IMG/VR virus record: IMGVR_UViG_3300033144_001711
Location: 1 to 49,193 of that record
Source: a virus
Strand: one strand, 5' to 3'
Length of the DNA stretch: 49,193 bases
Shown: in pieces, positions 1-49,193 of the stretch
How positions within the stretch are numbered: position 1 is the stretch's first letter
Layout: each line of letters opens with the position of its first letter
Position numbers and translations under genes: made by a program
Notes under the pieces: model-generated
What the model was told of the DNA's origin: nothing
The model's input: the letters and a program-made list of their open reading frames with translations, nothing else
Database searches by the model: none

Positions 1-9
1 CTTAATCAT
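1..9 (-). CDS. First three codons of the HExxH metallopeptidase gene (second, truncated copy)
   Basis: Read on the minus strand, these nine bases are ATG ATT AAG (Met-Ile-Lys). They match the start of the metallopeptidase at 48521-48811 and directly follow the o-spanin stop at 12-14. The same o-spanin to peptidase junction exists at 48808-48811, so the left edge of the window repeats a junction that is intact at the right end. It is a fragment caused by the window boundary or assembly, not a separate gene. Confidence 0.6.
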
Positions 10-11
10 GT

Positions 12-335
12 CTAGTCACAGCCACCTAACGATTCGTCGTGGGCAGCAACTACTGCTTCAATCTCTCGTAGGTAAGACTTCAGAGTCAAATCGTTCTCTG
101 CCAATGTTAAGAATCCTGACGGGGAAACCTCTCGCATCCGAGACTGGTCTTCAACTGACACTGGTTGTAAAACGAAATCCCTCTCTAGACACAGCGGGGC
201 ATCTAACAGCCTCTGAGATACACACCCTGAGAGAACAGTACATAACAGCACAAGCAAAGGCAATAAACAAACTGATGGAAGACGAACTGATGAAGGTTGC
301 TTCTGCAAACCAAGTCGTTGATGATTAGAAGTCAT
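12..335 (-). CDS. o-spanin (Rz1-like outer-membrane lipoprotein), allele A
   Basis: This is the outer-membrane half of the spanin complex, which fuses inner and outer membranes in the last step of Gram-negative lysis. From the ATG at 335 the protein has a basic, Ser/Arg-rich N-terminus, a hydrophobic stretch and a lipobox ending L-S-G-C, then a short periplasmic domain of about 70 residues. It starts inside the 3' end of the i-spanin gene (325-624) in another frame, the classic Rz/Rz1 arrangement. An in-frame TTG at 365 would add ten residues but precedes no better signal peptide. A diverged second copy lies at 48808-49101: the C-terminal half is nearly identical (for example the block LCLERDFVLQPVS), while the signal-peptide region differs strongly. 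Confidence 0.8.
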   Translation of the reverse strand: MTSNHQRLGLQKQPSSVRLPSVCLLPLLVLLCTVLSGCVSQRLLDAPLCLERDFVLQPVSVEDQSRMREVSPSGFLTLAENDLTLKSYLREIEAVVAAHDESLGGCD

Positions 336-624
336 TGGGATCTGTGAAGTTGCCAACACCTTCAAACTCTTCTTTCTTCTTTGATAGTTCTTTCTTTAGT
401 TCTTCCCTTCGGGAGAACAATACTTTCCGGGAGAACAATACTTTCTTCTCTTCTTTCTTTATTATCTTGTTAACTCTTTGAACATGGACTCTTGCTTTGA
501 GGACATCCCTCTCCATTCTAGCCTTGTCTCTTGCATTCTTTAGCATCTGCATCCTGCCGATGGCAGCCAGTACAATCAGTACTACTGCTCCGATAGCATA
601 CATCTTAGACATTAACCAAGTCAT
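325..624 (-). CDS. i-spanin (Rz-like inner-membrane protein)
   Basis: A 99-residue type II membrane protein. An N-terminal transmembrane helix (about residues 8-26) is followed by a long, highly charged coiled coil rich in Lys, Glu and Arg. This is the usual architecture of Rz, which spans the periplasm and pairs with the Rz1 lipoprotein. It overlaps the holin stop by 4 bases (621-624) and the o-spanin start downstream, so holin, i-spanin and o-spanin form a lysis cassette. The coiled coil contains a duplicated hexapeptide K-V-L-F-S-R encoded by an 18-bp tandem repeat. Confidence 0.82.
   Translation of the reverse strand: MTWLMSKMYAIGAVVLIVLAAIGRMQMLKNARDKARMERDVLKARVHVQRVNKIIKKEEKKVLFSRKVLFSRREELKKELSKKKEEFEGVGNFTDPNDF
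410..445. repeat. Two perfect tandem copies of an 18-bp unit inside the i-spanin gene
   Basis: Positions 410-427 and 428-445 are identical. The duplication is in frame and doubles a six-residue segment of the coiled coil. The right end of the window (49193) stops exactly at the position equivalent to 427, the end of the first copy, which suggests the repeat helped break the assembly there. Confidence 0.9.
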
Positions 625-869
625 CTTTCAATACCAACATCGGTTATCGTTCTCAACATCAGATTGAGAATAGCCAATCCAAACACTACCCAAGGTAGCG
701 CTGGACCGAGCAACGGACCCATGCCTGTTAACACGGTAGACAATCCCTCAGTAAAAAACACCGCACTACCTACGACGTTCAACCATATGGTCTTGCTCTT
801 GTACCACGGTTTCCCGACGGGCTCCACGATCATGTCCACTGTTAGCTGTTCTAATTCAAGTTTACTCAT
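621..869 (-). CDS. Putative holin
   Basis: An 82-residue protein with a short charged N-terminus, a K-P-W-Y-K-S-K-T-I-W-L-N-V motif like that of many small phage holins, and two hydrophobic segments (about residues 27-48 and 56-74) separated by a Gly/Pro-rich turn. It would form inner-membrane holes that release or activate the M15 endolysin encoded at 3750-4142. It sits directly upstream of the spanin pair, overlapping it by 4 bases. The function follows from size, topology and context; no catalytic residues are expected. Confidence 0.7.
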   Translation of the reverse strand: MSKLELEQLTVDMIVEPVGKPWYKSKTIWLNVVGSAVFFTEGLSTVLTGMGPLLGPALPWVVFGLAILNLMLRTITDVGIER

Positions 870-1180
870 CTTACTATTTTCTCCTGTGCTGCAAGTAATC
901 TCTCTAATGTTCTGTAGGCTGAGTGCCTACGAAGATGCCCATCCTTTTCATTAGGATCACGGGCATCTAACCAAATCTTCTCGAACATACCACCCTTCCC
1001 CGTGACTACATTCTCGTAGTACAAGTTAACTAGTAGTTCATCCTTTCCATTGGCGTAGTCCTTGTATGGAGGTATGGCTACTACCTTGATAATATACCCC
1101 TCCCCCTTACGTGAGAACTCGTCCGAGGTAACTCGCGACTCCATCCTTCCTTCTTCTTCTTTCTTGTCATAGGTTATCAC
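866..1180 (-). CDS. Hypothetical protein between tail fibre genes and holin
   Basis: A 104-residue soluble, charged protein with no motif I recognise. It has several aromatic and Lys/Glu-rich stretches and ends in an amphipathic helix. An internal Met at residue 13 (start 1144) is an alternative start. It overlaps the holin start by 4 bases and abuts the upstream tail gene stop at 1180, so it is translated within the late tail-lysis unit. It could be a minor tail component or lysis accessory factor; the sequence does not decide. Confidence 0.6.
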   Translation of the reverse strand: MITYDKKEEEGRMESRVTSDEFSRKGEGYIIKVVAIPPYKDYANGKDELLVNLYYENVVTGKGGMFEKIWLDARDPNEKDGHLRRHSAYRTLERLLAAQEKIVR

Positions 1181-1632
1181 TAGAAGTCCTCCCTGTCAGC
1201 AGTCAGCGTGTAGCTACCGGTGTCCTGCTCGACACTACCATCATCTATGTGGTAGGTCATAGATATGGACTTACCACCTGAGCTAGTAGTGTTGTCGTAC
1301 ACGTACATCCACCTATCAGCGGTCAATGCGTAGTACGTACCCTCGAATCCCCAACCTACTCGGAAAGCTGTGTCCCCTGTTAAGTTAGAGAACTTCGTCC
1401 GGTATGCACCGGGTGCGGAGGTCGTAGGTCGTATCCAGTCATTGGTCACATCGATCTGGACATAGCCCGCAGCGTTATCCTTCTGATACATGTTGCCGTC
1501 ACCGTCCACCTTGAAGTAGGCTAGGGCATCGGCTCCGAAGTTGAAGGCTGTGTTGGAATGGTTGGATAAGGTAACTACGTCAGCAGGTGCAGCAGCTCCA
1601 TCGTCGAACAATGCAAATAAGTTAAGTAACAA
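1180..1632 (-). CDS. Putative tail fibre/tip protein
   Basis: A 150-residue protein with alternating Ser/Thr/Gly/Asp-rich beta-type sequence and many Tyr and Trp residues, typical of small distal tail fibre or tip domains. It overlaps the preceding fibre gene by 11 bases (1622-1632) and lies in a run of fibre genes. No signal peptide or catalytic motif is visible. I infer a receptor-contacting or structural role at the fibre end from composition and position only. Confidence 0.55.
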   Translation of the reverse strand: MLLNLFALFDDGAAAPADVVTLSNHSNTAFNFGADALAYFKVDGDGNMYQKDNAAGYVQIDVTNDWIRPTTSAPGAYRTKFSNLTGDTAFRVGWGFEGTYYALTADRWMYVYDNTTSSGGKSISMTYHIDDGSVEQDTGSYTLTADREDF

Positions 1633-2257
1633 GAGCTGAACCAGCTACTTTCCAAGCTGTTGCAGTTACCTTCTTAATGACGGCACTTGCTCCAGCTCCC
1701 AGTGTCCGGGTACCTGTTGTGTTATCCTTTGACCAAGTCAATGTATCAGTGGTGATGGCCAATGACCAGTCAACTGAGCTATCGTTCTCTATCCCGATCA
1801 TCGTACCTATGGGGTATGCAACAGAACCGTTGGCTGGTATAGTTATCGTCTGTGCTGCGGTCGACCCAGTAGAACGGATCGTCTTACCAGCATCAGTGAG
1901 TACCATCGTATCATCAGAGGTAACTCCTCTGATGATGGAGAGCACGCTCCACTGGGCAGTGGTAACTCCTGCCGTGTCATGCCTAGCTATGTCTGTGTCT
2001 ACTGGTTCATACACACCTGTGTGGTTATGGTTACCAAAGGCTACTGTACTGCCTGAGGTGCCCGTAGGCACGTTACCTATCGGTATGTTGGCCCACGTAA
2101 CAGCAGCAGAGAGGTCGTTGACCTCTGAACCTGCGGCTACTGCTTCCCAAGCTGAGTTACCAGCACCATCGGCAGTTAGTACCCATCCATCAGTAGCACC
2201 CTGCGAGTTAATCGAGGATGCTATTACACCAGCGGGTGGGGATAATAGCCAACTCAT
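1622..2257 (-). CDS. Tail fibre protein
   Basis: A 211-residue protein from the ATG at 2257, which overlaps the upstream fibre gene's stop as TAATG and fixes the start; a longer reading from 2284 is less likely. It contains G-N-H-N-H-T-G, an HxH motif shared with many trimeric fibres where such histidines bind a metal along the fibre axis. A Gly/Ala/Thr-rich beta-structured C-terminus follows. With the genes on either side it probably forms the host-recognition apparatus. A 10-bp-stem inverted repeat lies in the gene at 1911-1935. Confidence 0.7.
   Translation of the reverse strand: MSWLLSPPAGVIASSINSQGATDGWVLTADGAGNSAWEAVAAGSEVNDLSAAVTWANIPIGNVPTGTSGSTVAFGNHNHTGVYEPVDTDIARHDTAGVTTAQWSVLSIIRGVTSDDTMVLTDAGKTIRSTGSTAAQTITIPANGSVAYPIGTMIGIENDSSVDWSLAITTDTLTWSKDNTTGTRTLGAGASAVIKKVTATAWKVAGSALVT
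1911..1935. repeat. Inverted repeat with 10-bp stem and 5-base loop in tail fibre gene
   Basis: Arms 1911-1920 and 1926-1935 are perfect reverse complements around the loop TAACT. There is no T-tract on either side, so it is not an intrinsic terminator. It resembles the early-region hairpins but has a longer loop. Confidence 0.7.
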
Positions 2258-3480
2258 TAGTCGAGTTGCGTAAGCTCCATCCAACTGCCTTTAAGCAGCG
2301 TAGTTGGAGAAGCATCTGATGTACCCTGAGACCACGACAGGCCGAGTGTACTGGATACAGTAGCATGGGGCTGGTATACCCCTGTAAAGTGGATACCGAT
2401 TACATTCGGTGCGCCAGCGGCAAGAGCAATAGTAGTGGTAGCGTTCATAGCTACGTTGTCACTGTTGTTAGTACCAGCTGAATCAATCATTGAGTAGTTA
2501 ACACGACCTATTTGCAAGGTCTGTGAAGATACCCACGCATGTTTGAAGTCAGGCGTAGCAGATACCATTGACAAGTATAGGAATGCCTCAAACTTGTACA
2601 TCTTGTCAACGGTTGGAACGGTAACAATCAAGTCAGCATCGGCAGTGATCGTGGAATCTGTCGTTTGTCCCTCATTTGCAGACTTAACTGCGCGGACTGA
2701 CCTAGTACCTACAGCCAGTGCGCCATTGTCAGTTATCTGTACGTCCCGTCCGGTGTCATCTGTAAAGTAGAGGTCATTAGGTGCGTTGTTCTTGACCCAG
2801 ACCTGTCCGAATCCAGTGATGTCATCTAATCCAGCAGCGATCTCATCAATGAACAGGCCCGATCCATTAGAACCACCGTCGATCTTAACACCTTTCTCAG
2901 TACTAAGTACGATCTTAGATGTAGTAGCGAAGGCATCGATGATGCCATCCGTACCATCGTGGTAGATACGCATATAGTCGGCGTCAGTATTATCCCAGCA
3001 CCGCAAATCCATGCCACCTGTTAAGTCTAGGTATGAAGCACCAGTGAAGTTGATGCTCGTTACTGCTGGTGAGTACGTCCAGTTAGCATCTGTCCCATCT
3101 AGTGTCATGGTGAGGCTATCGCCCGAACCACCTACTACCTCCCACACACGGAACCCGGCTTCTAAGTCAACTAGTGCCTCGAAGTCCCAAGCTCCCGTGA
3201 CGGTGTACGGTAGGGCCGCACTGAACGTGGCGGAACTGGTGAAACCAGTAACGATGTCATCTACGTACTTCTTACTTGCGGCGTCCTGATCTGATACAGG
3301 GACCCCGATGTTGTTAACCAATTGGGAGTTCATGTCTAGAGCAACACTCATCGTGTTCGGAGTGGTGCCGTCCCTAGACAGAGTATTCTCCATCGCCGCT
3401 TCAATCAGGTCGTTGTTCGCATTCATAGTAGTTACGTATGCGTACCCTGCTGCGGTAGGTGTGAGTGCTAATTTAGCCAT
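2257..3480 (-). CDS. Tail fibre protein
   Basis: A 407-residue protein. The N-terminus holds a D-M-N-S-Q-L-V-N-N-I-G segment followed by a D-A-A-S-K-K-Y-V-D-D stretch. This pattern is common in phage side-tail fibres and in the shaft of T7 gp17-like fibres. The rest is Gly/Thr/Asp-rich beta structure. The ribosome-binding site AGGAA lies about 9 bases upstream of the ATG. It follows the coiled-coil membrane protein at 3484 and is coupled by TAATG to the next fibre gene. It is the main candidate for the receptor-binding fibre, with the LamG protein at 23679-25553. Confidence 0.75.
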   Translation of the reverse strand: MAKLALTPTAAGYAYVTTMNANNDLIEAAMENTLSRDGTTPNTMSVALDMNSQLVNNIGVPVSDQDAASKKYVDDIVTGFTSSATFSAALPYTVTGAWDFEALVDLEAGFRVWEVVGGSGDSLTMTLDGTDANWTYSPAVTSINFTGASYLDLTGGMDLRCWDNTDADYMRIYHDGTDGIIDAFATTSKIVLSTEKGVKIDGGSNGSGLFIDEIAAGLDDITGFGQVWVKNNAPNDLYFTDDTGRDVQITDNGALAVGTRSVRAVKSANEGQTTDSTITADADLIVTVPTVDKMYKFEAFLYLSMVSATPDFKHAWVSSQTLQIGRVNYSMIDSAGTNNSDNVAMNATTTIALAAGAPNVIGIHFTGVYQPHATVSSTLGLSWSQGTSDASPTTLLKGSWMELTQLD

Positions 3481-3483
3481 CTT

Positions 3484-3753
3484 TTACATTTCCTCTAATT
3501 TGTCTATAATTCTGTCAAGTTTCTCGTCTTGCTTAGATTGCTCTTGAAGTACAAATTGTTGTGTGATCTGTACTTCCGTTAAGGTCTGGTTAATCTCCGA
3601 GACCTCCTTCTGGACCTCTTCAATCTTCTGCGTCTCTTCCTGTAGTTGGTCTACTTCTTGTGCCAGTGCGCCATAGTTGTATACTCCCCCCAATACAGCT
3701 AGGGTGAGGGTAACCGCTACCCCTACGCTAAGACCGCTTGCTTCCTTTCTCAT
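3484..3753 (-). CDS. Small membrane-anchored coiled-coil protein
   Basis: An 89-residue protein. One N-terminal hydrophobic segment (about residues 8-30) is followed by a Glu/Gln/Lys heptad-rich coiled coil to the end. The architecture matches Rz-like i-spanins and resembles XhlA-type hemolysin partners in reverse order. It begins with ATGA coupling to the endolysin stop (3750-3753), which supports a lysis role. Because a full Rz/Rz1 pair exists at 12-624, this may be a second lysis accessory protein or a pinholin/antiholin partner; this is inference. Confidence 0.65.
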   Translation of the reverse strand: MRKEASGLSVGVAVTLTLAVLGGVYNYGALAQEVDQLQEETQKIEEVQKEVSEINQTLTEVQITQQFVLQEQSKQDEKLDRIIDKLEEM

Positions 3754-4142
3754 AACATAATCTCAAAGTGTGCCCAGTCTCGGTCGTACTCCCCTTGACC
3801 AGTGTAGTTTTTCCAATGCCCACCCCAACGAAGTGGGACCCCTTGTTTGCTGGCTTCAGCTAGGATATAGCTCGCCAGTTCATAGAATGACTTATAACTC
3901 GCTTCGTAGAGCCCCGGATACGGCACGATATCGACAGCGACAGACGGTAATGTGTTGTGCTTAGAAGTCGGGTAACGGTTCCTGCTCCTTCCTTGATGGA
4001 ACGCATTGTTCTGCTCTTCCATGCCCCTGTACCCCCATATGATGGAGAAATCGACATGCTTGATCGCTTGTTCGAGGACACTCTGTAGCTCCGGGTCTAG
4101 TGTGTTAAGGCTTTCCTTACTTCTTTGTCCGAATGTTGGCAC
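3750..4142 (-). CDS. Endolysin: M15-family peptidoglycan peptidase
   Basis: A 130-residue zinc peptidase of the VanY/D-Ala-D-Ala carboxypeptidase-like M15 family, expected to cut peptide crosslinks in peptidoglycan. Visible motifs are S-K-H-N with His62, V-A-V-D-I with Asp71, and D-W-A-H-F-E with His125, which together give the zinc ligands. There is no signal peptide, so release needs the holin. Translation starts at a GTG at 4142 preceded by AGGAGTAGGAAG. The gene overlaps the upstream ADP-ribosyltransferase-like gene by 26 bases. Its length fits a single catalytic domain with no cell-wall-binding module. Confidence 0.87.
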   Translation of the reverse strand: MPTFGQRSKESLNTLDPELQSVLEQAIKHVDFSIIWGYRGMEEQNNAFHQGRSRNRYPTSKHNTLPSVAVDIVPYPGLYEASYKSFYELASYILAEASKQGVPLRWGGHWKNYTGQGEYDRDWAHFEIML

Positions 4143-5442
4143 TTCCTACTCCTAGTCCTAAGGCTCCCATGATAACAGACGTTGCAATGGCTGCATTGCC
4201 CTTCTTGGTCGGGACTGTATAGAACTCAGGGTCCCAGACATTCTTCATCAGGTCCTCATTCCAGTTGATAATACTCAGTGACCCAACATCCTCCACTGTA
4301 TTGTGATATATGATGTGATCGTAGCCCTTCGACTCGATCCACTGCTGTATGTTCTTCGTTATAGCGAACTCATCAACTCCACCGGCAGCTATGTCTAGTG
4401 CCTTCCAGTCCTCCTCAGTCTTGAAGAAGTCATAGAGTTGGTCGAGGATCTCTCCGTTGTCAAAGCCTCCCGTATCTTGTAATACAAGGCCGTTTTTACC
4501 TCTAAACACTACTGGTGTGGTGTTAGGTGTAGGCATCCGCATGAAATCAGAGGCTAATGCCTTGGCTGCTGGTCCATACTCAGTGCCTAGCTGTTCAGCT
4601 ATCTCCTTGATCATGGCGTCCCACTCATCATACACCTCACCCATAGTTAACACTGGCTCCCCGTGAGCTTTACTAAATTGTCTTAACTTGAACTTGCTAA
4701 TATACCCACCAATGGTGTTATGTAGCTCCTTGATAGGAATACCTGCCAATGAGACCAGTGTCTCTGCATCTGCTTGCAGTTCCTTTGACCTCAATATGAA
4801 CTCATCGGGGATCATCATGCCCGGTACCAGTTCTGCGGCCCGATTAGTGCCCATATGGACACCACCTTGCCTTGGCTTGTCGTACTGAATGAGCCTATTG
4901 GGGTTAGTAGGATCCGTCCGGACATCCACATGGAAATTCATCTCCCCGTTGTAGGGAGAACCACCGTCCCACCGCTCATAGTTAGCTTTCCACCGAGGGT
5001 TAGCATTGAGGCCATCAAAGATGTCACTCGACATGGCTTCATGAGCCTGACGGCTCTCAACCACCCTCTCAGACAGCTTATCTACCGCGCCTACCTCCTC
5101 GTCTACGTTATAACCGGAGCGCTTGGCATAGTCAGTGTCCTTCAACTGATCGTTGTACCTGACAGCAAACTCTTCTGGGGTAGCAGTCTGTTCTATCTCG
5201 TTGATACTGGCTTTCGGGTTGGTTACCCGGTCCACCCTCTGAGCCTCCACCTGTGCCTCTGTAAGAGCCGCTATCTCGTCCCCTATCACACCATCTACTC
5301 GACCCCTGTTCGCCTCTGCGGCCTTCGCTAGGTCAAGCCCAGTGAGAGGTGCACCCCCTCCGCTGGTAGCGGTAGCACGAGGAATGGCACCAGCCACGTC
5401 CTCGACTCCTTTGAGTAACTTAAGTACCGCTGTTTTGCCCAT
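4117..5442 (-). CDS. Virion protein with probable ADP-ribosyltransferase (polyvalent-protein type) domain
   Basis: A 441-residue protein. Residues 1-150 are Ala/Glu-rich helical sequence. From about 165 to 405 the sequence fits the ADP-ribosyltransferase fold found in phage polyvalent proteins. It has G-V-H-M-G-T at 194-199, G-Y-D-H-I-I-Y-H-N at 373-381 followed by Glu384 (candidate catalytic Glu), and a closing beta strand S-I-I-N-W-N-E-D-L-M-K at 390-400. Residues 418-435 are hydrophobic and could cross a membrane. It directly follows two large internal virion protein genes and precedes the endolysin, so it is probably packaged and ejected with the DNA, like T4 Alt. With no phage RNA polymerase, host polymerase or translation factors are plausible targets. 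The domain call is by eye. Confidence 0.62.
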   Translation of the reverse strand: MGKTAVLKLLKGVEDVAGAIPRATATSGGGAPLTGLDLAKAAEANRGRVDGVIGDEIAALTEAQVEAQRVDRVTNPKASINEIEQTATPEEFAVRYNDQLKDTDYAKRSGYNVDEEVGAVDKLSERVVESRQAHEAMSSDIFDGLNANPRWKANYERWDGGSPYNGEMNFHVDVRTDPTNPNRLIQYDKPRQGGVHMGTNRAAELVPGMMIPDEFILRSKELQADAETLVSLAGIPIKELHNTIGGYISKFKLRQFSKAHGEPVLTMGEVYDEWDAMIKEIAEQLGTEYGPAAKALASDFMRMPTPNTTPVVFRGKNGLVLQDTGGFDNGEILDQLYDFFKTEEDWKALDIAAGGVDEFAITKNIQQWIESKGYDHIIYHNTVEDVGSLSIINWNEDLMKNVWDPEFYTVPTKKGNAAIATSVIMGALGLGVGSANIRTKK

Positions 5443-7462
5443 CTTCTTCCCTCGGCATCCTCATTTGACCAAAGCTCAGGTCATACTGACGCTCGTAGTC
5501 TGCCACATTGGTGCCATTATGCATTGCCTCAACGTGAGCCAGCCACTTGAGGTCTTTAGAGACCTTTAGCCCTAGGTCCCTAGCATTGATCACCATTCTC
5601 TCGTTCATAACCTTGATATCGGTCCAACCGATTGAAGGCTCCGTCTCCCTTACGTGCTGCCACGCTGCCTTCTCGTCTACTGTGAAGCTAACGTTGCCGT
5701 TCTCTATGTCACTGAAGTTGGCTGTGAGGAACTTGTTCTGTAGAACCGCGAATGGTCCGAAGTTCATCGGTGTTGAGTTGAGATTATCGATGTATCTGTT
5801 AACTCGGTCCACCTCATAGTTCTCTTGTATGATCATGAGGTCATCGGCTAGTACCTGCGTTGCCGCTGGGTTACGCTCATCTATGAGCGACGTCATCTTT
5901 AGGATGTTCGGGTTAGCAAAGGACTCTAGGAGTATCTGTTGACCAGACACATCAAGTGGTCCACTCTGGTTGATAGCAACCACCTCCATGCCCCGAGCTG
6001 TTATCTGTATATCAGCCCGCTCAGGAGATAACTCATCATCTCCAGCCAGCGCTAGGTACTCCGACGTGTTCTTTTGTATGACATCCTCAATGTATGCCTT
6101 CTGTCGCTCCTCTCGTGAGGTAGCACCACGACCTAGAATGTCTGTGGTACCTTGTATCATGGATGAGTACTCTGCCCTTAGCGCTACTGGGTCTCTAGCA
6201 GTCTTGGGAATGCCAGATGACATGGCGATGTCCTCGCCAAGCATCGCTGTTACCAGCCTGTTAGCAATAACACCCAGTCCGTGCTGTGTTTCGCGACCAC
6301 GTCCATCGAAGGTCTGCAATCCAAATTCTATCATAGATACATAAGCCTTAGCATTCCGCGCCATCTCTACTACTTCCCTGTTCTCTTGCTCAAACCCAAT
6401 GGCTTGTGCGGTAGCGTACAGTTCGTAGCCTTGAGTGAGGCTTGGGGTGTCTGTCTCAATGCCTGTTATCAGGTCTTGGAGCATACCAACGTGGGTCTCA
6501 TGTGCTGCCTTAGCTTTGATGTACTTATCCTGATCCCAGAACCGGCTCGGTATGTTAAGGAATGCCGTTTGATCGTCAAAGATGTTCTGTCTGACTTCGT
6601 TAGCTAGTAGCTGCTTCTTACCGTTGTTCCATAGGGAGACCGTCTCCTTTGCACCGGGTACAGTTACATCTTGCATAGCAAGGTGGAAGGTAGCTAAGCC
6701 CTCTCTGTACTGGTTGAAGGTTGCAGTGGTAGAACTAGCCCTTCCGGTCTGACTATCTTTGTAGGTACTGAGGTAACTAGAGATGTCAAGGTCCTGATTA
6801 GACTCCTGAGCAGCAAGGATCTGATCATTGGTGACCTTAAGCTGCACATCAGTGTTCCTACGAGAGAACTCTCTTCCCCACTTAGATGTACCGAACCCTA
6901 GTGGGGACATGCCGAGTTTATTCTCTGCGTAGTCCTTGATCCTATCGATCTCGTCGATATTCATCTTGTTAGCTTGGGCTTGGTCCTTCTCGAACATGTC
7001 AAGAAGCATGATATCTGGGTCGTTCTGCTTGAACCTAGACAGCTGTTGAGTTAACCTAGGCTTCAGCCACGGGAAGTTATTAGTAGTCTGCTCGAGATTC
7101 TGAGCTAACTCCAGATTCAGTGCCGCTCTGTGGCTACCTGTGTTCTGTTGTACTCCGTCCTCCAGTGCCCATATGGTGTTAAGGGCATCATCGGCTACAG
7201 GATCGCCTGTATCTGCAACACGGATCTGCTGTACCTCTACGGCCCCGTCACTACCTGATGCAGCAGCAGTGGATGCTCTATTCTTTGCATCAAGACTCTC
7301 AGCAGCGATGCCTCCTGATACTGACTTCATAAGATCAAAGGCATCATTGAAGCCTGCCGCCGTCACATCTCCCGGCTGAGCCACTGAGTGTGGGTCCGCT
7401 GTTCCCCGTACTGGGTCGGATTCGATTGTGCCTACGCTCTTTGGTAAATCTCCAGTTGCCAT
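5420..7462 (-). CDS. Internal virion protein (T7 gp15-like position)
   Basis: A 680-residue, mostly helical, Gln/Asn/Asp-rich protein without transmembrane segments or enzymatic motifs that I can see. In T7-like phages the gene at this place encodes an internal core protein ejected into the periplasm to build the DNA channel with gp14 and gp16 equivalents. The ATG at 7462 is preceded by AAGGAA and lies 3 bases after the stop of the 1683-residue gene. It overlaps the ADP-ribosyltransferase-like gene by 23 bases. The role comes from gene order, size and composition. Confidence 0.65.
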   Translation of the reverse strand: MATGDLPKSVGTIESDPVRGTADPHSVAQPGDVTAAGFNDAFDLMKSVSGGIAAESLDAKNRASTAAASGSDGAVEVQQIRVADTGDPVADDALNTIWALEDGVQQNTGSHRAALNLELAQNLEQTTNNFPWLKPRLTQQLSRFKQNDPDIMLLDMFEKDQAQANKMNIDEIDRIKDYAENKLGMSPLGFGTSKWGREFSRRNTDVQLKVTNDQILAAQESNQDLDISSYLSTYKDSQTGRASSTTATFNQYREGLATFHLAMQDVTVPGAKETVSLWNNGKKQLLANEVRQNIFDDQTAFLNIPSRFWDQDKYIKAKAAHETHVGMLQDLITGIETDTPSLTQGYELYATAQAIGFEQENREVVEMARNAKAYVSMIEFGLQTFDGRGRETQHGLGVIANRLVTAMLGEDIAMSSGIPKTARDPVALRAEYSSMIQGTTDILGRGATSREERQKAYIEDVIQKNTSEYLALAGDDELSPERADIQITARGMEVVAINQSGPLDVSGQQILLESFANPNILKMTSLIDERNPAATQVLADDLMIIQENYEVDRVNRYIDNLNSTPMNFGPFAVLQNKFLTANFSDIENGNVSFTVDEKAAWQHVRETEPSIGWTDIKVMNERMVINARDLGLKVSKDLKWLAHVEAMHNGTNVADYERQYDLSFGQMRMPREEDGQNSGT

Positions 7463-7465
7463 TAT

Positions 7466-10400
7466 CTATTCCTTTATCACTTCTAGTGCTTTATCATCTA
7501 TGTACATCTTGCTCTCGTGAGAGTCGATGATAACTTGTTTAAGTTCAGCCCGCTTCTGTAGCGGGATGTCTGTCATGTCGTCGATCATAGGTAACAGGCG
7601 TGTCATATCTACTTCCTTGTCGGCCATAGCATCAACAATGGTCTTCTGAAGAGTGGTAGTTAACAGACCGTCATTCTGTTGGAAGTTCATAATGTCCTTG
7701 GCTAGGGCTGCTCTCTTACCTTCGGGCCAATCCTCCCATAAGTTCATGACACCTTCGAGTTGCCTGTGTACGTCGTCTCGTGTCATGGTACCGTCACCGT
7801 AGAACCTGAGCAGCGTCGAGAAGTACCGTGAGGTCTCCTTTACGATGTTATCATAGTTCTCCTTCTGGTTCCATATCTCGTTCTGGAAGTTGTAGTACTG
7901 CATCTCTTCGCGGGTGCGAACGCCAAACACTCCCCTAGCTAGGGCAGAGTTAAGTGTGGGGGTCAGGGGCAGCGGGTTACCGCTGGCTGAGTACCACTGG
8001 TTCATCTTATACCCGGTATACGACAACACAACATCGTTATACAGTGGTAAGGCACCCTTAAGGATGTTATCTCCGAGGAACATGAACTTCTCATGTGCCG
8101 GTAGGTCCGGATTGGCATTGAAAACACGCATACCCATATCAAACCCTTCTAGGGTCTTGGAGGCTATGTTGCCAAAGGCACCAAATGCCGCCTTTATGGG
8201 CTGACTCATCAGGGTATCGAACTGCATGTCGATGAGACGGTTCAAATCAATACCCGGAGTAGCAAACCCTGCGTCTAGGTTCTTCCAATCTTCAATTGTC
8301 AAGTTACCTATCGCATTGAATGTGTTCTCGATGATGCCTGCACTGATAAGATCGGTCAATGAGATGCCAGTATCGCCTATCTGGCGATCAGACACACCCA
8401 TGTCCACTAGCCACTGGTCGGCCATGTCTCTCGCACCGTACATATTGGCTCCATACAGCAGGTATGTGCCAAACAGTACACGTAGCTGGTCTCCACCCTT
8501 GATAGCGGGGTTAGCACCGATCAGCCCAAGGGCTGCTTTGTGCTGGAAGGACAGGAACTGGGTACCTACACTGAGGATACCGCTCTGGTAGGCGAAGTTG
8601 TTAGGTCGTACCATGCCTAGGGCTAGGTTAGATGCGTCTACACGCAGCTTCTCCCAGTCGCTACGGGTGAACTCAAGGATGCTCTTGGCTCCCTTATCGT
8701 CCAGTGCCCGTCTTACGGCTAGGTTCCATGTGAATGTGAGGTTGTTCTTCTCGCCAAAGTTGAAGCCCACGTCTTGGAACTTCTGCATGACTGCCTTACT
8801 GAACTGTCGGGTGCGGTAGCCTATCGTGCCCATCATACCATCGTCTGCTACCTTCCTGAACTGCTGTGTACCACCTGCAAAGGAGTGGACATCGACCAAG
8901 TCGAGTAGACCTGACCTGTCGAACTCCTTAACTAGGAGTCGGTACTCCTTCTCAGTGAGCTTCATGCTCTTAGCCATGGTCTTGACGGACCAACCATCCT
9001 CATAGCCGCTCTTACGCAGGGCTGTCACGCCCCGTCTGATAGCGATAGCGTCCTTGAAGAACTGTCGTGAAGCCACATAGGTAGGCTTAAGCGGCATCAG
9101 GTACCCTATCTGGGAACTCTGTAGGAACGCTTGCCTGAATGGACGTAGTACTAGGAAGGCCTTGAATGCAGCGGAGCGCATCGTACGCAGAGGGTCAAGG
9201 GTCATAGCCCCTTTCTCTAGGCGTGCTGACTTAGCGCCTGTTACTCTGTTGATAGCCGTGGCTACGGACAGGGCTGCTTCTCTCAGCTTCGGTATCATCA
9301 TGGACTCAGTGCCCTCGATCAACCTCATGTAGTCAAGAAGTTCCCTACCTTGCTGCATCTGTGTCTTGAGTTCTTTGTTAACTTCGTTCTGGGCCATCCG
9401 GCGGAGCCGATTAGACAACACTTCAAGGTCAAAGCTGTCTAACAGCTGAGCCTCGTTTTTGAACAGGTGACCGTAGTCCGCTCTCCAAGCTCCCTTGATT
9501 GACTTGAGTGTATCTTCGTGTGTTAACTGCCGCGCGGCCATACCCAGCCCTCTTTCGAGTGCTTTGGTAGGATCTTCTAGCTTAGCTCTGTTACCGTTTA
9601 CGTCCGGAAGCCTATCGTAGTTACGCTCATCCCAGAACATGCGGCCTTCTCTATGGATAGACTGCTTCTGGAAGAGGGTTGACTCTGACTGTGCTATATC
9701 AGAGGCTCTCACTACCCTGAAGGTAACTCCTCGACTTCTCTCGTCTTCGGCACGACCTGCTCTACGAGCAAATCGCTCTGCTTCGGCCTGTGTCCCAGCC
9801 GTTCTAATTGCTTCAGAAGTGCGTCCCGCTGCACCTGCGCGGACAGTTCCGTTAACCGCAATGCCGCTCTGCTCTTTGACAATGTAATACGGGTCATCAT
9901 AGAACCTATAGGAATAGTTGTGGTGATAGTCAAGGGGCTTGGTGTCTAGTTTCCCTACCTTGTACGCATCCTCTCTGAGGATAATACGGGTTGCCTTGTG
10001 TCCTGTCTCGTTGGCTGCATCAATGGCGATGTCGAGTTCCATTACCCTGCCGCCTCCGTTGTACAGGTCATCCAGCTCACGTCCAGTTAACTTAACCATC
10101 TTTCCGGACACTGGATCAAGCACCATCCCGCTACCAATACCAGCTCTATCAAGGATAAGCCCGTGGTACTTAGCTCCATCCCCCATGGGGAGAGCAGACT
10201 GGTAGCCCAAGGCTTGCCAGTCACGGTACAGCCTGCGATTGAACAGCTCGTGCATGGTGTCCATGCCCTGCCGTATCGCAATGATACCCTCAACCTGTGC
10301 ATCTGTGATGCCATCATACTTAGCGTATATCTCAGAGATGTCCGGAGCCCTACCGTGGTCCTTAGCGAACCCCTCGCCCCACTCTGTGACGCTAGCAACG

Positions 10401-12517
10401 AAGGCTTTGTCTTCCTTACCTAGTTTGTAGTAAGGCTTGAACATCATCTCGAAGTTCTTCTTGATGCTATGCTCACCCATGTACGCCTTAAGGAAGGAGC
10501 CGTAGATCTCGTCTCCGAACTTGGCGTTGGGTGCTAAGAGTACACGGGGTACTAGCCCCGTACTCTGGAATGTGTTGGAACCTAGGACTTCTTTGTCCGT
10601 AAAGTGCCAGAAGCGTTCCTGATCGTAAGTGAGATAGAAAGTCTCGTCGGCTGTGTCTCCTCCAACAATCCTACCAGCCGTAGCGCTATCCACATCTCCC
10701 TTAGTAACTGCGCGGGCAAATGCGTCTGCATCTTCGAAGACAGGTTCGAGGGTGCCGTCTGCTCGTACGCGCTGGATATTAACCTTTCCAAGGTGAGGGT
10801 CGATGTCGAGGGCTTCTTCCATTGCGTCTTCAATGTTCTTGTAACCTCCTTCCGCGCTGTCGCCTACGACAACACGCATACGGTACCCTGTGCCGTTCTC
10901 TAACATGTCTAGTGTGGACATACGACCGTGTACCACGGCACCATCTGCCATGTCCAGTAAGTCTATGTCCTTATTGATAGCTCTTGTGCGGTCGCTCTTA
11001 GTTAAGGCCTGCCCCGTAATGGAGTCAGTACTCTCTATCAGCTCCTCTCGCACGCGCTCGTTGAACTCTACCATCCTCTTAGAGCCATCAGGTAACTCAG
11101 TTACATCAATGGCACCCGGACGTGGGAGCATGGCTGGTACAGCCTCGTCTCCACCCAGTCCGAACTGTACACCGAGTTGCTCTCGCTGTACTAACTCGTC
11201 TATGTTGGAGGCTACGCGGTGAGCGCCTACTGCACGGGCTGCGTTAGCTGCCTCTACGGAGCTTGACGCCCCTCTCATGACCCTACTTACTCCCTTAACT
11301 GCGGCTCTAGCTACGACAGCTGTGAACACTCCCTCTAGGAAGCCCTCAAAGTTGCCCATCCATATGTCACCCTTGTCTCTGACACTGGTACCATCGAAGA
11401 CGTCCTCAGTGAACAGGGCATCTAGCTGCTCTAGGAGAGCGTACCGCGTTACGAGCTTGTCCCCCTCGTTACTCTCTTTGATCTTCAACAGCCCATCGTT
11501 GAGACGCCTATAGAAAGCACTCAGCTCTCCATGGCTCATCGCTGTTATGGTGTCCCGCATCTCCTGTCTGTTCCAACCAAGGGCTGCCCCTGAGAGACCC
11601 AGCGTTTCCATGCCTGCTGCTTCCCGTATGATGTTGAGAGTGTGGACACGTATTACTAGGGGGAAGACAGGTGTCATGTCGGTATAGGTTACCTGTGCTA
11701 GCGCATCACCTACACCGTGAAACCCGTTCCTTGCCACGATCTCTTGGAAGTCCCATATGTGCTCTCTGCGTGCAGCGGCAGTATACTTGAGCATGGAGTC
11801 AACTAGGTCCTGACCGGAGGTCCTACGGTACATCTCGTTGAACTCAGCGATAGGTTTATCCTCTCCGCCTGCATTAAAGAGGAGCATCAACGCATGGACG
11901 CGAGGTGTTACCCTACGCAGGTCCATCTTATTTGATTCTGTGGCCAAGGCTTTTATCTTACCAGCTTGGTCTAGTCCCTGATAGTACTCAGAGTCCAGTA
12001 GCCCACCGGTAATGATGTCGAAGTCCGTATTGTACAGCACTGTGCGCTCGTACAGCTCGTCCATCACTGTACCACTAGCCATGTTCGCCTCCTTACGTAC
12101 GTCGTACGAAGAAGTATCCCTAAGGATAATGCTCTCGGAGAGGGCTACGTTCGATGCTCCCGCCTCGGAGGGCTTGTTAGCTTCCGGAGGCGCTTGCTCA
12201 AAGAGGAGTTGCTCTTGGGCCTGTCCGAATAGCTGCTCTAGCTGGGCCTCTGCACCGCTAGGGGTACGTGGCGTATCTTCTATGTTCTCCATAGGCAAGT
12301 GTTCGCCACTCTCACGCAGGTCAGTAGTGAACTGATCGACAGGCTTACCATCGAAGTGCAAGGGTGGAGTAGGCCTGTGAGTAGTGGCCATTACTTCAGC
12401 CCCTTCCATGGTACGTGCCTGTAGGCCTGTCCCACGAGGATCGTTTTGAATCCCTGCTGGACGGTCTCTGGCTAAGGCCAGTTCCTCTGCGCTAGGTTTC
12501 TTATCGAACTTCCCCAC
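7466..12517 (-). CDS. Very large internal virion/ejection protein (T7 gp16-like position)
   Basis: At 1683 residues this is the largest gene of the window and is longer than T7 gp16 (about 1318). The N-terminal 140 residues are low-complexity and Pro/Glu-rich. The rest is long helical sequence with hydrophobic patches near residues 1330-1400. I see no clear lytic transglycosylase active site, unlike T7 gp16. It starts at a GTG at 12517 with a strong GGAGGAG site and TAGTG coupling to the upstream gene. It probably enters the cell first and helps translocate the genome. A polyvalent protein with embedded protective domains is the alternative. Confidence 0.7.
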   Translation of the reverse strand: MGKFDKKPSAEELALARDRPAGIQNDPRGTGLQARTMEGAEVMATTHRPTPPLHFDGKPVDQFTTDLRESGEHLPMENIEDTPRTPSGAEAQLEQLFGQAQEQLLFEQAPPEANKPSEAGASNVALSESIILRDTSSYDVRKEANMASGTVMDELYERTVLYNTDFDIITGGLLDSEYYQGLDQAGKIKALATESNKMDLRRVTPRVHALMLLFNAGGEDKPIAEFNEMYRRTSGQDLVDSMLKYTAAARREHIWDFQEIVARNGFHGVGDALAQVTYTDMTPVFPLVIRVHTLNIIREAAGMETLGLSGAALGWNRQEMRDTITAMSHGELSAFYRRLNDGLLKIKESNEGDKLVTRYALLEQLDALFTEDVFDGTSVRDKGDIWMGNFEGFLEGVFTAVVARAAVKGVSRVMRGASSSVEAANAARAVGAHRVASNIDELVQREQLGVQFGLGGDEAVPAMLPRPGAIDVTELPDGSKRMVEFNERVREELIESTDSITGQALTKSDRTRAINKDIDLLDMADGAVVHGRMSTLDMLENGTGYRMRVVVGDSAEGGYKNIEDAMEEALDIDPHLGKVNIQRVRADGTLEPVFEDADAFARAVTKGDVDSATAGRIVGGDTADETFYLTYDQERFWHFTDKEVLGSNTFQSTGLVPRVLLAPNAKFGDEIYGSFLKAYMGEHSIKKNFEMMFKPYYKLGKEDKAFVASVTEWGEGFAKDHGRAPDISEIYAKYDGITDAQVEGIIAIRQGMDTMHELFNRRLYRDWQALGYQSALPMGDGAKYHGLILDRAGIGSGMVLDPVSGKMVKLTGRELDDLYNGGGRVMELDIAIDAANETGHKATRIILREDAYKVGKLDTKPLDYHHNYSYRFYDDPYYIVKEQSGIAVNGTVRAGAAGRTSEAIRTAGTQAEAERFARRAGRAEDERSRGVTFRVVRASDIAQSESTLFQKQSIHREGRMFWDERNYDRLPDVNGNRAKLEDPTKALERGLGMAARQLTHEDTLKSIKGAWRADYGHLFKNEAQLLDSFDLEVLSNRLRRMAQNEVNKELKTQMQQGRELLDYMRLIEGTESMMIPKLREAALSVATAINRVTGAKSARLEKGAMTLDPLRTMRSAAFKAFLVLRPFRQAFLQSSQIGYLMPLKPTYVASRQFFKDAIAIRRGVTALRKSGYEDGWSVKTMAKSMKLTEKEYRLLVKEFDRSGLLDLVDVHSFAGGTQQFRKVADDGMMGTIGYRTRQFSKAVMQKFQDVGFNFGEKNNLTFTWNLAVRRALDDKGAKSILEFTRSDWEKLRVDASNLALGMVRPNNFAYQSGILSVGTQFLSFQHKAALGLIGANPAIKGGDQLRVLFGTYLLYGANMYGARDMADQWLVDMGVSDRQIGDTGISLTDLISAGIIENTFNAIGNLTIEDWKNLDAGFATPGIDLNRLIDMQFDTLMSQPIKAAFGAFGNIASKTLEGFDMGMRVFNANPDLPAHEKFMFLGDNILKGALPLYNDVVLSYTGYKMNQWYSASGNPLPLTPTLNSALARGVFGVRTREEMQYYNFQNEIWNQKENYDNIVKETSRYFSTLLRFYGDGTMTRDDVHRQLEGVMNLWEDWPEGKRAALAKDIMNFQQNDGLLTTTLQKTIVDAMADKEVDMTRLLPMIDDMTDIPLQKRAELKQVIIDSHESKMYIDDKALEVIKE

Positions 12518-12951
12518 TATACTCCTCCACCTGCTATGGATGCAGCCTTCCCTACTAGCTCAGTGAACGAGTCACCTAGGGCTTGATTGCTATCTGCCGT
12601 ATCTTGATTGATCTGTGCTTGGTCGTTGAGCGACTCTATCCGACGGTTAGACTCCCGTACGAACAGGTCATCTGCTACAGCTACATTCTTCTGTGTCTGG
12701 AGTGCCGCCTGTGTCCCCATAACAGCGGAACTATCTAGCGACATGCCACCTAGTGCAGCCTGACCGGCCCCACTGATTGCCTCACCTTGTGCGATCCTGA
12801 AGTTAGCTAGGAACGCACGACGCCTGTGAAGGCTACGCACCATCGTCTGTTGACGCTGCTCTTGCCTAGCTTTGAATAGTGCGTTTCTAGCACGCTTCCT
12901 AAACTTATTAGATTTGTCTAGTCCAAAGAATGAACCACCTGCAACAGCCAT
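12517..12951 (-). CDS. Internal virion protein (T7 gp14-like)
   Basis: A 144-residue protein with a basic N-terminus (many Arg and Lys to about residue 50), a Gly/Ala-rich middle and an amphipathic Asn/Gln/Asp-rich C-terminal half. Small proteins of this kind, immediately upstream of the large core proteins, are the gp14 equivalents that form the outer-membrane channel during ejection. It is coupled by TAATG to the nozzle gene and by TAGTG to the 1683-residue gene. The assignment rests on position and composition. Confidence 0.62.
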   Translation of the reverse strand: MAVAGGSFFGLDKSNKFRKRARNALFKARQEQRQQTMVRSLHRRRAFLANFRIAQGEAISGAGQAALGGMSLDSSAVMGTQAALQTQKNVAVADDLFVRESNRRIESLNDQAQINQDTADSNQALGDSFTELVGKAASIAGGGV

Positions 12952-15380
12952 TACTTACCTCTTGATACTTTGTAGTTTGTAGTGAAACCTAGGATGTGAC
13001 TATCTTTAGTTGCAGCCCCATCGAATCGTAGTTGTAAGACTCTACCTCGTCCACGGATCTTGTTACGTGTGGTGACGACTGGGTAACCGCTAACATCGTC
13101 AGCAGCCGAAGGTACGAATGCCCTCGTGTGGCGATAGGTTTCGTTTTGTGAACCGATTTTACCCGAGATATCATCATCCGTCCAATCCCAATACGCCGTA
13201 AGAAGGTTCGAGGATTCGTTAACTCCGTCCCATCCGTCTCCGGCCGCAATGTATCCAGTCTCGGTACGCTTAGCGAACACCGTAATGACTGGTGCTTGCC
13301 GTCTTCGTTGAAAGTCTCCAAGGTTATCCCATCCTGTTACAACATAGGGCAACGGAGACTCCGCTCCATTGAAGTCTATGTAGTCTGTTTGATTAAGGTC
13401 ACAAGTGACCAGTGAATTAGTTGACTGCGCTGTCCATTTGATCTTCTTGTTGTTTGCTGCGCTGTCTGAGTCAGTGATGCTGAATGCACCAAGGAGCCCA
13501 GTCGCAGCGGTAGTATTGAACACGTACTTGTAGTACGCCCCTACCCTAAGGTCCAGCACGAGTGTGTTGGCGTAGTGGTTGGTGTTGTCTCCGCTGTCTC
13601 CGTAAAGGAAGTACACACGGTTAAGTGCCGAGTCATGTACAGTCTGTACTGTTGACTGGTTAGCTTCAGGGATCGCGTTCCATAGTGTCAGCACCAACTG
13701 GTCACTCAGGCTCGACTCTTCGATGACCCTCGTGTACTTGTTAGGTGCAAGGACATGGATGCCCCGAGGGCCTGTGTATATAGACCTATTGCCAATAACA
13801 ATAGGTGATCTTCCCGACGAACACTCTGCTTCAGTGATCTTCCGGACACTGTACTGACTAGCAGTGAAGAGTCCACGACGTCCACCTCCTATCTCCCAGA
13901 TACCACGATCTGAGTATATGATTAGTGCATCCTTCAGTGTTAACATCCTCTGGACGTTACCTAGATTAGGGATCACTACGGTGCCACCGTCCGAGGATGA
14001 TAGCATGTTGAATTCTGGGTTGGTTGGGTCAGCCTCTTGATGACAGGCGCTAAACCCTGCTGGCTTCTGGGCAATCTTCGAGAAGAAGACTGTGTCAGCC
14101 CACTCCCCGTCTTGAATGCCAGCAAACCAAGCTCTACCTGCAAAGTACGCACAAGCTGTGGGTCCTGCTGATAGCGCCTTACCGTCGCTCTTAGGCAGCG
14201 ACACATTACCGTTGATCTGTCCTGTCTTAGTGACTGTGCCCCACTCCAAATCAGTACCCGGATATGCTGGATACGTTATGGTGAATGTAGTAGTGTCAGA
14301 GACAGTGATCTCATGGTAACCATTGAGATTCGACAGTGTGACTGGTTGGATGATGAAGTAGTCTAGTCCGATCTGAGTGCCTGACATGGTAACGAAGTCA
14401 CCCGTATCCCTACCATGCACGGCTTCTGTAACTATGGTGATGACAGAGCCAGTCTGGTACGTACCAGAGCTAACAGTAATCGAATCAATCAGGACCTCAT
14501 CTCCCTCGTTGGTAGTGCTACCTGAATAGCGCGTATCCAACGGATCAAGTAGCAAGGCACCCTGTGGTGCACTTGACTGCCCGAACCTCTCACCTACTAG
14601 CTTAGCTGAGTCAAACTCCTGTATACCATCTAGGTCAGAGTACCCTACATCAGTGATGCGACGGTAGCCCTTGTACCATATCATAGCCTTACTAGGATAG
14701 TTACCCTGCACGTCGAAGTACGATGGTGAACTGCCGCTCTCAATATCAAACTCGATCCAACCACGGTTACGTAGATTGTATCTATGGTCATCATCAATGA
14801 CAGACGGTGTTGACTGAAAAGGCAACCCGTCATCGATACCATCGAAGTCTCTGACTTGGATGCTAATGGGATGGTAGGTGAATTCGTTAGTGGTAAGATT
14901 GTAGGAGACGTAGAAAGGCCTGAGATACTGTTGTGTTACCAGTAGTACTCCCCGTCCCTGTGCAAACTGACATACTCCAGTGGCTATGGTAGCCTGTGGA
15001 TTGGTAACAATGTCTACTGCGAATTGGTCAAGGATAGTTACCTGAGGGTTATACGTAGTACTCAGAGTCTCACTGTCATCTGTGAACTGTAACGTAGCTC
15101 CTATCTGATGAACGATGAAGTTCTTAGTAGGGTCACCGCCGACGCCTCGCCACTTATATGTGGTGTAGGCGTCAGAGGTTCCGATAGTCAGTCCAGTTGC
15201 ATGAGAAGCCCCACCGCTTTCTTGGGCCAATCCCTTCCTACGACGGCGTGATCCATCGACTAGCAACTCGTAGTTGCGTTCATCGACAGAGTACCCATCA
15301 GGGAAACTGATCTCTCCGGACTCAGTGTTGAGTCCTTTGTTCAGTTGAAAGTGGTTCTTGGCTTTCTGTGCTTCAGGCAT
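12951..15380 (-). CDS. Tail nozzle / tail tubular protein B-like (T7 gp12-like)
   Basis: An 809-residue protein, close to the 794 residues of T7 gp12. It is rich in beta-type sequence, with repeated Tyr/Trp/Gly/Asp motifs fitting the beta-propeller nozzle at the tip of short tails. The N-terminus contains a Lys/Gly-rich L-N-T-E-S-G-E-I-S-F-P-D-G segment typical of this family in marine podoviruses. It lies between the tail adaptor region and the internal core genes, as in T7, and is coupled by TAATG to the gp14-like gene. Confidence 0.75.
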   Translation of the reverse strand: MPEAQKAKNHFQLNKGLNTESGEISFPDGYSVDERNYELLVDGSRRRRKGLAQESGGASHATGLTIGTSDAYTTYKWRGVGGDPTKNFIVHQIGATLQFTDDSETLSTTYNPQVTILDQFAVDIVTNPQATIATGVCQFAQGRGVLLVTQQYLRPFYVSYNLTTNEFTYHPISIQVRDFDGIDDGLPFQSTPSVIDDDHRYNLRNRGWIEFDIESGSSPSYFDVQGNYPSKAMIWYKGYRRITDVGYSDLDGIQEFDSAKLVGERFGQSSAPQGALLLDPLDTRYSGSTTNEGDEVLIDSITVSSGTYQTGSVITIVTEAVHGRDTGDFVTMSGTQIGLDYFIIQPVTLSNLNGYHEITVSDTTTFTITYPAYPGTDLEWGTVTKTGQINGNVSLPKSDGKALSAGPTACAYFAGRAWFAGIQDGEWADTVFFSKIAQKPAGFSACHQEADPTNPEFNMLSSSDGGTVVIPNLGNVQRMLTLKDALIIYSDRGIWEIGGGRRGLFTASQYSVRKITEAECSSGRSPIVIGNRSIYTGPRGIHVLAPNKYTRVIEESSLSDQLVLTLWNAIPEANQSTVQTVHDSALNRVYFLYGDSGDNTNHYANTLVLDLRVGAYYKYVFNTTAATGLLGAFSITDSDSAANNKKIKWTAQSTNSLVTCDLNQTDYIDFNGAESPLPYVVTGWDNLGDFQRRRQAPVITVFAKRTETGYIAAGDGWDGVNESSNLLTAYWDWTDDDISGKIGSQNETYRHTRAFVPSAADDVSGYPVVTTRNKIRGRGRVLQLRFDGAATKDSHILGFTTNYKVSRGK

Positions 15381-15383
15381 TAC

Positions 15384-15887
15384 TTACTCTTGTTTTGCTT
15401 TGGCTTTTTTCCGCCGGGTGGGTTTACTGTCCTTATTTGCTTTGGTGCTGCTCCCTTTTCTGGCAGCGGGAGCTTCTTCTTTGGGAATCTCACTGGGGGT
15501 ATCGGTACTGGTATCGTCGCCATTGTCTAGTCCTAGTTCCTGTTTGATTTCATCGGAGAGGGCATCTAAGCTCTCTTCGGGGGTTATCTTCTTGGCTTCC
15601 TCAACGTCGTGTAGTACCTTGTGAGCTGCCAAGCGAGCCTTGTTAGCTCGAATGTCGCTCTTGTCCCACTCGCGGTTAAGCCATGCGGTTATCTTGTCTT
15701 TTAGGACAGTTGGACTTGTCCATTGTCCTTGAAAGTACTTGGGGATCTGTGCATCTAGCCTATCCGGATCCGGTCGTGCGTGTACGAGAGCAGACTCCCT
15801 GTTGCCTTTGATTACCCACTTCTTACCCGTAGGGTCTATACGGTTTTCGAGAGCGGTGTGGCGCTCTAGGTTGAATACTTCGTTCAT
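15384..15887 (-). CDS. Hypothetical virion-associated protein with Lys-rich tail
   Basis: A 167-residue protein from the ATG at 15887, chosen because AGGAG lies about 8 bases upstream; an open frame to 16004 would run back into the adaptor gene. The N-terminal 90 residues contain Trp and aromatic residues, the middle (about 110-140) is acidic, and the last 35 residues are a Lys/Arg/Ser-rich basic tail. It sits between the tail adaptor and nozzle genes, so a structural or assembly role in the tail is likely. I do not recognise the family. Confidence 0.6.
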   Translation of the reverse strand: MNEVFNLERHTALENRIDPTGKKWVIKGNRESALVHARPDPDRLDAQIPKYFQGQWTSPTVLKDKITAWLNREWDKSDIRANKARLAAHKVLHDVEEAKKITPEESLDALSDEIKQELGLDNGDDTSTDTPSEIPKEEAPAARKGSSTKANKDSKPTRRKKAKAKQE

Positions 15888-15897
15888 AGTTGGTCTC

Positions 15898-16662
15898 CTA
15901 TGCTTTGCGTCCGTAGTTAGGGCCGCTTCGTTCCTGTTGCTGTTTCTTAGTGATGTACTTCTTACGTTGTGACCGGACTTCTGAGTTGCGTTGACGCTTG
16001 TCAACCTCCTTGGTCACACCGTCCTTGTATACATCAAAGTAAAAGGCCCGTGCCCTGTTCTTTAGCAAGACCATCAGGTTCTCCGGAAGGTCCGGTATTG
16101 CTGCGTCTGTTAAGGCTAGGGTGGGTCGTTGTACTCCCTTAGCTAGCGACTTGCTAGCTTGGAGATTAGTCTCAAGATCGGTATCATAAGAGTCGAAGTA
16201 GATAACGTCGTACCCTTCCAGTATGGTCCAGTATGTAGGAGCACTACCGTTCTTAAAGTTAAGTGTATGCCCGCTCTCTGTCATTGTCAACGTTTCTACG
16301 TCACTGTCAGAGGAGTTAAGGGACATGCTCATATTAAGGAACCGCTCTGGCTCCATGAAATTTAGTGGTATGAATCTAGCGTCGTCTCCTGCTAGGAGGC
16401 GAGTGTCGTACCATACAGTCTCGATACTGTGGAACCCTTCGGGCCTATCCATGCGCACCGGAGTGTTCGTATCAGTAGCAGTTAACTGCGAGAGGGTCTC
16501 ATTAGTCTTGAGATCGAACTCATCTACAATTATTGCGAACTCAGATAGTACTACATTAGCACACTGAAGGGACTCGATAGTAGCCGAGACCGAGTCAACC
16601 TCGTCCCCGTCCGCGTCGGATAGGATGCCTTGTACTAGTTCAAGTAATGTGCTTTTAGCCAT
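15898..16662 (-). CDS. Head-tail adaptor (T7 gp11-like tail tubular protein A)
   Basis: A 254-residue protein with a helical N-terminus, a central beta-rich domain and a basic helical C-terminus ending in many Arg/Lys/Gln residues. Its length and its place between capsid genes and the nozzle match the gatekeeper/adaptor protein that joins portal and nozzle in T7-like tails. A C(GAA)G hairpin at 16685-16699 precedes it. The ribosome-binding site is weak (AGAGAA). A role in docking the tail is inferred from order. Confidence 0.65.
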   Translation of the reverse strand: MAKSTLLELVQGILSDADGDEVDSVSATIESLQCANVVLSEFAIIVDEFDLKTNETLSQLTATDTNTPVRMDRPEGFHSIETVWYDTRLLAGDDARFIPLNFMEPERFLNMSMSLNSSDSDVETLTMTESGHTLNFKNGSAPTYWTILEGYDVIYFDSYDTDLETNLQASKSLAKGVQRPTLALTDAAIPDLPENLMVLLKNRARAFYFDVYKDGVTKEVDKRQRNSEVRSQRKKYITKKQQQERSGPNYGRKA

Positions 16663-16684
16663 TTATATTCTCTTATAGGTAGTC

Positions 16685-16699
16685 CCCCCCGAAGGGGGG
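16685..16699. repeat. Intergenic C6-GAA-G6 hairpin
   Basis: Six C, loop GAA, six G lie in the 45-bp gap between the head protein genes and the tail adaptor gene. The closing C-GAA-G geometry is the same as in the early-region array. No T-tract follows on the minus strand, so it may be a pause or processing site or an mRNA-stability element that separates head from tail expression, rather than a terminator. Confidence 0.75.
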
Positions 16700-16707
16700 A
16701 TACCGTG

Positions 16708-16950
16708 TTAGTCAGCAATCAAGCCGTGAAGTCTGAGTACTGCAAGGATCGCATTGATCTTCGCAGCATTCGTCGCATACGCATTAGCCATTGTGGCTTC
16801 TACGTACGAGCCAGTAATTTCTACTAGTGCGTCACTAGCTGTACCAAGGGTGCCATCTGTAATATCTACGATAGCAGCCGCTTGGTCACCGATCTGTGGA
16901 AGACCGCCAGTGTCAGCGAGTTTGCTTTTACCTTTTGCTGGTTGAGTCAT
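16708..16950 (-). CDS. Small head-associated protein (head fibre/decoration-like)
   Basis: An 80-residue protein: a Lys/Gly/Pro N-terminus, an Ile/Val/Thr/Ala central region and a C-terminal helix (about residues 55-78). Short proteins with a D-I-T-D-G-T-L-G-T-A-S-D pattern near capsid genes occur in many phages as minor head or head-fibre proteins. The start at 16950 has AGGAGAG about 6 bases upstream. It lies just after the 185-residue putative structural gene. Confidence 0.55.
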   Translation of the reverse strand: MTQPAKGKSKLADTGGLPQIGDQAAAIVDITDGTLGTASDALVEITGSYVEATMANAYATNAAKINAILAVLRLHGLIAD

Positions 16951-16961
16951 GGTCTACTCTC

Positions 16962-17519
16962 CTAGTTAGCTAGCGTACGACCTTGAGCACCGTGTGGAAC
17001 GAGTACTTCAAGGGTCAGGACACCAGCACCTGCTGTGAACGCGCTTTGTTCAAAGCCGAAGACTACGACTACATCCGAGTCGGACGTAGCACCACAACCA
17101 GTGACTCCGCCTACGTAGGCACCGTCACAGATGACTATGTCACCAACGCCGTCAAGGGCTGTAGTAGCGATGTCAGCGTCAATGCCAGCGGCAAGATCGT
17201 CACCAGACGAGGAACCATCCCCACCTGCTGCGTACGTACCAATGTCAAGCGTTGAGGCATCACCTGTAGTGAACACCGTTGTTACAACAAACGTAGCCCG
17301 CTGGATAGCAGACCCACGAGGGATTATAACAGACTGCGGAGGCATAGAAGCGACCGTAATAGCATCAGTGTCTTCAAGAGCAGTAGCATCAGGAAGTTCA
17401 ATAACGATTGTTTTCAACGTACCGCTATCTCCTGTTACTGCCGCAACATTGTTGTCAGCACTATGTGTACCATAACCTACGACCAGTCCATCAAAGGTGT
17501 GTGTATTTGCTCTAGGCAT
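16962..17519 (-). CDS. Putative capsid-associated structural protein
   Basis: A 185-residue acidic protein, very rich in Val, Thr, Gly, Ala and Asp, with beta-strand character and few Lys or Arg. It directly follows the major capsid gene, with an AGGGTGA site before its ATG. Its place and composition fit a head decoration or cement protein, or a protein of the head vertices. No specific family is recognised, and an additional tail-side structural role is possible. Confidence 0.6.
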   Translation of the reverse strand: MPRANTHTFDGLVVGYGTHSADNNVAAVTGDSGTLKTIVIELPDATALEDTDAITVASMPPQSVIIPRGSAIQRATFVVTTVFTTGDASTLDIGTYAAGGDGSSSGDDLAAGIDADIATTALDGVGDIVICDGAYVGGVTGCGATSDSDVVVVFGFEQSAFTAGAGVLTLEVLVPHGAQGRTLAN

Positions 17520-17530
17520 AATCAGTCACC

Positions 17531-18505
17531 CTATACTTGGTCATTGTCGCTAAGGATCACGACAAGGTTTTCAGGACGGTAAACTTTCAAACCATAACGA
17601 GCGGTCGTGACATACTCTTCACGCTGCTGCTTATAGTTGTATCCACCATCTACTTTAGGCATCTGCCTCATTGCGCCCATGAATGGGAGCAAGTCAGGAG
17701 AAGCCGCACTGAAGAAGGTATTGCACTTCCCAGCAGCAGTGGTGAGTCCACCAACTGTTTCGGCTCCAGCGCCATCAGCTCCGGCACCAGCAAGGTAGTT
17801 CGAAACGAATACGTCAAAGCCAAAGATGTTCTTAACGAACGTCATGCCATTGCCGATACCCGATTCTACGATACCTTCCCATCGAGGGTTGTTCGAGACG
17901 TTGACGATGTTCGTCAGCGTGTTGATCTCGTACTCAACCGATGGGTCAACGATAGCGATTAGTTGAGACTGCGGTACGTTAGCTTTCTTAAGCGCGTACA
18001 GAGCCTTAGCAAAATCTGCTACAGCCATTGTTTCATCCGTACCAGTTGCTACGAAGCGATGCTCCGCGCCATTGATACTATTTACGTTAGTCACGGTCTG
18101 ACCGCCAGATGCTCCACCCATACTAAGGGCTAGGACATCCGTCTCGATCTTCTCAGCCAAAGCGCGTGCTTGCGAAGGCAAGAACTTAGCTTCGAGCTGC
18201 TGAGAGTAAAAGAGATCCTGACGTGCTTTCTCTGTGATATAGTGACCTGAACTCAGGTACTCAGTGATTGTGAAGGTGAACTCACCCGTGTCAAGTGCGT
18301 CAAATACCACGTCGGTATCTTCCGTATAGTCACGAACTGTAGATTCGCCAATGGACGGGATCGTGAACTGGTCACCATCCGGGAACTCACTCAGCCAGTT
18401 TACCCAGCCTTGTGCGCTCAAGTCGTCTTCGAGAATCTCTTTGAGTTGCGTACTCCAAACCTCTGAGCGAGTAAGAACAGCACTATTTCCTGTCGTCATA
18501 GACAT
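17531..18505 (-). CDS. Major capsid protein
   Basis: A 324-residue protein, a normal length for a HK97-fold capsid subunit without a large delta domain. It has an N-terminal helix, then an F-T-I-P-S-I-G E-loop-like segment and a long helix containing A-L-A-E-K-I-E-T-D. The C-terminus has V-T-T-A-R-Y-G-L-K-V-Y-R-P-E, typical of the P-domain strand and A-loop. It lies immediately downstream of the scaffold gene and upstream of head accessory genes, as in T7-like phages. The ATG at 18505 has an AGGAAAC site; a second ATG two codons later is possible. Confidence 0.85.
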   Translation of the reverse strand: MSMTTGNSAVLTRSEVWSTQLKEILEDDLSAQGWVNWLSEFPDGDQFTIPSIGESTVRDYTEDTDVVFDALDTGEFTFTITEYLSSGHYITEKARQDLFYSQQLEAKFLPSQARALAEKIETDVLALSMGGASGGQTVTNVNSINGAEHRFVATGTDETMAVADFAKALYALKKANVPQSQLIAIVDPSVEYEINTLTNIVNVSNNPRWEGIVESGIGNGMTFVKNIFGFDVFVSNYLAGAGADGAGAETVGGLTTAAGKCNTFFSAASPDLLPFMGAMRQMPKVDGGYNYKQQREEYVTTARYGLKVYRPENLVVILSDNDQV

Positions 18506-18529
18506 TGTATTGTTTCCTCGTTAAGAGAG

Positions 18530-19276
18530 TTAGTTGTTGAAACGCTCTCCCAAACCGTTCATACTCTTAACAAGTTCCCCTTGGATCAAGGGACTGTTAA
18601 TGTATTTAGCAACGCCCACTTCCTTGCGTTTAGCATCGAACCAAGCCTTCGTCTTGAAACCATCGGTCTCTAGGACTGGGCCTGTACTGTTCAGTGCATC
18701 CGTGCTTTGATTGGGCAACTGCTGTAGTGAACCGTTTGAGCTAGCAGTACTATCGCCAACACCTACCAATGTAGCAAACGCATCTGGGCTCGATTCGCTC
18801 AGCTCGGCCAGTGCTTGGACACTCATGCCCATAGCCTGTGCTCGTTCTGCCACGAGAATGCGGGCGGCTTCAACGTTGCCTTCCACTTTCCCGAGTACTA
18901 GCGCGTTCCCGCGTGCTCGATTAGCTGCCTTGGTTTCAGCAGACTTCTCGTCTTGATAGATATCCTTTACGATATCAGTCAGTTCTTCCTGTGACATGGT
19001 CTTATCTCCTTCAGAACCTTCGTCTTTCTTTCCCGCTTGGGCTTTAACAGCATCTAGAAGTTCCTTTACCTGTGCCTGTTTATCATCATCAGATATGTTA
19101 CGGGCCAGTTGTTCCTTCAGGGATGCGTTCTCCTGTTCGATAGTAACGATATGTGCATCGCTCTGTGCCTTTCCTTTGGCCAACGCTTCCACGTCGTCGA
19201 ACTTTTTGCCTTCGCCTACGAGTGTCTCTAGGACACTCTCGCTGGTTTGGTCGCCAGCAAATACATCATCGGCCAT
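18530..19276 (-). CDS. Capsid scaffolding protein
   Basis: A 248-residue acidic, Ala/Glu/Lys/Gln-rich protein with a predicted coiled coil at about residues 40-75. It lies directly before the major capsid gene, the standard scaffold position. Such proteins direct procapsid assembly and leave before DNA packaging. The start has a very strong AAAGGAGG site, which suggests abundant synthesis. The C-terminal 50 residues contain Phe, Trp and basic residues that could form the capsid-binding tail. Confidence 0.78.
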   Translation of the reverse strand: MADDVFAGDQTSESVLETLVGEGKKFDDVEALAKGKAQSDAHIVTIEQENASLKEQLARNISDDDKQAQVKELLDAVKAQAGKKDEGSEGDKTMSQEELTDIVKDIYQDEKSAETKAANRARGNALVLGKVEGNVEAARILVAERAQAMGMSVQALAELSESSPDAFATLVGVGDSTASSNGSLQQLPNQSTDALNSTGPVLETDGFKTKAWFDAKRKEVGVAKYINSPLIQGELVKSMNGLGERFNN

Positions 19277-19288
19277 GGTCGGCCTCCT

Positions 19289-19555
19289 TTATAGTTTAAT
19301 CAAACGTTTGATTTCTCCCAGTGCCTTGCGGCGGGAGACCCCAGCTACAGCTTCTAACTGCCAGTTGGGTTTCGTGAAGTCCTCGTCGGCACGATCCGAC
19401 TCATCGATAAGGTCATCGATTATTCTATCCAGCCTACGCTGGAATAGTGTTGAATTCTTGAGAGCCTTCTTGCTCTCTTCTCTAAGCTCGCCCTCGGGGA
19501 CAGACTTGTCTGCGCGGGCTTGTTCTCTGTCTTCTTTGAACCATCTACTGTCCAT
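19289..19555 (-). CDS. Small hypothetical protein between portal region and scaffold
   Basis: An 88-residue, highly charged helical protein (Arg, Asp, Glu, Lys) with no motif I recognise. It is flanked by the 266-residue structural gene (one-base junction at 19555) and the scaffold. A perfect 16-base palindrome at 19298-19313 overlaps its last codons. It may be a head assembly factor; this is inferred only from location. Confidence 0.6.
   Translation of the reverse strand: MDSRWFKEDREQARADKSVPEGELREESKKALKNSTLFQRRLDRIIDDLIDESDRADEDFTKPNWQLEAVAGVSRRKALGEIKRLIKL
19298..19313. repeat. 16-base perfect palindrome at gene end
   Basis: The sequence is self-complementary over 16 bases, with centre ACGT. 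It covers the end of the 88-residue gene just before the strong scaffold ribosome-binding site. It could form a short RNA hairpin that limits decay or read-through, or be a protein site; neither is shown. Confidence 0.6.
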
Positions 19556-20355
19556 TAGTTACGTCTCCCCTGCTGTACTAAGATTATGTCAAAGCCACCG
19601 TGTACGTGACCGGGTTCTTCGAAACAGAACGCGTTGAGTCTTAGGTCTGTCTTCGGAGGGAACGAGTAGTACGGCTTGAAGAAGTGCTGGAAGCCGGGGC
19701 CTCTTAGCGGGACTGCTTGCTCGTGCTTGATCTGCCATTCATGGAAGACATTACCGGAAAGCCCACCGTTTGCCCTTGCGTACAGGTGGAACTCTGTGTA
19801 CGACGGTGCCTTGCTATTGGTTGCGTCACTTACAACTGACCCGTAGTAGCTGACAATGTATCCGACGTGGTCAGCTGGTATTGTGTACTGCGCCATCATG
19901 GTCTGGTTGTGTCCGACCTCAAGGCGTGCGTACTCTTCATCGTCCAGTGCATTGTGGATTGATACCACCTGATCAATTATCACAGGGGAACCTACGGTAG
20001 CTCTGAAGACACGAATGAGTGGTGTACCTAGTGCTACAGGTGTGGATGTGTCAGTGCCATCAAGCAGTACGAACTGACGTTTGAGTTCCCAGTCAGCGTC
20101 CAGTCCCTCGATATTGATCCGACCACTAATCATTGCTTCTTGATGTGCTTCCTGATTGACATGCGTGATTGTTGCCGTCGTCGGGTAGGGATACGGTGTG
20201 CTGCCTGTCCAGATGTCCTCGGCTGTGCCAGCACCAACGTCCTCGTTCTCTCCGAACTTATTGACGTGGCTGATTCCATCAAATACCCCCATTGGGATTA
20301 GCAGGTTGTGATCCGTCAGAGGGAATCCGTTAGGATCAATAGGACTAGTTGACAC
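19555..20355 (-). CDS. Structural protein downstream of portal
   Basis: A 266-residue protein with beta-sandwich character, many Tyr, His and Gly residues, and a Q-Q-G-R-R-N tail. It has no signal peptide. It sits between the portal gene (junction at 20355) and the scaffold region, where virion proteins of unknown detail occur in this phage group. A capsid or tail-surface role is plausible. I do not recognise a family with known function. Confidence 0.55.
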   Translation of the reverse strand: MSTSPIDPNGFPLTDHNLLIPMGVFDGISHVNKFGENEDVGAGTAEDIWTGSTPYPYPTTATITHVNQEAHQEAMISGRINIEGLDADWELKRQFVLLDGTDTSTPVALGTPLIRVFRATVGSPVIIDQVVSIHNALDDEEYARLEVGHNQTMMAQYTIPADHVGYIVSYYGSVVSDATNSKAPSYTEFHLYARANGGLSGNVFHEWQIKHEQAVPLRGPGFQHFFKPYYSFPPKTDLRLNAFCFEEPGHVHGGFDIILVQQGRRN

Positions 20356-22142
20356 TAGATGTCTCCCTCTGCTGCGATGTCATCAGACATCTGACGGTTG
20401 GCTATCTCATTCATGTTCTGGTCCTGAGACATGGCTGTCTTGCTCTGAGTCTCTTGCATCTCTGCTACTCTGATGTTTGGAGAGACAAGCTCGAACTCTT
20501 GGAGTCCAAGGTTCTCTTCCAGCAGTTCAGCAATCTTCAGGCCACTGATGTGAGCCTGTACCGCTGGATCCGAGTAGGCTCCGGAGTTAACCATGCCTAT
20601 TAGGTTCTGTGTGATCTGGGCTTCCTTAGCGAAGTGTCTTGCACCTACTGGGTAGAGTTTACCCTTGTTGTTCAGCACCTCGGGTGTGATATTCAAGAAC
20701 TGTTCGATAGCGAAGTCATCACCTAGGACCTTGATGGTCTCTACGGTGTTAACATTCCTACGAGCAGCCTCTAGCATCTGATTAAGGAGGGGCTCAATGA
20801 AGTGCTCTTCAAACCAAGTAATCTTGCTTTGGAAGAGTCTTCCAGCAGCGTTCTGTAGACTAGAGACTTCGAATGCTGTCTTCTCACCCGGCGTTCGGAT
20901 ACCCATCGCTTCGCGTGGGGCTCCTACCAGTTGCTCCATATCTTGCATGAGCTTATCTTTCTGGAACTCAGCGTTGAGAGCTGTGGCGTCAGGCTTAAGA
21001 ACCTTAACGTCCGAGTCAACATCTCCAAAGATGCGCTCTCCCGGTCCCCAGTCCCAATCCTCTACCTGACCCTTCTGGTATACCACCGGATGGGCTATTT
21101 GATCAAACACGTCGGCCTTGAGATTCTCTAGATGGTCCAGTCGATATTGCATCCCAACGAGATTATCCAAGGGGCCCATGGCCATGAGGTTGTCTGGACG
21201 TAACCGCCAACCAACGTGCTCTTTGTTTGTTTTGCCTAGCCATGACTCCATGGGGGCATCGTGTACTACGACACGGCGATCCATTACGATTACTCGTCTG
21301 TTTGTTTGCACCTCTTGCGTGGTACGGTCGAAGGTGTCTCCTTCGAACTCGAGTAGCTCGACCATGTCGGAGGAATAGTAAGTAGATAAGCTGCCGAATC
21401 CATCAATTCCGATTCCTTCCGACTTGTCAAGATCTGAGTCACCATATCCGTTGAGATGGCTTCGTACTCGGCCCGTGTCGGCCACCGCGCTATTAACCCA
21501 GTCGAAAGCAGGGTCTGTTTCGCCTGCGGAGAGTAGCGAGCCCATCGAGACAATAGTTCGTGTGATTTTTGCTGCGTGCTCGAACGAGTTTGAACTGATA
21601 TCGAAATAGATATCGAAGGGGCTGATGCGATGTAGTTTTGGCCCTTGGAACTTGTTAAGTGGTAGCCCATCCGCTGTCTTGTGGCTCTCAACCTCGTACG
21701 TGACCTCTCCGAACGCATTACCATAGTCGATGTAATCATAGAGTGCTTCACTTACTGCCCGTTTGAATCCGGACTCTCTGATCTTCTGTTTCATGTACGC
21801 CTCGATAAGGCGTGCATTATCACGTACCGCTGCCTCCCTAGAGGCTGATTCCCATTTGAACCAGTTGTCATTCGGGAACAGAGCGGCCATGTAGTTAGCG
21901 TGGAGGTTGTCCCTGATCTGACAGATCTTAGGGGTGCTCGTCTTGTTCTTCCACGGCAGAGCAGCGTTGCTGGTCTGTGTAGTATCGGTCTGGAAGACAA
22001 AGTTCCGGAGTTCTTTCATATCCTCCGTCCACTGATTCCTGTCACCGCGCCAGCTAACATACTTGTTAACTATGAACGAAGCCATTGCTGATGGCTGGAG
22101 AAGTCCGTTAATCTCCTGAACTTTCTTAGATATTCTAGCCAC
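20355..22142 (-). CDS. Portal (head-tail connector) protein
   Basis: A 595-residue protein, slightly longer than T7 gp8 (536). It has the usual portal composition: a helical N-terminus with W-R-G-D-R-N-Q-W, a middle region with Y-G-N-A-F and P-F-D-I-Y, and a long Gln/Met-rich helical C-terminus that would line the channel crown. It overlaps the large terminase stop by 8 bases. The dodecameric portal serves as the packaging channel and tail attachment site. Confidence 0.85.
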   Translation of the reverse strand: MARISKKVQEINGLLQPSAMASFIVNKYVSWRGDRNQWTEDMKELRNFVFQTDTTQTSNAALPWKNKTSTPKICQIRDNLHANYMAALFPNDNWFKWESASREAAVRDNARLIEAYMKQKIRESGFKRAVSEALYDYIDYGNAFGEVTYEVESHKTADGLPLNKFQGPKLHRISPFDIYFDISSNSFEHAAKITRTIVSMGSLLSAGETDPAFDWVNSAVADTGRVRSHLNGYGDSDLDKSEGIGIDGFGSLSTYYSSDMVELLEFEGDTFDRTTQEVQTNRRVIVMDRRVVVHDAPMESWLGKTNKEHVGWRLRPDNLMAMGPLDNLVGMQYRLDHLENLKADVFDQIAHPVVYQKGQVEDWDWGPGERIFGDVDSDVKVLKPDATALNAEFQKDKLMQDMEQLVGAPREAMGIRTPGEKTAFEVSSLQNAAGRLFQSKITWFEEHFIEPLLNQMLEAARRNVNTVETIKVLGDDFAIEQFLNITPEVLNNKGKLYPVGARHFAKEAQITQNLIGMVNSGAYSDPAVQAHISGLKIAELLEENLGLQEFELVSPNIRVAEMQETQSKTAMSQDQNMNEIANRQMSDDIAAEGDI

Positions 22143-23679
22143 AGGCTACGCCTCCAAAGCGAGTGTTAGTAATAACATTACTTCTCTGTCTCATTTTCCC
22201 TCTGTCCACAGGAATACGTATGATTCCCATTGCCGAATGTAAGGCATCCTTGATGTCGTCGAATGCTGGGTTGTGTTGTATAAGTTCCTGTTCAAGATCC
22301 TCACACAGGCCCCCGTAGTAGTGCCAGATGCTATGGTTCTCATAGCGTGGCTTTAATTCGTTGAGGATTCTCTCCTCTTTGGTGCCCATGGTACGTGTCG
22401 GGCGGAAGTCGTCTACAGAGAGGAGAAGTCCGTCTGTTCTAATTTCATCTCTGATTCTCTCAGCAATAACGGCTTGTGCAGCGGTAACTTCTGCTCGTAG
22501 CTTCTTAAATCCCCACTTGAGGTGTGCTTCTCGCACGAGCGTGTAGTATCTGGCGACCTTGTTCGTGCGTTCACGCTTAATGTCAAGGACATAGATGTTA
22601 CCGTCGGAATCAACTCCCACGACGACGAGAACTGTATAGTCTGCTGTTGAGCGCAAGCTGAACGCAAAGTCAATAGCTGCAAATACTGACAGAGGTCTGC
22701 CATTATAGGTCCACTTGCCGTTGAGCTTTCCGACCATTTCCCTATTGTAATACTGGAAGTATTCGTGATCAATCGCTTCGTCTCCGGGGTCGTTCGGATT
22801 GTTGTAGTACTGTGCGTGGTACTGCGTCTTGTCGAGGTACTTAGCACGCTTCATGGCTAGGATGGTGGGGTTGAACCCGAACCACTTGCCATCTCCGCGC
22901 TGCTGTCGAGGCCACAGGAACTCTCCTGAGCCATCTCCCATATCCTCTACTTCCTTTTGCCACACCTCATAGACAGGTGCAGTGTCAGTGACTTCTCCTT
23001 GCTCGTTGACAATGTCGACGGTTGCTGTGTTAAGAGTGCCGTATAGATCTTTAGGATGGTATCTCGTTCCAACAATCCACTCACGGGCGTCAGTCGTTTC
23101 AATAGAGGCGAGGAGGCTATACTGAGACTCGACCTTCTTCCTTCCTTCATTGGTGTACGCATTCTCGTTGATGACTATGTCATCTAGCACAGCAATGTTA
23201 CAGTGGAGCCCCGTGATCTGTGTTGTGAGGCCAGCTGTAAAGATAGTACTATCTCGTACCCCTTCAGCTTTCCGTTTCGGATGGTCAACCATGATCTCCG
23301 AGTTTGTCCACTTCTCACGCTTGCCCTCATCTGGATGGGTCATCGTAGGCCAGAACGATCTGTACTTGGGATGATCCAATATGTCTTTGATGAACTTGAG
23401 CTGCTTCTCAGCTAACCCTGAGGTGGCTGAGATATACAATACTGTTACTGATGGGTCTCGTGTAATCTCCCACGCTACCCTGTATGCTACCATCGTAGAC
23501 TTCTGATGATCCCGTGGGACCAGAGCCATCTGATGGTCTTTAGCTTCGTCTCTGCACCACCACTTAATTAGTTCCTCGTGGCATTTGCCTAGGACTCTGT
23601 GTGGTGCTATCAGCTTGATGAATGTAAGGAGATCATCTTCAGCTGCTTGCCTGATGTCGTCCTTAGTAACTCGTGCCAT
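22135..23679 (-). CDS. Terminase large subunit
   Basis: A 514-residue packaging motor protein. The ATPase part shows a Walker A-like V-P-R-D-H-Q-K-S-T at residues 54-62 and a Walker B I-A-V-L-D-D-I at 162-168. The nuclease part has I-D-F-A-F-S and V-L-D-I-K-R acidic positions expected for the RNase H-like cutter. I chose the ATG at 23679 because it forms a TAATG junction with the preceding LamG gene; an in-frame ATG at 23709 would add 10 residues and overlap that gene. The unusual lack of the classic GxxxxGK motif is common in terminases of T7-like phages. Confidence 0.9.
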   Translation of the reverse strand: MARVTKDDIRQAAEDDLLTFIKLIAPHRVLGKCHEELIKWWCRDEAKDHQMALVPRDHQKSTMVAYRVAWEITRDPSVTVLYISATSGLAEKQLKFIKDILDHPKYRSFWPTMTHPDEGKREKWTNSEIMVDHPKRKAEGVRDSTIFTAGLTTQITGLHCNIAVLDDIVINENAYTNEGRKKVESQYSLLASIETTDAREWIVGTRYHPKDLYGTLNTATVDIVNEQGEVTDTAPVYEVWQKEVEDMGDGSGEFLWPRQQRGDGKWFGFNPTILAMKRAKYLDKTQYHAQYYNNPNDPGDEAIDHEYFQYYNREMVGKLNGKWTYNGRPLSVFAAIDFAFSLRSTADYTVLVVVGVDSDGNIYVLDIKRERTNKVARYYTLVREAHLKWGFKKLRAEVTAAQAVIAERIRDEIRTDGLLLSVDDFRPTRTMGTKEERILNELKPRYENHSIWHYYGGLCEDLEQELIQHNPAFDDIKDALHSAMGIIRIPVDRGKMRQRSNVITNTRFGGVACG

Positions 23680-25553
23680 TAAATCTGAGCACCAGCCATG
23701 TGAGTCCACTTGTAGATCTTAGGCACGGCGTACTTATGATCCCCTATAAGCATGTACGAACCATCTGGAGCCACATATTCGAGGCCTATGGGATTGACTT
23801 TGTAAATGCGCAGAGGGTCTGCTTTCCACGTTACTGTGGAGAAGTCACCCGGAGTACTCATGACTCCTACGACAACATAGGCAAGGTTACCTATGTAGAT
23901 GTTGGTCTCTGTGCTATCGACCCAAACTGCGTTTTCATTGGCCTGAGCACTCCTCAGGGGACCAGTAACATTTTGAGATACCCTAGTACCCAAGCTATCC
24001 AAGTCGTACGCAGCACCTGTCAACGCTGTTCTAGTCACGGTAGCTTGACTCGACGGATTGCCGCAAGCATAGAAAGCTGTACCATCTGAGTTCCATGCGC
24101 ACCCTGCATTATTACCGCCAGTTACTCCTAGCTGGTCCTCCCTCGCATTGGAGTGTAGGGTCGGTGTAGCTTCCATCACGTAAGGGGTGCTTAGTGTATA
24201 CTGGTTGAAGGTATCAGTTGCTAGCTCGTGTACTGTGTAGGTGCCACCAGCTGCGCCCCACACGGCGTGTGCCGGGTTAACGGTCGTGTCTGAGGCCCCT
24301 GTCTCTACTGCTGTAGAGAAGTCAAAGGGCGTACTAAGTAGATACGAATACGTTTCATCGTCTGCGAGGTTGCTGAGCAACAGCCTAGTGCCGGTACTGT
24401 CGAAGTCGAAGCCGGTGATCTGATCCGCTGTGGTGAAGGGGACCAGCAGTGCGGCTAGGTTTGGAGAGCCACCGTCTGTCCATGTCTCCTCCAAGTAGTA
24501 GCAGTCCATCGGAGCGCCCAGTTCCACCGCTTCTCCTCCGTAGAGAGGGGCAGTGGGTGGTGTAAAGCCTGTGGTGTAGAGGGCTGTGCCTACAATCATA
24601 CGTAAGCTGTCTATGTAACCGTCGAGGACGGTAGCGTCCTGCGGGTCACTGCCTACGCGGATCGGTACTCCTGCTGCACCTAGCCCCAAGTTCTTGACGG
24701 TCGTGCTGAAGATCTCCACCCCAGCGATGAACCCTCTAAGGGTTGTTCCGGACTTGGTGAATGCTATATGATTCCATGTGAGGTTGGGGGCCTCTCCGGT
24801 GAGGAGGGTGTGTGTAACGTCCACGTCGATATCGCTGTTGTTTGCTTCGTAGATGACGGCTTTCAGCCCGCCGTACGAGCCCGTGTTATCTATCCCGAGA
24901 ATGAAAGCACCGGGAAGAGCCAATATGGGTATGTTATCAGCACCGTGGTTAGCGGCATATACCCAGCCTTCGACAGTCCAATCTGCTCCAGCCGGGATAT
25001 CGAAGTCGGTGGATGCGGGGTAGGTCAGGTATCCGTTGGTGAGTCCCACTAGAGAGGAGTTACCGTGCTTGCGCTTGGAGGTCTCAAGAGCCACAGTACC
25101 TGAGAAGGTCGCTGTCCGCTCTCCGGAGTCCTGTGATACGTGGGATGTTTGCCCGTCCGCTCCGTTGAAGGAAGTTCTGAACTTAACCTCTGAGGCTTTG
25201 ATAAGAGAGCCGCCGGGAAATGCATTCGCATTGCTGGGGTTATTACGAAAGGCCTTCGAGTAGTAATGGGACATGCCTTGCCCTACGTGCCCTTGGTGGC
25301 CACGTCCTCCTGCTGCGGGGTTACCGGGTCTGGCGTTAGCGTCTCCTGCTACTAGGTCGATGATGTAGCGTTTCCACAAGTCATCAATGGAGTAGTTATT
25401 AACATCAAGCGACAGTATGTTTGCTAGTGCCAACTTGAAGTCGTCGGGTAGAGAGCCGGTCCTATCAGCAGCGTCCACCTGACCCTCAATGAAGGTAGTC
25501 GTGGCTTGGCTCTGAATAGGTGGGTAGGTGATCTCTGTTACTTGTGTTGCCAT
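23679..25553 (-). CDS. LamG/concanavalin-like domain protein, putative adhesin or fibre
   Basis: A 624-residue protein inserted between the small and large terminase genes. Residues 1-120 hold an N-terminal helical region with a Gly/His-rich linker. Residues about 130-340 fit a LamG-type beta-sandwich: H-G-N-S-S-L, then D-W-T-V-E-G-W-V-Y, then W-N-H-I-A-F-T-K, then D-G-Y-I-D-S-L-R. The C-terminal part has repeated W/D/G strands reminiscent of a beta-propeller. Such folds bind carbohydrate, so a receptor-binding or virion surface role is likely. Its place inside the packaging genes is unusual. It is coupled at both ends (23679 and 25553). Confidence 0.7.
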   Translation of the reverse strand: MATQVTEITYPPIQSQATTTFIEGQVDAADRTGSLPDDFKLALANILSLDVNNYSIDDLWKRYIIDLVAGDANARPGNPAAGGRGHQGHVGQGMSHYYSKAFRNNPSNANAFPGGSLIKASEVKFRTSFNGADGQTSHVSQDSGERTATFSGTVALETSKRKHGNSSLVGLTNGYLTYPASTDFDIPAGADWTVEGWVYAANHGADNIPILALPGAFILGIDNTGSYGGLKAVIYEANNSDIDVDVTHTLLTGEAPNLTWNHIAFTKSGTTLRGFIAGVEIFSTTVKNLGLGAAGVPIRVGSDPQDATVLDGYIDSLRMIVGTALYTTGFTPPTAPLYGGEAVELGAPMDCYYLEETWTDGGSPNLAALLVPFTTADQITGFDFDSTGTRLLLSNLADDETYSYLLSTPFDFSTAVETGASDTTVNPAHAVWGAAGGTYTVHELATDTFNQYTLSTPYVMEATPTLHSNAREDQLGVTGGNNAGCAWNSDGTAFYACGNPSSQATVTRTALTGAAYDLDSLGTRVSQNVTGPLRSAQANENAVWVDSTETNIYIGNLAYVVVGVMSTPGDFSTVTWKADPLRIYKVNPIGLEYVAPDGSYMLIGDHKYAVPKIYKWTHMAGAQI

Positions 25554-26179
25554 TATGCTAAGCCTAGCCTCGCTATATCTTCGTTAAGTTCTGCTGTTTC
25601 GCTCTTGAGTTTGTCAAGGTGTTGCGCCTTTTCAGCCTTAGATGGACGGCCCCTCTTCGCAATGGTCTTGTCTCCGTATCTGTCCGCGAGCCACTTAGTA
25701 GCTTGAACAGATTGAGCAGACCCTTTGTCTTGGGTGGCAACGCCTTGCATTTCATAGTATCTGTCACTCTCTAGTCGGACCTTAAGCTCCTCTCGCCAGC
25801 CTATGAGCTGATCCCCGAACCACTTAGAACGGGTGAGGGCTTGCCAGTGGTCCCAAGAGCCAAACATACGGATGGCTACCTGATATTCTGTGGGGTCTGC
25901 TATCTCCATGTACTTGAGGTAGAGACTGATGTATGTCTTGCCGTCTTTGACGTGGTCGTACTTCTTAAGGGTAAACTTGGCCGGATACGACTCATGCGGA
26001 TGTTCGCAGAAGAGGGACTGGGTCCGGAACCGGCCCTGAGCGTCCTTGAATGAGTCGAAGATCTCGGGGCCAAGCTCCCCAGTAAGATTAGCCCCTACGG
26101 GGCTATCGGTGTATATCACATCACCGGGCTTGTGCATACCAATTGATTTAATCTTGTTCGAAGACTCTGTAATCGCCAC
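25553..26179 (-). CDS. Terminase small subunit
   Basis: A 208-residue protein starting at a GTG at 26179 that overlaps the preceding stop (TAGTG). The central part has Y-L-K-Y-M-E-I-A-D-P-T-E-Y and a Trp-rich stretch. The C-terminus is a charged coiled coil with R-G-R-P-S-K, a minor-groove-binding AT-hook-like core. DNA recognition by this protein would direct the large subunit to start packaging. The assignment comes from gene order (just before LamG and the large subunit), length and composition. Confidence 0.68.
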   Translation of the reverse strand: MAITESSNKIKSIGMHKPGDVIYTDSPVGANLTGELGPEIFDSFKDAQGRFRTQSLFCEHPHESYPAKFTLKKYDHVKDGKTYISLYLKYMEIADPTEYQVAIRMFGSWDHWQALTRSKWFGDQLIGWREELKVRLESDRYYEMQGVATQDKGSAQSVQATKWLADRYGDKTIAKRGRPSKAEKAQHLDKLKSETAELNEDIARLGLA

Positions 26180-26355
26180 TAAGTGAGGTCCTTCATGATG
26201 TCAGCACGGGTCCGGCCTGCGGTCGGCTTGTGAGAACCTGCGTTCTTCTTGCCTTGACGGGTCCCTTTGCGGATCTTCTTGTTAACACTCTTGTCCCTTG
26301 AGAGCCGTAGCTTCTCTAAGAGGTCTGTAAGTGCTCCTGCTCCAAATGCTGCCAT
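26179..26355 (-). CDS. Small basic hypothetical protein before terminase
   Basis: A 58-residue protein: a Gly/Ala-rich start, then a strongly basic segment (Lys/Arg/Gly/Thr, residues 18-50) and an acidic tip. Start ATG at 26355; its TAG overlaps the GTG of the small terminase gene. The basic character suggests nucleic-acid binding. It lies between tRNA-Pro and the terminase genes, in the first part of the late transcript. Confidence 0.6.
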   Translation of the reverse strand: MAAFGAGALTDLLEKLRLSRDKSVNKKIRKGTRQGKKNAGSHKPTAGRTRADIMKDLT

Positions 26356-26367
26356 GATATCCTCGTT

Positions 26368-26445
26368 TGGTCTCTAATGATGGATTCGAACCACCGACAA
26401 CCCGGCTCCAAACCGGGGGCTCTGGCCAGACTGAGCTAATCAGAG
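26368..26445 (-). tRNA. tRNA-Pro (anticodon TGG)
   Basis: A complete cloverleaf can be drawn on the minus strand. The 7-bp acceptor stem starts CTCTGAT and pairs with ATTAGAG. A D-stem GCTC/GAGC follows, then an anticodon stem CCCGG/CCGGG with loop TTTGGAG, so the anticodon is TGG. A T-arm GGTGG-TTCGAAT-CCATC and an encoded CCA end follow. It is the only tRNA I found. It would read CCA and other CCN codons and may support late gene translation, being placed upstream of the terminase and structural genes. Confidence 0.92.
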
Positions 26446-26455
26446 TTAAATAGGT

Positions 26456-26479
26456 ACGAGGGCACAAGTACGCCCTCGT
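26456..26479 (-). terminator. Strong hairpin between lipoprotein gene and tRNA-Pro
   Basis: Two perfect 8-base arms (26456-26463 and 26472-26479) surround an 8-base loop. On the minus strand it is followed only by ACCTATTTAA, which is a weak T-run. It may be a weak terminator, an RNA processing site that frees the tRNA 5' side, or an mRNA end-protecting hairpin. Confidence 0.45.
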
Positions 26480-26513
26480 GGTTAGTCCATAGCACGCTTC
26501 AACGTGGTAGACT

Positions 26514-26792
26514 TCAGTATTCTATCCAGTAGTCCCGCAAAACACTTTTACAAGTGTTCCGCATTAAATCTGATCTGATATCAAACGGTGTAACCCGCGC
26601 ATGGTCTTTGTGACTGTGATCGTAGTGGTACGTGGGAACCCCTTCCTGTTTGTACGCCATCGCGCACATAATCCAGTTTTCATTGTCAATTCCGGCTCTC
26701 CAAAGCCGTTCTGAATCTGATAAGGTTGTGCAACCCCCTAGGGTGAAACAACCGACTACTATTGATAATATAAGGGTTTTAGGAGCTTTCAA
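26514..26792 (-). CDS. Small phage lipoprotein
   Basis: A 92-residue protein with an N-terminal Lys-rich stretch, a hydrophobic core and a lipobox ending L-G-G-C at residue 21. The mature part is rich in His, Tyr, Asp and Arg. In this frame the only start I see is a TTG at 26792, since the upstream ATG codes for a 5-residue peptide, so the start is uncertain. As the first gene of the minus-strand block it could be made early. Superinfection exclusion or envelope alteration is a guess only. It lies downstream of the candidate promoters at 26867 and 27129. Confidence 0.6.
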   Translation of the reverse strand: MKAPKTLILSIVVGCFTLGGCTTLSDSERLWRAGIDNENWIMCAMAYKQEGVPTYHYDHSHKDHARVTPFDIRSDLMRNTCKSVLRDYWIEY

Positions 26793-26866
26793 TTGGGGTT
26801 TACCATCTGTAAGATAAGTCTCCGTGTAACCTTTCGTACGTTTTCTCCTTCCTCAGGTAGTTAGAC

Positions 26867-26895
26867 AGTATAGAATCGAAATAGTTCAACTTATT
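26867..26895 (-). promoter_or_regulatory. Candidate minus-strand promoter (good -10 only)
   Basis: On the minus strand TATACT (26872-26867) matches the -10 consensus in five of six positions. The hexamer 17 bases upstream is AATAAG, a poor -35. Transcription would begin near 26860, about 70 bases before the lipoprotein gene. Confidence 0.3.
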
Positions 26896-27128
26896 TTCAT
26901 CTTTCTTTGGGGGTTTTTAGTTAACTCTTTAATAAACAAAGTTATTTAGTTTTGTGTCTTATGTTCTGAGCACTCCGAAGGAGTCTCTATACATACTCTC
27001 TGAGTATGAGAGCATTTCTAAAGGAACTCACCAGTTCCTGATGATTTCTATGAGTAGTTTTTTACCTCGCTTTCCACGGAGTGGAAGGCCCCCTAGTCCC
27101 CTCCCCGACCCCTACATCGAAGATGTAG

Positions 27129-27157
27129 ACTATGTCCAATGAATTGCATTATGTCAA
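27129..27157 (-). promoter_or_regulatory. Candidate sigma70 promoter for the minus-strand block
   Basis: On the minus strand a perfect TTGACA (27157-27152) is followed 17 bases later by CATAGT, four of six matches to TATAAT. Transcription would start near 27122 and carry five hairpins of the array in the leader before the lipoprotein gene. Confidence 0.45.
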
Positions 27158-27238
27158 GCGGATCGAGAGTTATGTAACACGAAGTGTTACCATAACTTCA
27201 CACACACACGTAATATGTTAACTAACATATTCAATTCG

Positions 27239-27266
27239 TTGACAATTGCACACGTTTGCATTAAAT
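27239..27266 (+). promoter_or_regulatory. Candidate early promoter for the plus-strand block
   Basis: A perfect TTGACA at 27239-27244 is followed, with a 16-base spacer, by TTAAAT at 27261-27266 (17-base spacer gives TAAATA). The surroundings are AT-rich. The predicted start near 27273 falls at the 8-bp hairpin 27271-27289, so the transcript would begin in or just before a stem-loop. Host RNA polymerase would be used, as no phage polymerase gene is present. Confidence 0.55.
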
Positions 27267-27389
27267 AATTTAGGTTACTACGTAACCTACTCTGAGGTCA
27301 TGTATGTGCGCGGTAGTTACCGCGTCACGTTACGCATGTGTATGGCGGTAGCTCTGCTACCGATGGAGGCTGGAGACTTAGGAGAAAGA

Positions 27390-27419
27390 GCCCCTTCCCT
27401 TACGAAGTAAGGAAGGGGC
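27390..27419 (+). promoter_or_regulatory. Long leader hairpin before the first early gene
   Basis: Arms of about 13 bases (one bulged C) close on a C-GAA-G triloop at 27404-27406. A second possible pairing uses AAGGGG at 27413-27418 with CCCCTT at 27424-27429, so two structures compete just upstream of the ribosome-binding site of the gene at 27449. That would suit attenuation or translation control. There is no true T-tract. Confidence 0.5.
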
Positions 27420-27448
27420 CTTTCCCCTTACCAAGTGGAGAAACGACG

Positions 27449-27616
27449 ATGAATCAGATTGACTTGCAACGTATCACCAAAGGTGATACACTTCTTGGCC
27501 TGTCTCCTTCGGAGATTGAGCACATTGATCTCATCAGAGATGAGATGGACCCAGTTTGGGTCAACCATCAGGGTTCCCCTGAGATGGACTTGAACAACTG
27601 CTTTGGCAGTTGTTAG
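27449..27616 (+). CDS. Early small acidic protein 1
   Basis: A 55-residue protein, first gene of the plus-strand early unit. The ATG at 27449 has GGAG 8 bases upstream; an upstream in-frame extension has no such site. The sequence is acidic in the middle (E-I-E-H-I-D-L) and ends C-F-G-S-C. No known family. The gene contains five triloop hairpins, three of them with the loop exactly on a codon, plus a 9-bp-stem hairpin over its stop codon. Position suggests an early host-takeover peptide. Confidence 0.7.
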   Translation: MNQIDLQRITKGDTLLGLSPSEIEHIDLIRDEMDPVWVNHQGSPEMDLNNCFGSC

Positions 27617-27625
27617 GAGAGCAAC

Positions 27626-27763
27626 ATGAATAGCAAAGCTATTTGCCATTGCAGCGAAGACCGCTGCCCTTGTGACCCCATCGTCGAAGACGACGATGTG
27701 GTAACCTACGACAACCTGATCGAAGATCAGGTTGAGGCTGTTGAGGAGATGCTAGATGAGTAG
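27626..27763 (+). CDS. Early small Cys-rich acidic protein 2
   Basis: A 45-residue protein with AGGAGAG just before its ATG. The N-terminal part has C-H-C and C-P-C pairs (residues 7-16), which could bind a metal. The rest is strongly acidic (V-E-D-D-D-V-V, I-E-D-Q-V-E-A-V-E-E). The stop overlaps the start of the next gene by 8 bases. It carries the longest perfect triloop stem of the array (10 bp, 27712-27734). An acidic protein of this kind could act as a DNA mimic or protein inhibitor; this is a guess. Confidence 0.68.
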   Translation: MNSKAICHCSEDRCPCDPIVEDDDVVTYDNLIEDQVEAVEEMLDE

Positions 27764-28052
27764 CGTAGCTACTGTACAGGACTCTTTGAGTCCTGAGATC
27801 CTAGCCCAGATAGCACAGTCCTTTGGACTGGACTTGACGGAAGAAGACTACATGACCGGGGAGTTCCTCCCCGATGAGTGGCTTCAACAAGCCGTAGGCT
27901 TGGTGACTGGAGAGCACCTCTGGCACACCATGTGGCTCTTCGGCATCGTCCTTGACGATGACGGGGACTACTACGTACCATCGGACCACCTCATAGAGGT
28001 GGAACTGATCGAGTTAAACGGCCCTAACAGGGCCAAGGAGCTTCAAGCATGA
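27756..28052 (+). CDS. Early small acidic protein 3
   Basis: A 98-residue acidic protein with helical N-terminal half (S-P-E-I-L-A-Q-I-A-Q-S-F) and a Trp/His-rich centre (H-L-W-H-T-M-W-L), ending in an Asp-rich strand and a basic tip. The ATG at 27756 lies inside the preceding gene's end. It holds eight triloop hairpins, seven with the loop on a codon. No family is recognised. Its low content of basic residues recalls other early inhibitor proteins of lytic phages. Confidence 0.75.
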   Translation: MSSVATVQDSLSPEILAQIAQSFGLDLTEEDYMTGEFLPDEWLQQAVGLVTGEHLWHTMWLFGIVLDDDGDYYVPSDHLIEVELIELNGPNRAKELQA

Positions 28053-28255
28053 GCATCAGACGGATACACATGACCGTCAATGTCGAAGACATTGTCGATA
28101 GCGGTACTGGCATAGCCAGTGATTGCGGTGCAACAGACGAAGTCGTATCGAAGATACGAGCCTTCGTTAATGACAACATGTTCAGTGACTACGTCACTGT
28201 TGAGGTAACTGAGATCTCCATCTCTGATGGAGATGACTGGAGGGTAGCAACATGA
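28049..28255 (+). CDS. Early small protein 4
   Basis: A 68-residue protein with ATGA coupling to the preceding gene (28049-28052). It has a basic first strand (S-I-R-R-I-H-M-T-V) followed by acidic segments and a Y-V-T-V-E-V-T-E-I-S strand, compatible with a small alpha-beta fold. Five triloop hairpins lie in it, including the 9-bp stem at 28214-28234. Function unknown. Confidence 0.72.
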   Translation: MSIRRIHMTVNVEDIVDSGTGIASDCGATDEVVSKIRAFVNDNMFSDYVTVEVTEISISDGDDWRVAT

Positions 28256-28386
28256 GGCAATATCACGGATACTGTCGAAGACAGACAGGTAGCATCGGGT
28301 CCGATCTCTTTGAGATCGGTTGTGCTTTCGGACTCACCATCCTAATAGGATGGGCAATGGTAGCCACCATAGGTGGCTTGTCATGA
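28252..28386 (+). CDS. Early small membrane protein 5
   Basis: A 44-residue protein, ATGA-coupled at both ends. The N-terminal 18 residues are basic and polar. Residues about 24-43 form one hydrophobic helix (C-A-F-G-L-T-I-L-I-G-W-A-M-V-A), so it is probably a single-pass inner-membrane peptide. Four triloop hairpins overlap it. It could act in superinfection exclusion or membrane modification, but the sequence gives no proof. Confidence 0.6.
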   Translation: MRQYHGYCRRQTGSIGSDLFEIGCAFGLTILIGWAMVATIGGLS

Positions 28387-28451
28387 CGCCGGGCATCATG
28401 CTCCTGCTTATCATCATAGTAGCTTCGCTACTAGATGAGGCATGGAAGTGA
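28383..28451 (+). CDS. Early membrane micropeptide 6
   Basis: A 22-residue peptide, ATGA-coupled to the preceding gene, made almost entirely of a hydrophobic helix (I-M-L-L-L-I-I-I-V-A-S-L-L) with an acidic/basic tip. The size is at the limit of gene calling; coupling and the identical style of its neighbours support it. A similar 24-residue peptide ends the plus-strand block at 48450. Confidence 0.5.
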   Translation: MTPGIMLLLIIIVASLLDEAWK

Positions 28452-28617
28452 ACAGCGCCTCCCTCTCTCCTTTAGGAGAGAGGGAGAAAGTGTGGCAAGA
28501 AACCAACAACCGAAGGTTGTTGTCCCTCTCTCTTTACGTCCTGAACGAAGTGAAGGACGGAAAGAGAGAGAGACCAACCCCAACTGAATGCTGCAAATGG
28601 CAGCGAAGGAGATAGAA

Positions 28618-28956
28618 ATGGGTGAACGAGTAAGCAACAAGGCTATCTTGGATAGCCTCGAATCCGGCTTTGACCGGTTGATCAACGCATTGACAGCCAA
28701 TGCCATTGCTCCAGTAGCTAACGCTATTGCCCCGACCGAGGTAGCTAAGGCTCCGCCGGTTGACCCGACGTACTTGGCACACATGACAGCTAAAGCTGCC
28801 GAACATGCCACGAACAAGGGTGAAGAAGTCGTCTTGTATACAAGACGTAACAAAGCAGGTGAGGCTAAGCTAGCTTATGCACTGCGTAGTAGGTATGACG
28901 CCGTGGTTGCCAAGCAACCCAGCTGTACCGGTGCCATTGGCACCTTCCAAGCCTAG
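28618..28956 (+). CDS. Early small Ala-rich protein 7
   Basis: A 112-residue protein. I chose the ATG at 28618, with AAGGAG 7 bases upstream, over an in-frame ATG at 28588. The N-terminal half is an Ala/Asn/Ile helix with two A-N-A-I-A-P repeats (about residues 28-41). The C-terminal half is basic (Y-T-R-R-N-K-A-G-E-A-K, R-S-R-Y-D-A), so nucleic-acid binding is possible. It is the last gene of the unit; its stop lies within a triloop hairpin and the terminator follows 17 bases later. Confidence 0.72.
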   Translation: MGERVSNKAILDSLESGFDRLINALTANAIAPVANAIAPTEVAKAPPVDPTYLAHMTAKAAEHATNKGEEVVLYTRRNKAGEAKLAYALRSRYDAVVAKQPSCTGAIGTFQA

Positions 28957-28973
28957 CTTGGAGTCACCATCAA

Positions 28974-28999
28974 GGGCACCCTTTGGGGTGTCCTTTTTT
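28974..28999 (+). terminator. Intrinsic terminator of the early small-gene unit
   Basis: An 8-bp stem (28974-28981 with 28986-28993, one G-U pair), a four-base loop TTTG and six consecutive T directly after it. This is the clearest rho-independent terminator in the window. It would set apart the hairpin-rich early genes from the longer downstream plus-strand block, unless read-through or antitermination operates. Confidence 0.88.
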
Positions 29000-29234
29000 G
29001 GTGATCATCGTCACCTCTCCAAGCTCATGCGTTATAGACCCCACGCATATATGAGCCAGTCGTCCTGTTACCACGCCTAGAACGTGGGCTACAGGGCGCG
29101 CCTTTAACAGGGGCTTGAATCCACGGCAATAAGCACCCATTCCGGCGTACTAGTCATGCGGTATACGGCAACGCACTCTGCCCTATTGATTCAATGCCCC
29201 TTATTATTCCATCAACAGAACGTGAGGTAATACC
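29000..29234 (+). other. Non-coding, structured gap after the early terminator
   Basis: About 235 bases without a credible open frame. It can fold into several stems: 29000-29015 (5 bp); 29023-29056 (6 plus 3 bp around TTATAGACCCCA); 29064-29095 (5 bp, then 5 bp around CCTAGAA). The strand 29064-29070 can also pair with 29105-29111, which would break the last stem, so two folds compete. I see no tRNA. A small RNA, a leader with a regulatory switch for the downstream genes, or an origin element are all possible. No strong promoter is apparent in it. Confidence 0.45.
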
Positions 29235-29492
29235 ATGAACCAGAAGCAAGGCGCACTAGGTGCGTTCAAGGACCGTTGGTCCCGTCATACTGTGGCTGTG
29301 CCTAAGGTCACACGTACCATTGACTCCTTCATGAGGACGATGGTGGTAGACGCTGACATGCGCAAGGTCAAGGCAGTTAGACGCATAGAACGTGAGGAAA
29401 TGGTACACATGCACGATGTATACCGTCAGAAGGTGGACGGCAAGGTACTCAAGACACTATGGCACCGTGGTGCTAACGTGGGTGTAGTATGA
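29235..29492 (+). CDS. Small basic protein
   Basis: An 85-residue basic protein rich in Arg, Lys, Val and Met (R-R-I-E-R-E-E-M-V-H-M-H), probably helical. GAGG precedes the ATG. Two short triloop hairpins (29252-29264 and 29271-29281) lie at its start, the last of the array type. It opens a run of small coupled plus-strand genes and may bind nucleic acid; no family known. Confidence 0.65.
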   Translation: MNQKQGALGAFKDRWSRHTVAVPKVTRTIDSFMRTMVVDADMRKVKAVRRIEREEMVHMHDVYRQKVDGKVLKTLWHRGANVGVV

Positions 29493-29662
29493 ACACACGA
29501 CAAGCACTGATCAAGGCACGCGAGGTTGCCGAGGTAAACCTCAAGGAGAGTCAGACACCACCGCGTGCTGACGTTGAGCAGTTGGTCGATGGCTACGTAC
29601 CACAGCATGTGATCAACGTGCTCAACAATCTCATATTGATGTGCCCGGAGGACGGAGCATGA
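29489..29662 (+). CDS. Small hypothetical protein
   Basis: A 57-residue protein that starts by ATGA overlap with its neighbour and is itself ATGA-coupled downstream at 29659. It has a charged helical N-terminus, a Pro-Pro break and a hydrophobic C-terminal stretch (V-I-N-V-L-N-N-L-I-L). No motif recognised. Confidence 0.6.
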   Translation: MNTRQALIKAREVAEVNLKESQTPPRADVEQLVDGYVPQHVINVLNNLILMCPEDGA

Positions 29663-29838
29663 AGATCACAGTACGAGGGCGTACTATCAGAACGTATGCT
29701 AAGAACGGCAACAAGCACCAGTACATGCGCTTGTATGAGAACCTGTCTGATGACAGGCTGGATGAACTAGAGCAGGAGTCACTGCATTATGAGCAAGCCA
29801 CAAAGACACTACAAACCAACGCTGATAGCCAAGGCTGA
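29659..29838 (+). CDS. Small hypothetical protein
   Basis: A 59-residue protein with a basic first half (R-G-R-T-I-R-T-Y-A-K) and acidic helical second half (L-S-D-D-R-L-D-E-L-E-Q-E). The ATG at 29659 overlaps the preceding stop, which favours it over an upstream in-frame start. The end overlaps the next gene by 50 bases in another frame, unusual even in this compact block. Confidence 0.55.
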   Translation: MKITVRGRTIRTYAKNGNKHQYMRLYENLSDDRLDELEQESLHYEQATKTLQTNADSQG

Positions 29839-30019
29839 GTTCGCTAACGGTGAGGCATATCAGATAGATCAGGTCAAGGCAAGCGGAGCTTGTCGTGTCA
29901 CTGACCTCACCACCAAGGCTGTATCTTATGCACACAGTGTGCCCAATGCTTGGAAGAGTGTCATGTTTAAGGCACGCCTTGATGAGCGTACTAACAACAC
30001 CACTAGATGGAGAGGATAA
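29789..30019 (+). CDS. Small basic hypothetical protein
   Basis: A 76-residue basic protein (K-P-Q-R-H-Y-K-P, K-A-R-L-D-E-R) with central beta-type sequence. It ends one base before the next gene's start region, where GGAGAGG in its last codons forms a ribosome-binding site. The strong overlap with the previous gene makes one of the two frames less certain. Function unknown. Confidence 0.55.
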   Translation: MSKPQRHYKPTLIAKAEFANGEAYQIDQVKASGACRVTDLTTKAVSYAHSVPNAWKSVMFKARLDERTNNTTRWRG

Positions 30020-30020
30020 C

Positions 30021-30392
30021 ATGCATAACTGGCGCGATCATTCGGGTAGCTGGCCTAAGTACAATGCCCCGCCAACCCACGACTATCGTTCGCTGATGAA
30101 CACATCGACGATATCAATGTACGAAGCAGAGAAGAGGAGAGCAGAGGTGCATGAGAGAGACAGGTTAAACAAACGGATACGTGACCTTGAGGCAGCACAA
30201 CCTAAGCCTGACCCTATCACGGTAGTAAGTGAGAAGGTAGAGAGCTTCGAGGTTAAGCGACGTTGGCATGGATGGACACTAGAACTTAATGTCTGTCAGA
30301 CCATGAGTGAGGGGCGTGACCAGCACACCGGGCGCACTGCTTGCTTCCATACTAAGGCAGCACTGCTCAAGTTCCTTGAGTCTGACCTGTAA
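30021..30392 (+). CDS. Hypothetical protein with N-terminal Trp/His segment
   Basis: A 123-residue protein. The ATG at 30021 has GGAGAGG 6 bases upstream, preferred to an upstream open extension. A polar N-terminus (H-N-W-R-D-H-S) precedes a charged helix (about 38-60), then a beta-like W-H-G-W-T-L-E-L segment and a helical end. The TAATG at 30392 couples it to the next gene. No family recognised. Confidence 0.62.
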   Translation: MHNWRDHSGSWPKYNAPPTHDYRSLMNTSTISMYEAEKRRAEVHERDRLNKRIRDLEAAQPKPDPITVVSEKVESFEVKRRWHGWTLELNVCQTMSEGRDQHTGRTACFHTKAALLKFLESDL

Positions 30393-30592
30393 TGGACTAC
30401 AAGTACACCGGACCAGCACCAGTGAGTGTCCGTGATAAGGTAACACTGATACTGGATGATGACACTGAGTGTACCGCTACGGTACGTGTAGTGTTAGCAA
30501 CTCAGTTCCTATCGTATGTCCCCAAGCAAGGGGATGTGTTCCGCTTGTATAAAGACAAGGGTGTAACATGGAAACAAATCAACGACAAGTAG
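30392..30592 (+). CDS. Small beta-rich protein
   Basis: A 66-residue protein, TAATG-coupled. The pattern of alternating hydrophobic residues (V-T-L-I-L, T-A-T-V-R-V-V) with a P-K-Q-G-D-V-F segment suggests a small beta-barrel, SH3- or OB-like. It could bind nucleic acid or protein. Its 3' end overlaps the next gene by 25 bases. Confidence 0.6.
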   Translation: MDYKYTGPAPVSVRDKVTLILDDDTECTATVRVVLATQFLSYVPKQGDVFRLYKDKGVTWKQINDK

Positions 30593-30732
30593 AACGTGTG
30601 TCATGCTGGCACCACAACGTGGTCGTACTAGAGAGCTATGAGGCTACCCCTCTGCATCCAGTGTATGCTCACCACCATGTGGTGTCCATGTTTACACCTA
30701 CTGTCGTGCCACTCACCCTAGTAGAGGACTGA
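30568..30732 (+). CDS. Small His-rich hypothetical protein
   Basis: A 54-residue protein with C-W-H-H and A-H-H-H-V motifs, giving a Cys and several His that could coordinate a metal. GGGTGTAAC precedes the ATG, a weak ribosome-binding site. It overlaps the previous gene in another frame. Unknown function. Confidence 0.5.
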   Translation: METNQRQVERVSCWHHNVVVLESYEATPLHPVYAHHHVVSMFTPTVVPLTLVED

Positions 30733-30735
30733 CCA

Positions 30736-30900
30736 ATGGATACTGATGACAAGCTACGTCGTGCTCTTATTAAGGACGACATCAAGCACCGTATCAAGGG
30801 ACGTACTGGGCCTAGCCCTACCATCCTACGTAAGGGTGGTCCGATGAAGGACAAGACTAAATACACACGGAAGGAGAAGCACAGTGTACGTGATACGTAA
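30736..30900 (+). CDS. Small Lys/Arg-rich protein
   Basis: A 54-residue, strongly basic protein (more than a quarter Lys plus Arg) without hydrophobic core, likely to bind nucleic acid. Starts 3 bases after the preceding stop. Its last codons hold the AAGGAG site that serves the GTG start of the following gene. Confidence 0.55.
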   Translation: MDTDDKLRRALIKDDIKHRIKGRTGPSPTILRKGGPMKDKTKYTRKEKHSVRDT

Positions 30901-31087
30901 CGATCTACGTAAGGCATACAAGACCTTCGATGGATGGACTACCATCACTAGAACAGGTAACACTGGTGTCCTTAATGGACTCAATGATGTACAACGCTTC
31001 ACTAGCGGTGAAGCAGAGCGTATGGTACTACCTAAGGGTAGTCGGTTTGTTTACTTCCCGAAGAGGGAATGGAGAGATATGAAATGA
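30884..31087 (+). CDS. Small hypothetical protein (GTG start)
   Basis: A 67-residue protein starting at GTG 30884, decided by the AGGAG about 8 bases upstream. It contains V-I-R-N-D-L-R-K-A-Y-K-T-F-D-G-W and R-F-V-Y-F-P-K-R-E-W, a pattern of a small mixed alpha-beta basic protein. It is ATGA-coupled to the next gene at 31084. Confidence 0.6.
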   Translation: MYVIRNDLRKAYKTFDGWTTITRTGNTGVLNGLNDVQRFTSGEAERMVLPKGSRFVYFPKREWRDMK

Positions 31088-31458
31088 AAGACAGGACAAT
31101 AACTTTTAAGTCAAAGGTAACCGGATGGCACACTGAGTCCTTAGTGTATCGTCGCTGGACCCAACTGTGCTATGAGGGTGTGCAAGAGGTCTTTCCCGGC
31201 TTGCCTGATGACGTTAAGAAGGTGACGTTTGTATTCAGTACTAGCCCCCATCCAGAGGCAGTGCAGCTGGCGTACTATATGAATCAGGATCTCTATGACT
31301 GGTACGAGACAATGCCAATGTACCAAAGTTTCATAGAGGATGACTATACCCTACACATGGATGAAGTAGAGGCCTTCCTCATGCCCACCGCAGACACGAA
31401 GATGCGTAAGCTCTGGGAAGAGGGTTACAACTACATGCGGTGTGAGTATGTTGCTTAA
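31084..31458 (+). CDS. Hypothetical protein
   Basis: A 124-residue protein. ATGA overlap and GGAGAG just upstream fix the ATG at 31084. It has an S-L-V-Y-R-R-W-T-Q-L segment, a Pro/His stretch and an acidic Tyr/Met-rich C-terminal half (D-L-Y-D-W-Y-E-T-M-P). No family recognised. It overlaps the following gene's start by about 17 bases. Confidence 0.6.
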   Translation: MKDRTITFKSKVTGWHTESLVYRRWTQLCYEGVQEVFPGLPDDVKKVTFVFSTSPHPEAVQLAYYMNQDLYDWYETMPMYQSFIEDDYTLHMDEVEAFLMPTADTKMRKLWEEGYNYMRCEYVA

Positions 31459-31666
31459 CATCATACTCTCTTGGTTTGGGGTGGCACGTGCCTCACTGTT
31501 CAACAGGCAGTGCCGCCTCACCACGCAGAACTACCACGCATACCATGTGCTACGTACATACTTGGTATTCCTTAGGCAAGAGACACCGCATCAAGCGGTG
31601 AAGGACGAGATAGATGGAACACTTGACAAAGCCGCAGCGTATTTTCATATTGATAGTGCTGATTAG
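31442..31666 (+). CDS. Small protein with N-terminal membrane-like segment
   Basis: A 74-residue protein from GTG 31442, or 72 from the ATG at 31448. The first 20 residues are hydrophobic (M-L-L-N-I-I-L-S-W-F-G-V-A-R), followed by a basic and aromatic helix. Its end overlaps the lipoprotein gene by 53 bases. Start uncertain; function unknown. Confidence 0.5.
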   Translation: MSMLLNIILSWFGVARASLFNRQCRLTTQNYHAYHVLRTYLVFLRQETPHQAVKDEIDGTLDKAAAYFHIDSAD

Positions 31667-31940
31667 CGTAGCTCTACTAGCTAGTGGTTGCGTTAGTACA
31701 CCTACACCCTATGTTCAAGGGTTCATAGGTCAGAGGCTAGGTAACGACAGCTTCTACTCATGCTCCAATGAGAACGCAGGTGTTAGGGTAGGGGTGGACA
31801 TCCAGCTCAGTAAGAGGTGGCATGTAGCACCTGAGTATGAACACATCAGTCACCTGTTATGTGGTAAGCCATTCAATGATAAGCCAGAGGATGACGCTGA
31901 TCACATCGGTATCACTGTTACCTATAGGATGCACCGATGA
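31614..31940 (+). CDS. Lipoprotein with beta-barrel-like C-terminal half
   Basis: A 108-residue protein with a signal peptide, lipobox L-L-A-S-G-C at about residue 26, and a mature part with alternating residues and Y-R-M-H-R at the end (G-V-R-V-G-V-D-I-Q-L, H-I-G-I-T-V-T-Y). This looks like a fragment of an outer-membrane beta-barrel or porin-like fold. An early outer-membrane lipoprotein could block receptors against superinfection, as known for other phage lipoproteins; here it is inference. It is ATGA-coupled to the next gene. Confidence 0.7.
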   Translation: MEHLTKPQRIFILIVLISVALLASGCVSTPTPYVQGFIGQRLGNDSFYSCSNENAGVRVGVDIQLSKRWHVAPEYEHISHLLCGKPFNDKPEDDADHIGITVTYRMHR

Positions 31941-32116
31941 AGAAGATACCAATCGAAGAACGTATCCAACAGATACATGAGGATGGCGTTGCACTGGTGC
32001 GTATGCTTGGCATACTCAAGAAGTTCCAAGCTATAGGTATCAGGTACGTAGATGAGAACGACGAGCCGTGCTCACTAGGTGAGAACGTGGTTAACTTATT
32101 CGAGGATAAGATATGA
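31937..32116 (+). CDS. Small hypothetical protein
   Basis: A 59-residue helical protein (I-E-E-R-I-Q-Q-I-H-E-D, V-R-M-L-G-I-L-K-K-F), ATGA-coupled on both sides (31937 and 32113). It has no motif I recognise. The coupling and codon style match its neighbours. Confidence 0.6.
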   Translation: MKKIPIEERIQQIHEDGVALVRMLGILKKFQAIGIRYVDENDEPCSLGENVVNLFEDKI

Positions 32117-32373
32117 GAACAGTAGACGCAGAAGTAACAGTAGAAGGGTGGGCTACCTATTACTACGTCCAGTGTGATGTGACCAAGAACATATGGTCAC
32201 GCAACAGGTGGAGTAATGCGTATGAACCTATACCTGACCTGTTCGCTTCACGCATGGCAGCTATGCGTAGTACATCCCGTGGTAAGCTGGATGCTAGTAA
32301 AATGCAAGGGTTCAAGCCAGTGGTGAGGGCGTGCTTGTTTGGTTACGGGTCCAGTGGTATCAAGAGTATATGA
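32113..32373 (+). CDS. Hypothetical protein
   Basis: An 86-residue protein with T-V-E-G-W-A-T-Y-Y-Y-V-Q-C-D-V beta-type start and a basic C-terminal half. ATGA-coupled. Trp and Tyr content is high. No function can be given. Confidence 0.6.
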   Translation: MRTVDAEVTVEGWATYYYVQCDVTKNIWSRNRWSNAYEPIPDLFASRMAAMRSTSRGKLDASKMQGFKPVVRACLFGYGSSGIKSI

Positions 32374-32594
32374 GGTATGCATTCGATGGACACTATGACA
32401 AGTGTGCTAAGCACGGCGTACCAACTGGATCCGGACCGGGATGGGCCGGTGCGCAACGTGCTTTTCAGGACCGTACCAATGGCCTTCAAAGTGTGGGCTC
32501 ATGGCGTCGATCTCCGGCAAGCTACAAAGTTTCAACCAGAGGGGACTACATTGACCCAGACTATTACATTGTCGATTGGGGGCAGGACGGATGA
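32370..32594 (+). CDS. Small hypothetical protein
   Basis: A 74-residue protein starting at an ATGA overlap (32370). It contains C-A-K-H-G-V-P-T-G-S-G and G-W-A-G-A-Q-R-A-F, then Tyr/Asp-rich residues. A second open frame covers the same stretch; this frame is preferred for its coupled start. Function unknown. Confidence 0.5.
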   Translation: MRYAFDGHYDKCAKHGVPTGSGPGWAGAQRAFQDRTNGLQSVGSWRRSPASYKVSTRGDYIDPDYYIVDWGQDG

Positions 32595-32664
32595 AGGGTG
32601 CTACTACTGTAGTAAGTACCACAAGGCTGTTAACTGTGGAGCATGTGGGAGGAAGACCGTATGA
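32569..32664 (+). CDS. Zinc-ribbon micropeptide
   Basis: A 31-residue peptide if the TTG at 32569 is used; longer readings of the frame back to 32479 are possible. It has C-Y-Y-C and C-G-A-C spaced by eight residues, a treble-clef or zinc-ribbon pattern, and a basic tail. The stop overlaps the next start as ATGA (32661-32664), which supports the frame. The start is uncertain. Confidence 0.45.
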   Translation: MSIGGRTDEGCYYCSKYHKAVNCGACGRKTV

Positions 32665-32939
32665 GTAGAGCAAAAGGAAAGTGTCCACTACCTGAAGCAC
32701 CTATCAGGTGGCTATGTGAGGAGTGTGACTATGTGGGTATGTATGAGACTGCCCCTAATCCCTTCGACTTGAGTGACACCATAACAGGGTGTCCTAGCTG
32801 CCAGTCAGTAGACTCCTTTGTTGCTGCTTGTTGGAAGTGTAACAGACATGGCACTATGGGATGCACCAACTCAACTGAATACAGATACATCTACTCATGT
32901 TACGAACACAGACCACAAGAGGGGAAGAGTAATGGATAA
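32661..32939 (+). CDS. Zinc-ribbon protein
   Basis: A 92-residue protein with at least three C-x2-C pairs: C-E-E-C, C-P-S-C and C-W-K-C, plus further Cys and His. Two zinc sites are likely. Such small proteins often act as nucleic-acid or protein adaptors. The ATG at 32661 is ATGA-coupled. It sits beside another zinc-ribbon peptide, so the two may have arisen together. Confidence 0.65.
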   Translation: MSRAKGKCPLPEAPIRWLCEECDYVGMYETAPNPFDLSDTITGCPSCQSVDSFVAACWKCNRHGTMGCTNSTEYRYIYSCYEHRPQEGKSNG

Positions 32940-33162
32940 AATTGACATATCATTCATTCTATTTATGACAATAGTGCTGGTTGTAGGTGCTATCGGTATC
33001 GGTGATGTGACATGGCACCACTATCAAACACAACACGTAGAGAAAGAGATACAATCAAAGAGGGAAGGGTGGGAACCACCCGTTATACCTTCTTGTGATG
33101 AAGAACTATGGGATAGAATCAAAGACAGATGTGGTGATCAACTCGATGAAGGAGAGGACTGA
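32932..33162 (+). CDS. Small membrane protein
   Basis: A 76-residue protein with GGGGAAGAG before the ATG at 32932. One transmembrane helix (about residues 7-26, I-L-F-M-T-I-V-L-V-V-G-A-I-G-I-G) is followed by a charged periplasmic or cytoplasmic part with a Pro-Pro-Val-Ile-Pro segment and a Cys pair. It is TGATG-coupled to the next membrane protein. Confidence 0.62.
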   Translation: MDKIDISFILFMTIVLVVGAIGIGDVTWHHYQTQHVEKEIQSKREGWEPPVIPSCDEELWDRIKDRCGDQLDEGED

Positions 33163-33380
33163 TGTCCACCTTACTTGAGTACCTGTCAGCTATAGCACTG
33201 TGTATAGCAGTGGCACTGGTACTAGCAATCACGGGCACGTTAGTGGCAGGGTTCTTCGTCGCCATGATAGTGACCCTTATCATAGGGGTGGTATATGAGG
33301 GACTCTCCTCTTTCTCCCCTTCGACGAAGGAGAAGGGAGAGAAAGAGGAGGAGAGATCCGATGACGGCACCGCTAGTTAA
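33162..33380 (+). CDS. Small membrane protein with charged tail
   Basis: A 72-residue protein with two hydrophobic helices (about residues 6-26 and 28-47) and a Lys/Glu/Ser-rich tail. The tail is encoded by a 46-base imperfect hairpin at 33305-33350. TGATG coupling at 33162. It could be a membrane-modifying early protein; no homologue recognised. Confidence 0.6.
   Translation: MSTLLEYLSAIALCIAVALVLAITGTLVAGFFVAMIVTLIIGVVYEGLSSFSPSTKEKGEKEEERSDDGTAS
33305..33350. repeat. Long imperfect hairpin inside membrane protein gene
   Basis: A 9-bp stem (33305-33313 with 33342-33350), a 2-base bulge, a 5-bp stem, then a 4-bp stem closing a GAC triloop at 33323-33325. Pyrimidine/purine-biased arms resemble those of the hairpins at 28459-28486 and 28526-28570, outside the main array. 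Confidence 0.7.
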
Positions 33381-33558
33381 CAGAACGAGGGGCACCACAC
33401 TTAAGCAGTATGATGGTGACCTAGATATGGAAAACTTTGACCTGATAGCTAAGGTGAAGGAGTTACTTAACACCCATCAACTCTGGGGTCCGGACGGTAC
33501 GTATACGTTCAAGGATGGAGAGAGATGGGCTTACTTAGAGGAACACGACCATGAGTAA
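33361..33558 (+). CDS. Small hypothetical protein
   Basis: A 65-residue protein with GGAGAG before the ATG. N-terminal basic part, acidic D-G-D-L-D-M-E-N-F centre and an aromatic Asp/His end. Overlaps the neighbouring genes slightly (20 and 8 bases). No family recognised. Confidence 0.58.
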   Translation: MTAPLVNRTRGTTLKQYDGDLDMENFDLIAKVKELLNTHQLWGPDGTYTFKDGERWAYLEEHDHE

Positions 33559-34042
33559 TGGAGCAGACAGGTTCTTTGACGAGATGTTAGAGACAGCAAA
33601 GAAAGTAGCACGTAAGGACGTAGCAAATGAGCAACGCAAGATCAAGGCTGACTTAGTTAAGGTAAGGCGTGACTTGAAGGCAGCACAGAAGGCAGTGACA
33701 GGTGTAGCTGGACGTGAGGCTGCATGTACTAGACGTGAGACAGCAGTCAAGAGGCGTGAAGGTACCATTGCTACCAAGTGTACGAGAGCAGAGCAGCACC
33801 TTAAGTACCGTGAGACTGACATCAAGCTAGCTGAGAAAGAGATCATTAGCTTGCTCAATCAAATCGAGGCCGTTAAGAATGAGAAGGTAGAGACTGTGAC
33901 TACGACAGCCCGACGGTTTGTTACACGTAGTACAGGTAGAGGGTGGTATGGTAGGAAGGTAGCCTCCACCAAGGCAGAGGCACTGTCTAACATCAAGCGC
34001 AGGGTAAACTCACTAGCTAAGAAGGAAGCAAAGGATGAGTAA
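33551..34042 (+). CDS. Coiled-coil basic protein
   Basis: A 163-residue protein almost wholly alpha-helical: residues about 10-115 show heptad-like spacing with Lys, Arg, Glu and Ala, and a basic C-terminus follows (R-R-F-V-T-R-S-T-G-R-G-W). It could be a DNA-condensing or oligomerising early protein. It overlaps its neighbours by 8 bases each. It lies just upstream of the AAA+/VWA pair. Confidence 0.65.
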   Translation: MSNGADRFFDEMLETAKKVARKDVANEQRKIKADLVKVRRDLKAAQKAVTGVAGREAACTRRETAVKRREGTIATKCTRAEQHLKYRETDIKLAEKEIISLLNQIEAVKNEKVETVTTTARRFVTRSTGRGWYGRKVASTKAEALSNIKRRVNSLAKKEAKDE

Positions 34043-34268
34043 TGACGACAACATAGTACGCACTGACCTCGGCTTTGCCGAGCAGCTTAATCTCGACAGC
34101 CTAGTACGTACTACGGCTAGTCAGATGTTCGAGAACGATAACAACGTCGCTACCCTTGAGGTGACACTCAACGGTACTGATGCACCTGTTCCACCTAGGC
34201 TAGAGTTTGAAATGAGGTTGATAGCTATCAACGGTGACAAAGTAGAGGGAGCTAGGGACAATGGCTAA
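34035..34268 (+). CDS. Small acidic protein before the AAA+ gene
   Basis: A 77-residue acidic protein with N-terminal helix and a C-terminal beta-hairpin (V-A-T-L-E-V-T-L-N, R-L-E-F-E-M-R-L). It overlaps the AAA+ ATPase gene by 8 bases, so it may work with that machine, perhaps as an adaptor. The last point is inference. Confidence 0.6.
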   Translation: MSNDDNIVRTDLGFAEQLNLDSLVRTTASQMFENDNNVATLEVTLNGTDAPVPPRLEFEMRLIAINGDKVEGARDNG

Positions 34269-35352
34269 CATGGGTGCCCCACTCAAGGGCAAGTACGATC
34301 CTAGTATCATCGCATCTATTGTGGATGACACTAAGCAACAACAAGAGGCACTCAAGGCTGACCCCTTTGAGATCACTGAGACTGTTGAGTTAACAGGTGA
34401 TGAGGGTGCAGTGCTATTCAGCTCGGTGTTCTGGAACCCTAAAGAGATACCTGACCTGCCATTGCGCATGTTTAAGGTGGAGGATTGGCATGAAGAAGCA
34501 CAGCTACAGATCCCAGCTATTGATAAGCGTTGGATCTGGAACAAGCCTGTCACCGAACGACTGGCGCTTGCTCTGTACTCAGGTGATACCACACTGCTCC
34601 ATGGTTTACACGGGACAGGTAAGAGTTGCATTGCCGAGCAATGGTGTGCCCTCTTTAACATCCCAGCTTGGCGTATGTCATGTAACAGGGAGACAAGAGA
34701 GGCTCACTTCGTAGGGAGTGCGGGACTAGACTATGACGAAGAAGGTAAGATGCGAATCAAACAGGAGCCAACGCTCCTCACTGACAGTCTCAAACATGGT
34801 GGCATGTTCATCGAGGACGAGGCTTTCAGACACAACTCTGCGCTTGTACTCCAGTCTTTGCGGGAGAAGAACACACGGACCCTTACACTACCAGATGCAC
34901 CGGGTCGTACAGCAGCTGACCGTAGACTACATGCGCCTGAAGGTAGATGGTGGTACGTCCTCACTGATAACACATGTGGAATTGGGGACGAAACAGGGGT
35001 ATTCGACGCACAAGTACAGGATGCTAGTACCTTAGATAGAGTCGGGGCTGTCATTGAAGTAGACTACCTATCACCAGCACAAGAGACCCGCATCCTTAAG
35101 AAGTATTGCAACCTGAGTAAGGAGCAGATCAAGGGTATGCTTAAGTTCACCGAGAATGTACGCACTGCCTTCCGATCACAACAGATGTTATCTACCCTGA
35201 GTGTACGCTCCCTCTTAGCATGGGCTGAGAAGACAGAGTTAACACAGTCACTAGAGATAGGGCTCAAGATGACATGGTTCGAGAAGTTATGTGAGGATGA
35301 CCGGGCTACTGCCAAGGACCTCTATCATCAGGTATTTGCGAGGACACTATGA
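34261..35352 (+). CDS. AAA+ ATPase, MoxR/CobS-like
   Basis: A 363-residue ATPase. Walker A G-L-H-G-T-G-K-S lies at residues 115-122, Walker B G-G-M-F-I-E-D-E about 45 residues later, and a sensor 1 L-T-D-N-T follows. The fold is that of MoxR/CobS proteins, which remodel partners together with VWA proteins. It is ATGA-coupled to the VWA gene, so the two form a functional pair. Cobaviruses carry related CobS-like genes. A cobaltochelatase role is unlikely, since no other cobalamin gene is present; a chaperone-like role in replication or host takeover is more likely. Confidence 0.85.
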   Translation: MANMGAPLKGKYDPSIIASIVDDTKQQQEALKADPFEITETVELTGDEGAVLFSSVFWNPKEIPDLPLRMFKVEDWHEEAQLQIPAIDKRWIWNKPVTERLALALYSGDTTLLHGLHGTGKSCIAEQWCALFNIPAWRMSCNRETREAHFVGSAGLDYDEEGKMRIKQEPTLLTDSLKHGGMFIEDEAFRHNSALVLQSLREKNTRTLTLPDAPGRTAADRRLHAPEGRWWYVLTDNTCGIGDETGVFDAQVQDASTLDRVGAVIEVDYLSPAQETRILKKYCNLSKEQIKGMLKFTENVRTAFRSQQMLSTLSVRSLLAWAEKTELTQSLEIGLKMTWFEKLCEDDRATAKDLYHQVFARTL

Positions 35353-37193
35353 GTAGAGTAGCTAGTGTACTGGATGTTGACCACGTTGTTACAGTACTAC
35401 AGCGTAGGTGTAATGACCAAGGCATACAGCTCAAGTGGACAGATGATCAAGAGTTAGCTGCGACTAATGGCAAGGAGATCATACTGCCCAAGATACAGCA
35501 GCCTGTTACTAAGGCTGCACTTGACAAGCTGTATGGATTTGTTATCCATGAGGCAGGGCATCACACAAGGCCAGAGATATTCAACATAGCCAGAGGTGCG
35601 CTTGAGAAGGGCGCTACTGATGGCATGATGGGACTCCTTAACATCATCGAGGATGATGCAATGGAACGTGAGGTCTCCTCTAAGTACAGGGGTGACGCAA
35701 CCGCATTGGGTAACTTGAACAGCACCATCTTAGGTGAGCTAGCTGGTATGCTGGCTGACTTTAAGATACCAGAGGATGCAACAACAGAGGACATAGCACC
35801 CATGACAGCATGTGGTGTGAGTCAACTGTCACGTACCAACTGGGATGGGTACAGTACACAGGCACGAGCTAAGTACTTCGCTGCCCTGCCTGACAAGGCT
35901 GCCACTGAGGTTAACACCTTAGCTATGGAAGGCTGGCATAAGAAGATGCAACAAGTAACCGACCCACACTCAGCGTGGGACCTGACCATTGACCTATATA
36001 AGAGGCTATACCCTAATGCAGACGACGACAAACTTGAAGAGATCCGCCAAGCTGGTCATGATGGACCTCAAGGTGAGGGGGGAGAGGGGGATAGTGACGA
36101 AGGTCAGGGGGATGGCGGTGATGTACCTACTGATCAAGCAGGGGACTCCGCTGGCGACGCTACAGGTAGTGAAGGACAGGAAGAAAGCGGTGATAAAGGT
36201 AAGTCTACTGATGGAGAAGGCACGGTAGTAAGCTGGAAGGACTTCATACTCAGTGAGCACAACGAGTGGAAAGCTAAAGAAGAGGGACAGTTCGGTAGCA
36301 TAGGCATTGACTGGACTGACTACGAGGGTGATGGTAGTATGATGCTCATGCCCCAACACCTTATCAACGTGGTTGATTGCCGCAAGGGCAAGGGCCAAGA
36401 GACACATGAGGGGCACCGTGGTAAACCTCATAACTTCATGTCTGATAACGCAGAGGCTAGACGTTTCGGTAGTCAGATACGTAGGTACATCCAAGCTAAG
36501 GCACGGACACAGGTAGTACGAGAGAAGTACCATGGTAAGCTGGACAAGAGTAGCCTAGTGAGGCTGGCTCTGCCACCTATCGATGGTGGTGAGTACAACA
36601 AGCGTGTGTTCTACGACTGGGAAGAGCAGAAGGAACTCAACACTTGCATCCATGTGTTAACTGACTGGTCCGGTAGTATGAACGGACGTAAGATGAAGTA
36701 CGCAGCTGATGCTAGTGGTAGGTTAGTGTACACCTTCGACCGCATACTCAGGGTGCCAGTGCAGCTGGCTGCCTTCAGTAACCGAGCTTCTGAGTGTGAC
36801 ATAGGCTTAATCAAGCGCTTCAATGACAGGAGTGTAAGTCCACAGGACATAGCCGACTCGTTCTCTAAGTTCTACAGGTACACATCAGCTAACAACGACG
36901 CTGATGCAGTGATGTGGGCATACAACCAACTCAAGCGACGCAAGGAAGAGCGTAAGATCCTAATCGTACTGAGTGATGGGTGCCCAGCGGGTGCTTATAG
37001 CTACAGCAATGGACACTTGAACCTACAGACAGTAACCAAACAGATCGAGAAGGAAGGCAAGATAGAACTGTATGGTGTGGGCATATGCTCAGATGCAGTC
37101 GAGTCATACTACACCAACACTCGGGTACTTCAAGGGCCCGGAGAAATCAACTCAACACTAATGAACATCATCAAAGATGGAGCATACAAATGA
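35349..37193 (+). CDS. VWA-domain protein with N-terminal HExxH motif (CobT-like)
   Basis: A 614-residue protein. Residues 67-71 form H-E-A-G-H, a zincin motif, and L-N-I-I-E-D-D with Glu101 could give the third ligand. Residues about 225-290 are a long Gly/Glu/Asp-rich disordered linker. A von Willebrand factor A domain follows, with the MIDAS motif D-W-S-G-S at about 438-442 and downstream V-L-S-D-G. It is the usual partner of the MoxR/CobS-like ATPase encoded just before. A metal-dependent protease or remodelling complex acting on host or phage proteins is a reasonable idea, not shown. Confidence 0.8.
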   Translation: MSRVASVLDVDHVVTVLQRRCNDQGIQLKWTDDQELAATNGKEIILPKIQQPVTKAALDKLYGFVIHEAGHHTRPEIFNIARGALEKGATDGMMGLLNIIEDDAMEREVSSKYRGDATALGNLNSTILGELAGMLADFKIPEDATTEDIAPMTACGVSQLSRTNWDGYSTQARAKYFAALPDKAATEVNTLAMEGWHKKMQQVTDPHSAWDLTIDLYKRLYPNADDDKLEEIRQAGHDGPQGEGGEGDSDEGQGDGGDVPTDQAGDSAGDATGSEGQEESGDKGKSTDGEGTVVSWKDFILSEHNEWKAKEEGQFGSIGIDWTDYEGDGSMMLMPQHLINVVDCRKGKGQETHEGHRGKPHNFMSDNAEARRFGSQIRRYIQAKARTQVVREKYHGKLDKSSLVRLALPPIDGGEYNKRVFYDWEEQKELNTCIHVLTDWSGSMNGRKMKYAADASGRLVYTFDRILRVPVQLAAFSNRASECDIGLIKRFNDRSVSPQDIADSFSKFYRYTSANNDADAVMWAYNQLKRRKEERKILIVLSDGCPAGAYSYSNGHLNLQTVTKQIEKEGKIELYGVGICSDAVESYYTNTRVLQGPGEINSTLMNIIKDGAYK

Positions 37194-37597
37194 GCATTAA
37201 GTTAACAGACGAAGAGATCAAAAGGCTACCCCCTGAGTTTCAGAAGGGACTAGAGGATGGGTCGGTACTGGCAATCGAGGTACCTAAGCCTACCATGAGC
37301 AATAGGTGGTTCACTGTGTGTGCAGCACTGATAGTAGGTGCTATGCTGGTACCAATCTGGGTACCACTGACTAGCGTTGCCTTCCTTGGTGCAGCATTCG
37401 GTGCCCTTGGTTGGATGTTCTTGTACTGGTTCGAGGGACACAGCCATGCTGTTACCAAGCTAAAGATGTCCATTGCAGTAGGCACCTTGGATAGGGTGTT
37501 CCAACTCCTTGATAACAAGGACAATTTAGATGGAACTAAAGAGGGCGAGTGTGGTCTAACTACCTGTGAGAGTAAGAACAAAGATGTCCTCCACTAA
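37190..37597 (+). CDS. Membrane protein downstream of AAA+/VWA pair
   Basis: A 135-residue protein; the ATG at 37190 overlaps the VWA stop as ATGA and fixes the start. N-terminal polar part (residues 1-40), then two hydrophobic helices (about 45-63 and 66-84) with G-A-A-F-G-A-L-G-W-M-F between them, then a charged helix and a Cys-containing tail. It may anchor a complex at the inner membrane. No family recognised. Confidence 0.62.
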   Translation: MSIKLTDEEIKRLPPEFQKGLEDGSVLAIEVPKPTMSNRWFTVCAALIVGAMLVPIWVPLTSVAFLGAAFGALGWMFLYWFEGHSHAVTKLKMSIAVGTLDRVFQLLDNKDNLDGTKEGECGLTTCESKNKDVLH

Positions 37598-37874
37598 GGT
37601 ACCGGGACGGTACAACGTCTCACTTAATAAAGAAGACCCAGCTGATGTTTGGGAATTTTCCCAGAAATCTTACAACCACGCTGCCAATCGTATAAACGAG
37701 GAAGAGGAAGAGGGTATCATAATACAGAAGGCCAATGAGATTGTTATCCCACTGGGTACCAAGCATGACCTGCGTACTAACAACCCTGACTATCAGGTAG
37801 GCAAGGTCACCACCTATAACAAGAAGATGATCAAACAGTACGAGCTAGACTTGAGGCAACCCAACGATGATTGA
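37584..37874 (+). CDS. Small acidic hypothetical protein before primase
   Basis: A 96-residue protein from ATG 37584 (102 residues if the GTG at 37566 is used). It contains R-I-N-E-E-E-E-E-G-I-I and Q-V-G-K-V-T-T-Y-N-K. It overlaps the primase gene by 8 bases. Because of the place it may be a replication accessory factor; function unknown. Confidence 0.55.
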   Translation: MSSTKVPGRYNVSLNKEDPADVWEFSQKSYNHAANRINEEEEEGIIIQKANEIVIPLGTKHDLRTNNPDYQVGKVTTYNKKMIKQYELDLRQPNDD

Positions 37875-38784
37875 CATGAAACCATACGAGAACATCACCG
37901 TTGGTAGAGGCAACACAGTACGTGCGAACCATGATGACTGTCCTGCTGGTACTGATTCACGACGTAGACTGTACCTCTCCCGACCAGCTAGCTCACCTGA
38001 TGTGGTGCTAGGCTACTGTCATAACTGTCAAGAGCATGGTGTACTACGAGATGGGTCGCATGTATTCAGGGACTTCGATACTAAGCCTACCATGATAGAC
38101 AAGTCGATACCATTCGCGCAACCACCTAGCTTGGTGCCCTGTGTTAGAGAGGTGTGGCCCCATGATGCTATAACGTGGAGGATACACAAGAGCCTTTCAA
38201 TACAGGACTGCTTCAGAGTAGGGATCAAGTATGATCCAGATACACACCGTGTGTACCTCCCAATGTGGGACAAGGTGACTACTGATGGTAGCGTCTATCA
38301 AGACTCTACGCTACTGGGCTACCAGCTACGGGACATCAGTGGTACCAACTGTAAGTACCTCACTGCCTTGCGAGACAAGGAGGTTAAGCCCTTCACTACG
38401 ATAGGCACAGGGAAGGCTGTAACCTACCTAGTAGAGGACCTAGCTAGTGGACTGGTACTAAGCCGTGCCCTGCTACCTGAGGCAGGCCGCGTGGTAAATC
38501 ACAGGGTCGTGGTTAACTATGGTGTCAAGTGTACCCCCGAGGTACTTAATGAGAACACAGCCACTGACTACTACGTAGTGTGGCTAGACAATGATGGTGA
38601 CCACATAGCTGACCAAGCACGAATCATAAGCAGAACGTGGGAGCTATTCACAGGCAAGCCCTGCTATATAGAGGACCAGTACGGTGACCCCAAGGCAGTA
38701 GATAACACATCTATTGCAGCAGTGGATACGTACTGGAGGGGAGAGTACAACGATGGCAATTCAGCGGGGGATTACCATGGATAA
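37867..38784 (+). CDS. DNA primase (toprim domain)
   Basis: A 305-residue primase-like protein. The N-terminal part has Cys residues (D-D-C-P at about 18-21; G-Y-C-H-N-C at about 54-60) that fit a degenerate zinc-binding domain. The toprim core shows V-E-D-L-A-S-G-L (catalytic Glu) and W-L-D-N-D-G-D (acidic pair) about 55 residues later. It would make RNA primers for the polymerase and lies directly before the helicase gene, overlapping its 5' end. T7 fuses both functions in gp4; here they are separate. Confidence 0.82.
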   Translation: MIDMKPYENITVGRGNTVRANHDDCPAGTDSRRRLYLSRPASSPDVVLGYCHNCQEHGVLRDGSHVFRDFDTKPTMIDKSIPFAQPPSLVPCVREVWPHDAITWRIHKSLSIQDCFRVGIKYDPDTHRVYLPMWDKVTTDGSVYQDSTLLGYQLRDISGTNCKYLTALRDKEVKPFTTIGTGKAVTYLVEDLASGLVLSRALLPEAGRVVNHRVVVNYGVKCTPEVLNENTATDYYVVWLDNDGDHIADQARIISRTWELFTGKPCYIEDQYGDPKAVDNTSIAAVDTYWRGEYNDGNSAGDYHG

Positions 38785-40042
38785 CCTAGACCTCGACCTC
38801 CTCCGCTTCATGCAAGTGAAGGAGAACTACGACAAGTACCATAAGGTAATCACCAAGGGGATGTTAACCAAGGAGTCATGGACTCTACTCGGTGACTACG
38901 GTGCATACTACAAGGAGTACCCTCAACTATCAGAGATAGACGAGGCCTTCAAGTTATGGTTCAGAGTAACCGCACACCCAGCGTGGAAGGATGATGACCA
39001 CAAATACTACAGCACGATTATCAGTAACACAGGGGACAGACAAGTTCCGGATGCTAGTGGATCATTTGGGGATCAACTGGAGCGCTTGCGGTTTGACTCG
39101 GAACTCCGAGAGGCACAGAGAACGTTCAGTAAAGGTACTACCTCTATTGAGGACGTTATATCCGGACTGGACCAAAGCACTAGAAGAGTCGTTCGATTGG
39201 ATGAGGGGGATGGGACCTTCAGCCTCGACGATCTCGCTAAGCATAAGCGTGGCGACGAGGGCTACTACTGGAGGTGTGAAGACCTCAATAAGTCCATCGG
39301 CCCTATCCGCAAAGGTGACTTCGTCGTCATTGCTAAGCGTCCTGAGGTTGGTGGTACGTCCTTCCTCTGCTCCGAGCTAAGCTACATGCTAGAGCAGACC
39401 CCTACCACTGGCAAGGCAGTCCTCTTCAACAACGAGGAGGCACCAGACAAGGTGTTCACTCGTATGGTAGGTGCAGCAGTAGGTGTGGACTACCGAGCCA
39501 TGATGGCAGCACCTGCCCACTGGCAGCAACAGTATGATAACTGGCTAGACGGTAGGCAGTTCGACCTTAAACAAGACACATCAATGAACATCAACTCTAT
39601 CTACAAGGAGCTAGAGGAACATGACTACGACATCATCGGAATCAACGTACTCCTCAAAGTTGGAGGAACAAGTGCGAAGGAGGATCACGACAAGTTCCAA
39701 GCTCTCGGTGAGGAAATGCGTAGGGTTACACAGGGTTACGGCCCTGTCATCGCCATTGTTCAAGCTGATCCAAGTGCAGAGGGCATGCGTTACATTCCGC
39801 AGGACCGTATCTATAAGTCTAAGACTGCTCTCCAAGGGGAGGCAGATATCCTCATCATGATAGGCATGGACGACGACGGTCCAGTTGACAGTCGGTACAT
39901 CCATGTAGCTAAGAACAAGATTCCACCTGCACCATGTTGTGACCTGTCACTCAAGCACATCAAGGGTGAGGTCCACTTCGACCTAGGTACAGGTAGGTTT
40001 GAATCAATAAACTTCAAAGGTAATAGCAGATGTACGAAATAA
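38777..40042 (+). CDS. DnaB-like replicative helicase, with altered Walker motifs
   Basis: A 421-residue protein with the RecA-like core of hexameric helicases. I chose the ATG at 38777, with GGGG 8 bases upstream, over the longer open frame from 38714. The phosphate-binding loop reads R-P-E-V-G-G-T-S (residues 188-195): the usual Lys is Gly193. The Walker B position I-I-G-I-N has Asn290 in place of Asp. The later parts look normal (V-Q-A-D, K-T-A-L-Q-G-E-A-D, basic residues beyond). The first 150 residues are a divergent helical domain. The sequence is in frame throughout, so the changes are not due to a frameshift. Either it is a degraded helicase or a family with other catalytic residues. 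Confidence 0.8.
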   Translation: MDNLDLDLLRFMQVKENYDKYHKVITKGMLTKESWTLLGDYGAYYKEYPQLSEIDEAFKLWFRVTAHPAWKDDDHKYYSTIISNTGDRQVPDASGSFGDQLERLRFDSELREAQRTFSKGTTSIEDVISGLDQSTRRVVRLDEGDGTFSLDDLAKHKRGDEGYYWRCEDLNKSIGPIRKGDFVVIAKRPEVGGTSFLCSELSYMLEQTPTTGKAVLFNNEEAPDKVFTRMVGAAVGVDYRAMMAAPAHWQQQYDNWLDGRQFDLKQDTSMNINSIYKELEEHDYDIIGINVLLKVGGTSAKEDHDKFQALGEEMRRVTQGYGPVIAIVQADPSAEGMRYIPQDRIYKSKTALQGEADILIMIGMDDDGPVDSRYIHVAKNKIPPAPCCDLSLKHIKGEVHFDLGTGRFESINFKGNSRCTK

Positions 40043-41943
40043 CAGTAGACTTAGAGACAACTGCTAACGGGCCGGGCAACAGTCCGGAGGCACACTACCC
40101 AGCTAACAAGATCCTATGGACAGGGTGGAAGTTAGGTGGGCAGACAGACACACACACTGAGAAGGGTGGTACTACCAAGCTGATGAGTGACATCACTGAT
40201 GCTATGTTTCTGAATGATGTGATCCTAGTGGGACACAACCTCAAGTTTGACCTCAAGTACCTGATGAGGTACGACCCCGGCTTCCCTTGGCACAAGCTGT
40301 ACTACCATTGCACCATGTTCGAAGACTACCTAGCTAGTGGACATGAGCGTAAGTTCTCCGGACTAGAGTTACTGTGTTCAATGCACCATCTCCCGTACAA
40401 GAAGGCCCTCGACCTTGGTGCTCTCATCAAGAGTGGAGTTAAGATGGAGGACATACCTGACAGTGACCTTGAACCGTACTTAAAGGAGGATGTTCAAGCT
40501 ACGATGAAAGTGTACCACAATCAAGTGCACACAGCTAAGACGCAGAATCGTGAGGCATACCAAGGGCACATCCCTGCACTGGCAGACATAGAACTCAACG
40601 GGCTACCCCTTGATGTACCAAGGGCACAGGCGGCAATGCACGCCTCGGTACTAGAGGAGGACATATGGGAGACCGCAGTATGGGACATAGTACAGGACAA
40701 CCTAGAGTGGAGCGATGGGGTACCACTGGTACCCGGTGACCTCAACTTCACAGCACCACGTACCATCAGCTATATCCTAACAAGTGCGCCAGCAGCAGGG
40801 CTAACTAAGAGGGTGAAGCGTAACATAGTACGTAAGCCTCATCGCCACCGTCTGCTTTCAATACCGAACATCAGCAGTGTGTGGGGTAAGAAGCTCCCCA
40901 CTCACCTAGGCTACCCCCTCTCTAAGCTAGAGATGGAGAAGATCGTAAGGTGTGGTGGGGCACCAGCTGACCTGATCATTGCACTACGTAAGTTCAGGGA
41001 CCAGAAGAAACTGACCAGCACGTACTACGGGCCCTTCCTAGAGGAGGCTAAGACACAGCCTAGTGTACACCCCAAGCTGAACGTATCACAGACCAGCACA
41101 GGGCGACTCAGTAGCTCTAAGCCTAACGGACAGAACATGCCACCACTGGCACGTTCCCTGTTTATGTCCACCGAGGGACTGCTAATGGAGATAGACTTCA
41201 AGCAGCTAGAGATTGTAGCCCTAGCCTACCTGTCAGGTGATACGCAGTTGATCCATGATATTGTAGGTGGACAGGACATACACTACAACTCAGGCAGGGG
41301 TGTCATGGGATGGCAGACACCTGCTGATATGGATGAAAAATCTAGAAAAATAGTGAAGGGTGTTAACTTCGGGCTTATCTATGGTGGTGGTGCCAAGGGC
41401 ATCGCTATCTCTACTGGTCAGGATCAGAAGCTGATCAAGCAACTGATCAAGGCGTTCTATGACAGGTACCCCGGTGTACGTCCATGGCAGAACTCTGTAT
41501 ACACAGAGGTGGTGACCAACATGAAACCTAATGGGCACAAGGATGGGGAGCAGACGTACCACTCGTACTATAATGACCCCAAGTCCCAGCGTAAGTACCA
41601 CTTCGTAGAGGGACCAGCACCCGGATGGGTGAAGGCTAAGACAGGTCGGAGCTACAGCTTCAAGCCAACTGAGACTAAGAACTACCCAGTGCAAGGGTTC
41701 GCAGGTGGAGACATAGTGATGCGAGCACTAGGTGAGCTATGGTTTGAGATGAAGACAGACCCCACCAACTACAGCAACACCAAATTACGCATGACAGTAC
41801 ATGATTCCATCCTCATTGATACTGACCTCACCGAGGGAGACATAGAGGACATGATGGGTCATGTATGTGATAAGATCAGGGACCACTACGGATTACCGTT
41901 CGACTTACAATTCGACATTACAACAGGCGTCAACTGGAGATAA
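40030..41943 (+). CDS. DNA polymerase I-family (family A) with 3'-5' exonuclease
   Basis: A 637-residue polymerase. The exonuclease domain shows V-D-L-E-T-T (D7, E9), G-H-N-L-K-F-D and Y-L-K-E-D-V. The polymerase domain has motif A E-I-D-F-K-Q-L-E (Asp389), motif B R-K-I-V-K-G-V-N-F-G-L-I-Y-G, and motif C V-H-D-S (Asp592). The residue equivalent to E. coli Pol I position 762 is Phe. Motif C has Ser in place of the usual Glu after the catalytic Asp. It overlaps the helicase gene by 13 bases. It is the replicative polymerase. Confidence 0.95.
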   Translation: MYEITVDLETTANGPGNSPEAHYPANKILWTGWKLGGQTDTHTEKGGTTKLMSDITDAMFLNDVILVGHNLKFDLKYLMRYDPGFPWHKLYYHCTMFEDYLASGHERKFSGLELLCSMHHLPYKKALDLGALIKSGVKMEDIPDSDLEPYLKEDVQATMKVYHNQVHTAKTQNREAYQGHIPALADIELNGLPLDVPRAQAAMHASVLEEDIWETAVWDIVQDNLEWSDGVPLVPGDLNFTAPRTISYILTSAPAAGLTKRVKRNIVRKPHRHRLLSIPNISSVWGKKLPTHLGYPLSKLEMEKIVRCGGAPADLIIALRKFRDQKKLTSTYYGPFLEEAKTQPSVHPKLNVSQTSTGRLSSSKPNGQNMPPLARSLFMSTEGLLMEIDFKQLEIVALAYLSGDTQLIHDIVGGQDIHYNSGRGVMGWQTPADMDEKSRKIVKGVNFGLIYGGGAKGIAISTGQDQKLIKQLIKAFYDRYPGVRPWQNSVYTEVVTNMKPNGHKDGEQTYHSYYNDPKSQRKYHFVEGPAPGWVKAKTGRSYSFKPTETKNYPVQGFAGGDIVMRALGELWFEMKTDPTNYSNTKLRMTVHDSILIDTDLTEGDIEDMMGHVCDKIRDHYGLPFDLQFDITTGVNWR

Positions 41944-41946
41944 CAA

Positions 41947-42459
41947 ATGGAACAAGTACAAGGCATAGTAACAGCGATCAACACCAAGACAGTAGCAATC
42001 AAGCGTGGCCCTAAGGCTGGCTCTGATGGCACTGTGTACAATATGACCCTAGACACCGGGCACGTTATCAACCTCGGCTTCGCTTGCAAGTTTGCACAAG
42101 GCGAGAGCGTTAACCTTACATTGGAGGCTACCAACTTTGGAGACTACAAGATCCTCTCTCAAGGTGCTGCGTCTGCCGCACCGGTCAAACAAACAGCTAC
42201 ACCTAGCATTCCTAATGCTCAGCCTAGCCCACGCAAGGAGTTCCCAATCGATAAGACTAGCCGTGGTATGTCAATCACCCGACAGAACTCAGGTGGACAT
42301 GCTGCTGTAATGGTAGCAGCATTGATCAACCAAGGTAAGATCAATGACGATGTAGAGGCTATGAAGGTCTGGTTTGATATGGTGTACGACATCACTGACT
42401 TCGCAACGGGTCACCGTGAAGAAGCACAGGCCAAAGCAATGCAAGTACTGGAGGACTAG
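41947..42459 (+). CDS. Single-stranded DNA-binding-like protein
   Basis: A 170-residue protein. Residues 1-75 have the beta-strand pattern of an OB fold (V-Q-G-I-V-T-A-I, Y-N-M-T-L-D-T-G-H-V-I-N-L). A Pro/Ala/Thr/Ser-rich linker (about 78-110) and an acidic helical C-terminus follow. Place and layout match phage SSBs such as T7 gp2.5, although the very last residues are less acidic. It is 3 bases after the polymerase stop, in the replication operon. Confidence 0.65.
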   Translation: MEQVQGIVTAINTKTVAIKRGPKAGSDGTVYNMTLDTGHVINLGFACKFAQGESVNLTLEATNFGDYKILSQGAASAAPVKQTATPSIPNAQPSPRKEFPIDKTSRGMSITRQNSGGHAAVMVAALINQGKINDDVEAMKVWFDMVYDITDFATGHREEAQAKAMQVLED

Positions 42460-42462
42460 AGT

Positions 42463-42666
42463 ATGAAACGCTACATCAACTACCAACTGGTAACCGACCA
42501 TGAAGAGAACGAAGTATTGCTAGAGAAGACAACGACAGGTGATGAACCTGAGTACCACCTAGAGATACGTGACTGTTGTGGTGAGTGTGTGGTTCAAGTG
42601 TGCTTCACACCAGTAGAGTTCAATGCCTTCGTTAAGATGGCTAACAAACTGAAGAGAGAAGAATAG
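42463..42666 (+). CDS. Small hypothetical protein
   Basis: A 67-residue protein with acidic Glu-rich N-terminal half, a C-C-G-E-C motif at about 38-42 and a C-terminal helix. GGAG lies about 8 bases before the ATG. It is placed between SSB and nuclease genes; a replication accessory role is possible, unproven. Confidence 0.58.
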   Translation: MKRYINYQLVTDHEENEVLLEKTTTGDEPEYHLEIRDCCGECVVQVCFTPVEFNAFVKMANKLKREE

Positions 42667-43575
42667 ATGGCTAACATTGATAGCCTAAGCACCGACATAT
42701 ACAATGTGTTGGATAGCTCGGTAGACCATACTCCTAGTGAACATCTTGCTGCCGAGTACGCTATGAGTATCGGTGGTGAGATGGCTAAGTCCACGCTTAA
42801 GAGGGACAGGCCAAGGGAGAAGGGTAAGCTGTGGGCCAGTGACTTAGGCAAGAAATGTATGAGGGTACATTGGTTCAACTTCAATGCACCCGAGACAGCA
42901 GCCCCCTTACAGGGGCACACCAAGTTTAAGTTTCTTTACGGGAACATACTAGAGGAAGCTGTGTTGTATCTGGCAGAGGAGGCAGGACATGAAGTATCCC
43001 ATCAGCAGCACCGTGTGGAATGGGACGTTGGAGATATTAACGGAGTTAATTGGAAAGTATCCGGACGGATCGATGGAATCATTGATAGTGCGCTCATGGA
43101 TGTCAAGTCAACGAGCAATTATGGATACAAGAAATACTCAATCGAGGGTATCAACCCTAGTAACGACTCGTTCGGATATCTTTACCAGCTTGGATTCTAC
43201 AAGGCACACGGCAACTACAACGTACCCGTCAGCCAAGAGGGCTTTGTCTGGATTGATAAGCAGAATGGGCACATTAAGTATACAAAGTGTACTACTCCAG
43301 ACCCCCAAGAAATCGAGCAACGGACTCGGGACATTATTGCGGCTGTGGACACGGACTCCATTGACAACGTCTGTCGGAGTTACACACCCGAAACATATGG
43401 CAAGTCAGGGAACGAGTGTCTTCCCATGTCCTGCTCTTACTGTTCGTATAAAAAAGAATGCTGGAAGGACAGTAACGGCGGACGGGGTGTGCGAACCTTT
43501 GCCTATGGTCACAAGCCAGTACACTTTACTACGATAACAAGAGAGCCTAAGGTCGCGGAGATAACAGGATGTTAG
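42667..43575 (+). CDS. PD-(D/E)XK exonuclease, Cas4/RecB-like with Fe-S cysteines
   Basis: A 302-residue nuclease. The core shows Y-G-N-I-L-E-E, G-R-I-D-G-I-I-D, M-D-V-K-S-T-S and the Q-x3-Y motif (Y-Q-L-G-F-Y). One Cys upstream (K-K-C-M-R) and a cluster near the C-terminus (M-S-C-S-Y-C-S-Y-K-K-E-C) have the spacing of a four-cysteine iron-sulphur site, as in Cas4 and AddB. In T7-like phages gene 6 exonuclease occupies this place and degrades host DNA and processes recombination ends. It would supply nucleotides here. It directly follows the small gene at 42463. Confidence 0.85.
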   Translation: MANIDSLSTDIYNVLDSSVDHTPSEHLAAEYAMSIGGEMAKSTLKRDRPREKGKLWASDLGKKCMRVHWFNFNAPETAAPLQGHTKFKFLYGNILEEAVLYLAEEAGHEVSHQQHRVEWDVGDINGVNWKVSGRIDGIIDSALMDVKSTSNYGYKKYSIEGINPSNDSFGYLYQLGFYKAHGNYNVPVSQEGFVWIDKQNGHIKYTKCTTPDPQEIEQRTRDIIAAVDTDSIDNVCRSYTPETYGKSGNECLPMSCSYCSYKKECWKDSNGGRGVRTFAYGHKPVHFTTITREPKVAEITGC

Positions 43576-43919
43576 ATGGACAATTTCCTAAGATTTGGCA
43601 CACCAATGACAAGGGTGAGGATATAGTGGGATGGAAGCTATGCCCACCGGGGCATTGGGTGCCCAATGAGACAGAGCCGGGAACTGAGACACTGATGGTA
43701 GACTCACCACCCCACTACACAGTGGGTGGGTACGAGGCCCTTGATGTAATCAAAGCTAAGCTCACACCTGAGGAGTACCGAGGGTACTGCAAGGGTAACA
43801 TCCTAAAGTATGTGATGCGTGCCAACTACAAGGGCACACATGACACCGACTGTGGCAAGGCAGAGTACTATGCCAAGGAGTTGAAAGATGCAACAGATGC
43901 CCACACTAACGAAGATTAA
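43569..43919 (+). CDS. DUF3310-like protein
   Basis: A 116-residue protein. Residues about 47-100 show the DUF3310 pattern: P-P-H-Y, a G-G-Y-E-A-L-D-V-I helix, then Y-C-K-G-N-I-L-K-Y-V-M-R. This domain is common in phages near nucleotide-metabolism genes, but its biochemical role is unknown (often annotated as nucleotide kinase without proof). The start overlaps the nuclease stop by 7 bases. Confidence 0.82.
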   Translation: MLDGQFPKIWHTNDKGEDIVGWKLCPPGHWVPNETEPGTETLMVDSPPHYTVGGYEALDVIKAKLTPEEYRGYCKGNILKYVMRANYKGTHDTDCGKAEYYAKELKDATDAHTNED

Positions 43920-44055
43920 GAAGTCAGTAGATGGAGAGCAGGTGTATGTGTTCGCTCTCCCCTCTGGGGCTTACACATGTATGAAGCGCAGTTGGCTGAC
44001 ACACATGGGAGTACTAATGGACGATGGCGAAGAGAAACTTAAGAAGCGGACGTAG
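43888..44055 (+). CDS. Small basic hypothetical protein
   Basis: A 55-residue protein starting with AAGGAG about 8 bases upstream, overlapping both the DUF3310 gene (32 bases) and the endonuclease gene (32 bases) in other frames. Basic at both ends (K-I-K-K-S, K-L-K-K-R-T), with a hydrophobic centre. The good ribosome-binding site supports it; function unknown. Confidence 0.5.
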   Translation: MQQMPTLTKIKKSVDGEQVYVFALPSGAYTCMKRSWLTHMGVLMDDGEEKLKKRT

Positions 44056-44449
44056 GTCTAAGTTCGAGGACCGTATAGCACAGGAGTTAACTGATGAAGG
44101 CATGGCTTTCACTTACGAGACATGGAGCTACGAGTACGATGAGCCTCTCCGCAAGAATCTCGCACGCTGCGCTGATTGCGGCAGCACATCACTACTGCGT
44201 ACTGGGTGGTACACTCCCGATTTCTTCCTTGCCAATGGAGTCATCATCGAAACAAAAGGACGTTTTACTGCGGCTGACAGGAGAAAGATGGCGGCAATCC
44301 AAGAGAACCATCCCGACCTTGACATTAAGATGCTGTTTATGCGTGACAACAAGATCCACAAGAACTCAACAACTAAGTACTCGGACTGGTGCATATCGAA
44401 CGGGTACGATTACTCAATCAATGAGGTAAAACCAGAATGGCTAAGATAA
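44024..44449 (+). CDS. Endonuclease I (T7 gp3-like Holliday junction resolvase)
   Basis: A 141-residue nuclease, near the T7 gp3 length (149). Visible catalytic positions are F-E-D-R-I-A near the start, W-Y-T-P-D-F (Asp), and I-I-E-T-K-G-R (Glu, Lys), the PD-(D/E)XK set. Between them lies an inserted C-A-D-C-G zinc-binding loop. It resolves branched replication DNA and cuts host DNA. It overlaps the previous gene by 32 bases. Confidence 0.9.
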   Translation: MAKRNLRSGRRSKFEDRIAQELTDEGMAFTYETWSYEYDEPLRKNLARCADCGSTSLLRTGWYTPDFFLANGVIIETKGRFTAADRRKMAAIQENHPDLDIKMLFMRDNKIHKNSTTKYSDWCISNGYDYSINEVKPEWLR

Positions 44450-44730
44450 AGAAAACACTGAAGGAGAACAGAGTCTTCCTCAATGGCTACGACAAGAGTT
44501 GTACTGACTCACTGTTCTGGAGGGTGGATGTATACACTGCCCACTCTAAGAAGGACAGCCACGAGGCAGTATGGAACGCAGAGATAAGCCTACCACAGAA
44601 GACCATGCTATGGGCTCACAAGAAGGGAGAGCTACGTCCACTGCAAACCATACAACGTGAGTTGAATAAGTTTAATGACGCAATAGAGGATGCCCAACAG
44701 CGGGTGGAGGAGCACAATGGCAAGAGTTAA
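44437..44730 (+). CDS. Hypothetical protein in the replication module
   Basis: A 97-residue basic protein with N-terminal K-I-K-K-T-L-K-E-N-R, a central D-S-L-F-W-R-V-D-V-Y strand and a helical acidic end. It overlaps endonuclease I by 13 bases and the exonuclease gene by 14. May be a DNA-binding accessory protein; unrecognised. Confidence 0.6.
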   Translation: MAKIKKTLKENRVFLNGYDKSCTDSLFWRVDVYTAHSKKDSHEAVWNAEISLPQKTMLWAHKKGELRPLQTIQRELNKFNDAIEDAQQRVEEHNGKS

Positions 44731-45481
44731 GAACCCGTTGAAGATACTGTACCTAGATATTGAGACGACACCACACAAGGGTACCTTCTGGAACTTGTTC
44801 CCGAAGTTCATCCCCTTGAATCAGATGCAAGAACCAGCGTACATGATATGTTGGGCTGCTAAATGGGAAGGAGAACGGGATGTCATATTCAGGAAGAAAG
44901 GCGACGATGATTATATCGGACGACTGCATGAACTCCTTGACGAGGCAGACACGGTGGTACACTACAACGGGAAGTCCTTCGATATCAAGCACATTAACCG
45001 TGAGTTCGCAGCGGAAGGTCGCGTACCCCCCTCCCCCTATTCGCAGGTTGATCTACTCACTGCTGTACGTGCGTCCTTCAGGATGGCATCAAACAAACTT
45101 GACTACGTTGTCCGTTACTTTGGTCTCGGGAAGAAGGTAGTCCATGTAGGTATCGAGCTATGGTATGACTGCATGGATGGTGACCCGGCAGCGTGGAAAC
45201 TAATGGAGAAATACAATCGACGCGATGTTGTCCTCTTACCTAAACTGTACAAGTTTATGCAACCGTGGATCAAAGGACACCCCAACGCTGCACTGGCCGC
45301 TGACCACACTACCAAACCAACTTGCTCTACATGTGGATCAACTCATGTCCAGTCACGAGGGGAGTATCACACTAAGTCTTGTGTCTACGAGAGGTTTCAG
45401 TGTCAAGGCTGTTTCGTATGGCTACGCCGTCGTAAGGCCAAGCAATCTACTTCGGATAACGTGCTCGTGAGGGCTAACTAA
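44717..45481 (+). CDS. RNase H-fold 3'-5' exonuclease with zinc-ribbon tail
   Basis: A 254-residue protein. Start ATG 44717 follows GGAGGAG, preferred to an upstream in-frame ATG. It has the DnaQ-type set Y-L-D-I-E-T-T-P (D14, E16), V-V-H-Y-N-G-K-S-F-D, and N-R-R-D-V-V near 180. The C-terminal 50 residues hold C-S-T-C, and later Cys pairs, of a zinc ribbon. A second proofreading-type exonuclease beside that of the polymerase suggests a role in recombination, repair or RNA turnover. TAATG couples it to the next gene. Confidence 0.78.
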   Translation: MARVKNPLKILYLDIETTPHKGTFWNLFPKFIPLNQMQEPAYMICWAAKWEGERDVIFRKKGDDDYIGRLHELLDEADTVVHYNGKSFDIKHINREFAAEGRVPPSPYSQVDLLTAVRASFRMASNKLDYVVRYFGLGKKVVHVGIELWYDCMDGDPAAWKLMEKYNRRDVVLLPKLYKFMQPWIKGHPNAALAADHTTKPTCSTCGSTHVQSRGEYHTKSCVYERFQCQGCFVWLRRRKAKQSTSDNVLVRAN

Positions 45482-45630
45482 TGAATGCTGTTGATAGAGT
45501 ATACCACTGGGCCAACCTGAAAGAGTTAGACCCTGACCAACTAGTGAGTGACCTTAACTTAACAACAGAAGAAATACTCGATGCCTTCCATGAGAGGGCA
45601 GAAGAGTTCATCCAGAAGGAGTTTGGATAA
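45481..45630 (+). CDS. Small hypothetical protein
   Basis: A 49-residue helical protein (D-R-V-Y-H-W-A-N-L-K, D-L-N-L-T-T-E-E-I-L-D-A-F) coupled by TAATG upstream and by TAATG to the next gene. The pattern L-T-T-E-E-I-L-D-A-F resembles a small adaptor or DNA-binding helix pair. Unrecognised. Confidence 0.6.
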   Translation: MNAVDRVYHWANLKELDPDQLVSDLNLTTEEILDAFHERAEEFIQKEFG

Positions 45631-45806
45631 TGGTAACTAAGACGTTCATAGATCCACCCGAGGGGTGGAAGTTCGGGTTCCCTAAGGCTATGCCTACTCC
45701 ACCAGTGGACATGTCCGAGTGGCTGTTCGGTGAGGGGTACCCTGCTGATCTAATACCACTGGCTATGAAGTATAGCCGGTACTGGGAGGAAGAGGTCGAT
45801 GAGTAA
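45630..45806 (+). CDS. Small hypothetical protein
   Basis: A 58-residue Pro/Trp/Gly-rich protein (P-P-E-G-W-K-F-G-F-P-K, M-P-T-P-P-V-D-M) with acidic end. TAATG-coupled at 45630; it overlaps the phosphoesterase gene by 8 bases. Function unknown. Confidence 0.58.
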   Translation: MVTKTFIDPPEGWKFGFPKAMPTPPVDMSEWLFGEGYPADLIPLAMKYSRYWEEEVDE

Positions 45807-46344
45807 TGTGTATTTTATTGGTGACCTGCACTTTGGGCACAGTAACATCAGTGTCTTCCGGTCTCAGTTCATTGACGAAGCGGACCACAGGCAGTTCCTC
45901 ATTGACATCTGGAATGCGCACATCACAGCTAGAGACGTTGTGTTTGTTATGGGGGATGCAGCCTTCACAGCAGATGGACTTGCTTCGTGCGGTCAATTGG
46001 ATGGCAGGAAGATTCTCATACGAGGGAACCATGACATGCTCCCCACTGAGGCTTACCTTGAGCACTTCGAAGAGATCCACGGTATCCTCCAATACAAAGG
46101 GATGTGGTTAACTCATGCTCCCATCCACCCTACTGAGTTATACGGACGCTCAAATGTACATGGGCACTGTCACAGGGGCGGGCCAATGGAGGTCCATACT
46201 TCGGGGGCGGATTTCAGAGGCAGGACTACTGGCACGAAAGCCACCTACTTTAACGTGTGTGCTGAGCACCTGCCCACGCCCTATGTACCCATCAGGTTAG
46301 ATGACCTGAAGGAACGCATAGCTAAGAGGATACGAGATGAATGA
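45799..46344 (+). CDS. Calcineurin-like metallophosphoesterase
   Basis: A 181-residue phosphoesterase with all metal-binding motifs: G-D-L-H-F-G-H (residues 8-14), M-G-D-A-A, R-G-N-H-D, T-H-A-P and G-H-C-H-R-G. It could hydrolyse nucleotides or remove phosphates or cyclic-nucleotide signals; the substrate cannot be told. It overlaps its neighbours by 8 bases on each side and ends the block of clearly enzymatic early genes. Confidence 0.88.
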   Translation: MSNVYFIGDLHFGHSNISVFRSQFIDEADHRQFLIDIWNAHITARDVVFVMGDAAFTADGLASCGQLDGRKILIRGNHDMLPTEAYLEHFEEIHGILQYKGMWLTHAPIHPTELYGRSNVHGHCHRGGPMEVHTSGADFRGRTTGTKATYFNVCAEHLPTPYVPIRLDDLKERIAKRIRDE

Positions 46345-46594
46345 GAAGAGGACATACGAGCAACTTGAGGAAAACTACGAGGCTGCACTGAACTTGCTGC
46401 GGCTTACCGATGCAGAGATAGAGCGCCTGACCGCTATGAACGCACAACTGACTGCCGACCTGTTGCAGTATGGTGGTAAAAAGATAGAGCGCCTTGAGGG
46501 TGCGCTGGAATATATAGCAGAGGATGCTTGCTCTGGCACTGAGCCGTGGTCAGCAAAGATTGCCAGAGAAGCACTCGACAAGGAGGGGGCATGA
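46337..46594 (+). CDS. Coiled-coil protein, Ead/Ea22-like module
   Basis: An 85-residue helical protein with Leu/Glu/Ala heptads and a C-terminal I-E-R-L-E-G-A-L-E-Y-I-A module ending I-A-R-E-A-L-D-K. Similar modules recur in the next two genes. Many phages carry Ead/Ea22-type proteins with this look in early regions, with no known function. ATGA-coupled to the following gene at 46591. Confidence 0.65.
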   Translation: MNEKRTYEQLEENYEAALNLLRLTDAEIERLTAMNAQLTADLLQYGGKKIERLEGALEYIAEDACSGTEPWSAKIAREALDKEGA

Positions 46595-46842
46595 GTGACC
46601 TGATTGAGCGGTTGCGAAATGCCGCCAATGAACTGCATGGGCATAAGCCAACGCATCCCGGCTTATATGCGCAAGCAGCCGACGAGCTTGAGCGCCTTGA
46701 GGCTGCGCTGCGGGAGATAGCTTCCGATAAGAATAGATTTACCAATCACGGCTGGCGCTTAGCCAAAGCAGCACTCGACAAGGATACGCTTAATGATCGT
46801 GGTAGCGATCAATATGCGAATCCCCAACAGGAGCAGACATGA
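46591..46842 (+). CDS. Coiled-coil protein, Ead/Ea22-like module (second copy)
   Basis: An 83-residue protein that begins S-D-L-I-E-R-L-R-N-A-A-N-E-L and contains A-A-D-E-L-E-R-L-E-A-A-L-R-E-I-A, then K-A-A-L-D-K. The N-terminal L-I-E-R-L pattern is repeated in the next gene. ATGA coupling at both ends. Probably duplicated from a common ancestor with its neighbours. Confidence 0.65.
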   Translation: MSDLIERLRNAANELHGHKPTHPGLYAQAADELERLEAALREIASDKNRFTNHGWRLAKAALDKDTLNDRGSDQYANPQQEQT

Positions 46843-47195
46843 GTAAAGAACTGATTGAGCGGTTGCAGACATGCTGCCCAGACCCAGAGAAGTTCAAGGG
46901 TGAGCCGCATTGGCCGCGTGAAGCGGTAGTAGAGTTATGCCAAGAAGCAGCCGACGAGATAAAGCGGCTTGAGGCTCGGGCTGATGCCAACGCAGATCAC
47001 GCCAAGCTGGCAAACAAGAATCAGGCGTCTATCGCAACCTCATTGAAACAAGCCACAGCTAAGATAGGGCGGCTTGAGGGTGAGAATAGAGCGTTAAAGT
47101 CTGCAATAAAATCTATGCGCTTTGAGGCAGCTAGATTTACTGGTTTCGTAGAGTTATGCGATGACGCACTCAACAAAGGGGATGACAATGCCTAA
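46839..47195 (+). CDS. Coiled-coil protein, Ead/Ea22-like module (third copy)
   Basis: A 118-residue protein: E-L-I-E-R-L-Q-T-C-C-P at the start, A-A-D-E-I-K-R-L-E-A in the middle, then a long Lys/Ala/Glu coiled coil with R-L-E-G-E-N-R-A-L and F-V-E-L-C-D-D-A-L-N-K at the end. The layout matches the two genes before. It overlaps the zinc-ribbon gene by 8 bases. Confidence 0.65.
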   Translation: MSKELIERLQTCCPDPEKFKGEPHWPREAVVELCQEAADEIKRLEARADANADHAKLANKNQASIATSLKQATAKIGRLEGENRALKSAIKSMRFEAARFTGFVELCDDALNKGDDNA

Positions 47196-47415
47196 GTTTG
47201 ATGTACGATGTAAGATATGCGGACATACAGCGGTAGTCAAGAAAGGCTACCACGATCCACACGAATGTAGTACGTGTGGTGAACCAACTATAACACTGAT
47301 GCCCGGAGCGGGCGTCCTAGTAAGGAAGCAACCGTATGACTACCTTGAGGGTCCGATCCCAGACGCAAAGAAAATCAAATCATTCGCACATGACCGTCGT
47401 AAAGGCGGCAAGTAG
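47188..47415 (+). CDS. Small zinc-ribbon protein
   Basis: A 75-residue protein with C-K-I-C-G and C-S-T-C-G pairs 22 residues apart, the pattern of a zinc ribbon, followed by a Gly/Pro linker and a basic end (F-A-H-D-R-R-K-G-G-K). It resembles FmdB-like regulatory ribbons. ATG at 47188 after AAAGGGG. Confidence 0.7.
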   Translation: MPKFDVRCKICGHTAVVKKGYHDPHECSTCGEPTITLMPGAGVLVRKQPYDYLEGPIPDAKKIKSFAHDRRKGGK

Positions 47416-47719
47416 CTGGCTCGAACTAGGAAAACTGGCCCAGTTCATGGGCAAGCACACGAAACAACCCCTGTCAATAAGACTGATAGCACCTGTGAAT
47501 GTACAGATGCAGGGCCTCCTAAATATGATAAGTAACCGGTGCATTCGTGACCAACAGAGACCTTTGTACCTAGACGGGGCAAGACCAGTAATACCAACCA
47601 CCAACGAGAAGGGCTACCTGCAAGCTGAGTACCATACACCAACACAAACTTACAGATTAGCCCTACGATTAGATAACTACATTGTTCAACAAACCATACC
47701 GGGGACCGCATATGTCTGA
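47390..47719 (+). CDS. Hypothetical protein
   Basis: A 109-residue protein from the ATG at 47390; an in-frame ATG at 47336 would add 18 residues within the preceding gene. Neither start has a clear ribosome-binding site. The sequence is basic and beta-type (L-S-I-R-L-I-A-P-V-N-V, Y-R-L-A-L-R-L). The 3' end overlaps the following gene by 8 bases. Unrecognised. Confidence 0.5.
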   Translation: MTVVKAASSWLELGKLAQFMGKHTKQPLSIRLIAPVNVQMQGLLNMISNRCIRDQQRPLYLDGARPVIPTTNEKGYLQAEYHTPTQTYRLALRLDNYIVQQTIPGTAYV

Positions 47720-47996
47720 AGTAAATAGCCCATCGTTTGAGATTCACCTCTCGGACGGAACAGTTAACGAATACATCCAGAGTGACATGGTAAAATACCA
47801 CTGGACAGTAGGTAACAGCGGAGTACTGATGATTTTCCGTGATGTGATGCACGAGATCTTCGCTGTCTCACTGAAGCAAGACGAACGCATCGAAGCGTAC
47901 AACCACAACCAATGGGATAGAGTCTATGCCATTGACGAAGAGGAAGAGGAAGGGGTGACTGGTGTACCAGAGGGCCCTGTCCTAGCTAAGTCATGA
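47712..47996 (+). CDS. Small acidic hypothetical protein
   Basis: A 94-residue protein with beta-strand pattern (F-E-I-H-L-S-D-G-T-V) and a run of five Glu near the C-terminus. ATGA-coupled to the next gene at 47993. May be a regulator or protein mimic; not recognised. Confidence 0.6.
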   Translation: MSEVNSPSFEIHLSDGTVNEYIQSDMVKYHWTVGNSGVLMIFRDVMHEIFAVSLKQDERIEAYNHNQWDRVYAIDEEEEEGVTGVPEGPVLAKS

Positions 47997-48337
47997 ACGA
48001 GGAGTGGTTCGCAAAGACCTTCTACAAAGCCCTAGTAGCAATCATGCTGCTAGGGTGGGCCACGATAAGTATCATCAATGTCATCAAGGAGCACAGGGTG
48101 GAGTACATGCTGGCTGCGCAACAGACAGCCTGTGTTGAGGCCTTACGAGACTTCGAGGGTACTGCCCTATGCTACGCTGACTCAGCGTGTCTGATCACTG
48201 GCGAGGACTACAGGTACCAAGTACATACAACCGTCTACCTAAAGGAGAACTGTCCTGATGAATGGAAAACAAGCCAAGGCTTTACGCCGCCTGTTGCAAC
48301 TAGAGAAACCAACACCGGCCTCAAGGTCGGGCCTTGA
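47993..48337 (+). CDS. Single-pass membrane protein with extracytoplasmic Cys
   Basis: A 114-residue protein; one transmembrane helix (about residues 11-29) then a domain with three or four Cys (A-C-V-E-A-L, L-C-Y-A-D-S-A-C, N-C-P-D) that could form disulfides in the periplasm. The 3' part overlaps the next gene by 80 bases in another frame. Envelope role presumed. Confidence 0.6.
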   Translation: MNEEWFAKTFYKALVAIMLLGWATISIINVIKEHRVEYMLAAQQTACVEALRDFEGTALCYADSACLITGEDYRYQVHTTVYLKENCPDEWKTSQGFTPPVATRETNTGLKVGP

Positions 48338-48446
48338 ACAGAGGGAACGTCCGGATGGACAGATAGAGTTTATCTTTCACAGGCGGACTAACCCACAGAT
48401 GAACCTGTACCGCAACGTGAAGCGGCGGACAACTAGAGGATGGTAA
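48258..48446 (+). CDS. Small basic protein
   Basis: A 62-residue Arg/Lys/Gln-rich protein (K-Q-A-K-A-L-R-R-L-L, N-V-K-R-R-T-T-R-G-W), nested in part within the end of the preceding gene. AAAGGAG lies 12 bases before the ATG. Likely nucleic-acid binding. The overlap makes it less certain. Confidence 0.5.
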   Translation: MNGKQAKALRRLLQLEKPTPASRSGLEQRERPDGQIEFIFHRRTNPQMNLYRNVKRRTTRGW

Positions 48447-48449
48447 CTA

Positions 48450-48524
48450 ATGCAAGGACTACTGATCGTGCTACTGCTATTGTGCTTAGCACTACTAGTA
48501 TTTATACCAGATGAGGATAGTTAA
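48450..48524 (+). CDS. Membrane micropeptide at end of plus-strand block
   Basis: A 24-residue peptide, almost all hydrophobic (L-L-I-V-L-L-L-L-C-L-A-L-L-V-F-I) with an acidic tip. It starts 3 bases after the previous stop as TAATG-like coupling (TAA at 48447-48449 region). Its TAA lies within a TTAA shared with the minus-strand metallopeptidase stop, making the blocks converge without a gap. Confidence 0.5.
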   Translation: MQGLLIVLLLLCLALLVFIPDEDS

Positions 48525-48811
48525 CCCTGTCCCTTCCGAGTCTTAAGGAATTGAAGGAGCAACCCAGCGAGGGTGTCGATCTTATCTTCATCCTCGTTGA
48601 ATTTCTTCCAACCAAGTGTGAAACAAATAGCGTGAGTTAACTCATGATAGAAAGTATGGTTCATAGTATCGACAGTACCCTTCTTGAGTCTGATGATACA
48701 TTCAAAGGAACAGCAGTCACCGTACAAATCGGGTTGATTGTCTATGACGTCGTATACTTCGACACGCCAGTCCCTACCACCGAGTTTGAAACTAGAAGGA
48801 ATCTTAATCAT
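48521..48811 (-). CDS. HExxH zinc metallopeptidase
   Basis: A 96-residue protein with H-E-L-T-H at about residues 57-61 and downstream Glu/Asp residues (N-E-D-E-D-K-I-D-T-L-A) that could give the third metal ligand. It resembles small phage M48/SprT/ImmA-like domains. It follows the o-spanin with ATGA overlap, so it is the last gene of the late minus-strand block, in the lysis cassette. A protein-cleaving role in lysis or virion maturation is possible; no substrate can be named. Confidence 0.75.
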   Translation of the reverse strand: MIKIPSSFKLGGRDWRVEVYDVIDNQPDLYGDCCSFECIIRLKKGTVDTMNHTFYHELTHAICFTLGWKKFNEDEDKIDTLAGLLLQFLKTRKGQG

Positions 48812-49101
48812 GACTGATCACAGCCACCTAACCGTGCGTCGTGCGCGGCGACCACTGCTTCAATCTCTCGAAGGTAAGACTTTAATAACAAGTCGTTATT
48901 TGCCAGTACTTCGAATGCTACAGGGCTCGCGTCTCTTAGAACACGTTGATCTGTCACTGACACTGGTTGTAGAACGAAATCCCGTTCAAGACACAGTGGC
49001 GCGCTTAACTGCAACTGAGATCCGCACGATGACAGACCAATGGTGGCTAGAAGAACAAGGCAGGCAATTCCAGCGCCTCGTCGTTGATGATTAGAAGTCA
49101 T
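48808..49101 (-). CDS. o-spanin (Rz1-like lipoprotein), allele B
   Basis: A 97-residue lipoprotein from ATG 49101: short basic start, hydrophobic core, lipobox L-S-S-C at about residue 26, then a periplasmic part close to allele A at 12-335 (shared D-F-V-L-Q-P-V-S, L-K-S-Y-L-R-E-I-E-A-V-V-A-A-H-D). The signal peptides and C-terminal tips differ. The upstream i-spanin gene is cut by the window edge, and its last 114 bases are identical to 314-427. Confidence 0.78.
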   Translation of the reverse strand: MTSNHQRRGAGIACLVLLATIGLSSCGSQLQLSAPLCLERDFVLQPVSVTDQRVLRDASPVAFEVLANNDLLLKSYLREIEAVVAAHDARLGGCDQS

Positions 49102-49193
49102 TGGGATCTGTGAAGTTGCCAACACCTTCAAACTCTTCTTTCTTCTTTGATAGTTCTTTCTTTAGTTCTTCCCTTCGGGAGAACAATACTTTC
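49080..49193 (-). CDS. 3' end of i-spanin gene, identical to 314-427
   Basis: A 114-base stretch identical to positions 314-427. The i-spanin reading frame enters from the window edge and ends at 49091-49093, equivalent to 325-327. It shows that the molecule continues into the gene at 325-624, as a circular map or as terminal repeats. Confidence 0.8.

Follow-up and report, generated by a model that had tools for sequence, protein, structure and literature searches.

Related uncultured marine phages carry a dense array of triloop hairpins with a common loop rule over their first block of early genes

The stretch of DNA analysed here (hereafter, the window) is an entire IMG/VR virus record of 49,193 bases, and its genes for TerL, a head-tail adaptor, the capsid, CobS/CobT, a DnaB-like helicase and a DNA polymerase, the last of which resembles a PolI-type replicase, suggest a Zobellviridae-like phage, placed near Vibrio phage ICP2 and Lentibacter phage ICBM1. 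The left part of the window, 1-26.4 kb, holds structural genes on the minus strand; early genes follow on the plus strand from 27 to 49 kb. Just past the point of divergence, and past an AT-rich stretch that presumably holds a promoter (at about 26.95 kb), an array of short hairpins with loops of three bases begins, and it ends at an intrinsic terminator on the plus strand (28972-28995), which closes the unit and which, unlike the array stems, has a G-U pair; the next hairpin of comparable size is found at 30366. The earlier note on this DNA placed the array in the early region; more precisely, it occupies the first early unit of transcription, between the presumed promoter region and the terminator. 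In phage ICBM1 the annotated direct terminal repeats sit at the homologous divergence point, which makes it probable that the array lies close to the left end of the genome; among the assembled contigs a terminal overlap was seen in G006 only (119 bp), and is uninformative on the physical ends.

The hairpins fill both the coding and the non-coding parts of this unit, at a density that is alike in the non-coding leader and in the coding parts; the greater share of the array encodes protein. The ORFs in the array, all on the plus strand, include: a small ORF beginning MNQIDLQ (27449-27616), whose HQGSPEMDL motif, compared by eye, recurs as HQGCPEMDL in the relative L006; a small acidic ORF of 45 aa (27626-27763); an ORF of 98 aa with a homologue in G002/L053 (27756-28052); an ORF of 68 aa (28049-28255); a membrane-like ORF of 44 aa with homologues in L004 and L053 (28252-28386); and, as the last gene of the unit, a 112-aa early protein without a known fold (28618-28956), to which we return below as a candidate partner of the array. 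Comparison of the array ORFs with protein families gave nothing useful, a similarity search of the array region against phage DNA gave no match, and an Rfam search of the array returned chance miRNA-like matches only, none of them near any gathering score.

An exhaustive scan of every centre found 35 perfect triloop inverted repeats with arms of at least 6 bp in the 1,971 bp between 26992 and 28962 (stems of 6-10 bp). The 33 hairpins listed in the earlier note were all recovered at their exact coordinates and with the loops given there, together with two others, at 27398-27412 (GAA) and 28905-28919 (CAA), and the scan bore out that all stems are different. As read from the sequence, a first member with a stem of 5 bp, ACTCC(GAA)GGAGT, precedes these at 26972-26984. 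The density in the array is 17.8 hairpins per kb, whereas the other 47 kb of the window hold 39 (0.8 per kb). Dinucleotide shuffling of the array region left a mean of 0.48 hairpins, with a maximum of 3 in 100 shuffles, against the 35 observed, so that the claim of an excess over chance stands. Within the array ORFs, 25 hairpins were observed as against 2.5 (maximum 7) after shuffling of synonymous codons within genes and 0.8 (maximum 4) after pooled-codon shuffling, and the array is therefore not explained by the encoded proteins. The length of the loop is specific, in that loops of four bases yield 7 hairpins only, and an apparent excess of loops of five and seven bases consists of the array triloop hairpins with one or two pairs taken off. 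In the predicted minimum-energy fold of the DNA, 33 of the 35 hairpins are present. No helical or SSB-sized periodicity was found in their spacing beyond an avoidance of very short gaps (13 gaps of 8 nt or less were observed, and 26±4 expected). The array is real, far above chance, and no by-product of the proteins encoded there.

To define what the hairpins have in common, we pooled 185 array hairpins and set them against 130 background triloops of the genomes that carry them. Of the array hairpins, 152 are closed by C-G, 24 by T-A, 6 by G-C and 3 by A-T; a closing C is thus present in 82% of the array hairpins and in 59 of the 130 background hairpins. We rejected the C-G closing bias as a source of strand information, because C(NNN)G is in form its own reverse complement. 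Four loop types, GNA (53), TNC (31), TNT (38) and ANA (35), account for 157 of the 185 loops (85%), as against 51 of the 130 background triloops, which is to say that 85% of the array hairpins carry an R-N-A loop (GNA or ANA) on one strand, which is the plus strand 88 times and the minus strand 69 times. The pooled loops obey the rule for C(GNA)G-type DNA hairpins to which the earlier note had pointed. GNA on the plus strand is commoner than TNC (53:31, p = 0.02). In DNA hairpins the two ends of an R-N-A loop can pair with each other in the sheared form, as G-A or A-A. Beyond the loop and the closing pair, no conserved position was found in stem or flank among the pooled hairpins, so that recognition, if any, would be by structure. 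In the common design, a stem of 6-12 bp with Watson-Crick pairs throughout is closed by C-G and bears an R-N-A triloop on one strand; the sequence of the stem is free.

Relatives were gathered by searches with TerL, and the region upstream of TerL was read for hairpins. At least nine independent relatives, with TerL 63-84% identical, have an array at the same place in mostly unrelated sequence. In eight of these genomes (L004, L005, L006, L008, L014, L053, L063 and L065; L008 was counted with its near-identical copies, and the array of L014 is cut by the end of the contig) the best 1.5 kb at this place holds 7-27 triloop hairpins, and L077 has a weak array. The unit closes with a terminator in the window and in L004, L005, L006, L053 and L063. 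The array is absent from L062 (TerL 71%) and from nearly all relatives below 65% TerL identity, and none of the cultured Zobellviridae that we examined has one. It is carried by one group of uncultured marine phages, with 15-35 hairpins each, in the first gene block. Between phages the arrays can be aligned in small patches only, and yet they stay at the same place, from which it follows that the array is kept and its sequence is not.

The best-aligned pair of arrays, those of L006 and L008 (77-80% identical), allowed the pairing to be followed. L008 keeps full pairing in 8 of 10 usable L006 stems, and in the conserved stems all changes are paired (A-T/T-A, C-G/T-A, T-A/A-T), as in CATCAC to CTTCAC, CCCCAGT to CTCCAGT and CACTTCC to CACTACC, with no pair broken on one side only. 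Such compensatory double changes exceed slid controls, which yield almost none, and a further paired change, GGTGCC to GGAGCC, separates the window from L053 at hairpin 28930. The covariation check suggested in the earlier note thus did not refute the claim. The array persists through the turnover of its single hairpins: one is lost and another gained a few codons away within the same conserved peptide, as at L006 15148 and L008 14989 (GLPLVDDEG and GLPLIEDEG, respectively). The hairpin gains that can be aligned are few, and some involve one-sided but most two-sided changes; at L006 15380 the arm changes are one-sided (3 left, 0 right). The codon phases of the array loops are distributed 67/14/30, the depleted phase being the one that most constrains the protein and that ties first and second codon positions; for background coding hairpins of the window the distribution is 34/24/24.

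We considered whether the hairpins act in DNA or in RNA. G-U pairs are almost absent from about 1,350 stem pairs of the arrays. Internal single mismatches in array stems comprise three G-T and three A-C, one of the G-T being that of the L004 terminator, and allowing G-U, A-C or A-G pairs gained 84, 86 and 83 extra stems, respectively. The terminators that close the unit in the window, L004, L053 and L063 do contain G-U pairs, and provide an internal positive control. That G-U is nearly lacking, and that the loop rule holds almost equally on both strands, favours selection or a mutation process at the level of DNA. These same two features weigh against two roles offered in the earlier note, a shield of the early mRNA against host RNases and a put-like antitermination signal. 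More generally, an element acting in the plus-strand transcript, be it a structured first early mRNA that resists RNases or Rho, or a signal for antitermination or elongation, would fit with the array being co-extensive with one transcription unit and stopping at its terminator, with the presence of 29 of the 35 stems in the predicted RNA minimum-energy fold, with the similar density of leader and coding parts, and with the somewhat greater frequency of GNA over TNC on the plus strand. However, selection on the transcript predicts a tolerance of G-U pairs and a loop rule on one strand only, array stems nearly without G-U sit in the same transcripts as terminators that have it, and several of the paired changes are transversions, which are impossible via G-U. 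Stable RNA hairpins, moreover, favour tetraloops, whereas the loop length here is almost always 3. It is because of the co-extension with the transcription unit that we still grant an RNA-level element a minor share of the probability, well short of an even chance.

A process of mutation at the level of DNA has also to be weighed. Template switching (quasi-palindrome correction) makes and maintains hairpins, and gives perfect arms and paired changes from one event (PMC8794818); moreover, strong transcription can be a condition for quasi-palindrome mutations (PMC3820800). In a highly transcribed, plastic region such a process might repeatedly make and perfect short inverted repeats, and the C-G/R-N-A rule would then come from the ability of such DNA hairpins to fold and so to prime the switch. 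The lack of G-U, the double changes that include transversions, the high turnover, the one-sided arm changes at L006 15380 and the scarcity of single mismatches (17, against about 125 perfect stems of at least 7 bp) are all in line with it. However, the array is limited to one unit, and other presumably highly expressed genes, such as that for the major capsid protein, have none; relatives hold the density of hairpins after divergence beyond alignment; and the relative L062/G003, with similar replication genes, has no array. Moreover, the short gaps are avoided, as described above, and a comparison of homologous hairpins showed no inverted loops. Template-switch hairpins are not known, either, as a lineage-conserved array at a single locus with a loop rule. 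New hairpins probably do arise by template switching, but this is not sufficient to account for the array; as its full cause we regard template switching as a serious rival, if an improbable one, on much the same footing as the RNA-level element. Should it be the cause, the array would be an extreme and localised case of that mutation process.

The loop rule, the near-absence of G-U and the paired changes favour selection on DNA hairpins over the mRNA roles of the earlier note, and selection at the level of DNA is the likeliest option. To the reading of the array as a DNA-structure element maintained by selection we assign a probability of roughly 0.45.

Several known systems resemble such an element in part. 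The early promoters of phage N4 share with the array triloops closed by C-G with G...A ends, a similar stem length, a position in the left early region and stem bases that are largely free (PMC4496689). By the N4-type loop criterion, GNA is found on one strand in 84 of the 185 hairpins and a closing C in 152, the rest being mostly ANA/TNT. On this likeness every hairpin could be a single-strand promoter or priming site, a start for a phage polymerase or primase. N4, however, has three sites only, with extra conserved bases and a dedicated polymerase of 3,500 aa, and shows only a few such hairpins in 20 kb, whereas the array has 15-35 sites and no conserved base or further motif outside the loop and closing pair. 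A genome search for a T7/N4-type RNA polymerase (PF00940), run without a positive control, detected none, and the largest virion proteins, including one of 1,683 aa, gave no RNA polymerase match in Pfam. The N4-type promoter role raised in the earlier note is accordingly disfavoured, and we consider distributed promoters or priming sites very improbable. The telomeres of Streptomyces have several different GNA-loop palindromes, with compensatory changes and rapid turnover (PMC7205883), but these are about 180 nt at the ends of linear chromosomes replicated with terminal proteins, whereas the array extends over as much as 2 kb of early coding sequence, the phage has a PolI-type polymerase, and ANA/TNT make up almost half of the loops that follow the rule. 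In the DGR target of phage BPP-1, a DNA hairpin/cruciform with the fixed loop sequence GRNA, the structure of the stem matters and its sequence does not (PMC3240598), but this is one hairpin with a loop of 4 nt beside a variable repeat; a search of this genome for a reverse transcriptase (RVT_1) gave no match, and its positive control was found. The mitochondrial palindromes of Nematomorpha are perfect inverted repeats inside functional coding genes and, in the long repeats, the most constraining codon phase is depleted (PMC6649704), but their arms reach 284 bp, they are spread over the mitochondrial genome, and no triloop or closing-pair rule is reported. As far as tested, the array does not appear to belong to any of these systems; in the openly licensed literature we found no description of such hairpin arrays in the coding sequence of a phage.

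How a selectively maintained DNA-structure element might act can be outlined. In N4, the G..A loop ends and the C-G closing pair are needed for extrusion at sub-physiological negative supercoiling, and SSB melts the hairpin on one strand, which is not the GNA one (PMC4496689). By analogy, the R-N-A triloops of the array would carry a sheared purine-purine pair that lets the hairpin form on negatively supercoiled or single-stranded DNA, and hairpins every ~50 bp could extrude on entering or transcribed early DNA. Once extruded, the array would keep the early unit in a partly unwound state and take up negative supercoiling, and its many loops of identical structure could be recognised by a structure-reading protein, the best candidates for which may be the co-inherited 112-aa early protein or the host SSB. 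We infer that the array may extrude, be read by a protein and benefit the phage; that the benefit is to keep the early unit open or protected is the best guess we can offer, and one that we would sooner bet against. Equally doubtful is a more far-reaching proposal, that of a new viral cis element in which DNA mini-hairpins with free stem sequences, over the coding sequence of the first early operon, extrude on entry and are read by shape by the 112-aa family. As a counterpoint to stable extrusion, the phage encodes a homologue of T7 endonuclease I (44024-44449). T7 endonuclease I is of the enzyme type that cuts cruciforms, so that hairpins extruded stably at a late stage of infection would put the DNA at risk.

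If selection does act on DNA hairpins, protein-coding genes of a phage would be composed in such a way that they fold into one hairpin after another, with the sequence of the stems free and the loop rule alone kept; and if the hairpins are read by shape, a whole gene block would be marked by DNA shape and not by sequence. The array could then serve to test how short cruciforms behave in vivo, whether DNA shape marks or protects the DNA of an incoming phage, and what SSB, resolvases and palindrome-sensing defences, possibly including Lamassu/DdmABC, do with DNA hairpins.

The 112-aa early protein is a candidate partner or reader of the array on the grounds of its distribution. Homologues occur in every array-bearing genome that covers the locus (L004, L005, L006, L008, L053, L063, L065 and L164), and none was found in the array-less genomes tested, L061, L062, L076, L078, L087, L100 and L113, or in L077, with its weak array; the gene lies inside the array, however, so that the co-occurrence may be simple co-inheritance. 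In the predicted model an N-terminal helix is joined by a linker to a helix-strand-strand-helix-strand domain, and this C-terminal domain has a pLDDT of about 85. Foldseek and VIA-align found no clear relative of the model (best Z 4.7) and no recognised nucleic-acid-binding fold; a likeness to SRF-type MADS proteins (Z 3.5-3.7) was inside the noise and we claim no fold. Searches of viral contigs with the single 112-aa sequence, or with the neighbouring 208-aa protein, found nothing, but a search with an alignment of the 112-aa family succeeded. In L164, whose homologue is 40% identical, ten hairpins are present.

An RNA-like element, distinct from the array hairpins, lies at window positions 28523-28575, upstream of the gene for the 112-aa protein. 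When the window was compared with L004, a relative that carries the array, the loop of this element, GAACGAAGTGA, was found to be retained, and the stem around it was altered on both sides (ACGTCCT/AGGACG versus GACCTC/GAGGTC). The array unit also holds longer GC-rich hairpins, imperfect or with a 4-base loop, at 27389-27420 (GCCCCTTCC...GGAAGGGGC) and 28459-28487 (CTCCCTCTCTCCTTTAGGAGAGAGGGAG); similar long hairpins occur in the relatives L006 (at about 15275) and L008 (at about 15105). At two ORFs, starting at 27626 and 27756, a hairpin begins at the first base past the ATG start codon.

Three small late-end genes on the minus strand (12-365, 325-624 and 621-869) are common to the array-bearing genomes G001, G002 and G004 and absent from the array-less G003. 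The product of 44024-44449 is a homologue of T7 endonuclease I, a cruciform/Holliday junction resolvase (Pfam E-value of 1e-31), and is present in array-less relatives too. A 77-aa protein (34035-34268) shows a weak match to the T7 gp5.9-like family of RecBCD inhibitors (E-value of 0.026). Genes for CobS/CobT-like cobaltochelatase subunits (34261-37193) have counterparts in ICP2 and other Zobellviridae, and a minus-strand tRNA-Pro (TGG) gene (26368-26445) adjoins the point at which the structural and early genes diverge.
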